IMG/VR virus record: IMGVR_UViG_3300025098_000358
Coordinates: 1-20,455 of that record
Strand: one strand, 5' to 3'
DNA length: 20,455 nucleotides
DNA from: a virus
Shown: positions 1 to 20,455 of the stretch, piece after piece
Layout: the number at the start of each line of letters is the position of its first letter
Numbering within the stretch: position 1 is the first letter of the stretch
Translations under genes and position numbers: made by a program
Notes under the pieces: generated by a model
Seen by the model: the letters and a program-made list of their open reading frames with translations, nothing else
Databases searched by the model: none
What the model was told of the DNA's origin: nothing

Positions 1-3000
1 TCTGTTGCGTTGAACCGGGACAGGTTCATGGTGTAGCGGACGTTTGCTCCACCTAGCTCATAGTTGATGTTGTTACTTCCATTGTTTCGGACAGCCATGC
101 TGCTGCTGTTGCCCTCAAAAATGGAGTTAGATGCTGAAGAGTTTAGGCGGATGTCTAAAGAGCCACCAAAGAAGCTCTCTCCTGCCGCATCAATGCTTCC
201 AGAAGTAATAGCGCCTGACAGGTAGAGGTCTTTCCATCGTGTACCACTTGTTCCTAAACTTATCGTCCCATCTTGAGCCGCACCTGTTTTGTCCGTTGAG
301 TTAATAACGCCCTCTGTTGCACTAGCCGAACCACCTACAATGCCCGCACCTTTAACAGATGAGCGTGGGTCTAAGATAATGTGCGTTGCAACGCCGCTAG
401 TGCTACCAATACTACCGACTGTGGAGCCGTCTTTGTAGAAATATGCTAAAGCCCCGTCTGTTGAATTTCGGTTTACGTTTAACGCCGCACCGCTCGTATC
501 AGACATCGCCGTAAGACCACTAGCTCTAGCTTCAAAGCCATCTGTAGCTACACCTACAGCAGTCTTACCAACCAGCAAGTTGCCAGAGCTGTCGATACGC
601 ATACGCTCAGCACCAGCAGTGTGCATAGCCATAAAGTCATCGCCATGCTTATAGTAAAGCTGTCCTCTAAAAGCGTCTGCACCTGTACCGTCGCCAAACA
701 GCACATAGCCGTATCCTGTAGTTGATGTTTGAATAGCAATGCCGTTTTGACTGTCTGCCGTGTCACCAACTGTAAGGTCAACGCCTGAGTATCCAACCGA
801 TGACGTTCCTACTAAAAGGCGACCAGAGCTGTCGATACGCATACGCTCTGAGCCGTCAGTAGAAACAGCTACTGTATTACCACCCGCAGAAAACAATCCT
901 GAGTTGACATCATTAAGTTGCAAAGCTGGCGAAGACGCTGATCCTCCAGCAGTTAAAATTTTACCATCTACATGCAATTCAGTCGCAGGTGACGAAGTAC
1001 CTATACCGACATTGCCACTCATAAGAACGCCAGTCTGATTGGCTACAATACGATAAGCGCCACCACTAGCATCAGCACGGAATACTTCCCCAGATGACGC
1101 AACTACTTCTAACTTTGCGTTAGTGGGTGCCGTAGTACCTATACCGACATTGCCTGAGCTGTCGATACGCATACGCTCGGAGCCATTGGTGTTAAACGTA
1201 AGGGGGTTGGCAGTAAAGTTAATTATCTGCACTCTGCCGTCACCCTGCATAGCAAAAGCGCCTGTTTTTACACCACTCTTGTTTAGTTCATATCCAGCGC
1301 TAGTTGACGAATCAAGGCTTACAGCTTTAGTCCAGCCGTGGACGTTCGGCGACGTAGTACCTATACCGACATTGCCAGTGTCATCAAACACAACCGATGC
1401 GGTAGTAGAGCCAGAGTTATAGAAACCTAAATCACCGACACTATTGAGACCTAGCTGCCAGTTTTCTTGACCGCCCGTTGGCTCATAAATAGTTACCGCG
1501 TGGCCATTTGAGTTTGATCGAACAGCAAAGTTACCGTCGATCGTTGCTGGTATGTCACCTACTCGAACTGATCCGCCGCCAGTGTTTAGGATCATCGGAT
1601 CGGCACCCGTGTTACCGGATGATATGTACGCATAGGTAGCGTTTGCCCACAGCTTGATTGACTGCGCTGCTGTAGAGTCAACAATGGCAATACCCTTAGA
1701 GCTAGAGTTAGATGCCTGTTGAACAGTAAAGCCGCCATAAGTGCCGGGTGAGGATGTGCCGACGCCAACCGCACCATCTGCATCTACCCTGAACTTCTCC
1801 GTTGCGCCAGCGCCACCACTAGCCGCAGTGTTAATAGTTAAGTTACTGCCTGCACCAGATCCCGCATAGAGGTTTTCGATACTAGCGGTTACGCCTTCGT
1901 TGCCAGAATCGCTCGTGTAAAACTCGATACCGCCCTGCTGGTTGTTCAGGGTTGCGCTTGTATCGGTGTCAGTGATTCGGATGTAGTTAGCTTTTGCACC
2001 GCCGTTGTTGTTGCCAGACGTTTCTAGCTTGCGGCTAGGCGAATTTCCAATGCCAACATTTCCTGCGCTATCTATGATTATTTGACCGGAGGACAAAGCG
2101 CCCCCCGCATTGCTTATGTAAGTGCTTCCGTTTTCAGAGCCAATGTAACTATCTGTGTCGTCGTCTGAAATTGAAATAGCGCCACGGTTGTCTGTGCTTG
2201 AAAAAGCAGCAATGGTATTGTCAGCAGTATTAACACTCAAGCCGCCAGCAGTTACAGTACCAGAGACATCTAAATCACCATCAATATCAACGTCACCATT
2301 GTCAGCTACGTGCACATAAATGTACTCGTGCTTGATCAGGTAGGAGTTTGTGCTGGTAGTGATAGCCTCTGTCAGTGTTGGCGTAATTGTCAGCGTGTAG
2401 GGGCTAGTGCCACTGACCGCTGTAATCTCATGGAAGTACACATCTGAGTCGCCGTCATTGTTTAGCGACACCCAATCGCCAACAACAGGAACCGTTGAAC
2501 TTGCGACGTTAGTGATCACAATGCTACTTGCGCCCGCTGAAGCTGCTGCGTTTACAGCTGCTGAGTGAGTTTCTGTAACGCGCTTCACATCACCCGGACG
2601 ACGGGTAGCAAAGACCAAGCTGTTCTCTAGTGGATCAACGAGAAATGCGCCCTTCATTGGGAGCGGAGACGTTGCGCCTACAGTTGAGTCAAAGCGTCTA
2701 GCCTTTAGCTTGAAGTGTAGCTCTCGCTGTGAAGATTCATCCGCACCAAACTCTGCAATAGCATCGGTTCCTGCAATCTTAATTGACAGGCTTGGCACGT
2801 CAGTAATGCTGGTGCCGTTAGTGAACCAATCCTCTGTGTTGATCGCAGTTGCGTCAGTTGGTGTCGCGCCCTCAAGCACGATCTTGTTATCAAGGTTCTC
2901 TTGATAGATACGCTCGAAGTGGGGAACAACCAAGCCGCTTCGATAGGGCAGTAACAAGTTGTCGAATACAGTGTCAGAGCTACTAACAAAGTCGAAGTTA

Positions 3001-5486
3001 CCGATGATGCGAGTGTTCTCGAAGTGGCCGTTAGGGACATCTACTTCGTTGATCTCAAAGTGTGTTGTGTTGCCTAGTGACGTGCCGGATGGGGCTTCGT
3101 ACTGATCTGCGCCACCCGTAATACACTCGTAAATCTTGTTGGTTGCTGCGTTCTTAACAAAGTCACCGCGCACGTATGCCGATGTCGTAGTGCTGCCAGC
3201 CTCTACATAGTAGATGCGAGCAACCTCAGTGAACTTAGAGCCAGTAAGCGCGTCACCGCTGGTTGTTACAAAGCTATTGCCTGAACCGGGTGTGGCCTCG
3301 TATACCAAGCCTGAGCCAGTGTTGATGACGTACTCGCCTTGGTGATACACGCGAGTCGTTGTTGTCGATGTCTCTTCTTGCTCATCGCCACGCACAAAGT
3401 ACGCAATGTTGGTTGCGCCTTTCTCTTGGATGACAGAGTTACGATAGTGAACCTCGCCTACGCCGATGTGTAGTCGGTAGTTTGACGCCCGCATATTACA
3501 GTTGTCGTAAATGATCGGAGCGACAGTTAGGCGGCTGATACCAGTGCCTTCGACGTACACACCTTCCGCATCCATATTACAGTTTTGGAATGTGATCTTG
3601 TCTTGCGTGTAGACCTCAATCCCGGTGTACGTTGTACCCAGAATGTGGCGCTTGATGTTAAAGAGGTTACAGTTAATAAACTCAACCTTGCCCGCAATGA
3701 TGTGTGACGCTCCGCCACGAGACTGCCAGTTTAGACAGTTGCCTTGCTTGGCTTGTCGTGGAGTAAAGTCGTCATTGTTGAAGCCATCAAAGACACAGTT
3801 AATCCATACCATGTCGGGTGCATAAGCCAGTGCATCCGTCTCTGACACGTTTGTGTAGAAGAATGCGTCTTGGTTATTGTGCGCCCAGTCACAGCTTTCG
3901 CCGTAGAGTTGGCCTTTCTTGGTCTGGTTGCTCCAAACAAGTACCTGCTTAGAGATATCTCGTATATCGCGTACCTTGAAGTCGCGCATATAGAGCGTGT
4001 CACCCCGGAAGTTAATCGCATCCAGAGCAATACCGTTAATCTCACAGTTTACGATGCTTGCCTTTGCTGCTTCCGTAGAGTCGTTGACGTTAATCGCATA
4101 GGCGTTTGGCATATTCTGGAACGTGACGCCTTCCACATGGAAGTGACCAGTCCCTTCAAACTCAATACCAGACTTGCTGAATACAGCGTTTATTAGGTAT
4201 GTGCCACCTGCCAGCTTGTTATCAGCAGACGGTACAGTTGTTGTTGAGACAACTTGGTGATCAAGCGTGATCGTTGTCGCTGTGGTTGACGCTACACGGT
4301 TAAAGTCGCCGCCAAGAGGCGCAGCCGCACGAGATACTGAGTTAGGCAGATAATCCAGCGACCAGCTAGATGAAACGATGTCATCAACAGCGAAGTTGTG
4401 GCCTGAGTCAACTGTGATAGTTGTTGGCTGTGAAGCAGTAGCGCCATTTACACGCGCAACCTTCCAGTTACCGTCAACAGTTGCACCGTCACCAACGATC
4501 GCAAAGTCAGTAACATTGTCCAAAACAATCTGTGCGTTGCTAGTTAGGTTCCATGTGTTGCCTTGGAACATCCATCGACGCGCTATACCGCCGACTGGGA
4601 ACGTCCAGTCCGCATCAATGTCCATGGTAGTGCCGCCAAACAAAATGACCTCAGCGGCGTTACAGGCGTTTGTAAGGGCAACAGAATCAGAGACAGGGCC
4701 ACTGCCATCTGGCGGGTTAATGTACTCGTTAATGTGAGCAATGCTTTCTACATCAATAGAGTCAATCTGCTCCTGAACATTTCCGGTTAGGCCATCCAGA
4801 TAGTTAAGCTCTGTGCCTGAGACAGTTACCGATGTTGAGTCAAGAGTAAACGGCGATGGAATTGTGACTGTGCCAGTGAATGTAGGACTATCAATCGGTG
4901 CCTTTGTTTCTAAATCAGCGCCAATCTCTTGCAGCGCACCCTCAACATTATCTGAATCGTAGTAATTACCAGCGTCATCAATCAATACTGAGTCAGCCGC
5001 CACCGTTGTTGTGGCAGTAGCAACAGTTACCGCGCCAGTATCGGTAAATCGCAGATACTTACTTGCACGAGTCGCCGCGTCTGGCAGCTCCATCGAGATA
5101 GAGTCTGAGTCAGTAATAGGCTTACGAACTGACTGTGAAAATGAGCGATCTGTCTGCTCGCCCGCTAACCACAACTCATCAAAGTCAGCATTAACTTCTG
5201 AGGCAAGGAAGTCGCCTGAGTTTGTGTAGTTCTGAGTGCGAGAGTAGGGCATATCACGGTAGAGCGTGATGATGTCATCGGCAGTTGCGCCAGTTGTCAG
5301 CGTGACGTTGCCGCCATTGTCATTGCCGACATTGGATACTGTGTAGTCAGTGCCTTCTGATAAGACCGTACCGTTCTGTAGAACAACGATGTGATCCTTG
5401 TCTACGATCTCAAACGTATAAGCGAATACTGTCTGTCCAGAAGTCGCTGTGTATTGGTTACGGCTTGTATTGTCTGAAACTGTCAC
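1..5486 (-). CDS. Giant tail fibre / tailspike protein (5' part; C-terminus runs off the left edge)
   Basis: The reading frame is open from a GTG at 5486 to the window edge, at least 1828 codons; I checked every line for in-frame stops and found none. The codon just before the GTG is TAA in the same frame, so GTG is the furthest possible start. A GGAGG lies 7 nt upstream, and GTG overlaps the TGA of the preceding gene (GTGA). Residues 1-122 match the T7 gp17 N-terminal virion-anchor domain (YTATSGQTVFAYTF, then VSNVG and NADFDELW patterns). Residues about 181-243 form a common fibre linker (PTFTGTVT, TELNYLDGLTGNV). Residues about 250-700 look like a right-handed beta-helix with short IVNCEI/FINCNLF/FQNCNM rungs, as in glycan-binding or depolymerising spikes. 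Residues about 700-813 resemble paired carbohydrate-binding modules (YHQGEYV, AYVRGDFV). Residues about 1060-1760 are repetitive NVGIGT fibre sequence, ending with a GTRWKDLYLSG motif common near fibre C-termini. Roughly three times T7 gp17. Structural identity is strong; enzyme activity is inference. Confidence 0.93.
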   Translation of the reverse strand, partial: MTVSDNTSRNQYTATSGQTVFAYTFEIVDKDHIVVLQNGTVLSEGTDYTVSNVGNDNGGNVTLTTGATADDIITLYRDMPYSRTQNYTNSGDFLASEVNADFDELWLAGEQTDRSFSQSVRKPITDSDSISMELPDAATRASKYLRFTDTGAVTVATATTTVAADSVLIDDAGNYYDSDNVEGALQEIGADLETKAPIDSPTFTGTVTIPSPFTLDSTSVTVSGTELNYLDGLTGNVQEQIDSIDVESIAHINEYINPPDGSGPVSDSVALTNACNAAEVILFGGTTMDIDADWTFPVGGIARRWMFQGNTWNLTSNAQIVLDNVTDFAIVGDGATVDGNWKVARVNGATASQPTTITVDSGHNFAVDDIVSSSWSLDYLPNSVSRAAAPLGGDFNRVASTTATTITLDHQVVSTTTVPSADNKLAGGTYLINAVFSKSGIEFEGTGHFHVEGVTFQNMPNAYAINVNDSTEAAKASIVNCEINGIALDAINFRGDTLYMRDFKVRDIRDISKQVLVWSNQTKKGQLYGESCDWAHNNQDAFFYTNVSETDALAYAPDMVWINCVFDGFNNDDFTPRQAKQGNCLNWQSRGGASHIIAGKVEFINCNLFNIKRHILGTTYTGIEVYTQDKITFQNCNMDAEGVYVEGTGISRLTVAPIIYDNCNMRASNYRLHIGVGEVHYRNSVIQEKGATNIAYFVRGDEQEETSTTTTRVYHQGEYVINTGSGLVYEATPGSGNSFVTTSGDALTGSKFTEVARIYYVEAGSTTTSAYVRGDFVKNAATNKIYECITGGADQYEAPSGTSLGNTTHFEINEVDVPNGHFENTRIIGNFDFVSSSDTVFDNLLLPYRSGLVVPHFERIYQENLDNKIVLEGATPTDATAINTEDWFTNGTSITDVPSLSIKIAGTDAIAEFGADESSQRELHFKLKARRFDSTVGATSPLPMKGAFLVDPLENSLVFATRRPGDVKRVTETHSAAVNAAASAGASSIVITNVASSTVPVVGDWVSLNNDGDSDVYFHEITAVSGTSPYTLTITPTLTEAITTSTNSYLIKHEYIYVHVADNGDVDIDGDLDVSGTVTAGGLSVNTADNTIAAFSSTDNRGAISISDDDTDSYIGSENGSTYISNAGGALSSGQIIIDSAGNVGIGNSPSRKLETSGNNNGGAKANYIRITDTDTSATLNNQQGGIEFYTSDSGNEGVTASIENLYAGSGAGSNLTINTAASGGAGATEKFRVDADGAVGVGTSSPGTYGGFTVQQASNSSSKGIAIVDSTAAQSIKLWANATYAYISSGNTGADPMILNTGGGSVRVGDIPATIDGNFAVRSNSNGHAVTIYEPTGGQENWQLGLNSVGDLGFYNSGSTTASVVFDDTGNVGIGTTSPNVHGWTKAVSLDSSTSAGYELNKSGVKTGAFAMQGDGRVQIINFTANPLTFNTNGSERMRIDSSGNVGIGTTAPTNAKLEVVASSGEVFRADASGGAYRIVANQTGVLMSGNVGIGTSSPATELHVDGKILTAGGSASSPALQLNDVNSGLFSAGGNTVAVSTDGSERMRIDSSGRLLVGTSSVGYSGVDLTVGDTADSQNGIAIQTSTTGYGYVLFGDGTGADAFRGQLYYKHGDDFMAMHTAGAERMRIDSSGNLLVGKTAVGVATDGFEARASGLTAMSDTSGAALNVNRNSTDGALAYFYKDGSTVGSIGSTSGVATHIILDPRSSVKGAGIVGGSASATEGVINSTDKTGAAQDGTISLGTSGTRWKDLYLSGAITSGSIDAAGESFFGGSLDIRLNSSASNSIFEGNSSSMAVRNNGSNNINYELGGANVRYTMNLSRFNAT
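545..2090 (-). repeat. Degenerate NVGIGT / ERMRID protein repeats in the tail fibre
   Basis: Seven imperfect repeats of the pattern DxxGNVGIGTxSP occur in the fibre, near 2080, 1785, 1385, 1160, 1020, 835 and 595. Three are preceded by ERMRIDSSG (residues 1437, 1547 and 1627). At DNA level a 23-base core, starting gagctgtcgatacgcatacg, recurs exactly at 586-608, 826-848 and 1156-1178. The first two copies share 26 bases (583-608, 823-848) and are exactly 240 nt (80 codons) apart. The 20-mer gtacctataccgacattgcc recurs at 997-1016, 1135-1154 and 1357-1376. Such repeats allow in-frame recombination that lengthens or shortens the fibre. Confidence 0.9.
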
Positions 5487-7804
5487 TTAAATGCCTCCGG
5501 TAATGGCTCTCCGGGTTCCCACCAGTAGCCTTGATCATAATCTCTCATTCGATTACGCATTATGCGATTATACTTTCTCTGAGCGTCTGGGTCAGCCATT
5601 AGCTCTAGTTGATCAAACATTGCATTCTTGGCTGTTTGAATTTGCCAAATGTCGGGTGTGTAACGCTCTGCAAAGTCTATAGTCTCACTGAAGATATGAG
5701 TTTCTTCTCCGCGTATAGCCTCTTGGATGTTGCCGATACTGAGTCGTGCCGCCCTGTTTACAAGATCACCAGTTGGCCCAAGTAATGTAGATGCCGGGCC
5801 TGATCCAAATCGGTTTTGGTCTGAAAATAAGAAGTCTCCAAAGATTCCAAGGCCACCGCCTTGTGCCATTGCCGCAACAACAAACTCTGGCTTTAGTACG
5901 CCATCATTATCCAGCATTGGTCTTGGCTCTCGACCTGCCGCCAAGTCTTTGGCTTGCAAAGTAATTCCGCCAAGTATTGTGGTGATTGCCATAAGGCCGC
6001 CAAAATACTGCAACTTCTTACCGGCAGTGTCTTGATAAAACATTCTCATCCCATGACCCATAAGGATCGTTATAGGGAATGATTTAAGTTGCATGACTGT
6101 TCGGATGCCCATGCCAGATACAGTGGCGCGTGACGTTCCCATAGTGGTTACAGCGCGAACTCTTGCATCTGGTGTAGGTACGGCAAAGTCAGTCTCAGAT
6201 AAAACCATCTGATGGAATTTAACGCCGCCTTCTTGCGTCATGTCAGCGTAAGGAGCGCCACGCAACATCAATGGCGGCTGCTTTCTGAACCCGTCCCAGT
6301 CTTGCTCGGTGATCCCGTATCTAGCAAAAGCGTCTTGCAATCCAGTTTCTAAGTTAGCGAATGACTTCTGAAAGTTATCAGCAAGCAAGGCAGAGAACTC
6401 CATGCCAAATGCTTTGCGGGCCGCGTTTGTCCATGCTTCTAAGCCTGAAGCTCGCATCACACCTTCGGCTAACTTTGCGGCCTTGCCTGTACCATAAGTG
6501 TCAGCGTATCTATTAGCCGCTGTCTGTCTTGCGGCGTTCTCAGCAGTCAAGCCAAGGCGAGTGCCAAATATGCGATCAGCCTCATTGTCTGGTCTCATAA
6601 GCGCCATCTGCTGGCGTATTACTTTAAGTGGTGCAATCCCGTTCATCTTTGCGGTCATCGCCACAAAGCCCGAATCACTAAGCGCAGAGATAAATGCACC
6701 GCCTAGCGTCACCGACGTAAGCACGTTACGGGTAGCCTCCAGCGCGTCCGCCGCACTTGTAAGCTCGCCTCCATTAACTTGACCTGCCGCAACCTTAAAG
6801 ACAGCATTGTTAAATGCTTCTTGTGGTCCGGTTAAATCTTCTTCCAGCTTTGCTTTGTTAATAAGAAAATCAAACGTATTATGGGGTGACGGGCCAAGTG
6901 TTTCCATGACTGCAATGTCGTTAGACATCATGTTGATATAGTCAGTTAGCGCATCAAAGACGTTACCGCGCCCAAAACGGTTTTGATACTTCATCCATGA
7001 ATCAGCATCTTTGAAGTATAAGAATCGCTTTTCTCCGCCCTTACGAGATAACTTTTTGCCTAGCCTTGGAACAGTTAGCCCCTTGGCTTTGTTCAAGCCG
7101 CCAGTGCTAATAGTCTCGTAAACAGCGTCAAGCGCCTCTTCAAACTGCTCATCACTTAGTGGACGACCAGCCTCATCAACCATAAACTCACGGTCAAGCA
7201 AATCCCTGATTGTTTCTTTCCATGTCTCCACGCCAGCCTTTTTGATTGATGCCTGATCATGTCGCTGTGGCATTAACCATCGCTCATTCTTAGAGATAGA
7301 GCCGCCACGCGCATTAAACAAAACACGCATCTGCTCGGCAGTCTCATGCCATGCATCGGCCATTGCCTTTATTTCTGGATCGTCTACGTCTTCTCGATAA
7401 ATAGCTTTGAGAAACTTGGCTAGTTCTTCCTCGTCCTGCTCAATACCGAACATCCGCGAACGAAACTTAGCCAGAGCCTCAGCATTCATGCTATGGAATT
7501 TGCCTTCGTAATACTTAGCAAGAAACTCGACGTTTTTATACTTGGCATTGCCACGAGGATCTTTAGTTAATAACGCTGTAATGCCAGCAGACATACCCTG
7601 TGGATGCGATTTAACAGAGTCGTATGCCTGAGATATGCGGACAGCTTGTATAGCCGTCTCACGCTTCTGGCGCGTTAGATTGCCAAGCACATCGTCAATG
7701 GCCTGATTGGGGTCATCAGAATCAAGAATTGCTTGCGCCACGTCCCTAGACAGGCGGTTCTGTGCAAGCGCCTCGTTGACACATCTTTCAAATCCGTTAG
7801 CCAA
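5483..7804 (-). CDS. Large internal virion / ejection protein, C-terminal partner (T7 gp16 position)
   Basis: About 773 aa. I prefer a TTG start at 7804 (protein begins MANGFERCVNEAL) because a GAGG lies 7 nt upstream; the longer GTG start at 7810 has its GAGG only one base away. The start overlaps the TAA of the 808-aa gene, so the two are probably coupled. The protein is mostly helical and charged in its first half, with long stretches such as EDVDDPEIKAMADAWHE. Its second half has Gly/Ala-rich, weakly hydrophobic segments around residues 595-620 (QYFGGLMAITTILGGITL) and 640-670. The end, from about residue 700, is acidic/aromatic with DYDQGYWWEPGE. Place (after gp14- and gp15-like genes, before the fibre) argues for an inner-core protein ejected with the DNA. 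I recognise no enzyme motif. Together with the previous gene it totals about 1580 aa, near T7 gp16 (1318 aa), so gp16 may be split in two here. Confidence 0.75.
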   Translation of the reverse strand: MANGFERCVNEALAQNRLSRDVAQAILDSDDPNQAIDDVLGNLTRQKRETAIQAVRISQAYDSVKSHPQGMSAGITALLTKDPRGNAKYKNVEFLAKYYEGKFHSMNAEALAKFRSRMFGIEQDEEELAKFLKAIYREDVDDPEIKAMADAWHETAEQMRVLFNARGGSISKNERWLMPQRHDQASIKKAGVETWKETIRDLLDREFMVDEAGRPLSDEQFEEALDAVYETISTGGLNKAKGLTVPRLGKKLSRKGGEKRFLYFKDADSWMKYQNRFGRGNVFDALTDYINMMSNDIAVMETLGPSPHNTFDFLINKAKLEEDLTGPQEAFNNAVFKVAAGQVNGGELTSAADALEATRNVLTSVTLGGAFISALSDSGFVAMTAKMNGIAPLKVIRQQMALMRPDNEADRIFGTRLGLTAENAARQTAANRYADTYGTGKAAKLAEGVMRASGLEAWTNAARKAFGMEFSALLADNFQKSFANLETGLQDAFARYGITEQDWDGFRKQPPLMLRGAPYADMTQEGGVKFHQMVLSETDFAVPTPDARVRAVTTMGTSRATVSGMGIRTVMQLKSFPITILMGHGMRMFYQDTAGKKLQYFGGLMAITTILGGITLQAKDLAAGREPRPMLDNDGVLKPEFVVAAMAQGGGLGIFGDFLFSDQNRFGSGPASTLLGPTGDLVNRAARLSIGNIQEAIRGEETHIFSETIDFAERYTPDIWQIQTAKNAMFDQLELMADPDAQRKYNRIMRNRMRDYDQGYWWEPGEPLPEAFK
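5484..5499 (-). promoter_or_regulatory. Ribosome site and GTGA start/stop overlap of the fibre gene
   Basis: GGAGG followed 7 nt later by GTG (minus strand: GGAGGCATTTAAGTGA) fixes the start of the fibre. The G of the upstream gene's last codon and its TGA stop overlap the start codon, so the fibre is likely translated by coupling to the ejection protein. Confidence 0.8.
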
Positions 7805-10223
7805 GAGCACACCTCAATACGTCTTCAATGTTTTTAATCTCGTCATCAATGGGCTTCATCTCAGCCTCAGCAACTTCAAGTATCTCTTGCATAATAGGGT
7901 CATCAGTAATTCGCGCTCTTACAGGCGGCTGAGTAATAACACCCTCTGCCGATACCCAGTCAGGCATTAAGCCCATTTTCTGATCTGCAAATACAGTTTC
8001 TAAAGTTCCAGCCGTTCGGTTGGTCTCACCATACGGCCCATAATTCAGCCAACTGTTCTGGCCTCTTGTTTCTGTAGTCAGTGCGCGTCTAGCTGGACCA
8101 GTGAATAACTGCATATGCGCTTGGAATGCGTTTTCTTCGCCACGCGCCCTAAAGCCAGCACCCTCAAGAGAGTGACCAAAAGCATCATGCACAGCGCGGA
8201 ATAAATCGTTATTAGTAACAACTTGCTCTTTACCGTTTTGATCTTTCCATCGTAGCCCGCTGTCTTGGAGCAAGATTCTGTTTGGATCGGCTAAACTTTC
8301 TTTGAACTGCTCGAGCGTACCAAAGCCGTCATACGTACCATAGACAGCCATGCGCTTATTCTTTCGCAGATCGCGTATAGCGTTATAAGGGCTTGTATTA
8401 TACGGATCGGTTTTGCCGTCATAGAACGTAAACTCGTAGCCGTCTTCAATAAGTGCGTCGTATTGAGCGCGGGTTTGATTAACTAAGTCTCGATAGGCTT
8501 CTTGTACTGCGGGATCAGAAGGATTGTCCTCCATATCCTCAAAGGCTTGAGCTATACGCCGCGCCCGGTCTTCATCAACCTCTACGTATTCTGCTTGTCG
8601 AGAGAAGGGGATTCCATTGGCTCTAGCGTATTTTTCTGCGGCGCTAGTGATTCTGAGGTCTGGGCCTGTTGCGCCTTCAACTTCTGGCGCTCCTTCGAGT
8701 AGTTGCTCGCGTGGAATTTGATCCGCTGGCGGCGCAGTAACTCGCTCCTGATCGCGTCGTCTTCTGTCTCCGGGGCGTTCGGGTCGTACTTCATCGGCTG
8801 TCCTTAGATTGTTAAACGCTTCAATATCGGCGTCGAAATCTTCTGCAATGCCATTCCTGACAAGTATATCACGTTGGCGTTCTGTAGTCGTTTGTGGTGC
8901 GGCCTTCTGTGGCTGTGGTTCTTCGTACTTAGCCGGTATTTTTGAAGGCTGGTCATACATCTCGCTTCGGGTTTCTCGCTCCGAAAGGAACTGTATGTCT
9001 TGGTTGATTTCTTGCTCAATCAAAATCTCATTGAGACGGCGCTCATACAGGGGTGGAATAACTCCCTGCTTGATTCGATCTAAGTCGCCAAACGCGTCTC
9101 GCGCCACATCGTCTTGGCGCAACATCTCTTGAATCCGGGTAACACGGTCTGACAGACCTGCTTGTTGCTCTTGTGCAAGTTCTTCACCGCGCTCAATAGC
9201 ACGCCTCTTCGCTACTCGGGCAGGTACTCCACGCTCCTTGATAACTTCCTCGGGAACGTCTGAGATCCTTTCTAGCCTAAACTCAAGGTCTTTTAGCTCA
9301 GATCTAAGAGCCTTGCGCTCGCCAGCCTCTAATCGGTTGCCAGCGGTAGCGGTTAGCTCCTCAGTAACTTCTCGCAAAAACTCAGCTTGGACAACATCTC
9401 GGTCAATAGGAGGAATGTCGCCACGCGCTCTAGCAATGTCTAAGTCTTCGATAAGCCGTTCATTAGCCTCTCGAACCATTGCTTCTGGCGTATCAGGCTG
9501 AACAGCGCCAAGCTCATCGGCCTTGCTGTTGACCGCTCGAAGGTATCCAGCCAAACCACCCGCTATACCCCCTAACACAGCGCCTCCTACTGCCGCTGTA
9601 GCGATGTTCGCAAGCGCCTCTTGTGCTGAGTAGGGTGATTCAATATCGAGCTTGTGAGTGTATACAAGTGGCTGTATGGCTAGTTCTGTTGCCGCCGCAA
9701 TGCCAGCTTCAGCTTTGGCAACACGCATTGCATTGGCGGTCACCCCTAAACCTCGGGCGGTTGTTAGCGCCGCGCCTGTACCCATGGTCACAATGCTGAT
9801 CGGATCGAGCATGAATGCAGTCATAGAGCCTACAAACTGAGCCATTCCGCTTCCACGGGATATAACGTCTTGCGCGTATTCTCTGCGCTTACGTAACTTC
9901 TCATTACGCCGCTCGCGTAGCTCTTCATCGGTTGCAAGCAAGCCTGTGTCCTTGGCTATACGGTCGTAATCTATCCGGCCACGTCGGTCGGTATATGGGC
10001 CTCTATCAAACCCGTCATCGACCATGCCACGCAATGCGGCCTGACGCTCGGCATACATTTCGTTATTTAAGGCACTAGAGATCGACAACTCCTCATCAAT
10101 CACAAGGCCAAGAGACGCGCCAAAGACCTCGCCAAATGATGACTCAATAACCAAGTCGTCTGGAGTAAACAGCCTGTATGACTGCTCAAACTCTCGCTTA
10201 CCTTTTTCCGTAACAAACGGCAT
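7797..10223 (-). CDS. Large internal virion / ejection protein with membrane-active N-half and C-terminal HDxFGH module
   Basis: 808 aa, ATG at 10223, starting 2 nt after the TAA of the gp15-like gene; the ribosome site is weak, which suggests coupling. Residues 1-125 are charged with an Arg/Glu-rich helix (95-118). Two hydrophobic Gly/Ala-rich segments follow at about 126-158 and 204-229 (GGAVLGGIAGGLAGYL), typical of phage ejection proteins that enter membranes. Residues about 240-500 are low-complexity, charged and Pro/Arg/Glu-rich, likely coiled or disordered. Residues about 560-770 form a compact module with conserved-looking residues: HDAFGH (679-684), GEEN then H703, TTETRGQNSW (716-725) and ADQKMGLMP. 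This module looks like an independent domain, perhaps metal-binding or enzymatic, but I cannot name its activity. No lytic transglycosylase motif is visible, unlike the T7 gp16 N-terminus. Virion role is from place and composition. Confidence 0.75.
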   Translation of the reverse strand: MPFVTEKGKREFEQSYRLFTPDDLVIESSFGEVFGASLGLVIDEELSISSALNNEMYAERQAALRGMVDDGFDRGPYTDRRGRIDYDRIAKDTGLLATDEELRERRNEKLRKRREYAQDVISRGSGMAQFVGSMTAFMLDPISIVTMGTGAALTTARGLGVTANAMRVAKAEAGIAAATELAIQPLVYTHKLDIESPYSAQEALANIATAAVGGAVLGGIAGGLAGYLRAVNSKADELGAVQPDTPEAMVREANERLIEDLDIARARGDIPPIDRDVVQAEFLREVTEELTATAGNRLEAGERKALRSELKDLEFRLERISDVPEEVIKERGVPARVAKRRAIERGEELAQEQQAGLSDRVTRIQEMLRQDDVARDAFGDLDRIKQGVIPPLYERRLNEILIEQEINQDIQFLSERETRSEMYDQPSKIPAKYEEPQPQKAAPQTTTERQRDILVRNGIAEDFDADIEAFNNLRTADEVRPERPGDRRRRDQERVTAPPADQIPREQLLEGAPEVEGATGPDLRITSAAEKYARANGIPFSRQAEYVEVDEDRARRIAQAFEDMEDNPSDPAVQEAYRDLVNQTRAQYDALIEDGYEFTFYDGKTDPYNTSPYNAIRDLRKNKRMAVYGTYDGFGTLEQFKESLADPNRILLQDSGLRWKDQNGKEQVVTNNDLFRAVHDAFGHSLEGAGFRARGEENAFQAHMQLFTGPARRALTTETRGQNSWLNYGPYGETNRTAGTLETVFADQKMGLMPDWVSAEGVITQPPVRARITDDPIMQEILEVAEAEMKPIDDEIKNIEDVLRCALG

Positions 10224-10225
10224 TG

Positions 10226-12265
10226 TTATCGACCAGTATTACGCCGCGACCTTCGCGGTGCCATTTCGCTTACAACCGATTCATCGTACTTAAAGGTAAA
10301 TGGGTTGCCGTTTTTGTTAATTAATTTAGCGTTATCACGAATTACCAAGTTGTATTCGTTCTTGTTGTTTGGGACGCTGACAACGCGAGCATTTTGAATT
10401 TGCTTAATAGCTTGGCGAGTGGTCATCCCGCCTATACCACCATACGTTTCAAGCCAATCCTCATTGACTCTATCAAGCATCTTCTCAAACTGATTTTCTG
10501 TCACATCTCTTGGCAGTTGATACTTGCCTTTGTTGAATGTGCCAATCCCGCCGGTAATAGCCGCCAATGAGTCTTCGAATACACCTGATTGAAACCCTTT
10601 GCTGGGGTCTGGGTTGCTTTGAACATAATGGTTAAGAGCGGCTTCAATTACTAACCCACGATCTGACGATGGGTAAACTTCACCAACTGGCCCTAAGTAA
10701 TCATCAGCTACGCCTATGTAGTCTTGGAATGAAGGCATCTTTGCCTGACCTGTTGCCACCATCTCTTGGCCTTTGAAGGCTGTTTTTTGCACTGTGACAT
10801 CATTGGTTGCGCCAATCTCTGAAAACAACGGATTGCCAACTTTGCTAATTATGTCCCAAACTGCCGGGTCTTGGTTAAGGCTTTGAGCTATGCTTGTTTT
10901 TTCTTTAAAGGTCATTTCTTCAAGAATATCGCTAAACGCATCAGCTTCCGCGTCAGTCATTGCCGGTATATCGCGCCCATAGTGAATAGATGCCTTCTTG
11001 GCCTCAGATACTCTATCAATCCATGATTGAGGATCGCTCATATCAAGTGGCACGTCAGACACTATGCCCTGCTTAATAGCAAAGCCCATTGGGTCTTTAT
11101 TTAGCTGAGTGTTTATGCCGTTCTGGGCTTTTTCAAGTGCGGCTACCCTATCTGCATCCTCAAGACTTATTGCATCCGCCTGTGTTAATACAGCAGATCG
11201 CTGTGACGCAGACATCAAAGCAAAACTGCCAACTTCTTCACCAAGTTGGAATTCATCTTCGTACTCAGTGCCGACAACGGCAGTCGCAAGCTCTTTTGCT
11301 TCAGCGGGATCAACTTTTACACCAAGCGATACAGCAGTTAAGTAGTCGCCTACCTGCTCTTTAAGCGCATCATTTGCGGCTTTGGTTGACGCTTCAAATA
11401 TGGATTTTTGACGTGATACTGTTTGAGCAGTCGCATACTTCCAAGCATCCCATTCAGCGGCTTCAAACTGATCAGGTCTTTCGGCATCAGCAATTAAGCC
11501 ATATGCCGTACCAAAATCATTAGCATCCATAGACTGCCGGACTTCGCGCATGATTGCGCCAGTAGCAAGGCTTTGCTCTACGCTCTTAGTAATAGAATCG
11601 GTGTAACCTGCCTTTACATCTCCAGCATCTTCAAGAGCGCGAGCCGATGAAACTGCCTCTATGCCAAGTTGTTCGGCGTGAGAAACATCGCCTTCTTGAG
11701 ACTCAGTGGATATCTGTAATAACTTGTTGTCGATGTTGTTGGTAGTGGTATCAACCGCAACAGCCCTAGCTCGCTTGCGGCCTAGCTCTGCAACTCTTAC
11801 GCCATTACGCTCAAACGCCTCATCGTAAACAGAGCGGAGCATTGGTTGGAATCGCTCATCGACGTTTTGCGATAAGCCTTGAAAGTATTTGTTGGCATTT
11901 TGCGAGAACTGCTCAAAGTCACCATCTGACTCTACATTAAAACGATCAACAGCCGACCGTATGTCTGAGGTAACTTCGTTGATATATGCGTTTTCTACGG
12001 TCTGGTTGAATGACTGGTCATATATGCTGATAGCACTTAACAAGCCCTCTTTGATCTCGGGTGATCGGCCCTCTTCTGCCGCCGCCAGTGCTTCCGCCGA
12101 TGCGTCTTCAATAGCCTTTCTTTTTTGGATGCGACCGCCAACCTCAAACGCAATGTCTCCGACCTGTTCAGCCAAGCCAGAAAGAGCCTGCAAGCGTTTA
12201 GCCTGAGACGTATCTACACCTGTTGGTGTAAACCTGCCGTAGTAATCAATGCGCTTCTGAGCCAT
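10226..12265 (-). CDS. Internal virion protein, T7 gp15-like
   Basis: 679 aa, ATG at 12265 with an AAGGA site 7 nt upstream, 10 nt after the previous gene. It is a long, almost wholly helical, acidic protein rich in Ala, Glu, Asp and Gln, with no Cys evident and no membrane segment. The N-terminus (IDYYGRFTPTGVDTSQAKRL) and the repeated helix-rich layout fit the middle inner-core protein of T7-like virions (gp15, 747 aa), which forms the periplasmic part of the DNA ejection channel. The C-terminal tail is strongly basic (APRRSRRNTGR). The assignment rests on gene order (between the gp14-like and the gp16-like genes), length and composition rather than on a diagnostic motif. It could also be a general phage structural protein of unknown function. 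Confidence 0.75.
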   Translation of the reverse strand: MAQKRIDYYGRFTPTGVDTSQAKRLQALSGLAEQVGDIAFEVGGRIQKRKAIEDASAEALAAAEEGRSPEIKEGLLSAISIYDQSFNQTVENAYINEVTSDIRSAVDRFNVESDGDFEQFSQNANKYFQGLSQNVDERFQPMLRSVYDEAFERNGVRVAELGRKRARAVAVDTTTNNIDNKLLQISTESQEGDVSHAEQLGIEAVSSARALEDAGDVKAGYTDSITKSVEQSLATGAIMREVRQSMDANDFGTAYGLIADAERPDQFEAAEWDAWKYATAQTVSRQKSIFEASTKAANDALKEQVGDYLTAVSLGVKVDPAEAKELATAVVGTEYEDEFQLGEEVGSFALMSASQRSAVLTQADAISLEDADRVAALEKAQNGINTQLNKDPMGFAIKQGIVSDVPLDMSDPQSWIDRVSEAKKASIHYGRDIPAMTDAEADAFSDILEEMTFKEKTSIAQSLNQDPAVWDIISKVGNPLFSEIGATNDVTVQKTAFKGQEMVATGQAKMPSFQDYIGVADDYLGPVGEVYPSSDRGLVIEAALNHYVQSNPDPSKGFQSGVFEDSLAAITGGIGTFNKGKYQLPRDVTENQFEKMLDRVNEDWLETYGGIGGMTTRQAIKQIQNARVVSVPNNKNEYNLVIRDNAKLINKNGNPFTFKYDESVVSEMAPRRSRRNTGR

Positions 12266-12275
12266 CTACTTATCC

Positions 12276-12749
12276 TTAAAACGCTGGTCCACCACCAGAC
12301 GATCCGCCCGATGATCCGCCCGATGATCCGCCACCAGTTGCGCCTAACTGAGCAACTTTCACGCCTGTTTGTAGCAGTGTGCTTGCCGCGCCTAACTGGC
12401 CCGCTTGTCTTGCCGCTTGTGCTTGACGCTCTAGTGACGCCCTTCTTAGGCGTTCTGATAGGTCAATAGTCATTTCACTAAGACCTACTTGCTTCGCGCT
12501 TTCCAATGCCAGACTAGCTGGCGTACCTTCCCCAGATATTCCCGCCGTTGAGAGCGCCGCGACGTTAGCCGCTAGTGCTCGGTTTAATTCTTGCCGACGC
12601 TGTAGCTCTTGGCTTTGCGCGGCTACCTCTTCCTGCCTCGCTTGCTCTTTAAAGCTTTCCTCTTGAGCTTTGCCAGCTTGTACTTGACCGTACATTGATA
12701 CGCCAGTAGATGCCGCCATTGCGATAGCCAATATAGTAAACGGGTCCAT
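12276..12749 (-). CDS. Small internal virion protein, T7 gp14-like
   Basis: 157 aa. The ATG at 12749 directly follows the TAG of the tail tubular B gene, with GAGGG just upstream. It starts with a short hydrophobic segment (FTILAIAMAASTGVSMYG, residues 4-21) and continues as a long Gln/Ala/Glu/Arg-rich helix (22-60, 85-125), the layout of the smallest inner-core protein, which sits in the outer membrane after ejection. A GTPASLALESA segment at about 76-86 is also common in this family. The C-terminus is a Gly/Ser tract (three GGSS units) encoded by a 12-nt tandem repeat. Function is inferred from order and architecture; T7 gp14 is 196 aa, so this is a little short. Confidence 0.78.
   Translation of the reverse strand: MDPFTILAIAMAASTGVSMYGQVQAGKAQEESFKEQARQEEVAAQSQELQRRQELNRALAANVAALSTAGISGEGTPASLALESAKQVGLSEMTIDLSERLRRASLERQAQAARQAGQLGAASTLLQTGVKVAQLGATGGGSSGGSSGGSSGGGPAF
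12301..12336 (-). repeat. 12-nt tandem repeat encoding a Gly/Ser tail
   Basis: Two exact units of gatccgcccgat (12301-12312 and 12313-12324) are followed by a diverged third (gatccgccacca). They encode the GGSS repeats at the C-terminus of the gp14-like protein. The unit count could change by slippage without shifting the frame. Confidence 0.85.
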
Positions 12750-15242
12750 CTAGTTACCCTCAACTTCGTATTCAATCATCTGTATGTGCATGGGAGTAGG
12801 ATCAGGACACGTAATTGTCGGCACGACCTCTCTCCCCCAGCCGTTAATATCGTAAACATCTTCTATTATGCCACTTGTGGGGACAATAGACTCGGGACTT
12901 AATGGCGATTCATCCCCAGCAGGGCCGAATGCCCGGATAGGTACAGCAATGCCATCAATCTGTATGCCGGAAGACTCGTAGACACGCAGGTTCATGCGAA
13001 CAATCTTCTTCAACCGCATCTGGTTCTGGCCTGATCCGATGTTGGTGTTCAGTGGCATGGGCTTGATAGTGGGAGCAAACAGAATGCCAACCTCATAATC
13101 TCCGGAATATTCCTCATTGGAATCCAAAGTGATCTTGTTGGAGGACACAGTGCGCCGATCTAACACGTAATTCTCTGTATCGACTAGAACACTGACCTCT
13201 TCGCCGTTCAAATGCTCTAGCCCGGTAACGTCTGAGCCAGTGCGCGTATTCTTAACAGAGCAATCGAGCATGTAATTGAAGTCCCAGCGCTCAACAAATT
13301 GTTTATCAGAGCCGTCAATCTCTCTTTCGACGATCATGTATAGCTCATCATCGACAACCGTTACGCTTTTAATCTGCCCGGTCGTGTTCCATTGCGTGAA
13401 GCCGTTGATGTCTTGGCTTCTCAAGGTGTTCAAGATAGTCGCTGTGCCGTCCGTGTTTACGATGAATAGCCAGTTAGCGTCATCACTCGCAGTACCCGCT
13501 AGGAGCGCCATATCGACCGGCTGGTTGATCAAGTGAGAGGCCAGTACCGACCTATCGTCTGTGGTGTAAGCGTCCTCGTTAAACGAATACAGGAAGCTCA
13601 GGAGGGACTTACCGTGGCGGTCTACAAATATGGTCGAGCCATCAACGTCTTGCACTTCTACATTGCCAGATCCATGCGAGGTCTGTGGCTGAATGTTAAT
13701 GCTGGAGGGTGTTACGGGCCTGCTGGTTACTGCAAATTCCGCGCCAGATGTAAATATCTGCAAGTTACGACCGGGGTACACGTCAACAATGTCATTCAGC
13801 TTGCGTGAAGAGATAGTGGCAAAGATAGCCTCATCGTCGTCACCATCATCAATGTCAAAGTCAAAAAATGCGCCAGTCTTAGACATGAAGACAGACTGAG
13901 GCTTTGACTTTGTTCCGCCTAGAACAAGACGGCCTTCATAGAAGCAAATGCTTTGCGGCCAGCCACGCTGAGTAGACCATACATTTTCTTTACGGGGAGA
14001 GCCTGATTGCGTCTTAGTGAACTCGATCTCGTGATCAGCAGAGCCTTCGGTTACATAAGCAGAAAAAAGCTCAAAATCTTTGGTGGATTCCCCAGAGATA
14101 GTAATTGTGTACTGATCCAAGCCAGTCCTTGCAACTGCTACGCCCGTTTCACCGAACACAGGCATTTCTTGCAGGTTTTTCTGGATGTTAAAGACGGTCG
14201 CCGATTGCTCATCCGCGTTGTCGTCGCCAGCATAGCTAATTGACTTGGACAATACGCCCTCAATATCTACCTCAAATCGGTCGCCTTTCTTCCATTGACC
14301 CGAACCAGAATGCCCCAGCGTCATAACCTGTATTTCATTCACAGGCGTAGGACTGTTGTCATCATCAAAATCGTATTGGGGGACATTGACAAAAGGAATG
14401 TCGTCTAAGAACCACTCATCATCCTCGCCAAGATTGACAAGGCGCTGAGGCACAAGGTTTTTTTGCACAATCAGCATTACGTTTTCGATTTGCGCTACGC
14501 GAAGCGTATCAGGGAAGCCAACCTCTAGCTTGATGTCTGCAACATACGTGTTTGGCGCTCTATAAATACGCAGGTTCTCTTGCGTAAACTCAAGCAGATA
14601 ATGGCGGTCATCCTCTACACTGAAGCTCTCAACACGACACTTGCGAATAAGCCCGTTGGGTTTCTGCAAATTAAACTCAGCAAGCGTAAGAGCTGCGGAG
14701 CCTAAGTCCAAAGAGCCAACCCTAACTAACTGCCAGTATCTAGCGCTGTGGTCTATGCGGATGCGGAAGTCCTGAGCCTCTGTCCCAATCAAGGGAACAG
14801 ACGCGATGGTCGTGTAGGTCACGTCATCGTCTGAATACTGGATCTTGAACTGCGAGCTTGTGCCACTTGAAAGCCTGATCTTGCGCAAGTCTACAAACTG
14901 AACTGTCTGTGCTGTCGTGATATCGTACTTTGCAACCACAAAGGGATCGGTCGTGCCGATTGTGCCAGTCGTTGTGGTCGTTACGTCGGAACCGTCATTG
15001 ATCAGAAGCCCGCTACCGCCGTTGGGCATGGTTGGGAATCCGGTCTGAGTAGTTAGACCGCCAACAGTCTCGCCGATAAACTCAGTGCCGGGGCGTCTAC
15101 GCATACCGCCTTGAGGGACAATGACGACGTTATCGGCAGTCTCTACCGCCTGATAGTACTGATTAATATCAATGCGACCCTTGAGAAGCGGAGATAGCTC
15201 GCCACTCACGAAGCTAGACTGAATGAATCGAGTCTTAGCCAT
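12750..15242 (-). CDS. Tail tubular protein B (T7 gp12-like nozzle protein)
   Basis: 830 aa, close to T7 gp12 (794 aa). The ATG at 15242 overlaps the TAA of tail tubular A by one base (TAATG), with GAGGT just upstream. The N-terminus has the hallmark of this family: FVSGELSPLLKGRIDINQY, then NVVIVPQGGMRRRPGTEF. The rest is beta-rich, with a central region VWSTQRGWPQSICFYEGRLVLGG and a later NIQPQTSHGSGNVE stretch that recur in podovirus nozzle or stabilisation proteins. The product forms the distal nozzle of the short tail and connects with tubular A and the fibre. Recognition is by residue pattern; order agrees. Confidence 0.93.
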   Translation of the reverse strand: MAKTRFIQSSFVSGELSPLLKGRIDINQYYQAVETADNVVIVPQGGMRRRPGTEFIGETVGGLTTQTGFPTMPNGGSGLLINDGSDVTTTTTGTIGTTDPFVVAKYDITTAQTVQFVDLRKIRLSSGTSSQFKIQYSDDDVTYTTIASVPLIGTEAQDFRIRIDHSARYWQLVRVGSLDLGSAALTLAEFNLQKPNGLIRKCRVESFSVEDDRHYLLEFTQENLRIYRAPNTYVADIKLEVGFPDTLRVAQIENVMLIVQKNLVPQRLVNLGEDDEWFLDDIPFVNVPQYDFDDDNSPTPVNEIQVMTLGHSGSGQWKKGDRFEVDIEGVLSKSISYAGDDNADEQSATVFNIQKNLQEMPVFGETGVAVARTGLDQYTITISGESTKDFELFSAYVTEGSADHEIEFTKTQSGSPRKENVWSTQRGWPQSICFYEGRLVLGGTKSKPQSVFMSKTGAFFDFDIDDGDDDEAIFATISSRKLNDIVDVYPGRNLQIFTSGAEFAVTSRPVTPSSINIQPQTSHGSGNVEVQDVDGSTIFVDRHGKSLLSFLYSFNEDAYTTDDRSVLASHLINQPVDMALLAGTASDDANWLFIVNTDGTATILNTLRSQDINGFTQWNTTGQIKSVTVVDDELYMIVEREIDGSDKQFVERWDFNYMLDCSVKNTRTGSDVTGLEHLNGEEVSVLVDTENYVLDRRTVSSNKITLDSNEEYSGDYEVGILFAPTIKPMPLNTNIGSGQNQMRLKKIVRMNLRVYESSGIQIDGIAVPIRAFGPAGDESPLSPESIVPTSGIIEDVYDINGWGREVVPTITCPDPTPMHIQMIEYEVEGN

Positions 15243-15802
15243 TAGAACCTCACATTAGTGAATGGGTTACTTCGTACTTGCTCGGTTGGGTACTGCTGAG
15301 AGTCCGTGAATCGCGCCATACGGGACGCATTCACATAAGCCGCCGCCATCTCACCCCTAGCCGCTGAGCTGTCCCTAATGCTCGCCGCGAAGTCCATAGC
15401 CAATGCGTACTCAATCATCTTTGCAAAGTACACAGGCCAATCATTTTCTGGCGTATTAGCAATGTAGTCAGCGTATAGGGCTTGGGTAGAATTGCTGTAA
15501 ACCTTATCGCCGTACACCTGATAGTTGGAATCAGGGGTAACAGTGATCAAGAACAGCATGTCAGTAGGTAGCTGGTAGATGCTGCGCCAGCCATTGGGGT
15601 CAACCGGGGTGTCAGTCAGCAGAGATATCTGTGCCTTTCTACGTGCAAATCCCCAACGATGCTTGGTTAGCTCGTTCTGGACGATGTTGTCGTAAAGATT
15701 GTTAGCTACTGTCTCGCGCCGTGACCCGCCTGTCAGTGAGTTAATAGGAGTATCACCAATCAGAATCAGTGCATTGCTAATTAAGTCGATCTTGCTCGCC
15801 AT
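15242..15802 (-). CDS. Tail tubular protein A (T7 gp11-like gatekeeper)
   Basis: 186 aa (T7 gp11: 196). The ATG at 15802 is preceded by GGGTGGG, a partial ribosome site. The start IDLISNALILIGDTPINSL, the mid-section ELTKHRWGFARRKAQISLL, and YQLPTDMLFLITV are the usual signature of podovirus tail tubular A / head-tail adaptor proteins. It forms the ring between portal and nozzle. It is the first gene after the likely terminator hairpin, so its expression probably depends on read-through. Confidence 0.92.
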   Translation of the reverse strand: MASKIDLISNALILIGDTPINSLTGGSRRETVANNLYDNIVQNELTKHRWGFARRKAQISLLTDTPVDPNGWRSIYQLPTDMLFLITVTPDSNYQVYGDKVYSNSTQALYADYIANTPENDWPVYFAKMIEYALAMDFAASIRDSSAARGEMAAAYVNASRMARFTDSQQYPTEQVRSNPFTNVRF

Positions 15803-15813
15803 AACCCACCCGG

Positions 15814-15840
15814 AAATAGAATGGCCCCCGAAGGGGCCGG
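15814..15840 (-). terminator. GC hairpin downstream of the capsid gene, likely terminator
   Basis: On the minus strand GGCCCC-TTCG-GGGGCC (15838 to 15823) forms a perfect 6-bp GC stem with a very stable UUCG tetraloop, starting 10 nt after the capsid stop codon. It is followed by ATTCTATTT, a modest U-rich tract. T7 has its T-phi terminator at exactly this place, between gene 10 and gene 11, where partial read-through sets the capsid excess. Termination efficiency is inferred. Confidence 0.75.
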
Positions 15841-15847
15841 ATAAGAC

Positions 15848-16681
15848 TTATGCAGTCTTGTCGTACTGGACCTTAACCAAACCGCCTTCGTCACGTACAA
15901 CAGAACCAGCCTTGAGCATACCGTTAGTAAGCCAAGAAGTTTTCTGAGGTACATAGTTGATTTCGGTCTTCATGTCGATGCCGATGGCCAAGCCAACAGC
16001 AGGACGCTGGAAGAACCAAGAATCAACAACATTAGACGCTTCAGTCAGACCGCCTTCCGCACGAGTTTCAAGGATGATGAACTGGAAGCCAACGAGAGTG
16101 TTGATCTCACCAGATACAAGAGCCTTGACTGCTTGGTAGTCAGATGAAACTGCTTTCTCGTCGCCCAAAAGACCGCCAAGACCGCCAGCTTCGATGACAG
16201 CAAACAGCTCAGTGTTTGGAACACCTTGGTCACGTAGCTCAACCTGCGCCGCGTTAATCTTAGCGATAGTCAAGTTAGTACCACCAGCAGGAACAGCAGT
16301 TGTCAGTGGAGTAGAAGCATCCATTGCATCAATAACGAGCTGATCGCAACGACGACCCAAAGCACCGGCGATAGTAGTCGCCAGCTCTTGCTTCTCGTCG
16401 AAGTTTACGTCTTGTGCGTCGAAGATGTCGGTGTACTCAGGAGCATTCCAGTTTGCGAGAGTCGCAGTCTTGAATGCATGTCCTACGTCCATTGGATCAA
16501 CATCAGCGGAGCTAGTCTTCTGGTTTGCAAGACCTTTACCCATACGACGGAACTTGTAGGTGTCACCTACTACGTTGTTTCGGAGTGTGACAGCGTTCTT
16601 GAGCAAGCCAGCGTTCGCATAAGCGTGCTTTACCATGCTGTCAAATTCAGTTACCGCTACTGCGGAGAGATTAATTGACAT
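15848..16681 (-). CDS. Major capsid protein
   Basis: 277 aa. The ATG at 16681 has a strong GAGGAG ribosome site 8 nt upstream, the best in the window, as expected for the most abundant protein. It sits directly after the scaffold gene and before tail tubular A. Residues 1-60 (FDSMVKHAYANAGLLKNAV, then GDTYKFRRMGKG) form a typical N-arm/E-loop-like region. Residues 106-120 (GALGRRCDQLVIDAM) and the NLTIAKINAAQVELRDQGVP stretch recur in phage capsid proteins with the HK97 fold. It is shorter than T7 gp10A (345 aa), so it probably belongs to another capsid family within podoviruses. The fold is inferred from family knowledge. No slippery site for a 10B-like extension is evident. Confidence 0.9.
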   Translation of the reverse strand: MSINLSAVAVTEFDSMVKHAYANAGLLKNAVTLRNNVVGDTYKFRRMGKGLANQKTSSADVDPMDVGHAFKTATLANWNAPEYTDIFDAQDVNFDEKQELATTIAGALGRRCDQLVIDAMDASTPLTTAVPAGGTNLTIAKINAAQVELRDQGVPNTELFAVIEAGGLGGLLGDEKAVSSDYQAVKALVSGEINTLVGFQFIILETRAEGGLTEASNVVDSWFFQRPAVGLAIGIDMKTEINYVPQKTSWLTNGMLKAGSVVRDEGGLVKVQYDKTA

Positions 16682-16826
16682 GATTCAGTCTCCTCTATGT
16701 CAAATGTATAACAATGATTAAGAGGTTTTAGACTGAGTACCCGGCAGTCGGTCAGTCGTTCAACCTAAAACTACCGGGCCTTGTGAAAGGGGTATCCGAT
16801 CTCTCTATGATACCACAGACTGTGTG
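16682..16826 (-). promoter_or_regulatory. Capsid leader: structured 145-nt intergenic region
   Basis: This is the longest gene-free stretch in the window. On the minus-strand RNA CCCGGUAGU (16778-16770) pairs with ACUGCCGGG (16748-16740): 9 bp with one G-U pair and a 21-nt loop. A second, incompatible fold pairs GTTTTAG (16771-16765) plus ACTGA (16756-16752) with the continuous arm TCAGTCTAAAAC (16736-16725). A small palindrome (cacag-a-ctgtg, 16814-16824) and TATCATAGAGAGA (just below it, near 16811-16799) lie further upstream; the latter vaguely resembles the end of a T7-type promoter. GAGGAG at 16695-16690 is the capsid ribosome site. Its place before the capsid gene matches phi10 of T7, so a promoter or RNA-processing site is likely, but I cannot identify the promoter. 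Confidence 0.5.
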
Positions 16827-17561
16827 TTAGCCAACAATGCGATCGTAAGGCTTATCACCGCCAAACTCTTTCATCATGCGCTGAATCTTACGCTCGTGAT
16901 TAGGATCGACTGAGCGAAGCATCTGGCCGCTCTCGTGCTTCTTAAACATCTCTGCTTCGATGTCTTCCCACGTAATACCACCCGGCTCAATATAGCCATC
17001 AATCGGCAGCTTGGCGGGTGCCGTAGACTTAACCAGTGCCTCAACCAACTCAACAGCCTCAGCACTGTTCACGGCATAGCGCAGACGCTCGTATGTATCG
17101 CCATCGAGATTGTTCTTCATAAACTGCTCAACAACCTTGATGCGCTCAACACCGTTATCGCCTAACTTCTGAAGCTCCATCTCCATCGAGACTTCTTCCA
17201 CCGCCTGCTCTTGAGCTGAGAGAATGCCCCATGCGTCATTCAGTGCGGCCTGAGACATATTGGTACGCTCGCCAAACTGAACAAGCTCCTGCCAAAGCGC
17301 ATCTTCAGACTCAACACCTTCAGCAATTGAGTAGCCGTCCTTTGGTGCGCCAGTGAATCCGCCAAACTTCTTCTCTAGCTCGGTGTATGCCTTGGCTTGC
17401 TCTGCGATCGACTTGTATTTGTCGGCTTTGTACCACTCAGGCAAGTCGCCAACGCCTTTAATTCCCTCACTTAAAAAGTATTCGCCTTCCCCTAGTGTCG
17501 GTTCTGCGGCATCTACTAATGATGTCAGGGTATCGTTACTTTCTACGGCCTGTTCTTCCAT
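16827..17561 (-). CDS. Capsid assembly (scaffolding) protein, T7 gp9-like
   Basis: 244 aa from the ATG at 17561, which has GGAG 6 nt upstream and starts 2 nt after the previous stop. A longer version from TTG at 17573 would add MEII but would include the ribosome site in the gene. The acidic N-terminus leads to LPEWYKADKYKSIAEQAKAY and ELEKKFGGFTGAPKDGYSI (about residues 36-80), a signature of podovirus scaffolds. Glu-rich helices follow (95-190). The C-terminus is basic and helical (HERKIQRMMKEFGG), as in scaffolds that bind the coat protein through it. It organises coat assembly around the portal and leaves before DNA packaging. Position just before the capsid gene agrees. Confidence 0.9.
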   Translation of the reverse strand: MEEQAVESNDTLTSLVDAAEPTLGEGEYFLSEGIKGVGDLPEWYKADKYKSIAEQAKAYTELEKKFGGFTGAPKDGYSIAEGVESEDALWQELVQFGERTNMSQAALNDAWGILSAQEQAVEEVSMEMELQKLGDNGVERIKVVEQFMKNNLDGDTYERLRYAVNSAEAVELVEALVKSTAPAKLPIDGYIEPGGITWEDIEAEMFKKHESGQMLRSVDPNHERKIQRMMKEFGGDKPYDRIVG

Positions 17562-17563
17562 GA

Positions 17564-17881
17564 TTATCTCCAAGGGTATTTAATTACTGATCGTTTTACG
17601 TCTACCTGTACGTGTCGTAACAGGATGTTTTCCAGCCTATGGTGACCATTGATCAGAGCAAGGTCATTGACGTCTACCCAATCAACGTGCTGCCCGTCTA
17701 AATAGCACCGAAAGGCGCGGAACTTGTGGATGTACTCGAATCGTTCAAAGCCATATCGCTCATGCAGCTTGTCAAGCCAGCTTAACTGACAGCCGATAGA
17801 GTCAAGGTGATCGGTATGCTCGCAAATAACCTCATACTTGGGCTTTGCTTTGCGCGTTCGCTTCTTAGGCTCTTCGCTCAT
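17564..17881 (-). CDS. Hypothetical protein, 105 aa
   Basis: ATG at 17881 overlaps the previous stop (ATGA, 4 nt), and the stop lies 2 nt before the scaffold ATG, so it is firmly part of the operon. The N-terminus is basic and Lys-rich (PKKRTRKAKPKY). The body is rich in His, aromatic residues and Cys (VICEHTDHLDSIGCQLSWLD, then FRCYLDGQHVDW). I do not recognise a family. The spaced Cys and His residues might bind a metal, but no standard zinc-finger spacing is present. Its location between the Bbp19-like protein and the scaffold suggests a role in head assembly or DNA handling; that is inference. Confidence 0.7.
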   Translation of the reverse strand: MSEEPKKRTRKAKPKYEVICEHTDHLDSIGCQLSWLDKLHERYGFERFEYIHKFRAFRCYLDGQHVDWVDVNDLALINGHHRLENILLRHVQVDVKRSVIKYPWR

Positions 17882-18153
17882 AGTTTCTCCGCTTGCTGTA
17901 TGTAGTGGATAATCATGCGGATAACGCCCGCTTCGCCATTGTGGTACGCCGCTTCATACGCGACGTTCTGGCTGGATAGGGATGTGGAGTTATCGAAGAG
18001 AAAGCGCCGTGTCAGATCCTCCAAAACCTTCTGCCCGTCCTCTGTGTTGAAGGTACGAGCATAGGCTCTGGTCATTTCGTTGATCTTTTCTTGTGCTTTG
18101 GCTTTCTGTTTCTTGGCTTCCGGGCTTGCGCCGTCAATCGTGTCCCAAGTCAT
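17878..18153 (-). CDS. Bbp19-like phage protein
   Basis: 91 aa. ATG at 18153 overlaps the portal TGA by 4 nt (ATGA), so translation is probably coupled to the portal. After a Lys/Glu-rich helix (12-30), the region from residue 34 (TFNTEDGQKVLEDLTRRF) and the C-terminal AYEAAYHNGEAGVIRMIIHY follow the pattern of the Bbp19-like family, named after a Bordetella phage BPP-1 protein. Members are small proteins usually encoded beside podovirus portals. The molecular function is unknown to me. Family call is by residue pattern from memory. Confidence 0.75.
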   Translation of the reverse strand: MTWDTIDGASPEAKKQKAKAQEKINEMTRAYARTFNTEDGQKVLEDLTRRFLFDNSTSLSSQNVAYEAAYHNGEAGVIRMIIHYIQQAEKL

Positions 18154-19712
18154 TCAGCTTCCATTGGTTGTTGTTGTTGTTGCATTTGTGCCTGTGCGCC
18201 AGCCTGAATGATCTGCTGCTTTTCTATCTCAGATCGCACCAACTCCGCTGGCATTCCTGTCTTATTCGCCGCCCATGTGCCGAAGTCTTCGGTCTTGTAG
18301 GCCATCAACACTTGTTCTGGGCCGGATGTACCCAATACGAACTGTACGGCCTGTTGAACAGCTAACAGATCTTCGCCATCCTGCGCCCGTGCTAGTGGTG
18401 AAGTGAACTTGATCTGTACGTCGCGCCCATCCAGCTCGATAGGAACGATCAAGCCGCGTCGAGTCAGTATGGCAACGACACGCTTGAGTATTGGTATGAG
18501 TACCTCGGTCTGAAGTCGCCCAAAGGCCGACCCAATCCGTTTTGCAAGCTCTCTGGATTCAATAGCAACCTCAGTGGCGCTACGAACAGGACCAGCAGGA
18601 TCACGCAGATCGTTGAACATTGCCAACTTGATAGCGTTTTGTAGCTCCACGATTTCAAATTGCGCGAGAGCAAGGTTCGATCCTGTATCGAGACGTTGAA
18701 TAGAAGGGTTGTTGGTGTTGTTTGATCCGACTGGAATCACGACACCCGGTGCAATGACCATATTGTAGGGGTTTGTCACGCCGTCGTCAGTAGCTGTGTA
18801 CATGCCAGCAAGGTCAATCGCGGCTTTCTGCAATACAAACTCTTTAGCCTTGTTCAGTGAGCGTACATCGGGCAATGATTGCATCGCTGGACCACGACCA
18901 CGGACCTCGCCAGCCACCTTTGTGTAGCGACCAGTGACCCACGGGCTAGACTCTCCGAAGTCTTCAGTCCATGAGAATCGGTTTTCCTCTGCAACCCACA
19001 AACATCCGTAGTAACGCTTGGTCTTGGGGTCGAATATTACGCCCTCAGACACACGGACTTCGCTGTTAGGGCTGTTCTCGATCATGTTGCGGATCTTCTG
19101 AGACGCCTCAAAGCCCTGCCACATACGCTCTAGCAGACGCGCCTTAACCTCAAACCGTCGCCAATGCGTCTCAACGCCACCGTATGGACCCTCCTCAAAC
19201 GCAATGCCCCGCTGTGGGATTGTGTTGAAGCAGATAGGGTTGGTCTCATCGTCTGTTTCTTCGATCTTCATGGTGGCTGTGCCAACCAATAGATCAAGCG
19301 CAGCTTCATAGAACTGCGTGTGGAAGTTAGAACGGTTGATGTAGTCGAATACCAGCTCGCATTGCTGATCTAGGTTCGCCCGGATGTCCTCTTCAGAAAC
19401 ATCGAACTGCCCAGTCTCGACCAAGCGGATTATTTCATCGGTAGGCTGGAAGGTAGCCCAGCGCGACATGATCGGAGCGATGTTCTCTTGTAGCTTGCTC
19501 GCACCCTGTTGGATAGCCGTAAGCGCTGTCGAGTCAAAGATACGGTCCATTTTCTTTTGGCCCGTGTTCTCAGTGTCGAACAGGTTTCGCTGTGGCAGAA
19601 AATATTCATACACGTCCTGCAACTGGTCGTGCCACATTGACTGCGTGTTGAATGCCTTGGCTTCGCGTTCCTTGATGTCTTGGATCGAGCCTAGATGAGG
19701 GGGCAAGCTCAT
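18150..19712 (-). CDS. Head-to-tail connector (portal) protein
   Basis: 520 aa (T7 gp8: 536). ATG at 19712 is 9 nt after the previous stop; an AGG lies 8-9 nt upstream. N-terminal WHDQLQDVYEYFLPQRNLF, then RIFDSTALTAIQQGASKLQE and PIMSRWATFQP, are characteristic of the podovirus head-to-tail connecting protein family. A GPVRSATEVAIESRELAKRIGSAF-type helix (about 390-415; only key residues given) is also typical of portals. The C-terminus is Gln-rich (AQAQMQQQQQPMEAE) and ends as the next gene begins. Twelve copies form the portal ring through which DNA is packaged and ejected. Confidence 0.95.
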   Translation of the reverse strand: MSLPPHLGSIQDIKEREAKAFNTQSMWHDQLQDVYEYFLPQRNLFDTENTGQKKMDRIFDSTALTAIQQGASKLQENIAPIMSRWATFQPTDEIIRLVETGQFDVSEEDIRANLDQQCELVFDYINRSNFHTQFYEAALDLLVGTATMKIEETDDETNPICFNTIPQRGIAFEEGPYGGVETHWRRFEVKARLLERMWQGFEASQKIRNMIENSPNSEVRVSEGVIFDPKTKRYYGCLWVAEENRFSWTEDFGESSPWVTGRYTKVAGEVRGRGPAMQSLPDVRSLNKAKEFVLQKAAIDLAGMYTATDDGVTNPYNMVIAPGVVIPVGSNNTNNPSIQRLDTGSNLALAQFEIVELQNAIKLAMFNDLRDPAGPVRSATEVAIESRELAKRIGSAFGRLQTEVLIPILKRVVAILTRRGLIVPIELDGRDVQIKFTSPLARAQDGEDLLAVQQAVQFVLGTSGPEQVLMAYKTEDFGTWAANKTGMPAELVRSEIEKQQIIQAGAQAQMQQQQQPMEAE

Positions 19713-19721
19713 AGGAAGTAC

Positions 19722-20033
19722 CTATCCGAGTTGAGGCATAGTGCCATTGTATGTGCCAGTGCGTGGTGCGCCACCAGCACGACGAGGAGCAGCGCCACCC
19801 ATTCCACCCATACCAAGCATAGTACGAGCGCCAGCAGCCGCACGACCACCGCCAGCGGCCTCCGCACGACTACGAGGTACGCCACCCAACAGTGACTTGG
19901 TTCCTAGCTTGCCGCGAGCCATTGCCGCGAAGCGCTCTTCCTGCTCACGAATCTCTTCATCCAATGCCGCCGCTTGACGACGCTCAACAGCGATCTGCTG
20001 TGCTGTGGGCTTAGGTGCCTTTGGTGATTTCAT
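19722..20033 (-). CDS. Hypothetical Gly/Ala/Arg-rich protein, 103 aa
   Basis: ATG at 20033 with AGGT about 9 nt upstream; it overlaps the 116-aa gene by 23 nt and ends 9 nt before the portal ATG. Residues 10-40 form a charged helix, probably coiled coil (AVERRQAAALDEEIREQEER). Residues 50-103 are low complexity, rich in Gly, Ala, Arg and Met (MLGMGGMGG). Such short proteins are frequent beside podovirus portals; their role is unknown. Tight packing in the operon supports it being real. It could be a minor virion component. Confidence 0.65.
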   Translation of the reverse strand: MKSPKAPKPTAQQIAVERRQAAALDEEIREQEERFAAMARGKLGTKSLLGGVPRSRAEAAGGGRAAAGARTMLGMGGMGGAAPRRAGGAPRTGTYNGTMPQLG

Positions 20034-20361
20034 GTCGCAAATACCTATACAGTTGATAAGGGGTCAGGATAAACGGGTTATTGATCCCTAACACTTGTTT
20101 CGTATATCCAACGCAAGTATTCAACATCAATAGCCCGCGTCGGGATTCTCTAATTACAGCCTTCACGATGATATCATTTTCGATAACGTCGGTCACATCA
20201 TCTGTAACGTACATTTCGACACCCTTTGTCGTCTTCGCATACACCAACCAAGCGCCATTCTCAGGCTTAATCACGTAGCAGTGTCGGATTGTCGGATGGA
20301 GTATCGGACTCCACCAGTGTTTGCTGTCATTACAAAAGACAACATAGCAATCAGAAGACAT
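20011..20361 (-). CDS. Conserved-looking Cys/His protein, 116 aa; possible permuted papain-like fold
   Basis: ATG at 20361 overlaps the end of the preceding gene by 11 nt. Residues 15-28 (HWWSPILHPTIRHC) are followed by a beta-rich centre (YVIKPENGAWLVYAK) and a C-terminal block with TCVGYTKQVLGI (82-93) and TPYQLYRYL (100-108). A His followed by a beta region and later by a Cys in a CV...K..LG helix is the order seen in circularly permuted NlpC/P60-like proteins. I judge this from motif order only; no enzyme activity can be claimed. Proteins of this appearance occur in phage head-gene clusters, but I do not recall a characterised member. Confidence 0.7.
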   Translation of the reverse strand: MSSDCYVVFCNDSKHWWSPILHPTIRHCYVIKPENGAWLVYAKTTKGVEMYVTDDVTDVIENDIIVKAVIRESRRGLLMLNTCVGYTKQVLGINNPFILTPYQLYRYLRHEITKGT

Positions 20362-20455
20362 TGATCTTCATTTGTGCGCGTCTTGGCTGGCTGTTCTGCG
20401 TGTGTAGGTTAGTCAGTGCCTGTCGGCCTTCACCTTCGCCCTGCAATGCGTACTC
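20351..20455 (-). CDS. C-terminal end of an unknown gene, cut by the right edge
   Basis: The frame is open from the edge for 34 codons to TGA at 20353-20351 and reads EYALQGEGEGRQALTNLHTQ followed by NSQPRRAQMKINVF. It overlaps the next gene's start by 11 nt, the same packing as the rest of the operon, which supports it being coding. Too little is visible to name it; a head or packaging gene would fit the place. Confidence 0.55.
   Translation of the reverse strand, partial: EYALQGEGEGRQALTNLHTQNSQPRRAQMKINVF

Follow-up and report, generated by a model that had tools for sequence, protein, structure and literature searches.

The predicted ejection protein and its setting

The window, by which we mean the whole stretch of viral DNA analyzed (20,455 nucleotides), encodes portal-sized, scaffold- and capsid-sized, and tail tube proteins, followed by products of 157, 679, 808, and 775 amino acids (aa) and, last, an open-ended tail fiber of 1828 aa. 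This order fits that of a T7-like podovirus. The features relevant here are the following.

10226..12265, complement strand: preceding gene, 679 aa, in a gp15-like position among the internal virion proteins (gene order only)
7797..10223, complement strand: 808-aa protein, predicted internal virion (ejection) protein with the module near its C terminus (ORF, PHROG_342, gene order)
8724..10223, complement strand: residues 1-500 of that protein (N-terminal), the ejection-protein region, which has hydrophobic segments and a middle of low complexity (BLAST coverage, PHROG_342)
7953..8669, complement strand: conserved HDxFGH module, residues 519-757 (tblastn, BLAST coverage, AlphaFold model)
8172..8210, complement strand: motif 1, NDLFRAVHDAFGH, residues 672-684, helix; H679, D680, and H684 invariant (alignments, DSSP)
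8115..8141, complement strand: motif 2, GEENAFQAH, residues 695-703, helix; E696 invariant, H703 in 81/82 (alignments)
8049..8078, complement strand: motif 3, TTETRGQNSW, residues 716-725, helix; E718 in 81/82, Q722 in 82/82 (alignments)
7962..7988, complement strand: motif 4, ADQKMGLMP, residues 746-754; K749 invariant where covered (alignments)
5483..7810, complement strand: next gene, 775-aa virion structural protein (PHROG_684, E=6e-155)

The 808-aa protein resembles T7 gp16-like internal virion proteins in its N-terminal part and in its position between the tail tube and fiber genes. PHROG_342 ("internal virion protein") matches its residues 48 to 372 (E=1.8e-6), and full-length counterparts of residues 1 to 500 were found, as judged by BLAST coverage, only in near-identical viruses. 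The 775-aa gene shares 14 bases with the 3' end of its 808-aa neighbor. The preceding 679-aa protein gave no strong family match. Because of the T7-like gene order and the PHROG_342 and PHROG_684 matches, we read the 808-aa protein as ejected, and it probably enters the host together with the viral genome. An initial annotation had already supposed such an entry, and gene order together with the PHROG_342 match makes this a well-supported prediction.

A conserved module with active-site-like residues

Matches to annotated phages (tblastn) were limited to residues ~499 to 785; they reach E=6e-89 and lie in proteins with no other relation to this one. BLAST coverage reached 200 to 238 of 241 segments at the points sampled between residues 551 and 751, against 3 to 8 per point between residues 1 and 451. 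Since both signals are confined to this region, we take residues 519 to 757 as the unit of conservation, which leaves the C-terminal ~50 residues outside the module. The initial annotation had described a conserved C-terminal region at 7900-8560; the region is real, but the module begins about 110 bases upstream of that interval. The motifs it listed are present in the ORF translation, namely HDAFGH at 679-684, TTETRGQNSW at 716-725, and ADQKMGLMP at 746-754, as is GEEN...H, which ends at 703 and starts at residue 695, not 696 as first given.

The module is conserved, according to these alignments, far beyond chance. Comparison with a relative 94% identical gave a dN/dS of ~0.07. An alignment of 82 members has N672, D673, F675, R676, V678, H679, D680, H684, G695, E696, Q722, and K749 invariant, with H703 and E718 each kept in 81/82. 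Some of these residues lie within the motifs that served as patterns in the viral and genome scans, and the invariance was therefore re-tested on 13 homologues (window included) obtained by tblastn/BLAST or HMM and not by motif pattern. All 13 carry N672, D673, F675, R676, V678, H679, D680, H684, G688, F691, G695, E696, A699, H703, E718, T719, and Q722, and K749 is present in 12/12 where aligned. Hence, the five residues singled out at the start (H679, D680, H684, H703, and E718) are indeed invariant in homologues from unrelated contexts. Copies on plasmids have G683 altered and the histidines kept.

The AlphaFold model of the module is a compact single domain (pLDDT 93.8, pTM 0.91), in which DSSP places the residues of motifs 1 to 3 on three consecutive predicted helices (671-685, 693-704, and 711-728). 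The suggestion of an active-site-like domain thus finds support in the invariance across unrelated contexts and in a compact, confident model. An active site is the probable role of the invariant residues (H-D-x3-H / GE / H / E-T-x-G-Q / K), and a metal center with two His and a Glu is its likeliest form. We consider it very probable that the module is a real enzyme, and rather likely that it depends on a metal.

The initial annotation assigned the region to no known family, and sequence and fold searches alike bore this out. The 808-aa protein had no significant match by sequence in Pfam, NCBIfam, or the PDB, a profile of the 82 module members had none in the PDB, and Foldseek retrieved no PDB fold match for the module (best E=0.45, prob 0.04). 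Weak Pfam matches to Zeta_toxin in 4/82 members (best E=0.0087) were judged to be due to chance. A fold search of viral proteins returned 21 proteins without assigned function that match the module model at E<0.001. On the evidence of its sequences, the module is a mobile domain of a new, previously unannotated family.

Spread of the family

The motif-seeded scan gave at least 592 confirmed viral loci and 62 bacterial or prophage loci. Viral copies mostly lie within proteins of 2,000 to 4,000 aa, and these giant proteins also hold ART, InPase, and LPD38 domains; the module is a new domain among polyvalent/ejected phage effectors. In bacteria, where wider genome sampling indicates that the family is rare (1/248 and 3/247 genomes in two orders), copies often stand alone as genes of 220 to 285 aa. 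Actinobacterial plasmids, from Microbacterium and Arthrobacter pAL1, encode copies in proteins of ~450 to 470 aa, one of them near an ArdC-like anti-restriction gene. In Rhodococcus phage E3, the "putative aminotransferase" gp206 (L160:6259-7518) was considered as an operon partner and set aside, as it has no Pfam aminotransferase match.

Homology to early proteins of T7-like Pseudomonas phages

The viral fold search also gave a weak pointer to LKA1 gp07 (E=0.08, prob 0.97). When the LKA1 genome is scored with the module HMM, this protein also ranks first among its frames, at an E value (~0.07) that is not significant alone. When a seven-row alignment of early proteins was compared with the module profile, hhalign gave a probability of 95.3 (E=2.4e-8) over 129 columns, which take in NxxFRxxHD-GH, the Glu, and TxxQ; with only the cellular module members the result was similar (prob 95.5, E=1.5e-8). 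NxxFRxxHD, the second His, the Glu, and [E/D]TxxQ occupy homologous positions across the HDxFGH family, T7-like early proteins included. By these profile comparisons, the module shares ancestry with an early-protein family of T7-like Pseudomonas phages, which has 123 phage records, mostly from Pseudomonas phages. Among the genomes checked, two have it as the first gene, Issaku (bases 609-1109) and Pf-10 (588-1070), a place taken in T3 by the SAM lyase gene (901-1359). In the others it ranks second (phi15), fifth (JOR), or seventh (LKA1 and KSC).

Gene partners of the bacterial copies

Three groups of bacterial copies have recurrent neighbors. In group A (Bacteroidota, Ruegeria, and the BD1-7 clade), an SAH-hydrolase-like gene is adjacent at 8/8 loci (7 genomes), with a phmmer match of 5.6e-12 to PDB adenosylhomocysteinase, and DUF3293 occurs in 7/8 loci, either as a separate gene or, in the BD1-7 clade, fused to the module. 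The SAH-hydrolase-like partner, an NAD-binding protein (L102:4793-5848 and equivalents), is shortened to ~350 aa and likely has an activity other than that of SAH hydrolase. In group B, the copies of Actinomycetes and Paraburkholderia, 10/12 loci combine a SufS-like class V aminotransferase and a Cys/Met PLP enzyme with a methyltransferase and/or a homocysteine S-methyltransferase, and four of the 12 have an SAH hydrolase. The group B cluster is conserved at L110, L113, L117, L122, L127, and L144-L147. Group C (Micromonosporaceae) has a divergent N6 DNA methylase with a specificity region at every locus (25/25), along with a protein kinase (23/25), a UvrD helicase (20/25), and Cas3 (19/25). 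The group C island (L111-L143) includes a Ser/Thr kinase and a type I-E-like Cas3 beside apparent CRISPR repeats, and this conserved island is possibly an undescribed methylase-linked defense system.

These associations suggest that the bacterial partners of the module agree on the use, recycling, and cleavage of S-adenosylmethionine (SAM). Within the 20-kb window, no SAM-related gene was recognized and the DUF3293 profile had no match.

DUF3293 as a likely relative of SAM lyases

DUF3293 (PF11697) is also a partner of the module in phages. A DUF3293-like domain lies in the same chain as the module in 7 phage/prophage-type proteins, 11 to 96 residues after it in four of them (L003, L028, L199, and L241); in most module-bearing phage proteins DUF3293 was undetectable. 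Of six DUF3293 members, three weakly match Pfam S-AdoMet_lyase, and hhalign with T3-type SAM lyases gives 63.6%, or 86.6% after adding viral members; the DUF3293 loci aligned were L102, L104-L108, L103, L241, and L199. In the Foldseek search with the DUF3293 model (pLDDT 89.4), phage SAM lyases take ranks 1 (6zm9, prob 0.97), 2, and 12, and 6znb is also among the top matches. The sequence and model comparisons are strong but not conclusive evidence that DUF3293 has the SAM-lyase fold, a grade that we keep because the Foldseek E values are modest (best 0.017). The module itself is not a SAM lyase: hhalign with PF23780 gives 0.1%, and the folds are unrelated. Our literature search found no publication on DUF3293.

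Two viral DUF3293-like queries were run on the annotated phage set. The first matched only two module-bearing cyanophages; the second matched the same two and 68 records of one Flavobacterium phage group. Viral scans with the DUF3293-like domain, alignment based or single query, were too weak to give a background frequency. In the Flavobacterium phages vB_FspP_elemo (H195-H254), a DUF3293-like domain lies within an annotated structural protein, and virions may therefore contain a domain with the SAM-lyase fold. As a separate observation, the T3 gene 0.3 SAM lyase (L169:901-1359) is mislabeled "SAM-dependent methyltransferase" in its phage record, as are many relatives.

Proposed function and alternative explanations

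Since the partner genes agree on SAM use, recycling, and cleavage, we propose that the module is a metal-dependent SAM/SAH enzyme. Phages have it in large, predicted ejected virion proteins or as an early gene, plasmids have it as a separate protein, and some bacteria as a standalone gene. Judging by the partners, its likeliest substrate is SAM or a compound formed when SAM is used, such as SAH, methylthioadenosine, homocysteine, or homoserine lactone. On arrival with the phage DNA, the module would deplete or redirect SAM by the time the host runs its first reactions that depend on methylation or SAM, or while it runs them, thereby blunting restriction-modification, BREX-like, or other methyl-dependent defenses. 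This would be akin to the T3 SAM lyase, which changes the SAM pool of the cell. In infected cells the T3 enzyme is made before any other phage protein, and it converts SAM to MTA and homoserine lactone, although its original anti-restriction reading was later disputed (PMC8406200). Injected anti-restriction proteins are known from T4 (PMC12373910).

The position of module relatives beside genes of SAM use, recycling, and destruction suggests that the module attacks the methyl metabolism of the host early in infection. From these neighborhoods, we put a substrate from the SAM cycle at even chances, and the full proposal, a catalytic domain that acts in SAM/SAH metabolism and is ejected to blunt methylation-dependent host processes, slightly below that. 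A counter-defense role in the phage is more tentative still. Several points speak against the SAM reading: the module is unrelated to SAM lyase, the window has no recognized SAM-related gene, DUF3293 was undetectable in most module-bearing phage proteins, the association with partners names no reaction, an early position in T7-like phages suits many takeover functions, and the anti-restriction role of the T3 enzyme is disputed.

The best-surviving alternative, which we hold to be unlikely though far from negligible, is an injected or early effector enzyme acting on another host target (nucleic acid, protein, or another small molecule), the company of SAM genes in bacteria being incidental. Polyvalent phage proteins do carry many unrelated effector domains (PMC5512222), the giant module-bearing proteins have ART, InPase, and LPD38 domains among them, and active-site-like conservation does not reveal a substrate. 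However, three independent bacterial groups and the phage fusions all indicate SAM chemistry, and the DUF3293 partner appears to have a SAM-lyase fold.

The module could also be a distant non-heme iron oxygenase of the aromatic amino acid hydroxylase type, its HDxFGH and the Glu ~34 residues further on forming the same iron site (HDxFGH/HExxGH ... E). Bacterial phenylalanine hydroxylases indeed read HDLFGH or HDVFGH at their iron site, with a conserved Glu ~40 residues on. Yet hhalign with these hydroxylases (PF00351) spans 11 residues (prob 19%), the homologous early-protein family gives 2%, no hydroxylase is among the Foldseek PDB matches listed, there is no Pfam match, and E696, H703, Q722, and K749 have no counterpart. 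We thus consider this relationship improbable and reject homology, the likeness being that of the HDxFGH motif only, over 11 columns and with no fold match. The motif spacing by itself would fit a 2-His-1-Glu iron site with pterin use, and convergent metal chemistry is possible.

We give an equally low chance to a non-catalytic, metal-stabilized domain with a structural or binding role in the virion or ejectosome: the module does occur in virion proteins, and the module-bearing gp205 of Rhodococcus phage E3 is annotated as structural, but the copies that stand alone, whether in metabolic operons of bacteria, on plasmids, or as early phage genes, have no virion to serve, and the strictest invariance falls on charged and polar motif residues. 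Very improbable is a peptidase that processes the large virion proteins in the manner of polyvalent-protein zincin domains. In its favor, the motifs are rich in His and Glu and processing peptidases are common in polyvalent proteins (PMC5512222), but the motif is HDxxGH and not HExxH, Pfam and the PDB give no zincin match, and free-standing copies lie in metabolic operons.

A bolder form of the SAM proposal, which we regard as speculative and less probable than the proposal itself, is that the module is the founding member of a metalloenzyme superfamily that is new and whose fold the PDB lacks, made up of ejected virion domains, T7-like first-gene proteins, plasmid proteins, and bacterial SAM-cycle genes, and that with DUF3293 it forms a two-enzyme kit destroying or diverting SAM. 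Some phages would then inject a SAM-depleting activity with their DNA, without waiting for expression.

An anonymous stretch of phage protein is now a defined, widespread domain with testable chemistry. The uncharacterized first genes of T7-like phages are tied to ejected proteins, and DUF3293 can now be seen as a likely relative of SAM lyases. Should the module act on SAM, this would be an injected counter-defense directed at a metabolite and not at a defense protein.

Comparison with known systems

The aromatic amino acid hydroxylases (Biopterin_H) have in common with the module HDxFGH and a Glu 34 to 41 residues later, with homology not extending beyond 11 residues. The polyvalent phage proteins with LPD38, ART-PolyVal, and InPase architectures (PMC5512222) are multidomain proteins of the kind that carries the module; unlike their domains, the module has no Pfam match, although Pfam holds LPD and other polyvalent-protein models. 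The 433-aa protein of Bxz1-type mycobacteriophages (PHROG_3170) shares the module (E=1.3e-13) but has another C-terminal part and is encoded by its own gene in a myovirus. The early proteins of T7-like Pseudomonas phages (160 to 190 aa; LKA1 gp07, phi15 ORF2, and Pf-10 p01) have NxxFRxxHD(x)GH, the Glu, and [E/D]TxxQ in common with the module. They differ from the module in being compact, in a His-to-His gap one or two residues shorter, and in often having Asp for E718, and they are uncharacterized products of first or early genes, outside virion proteins. Finally, the phage SAM lyases (T3 gp0.3 and Svi3-3) have neither sequence nor fold in common with the HDxFGH module, but they share its proposed pathway and early timing, and its partner DUF3293 appears to have their fold.
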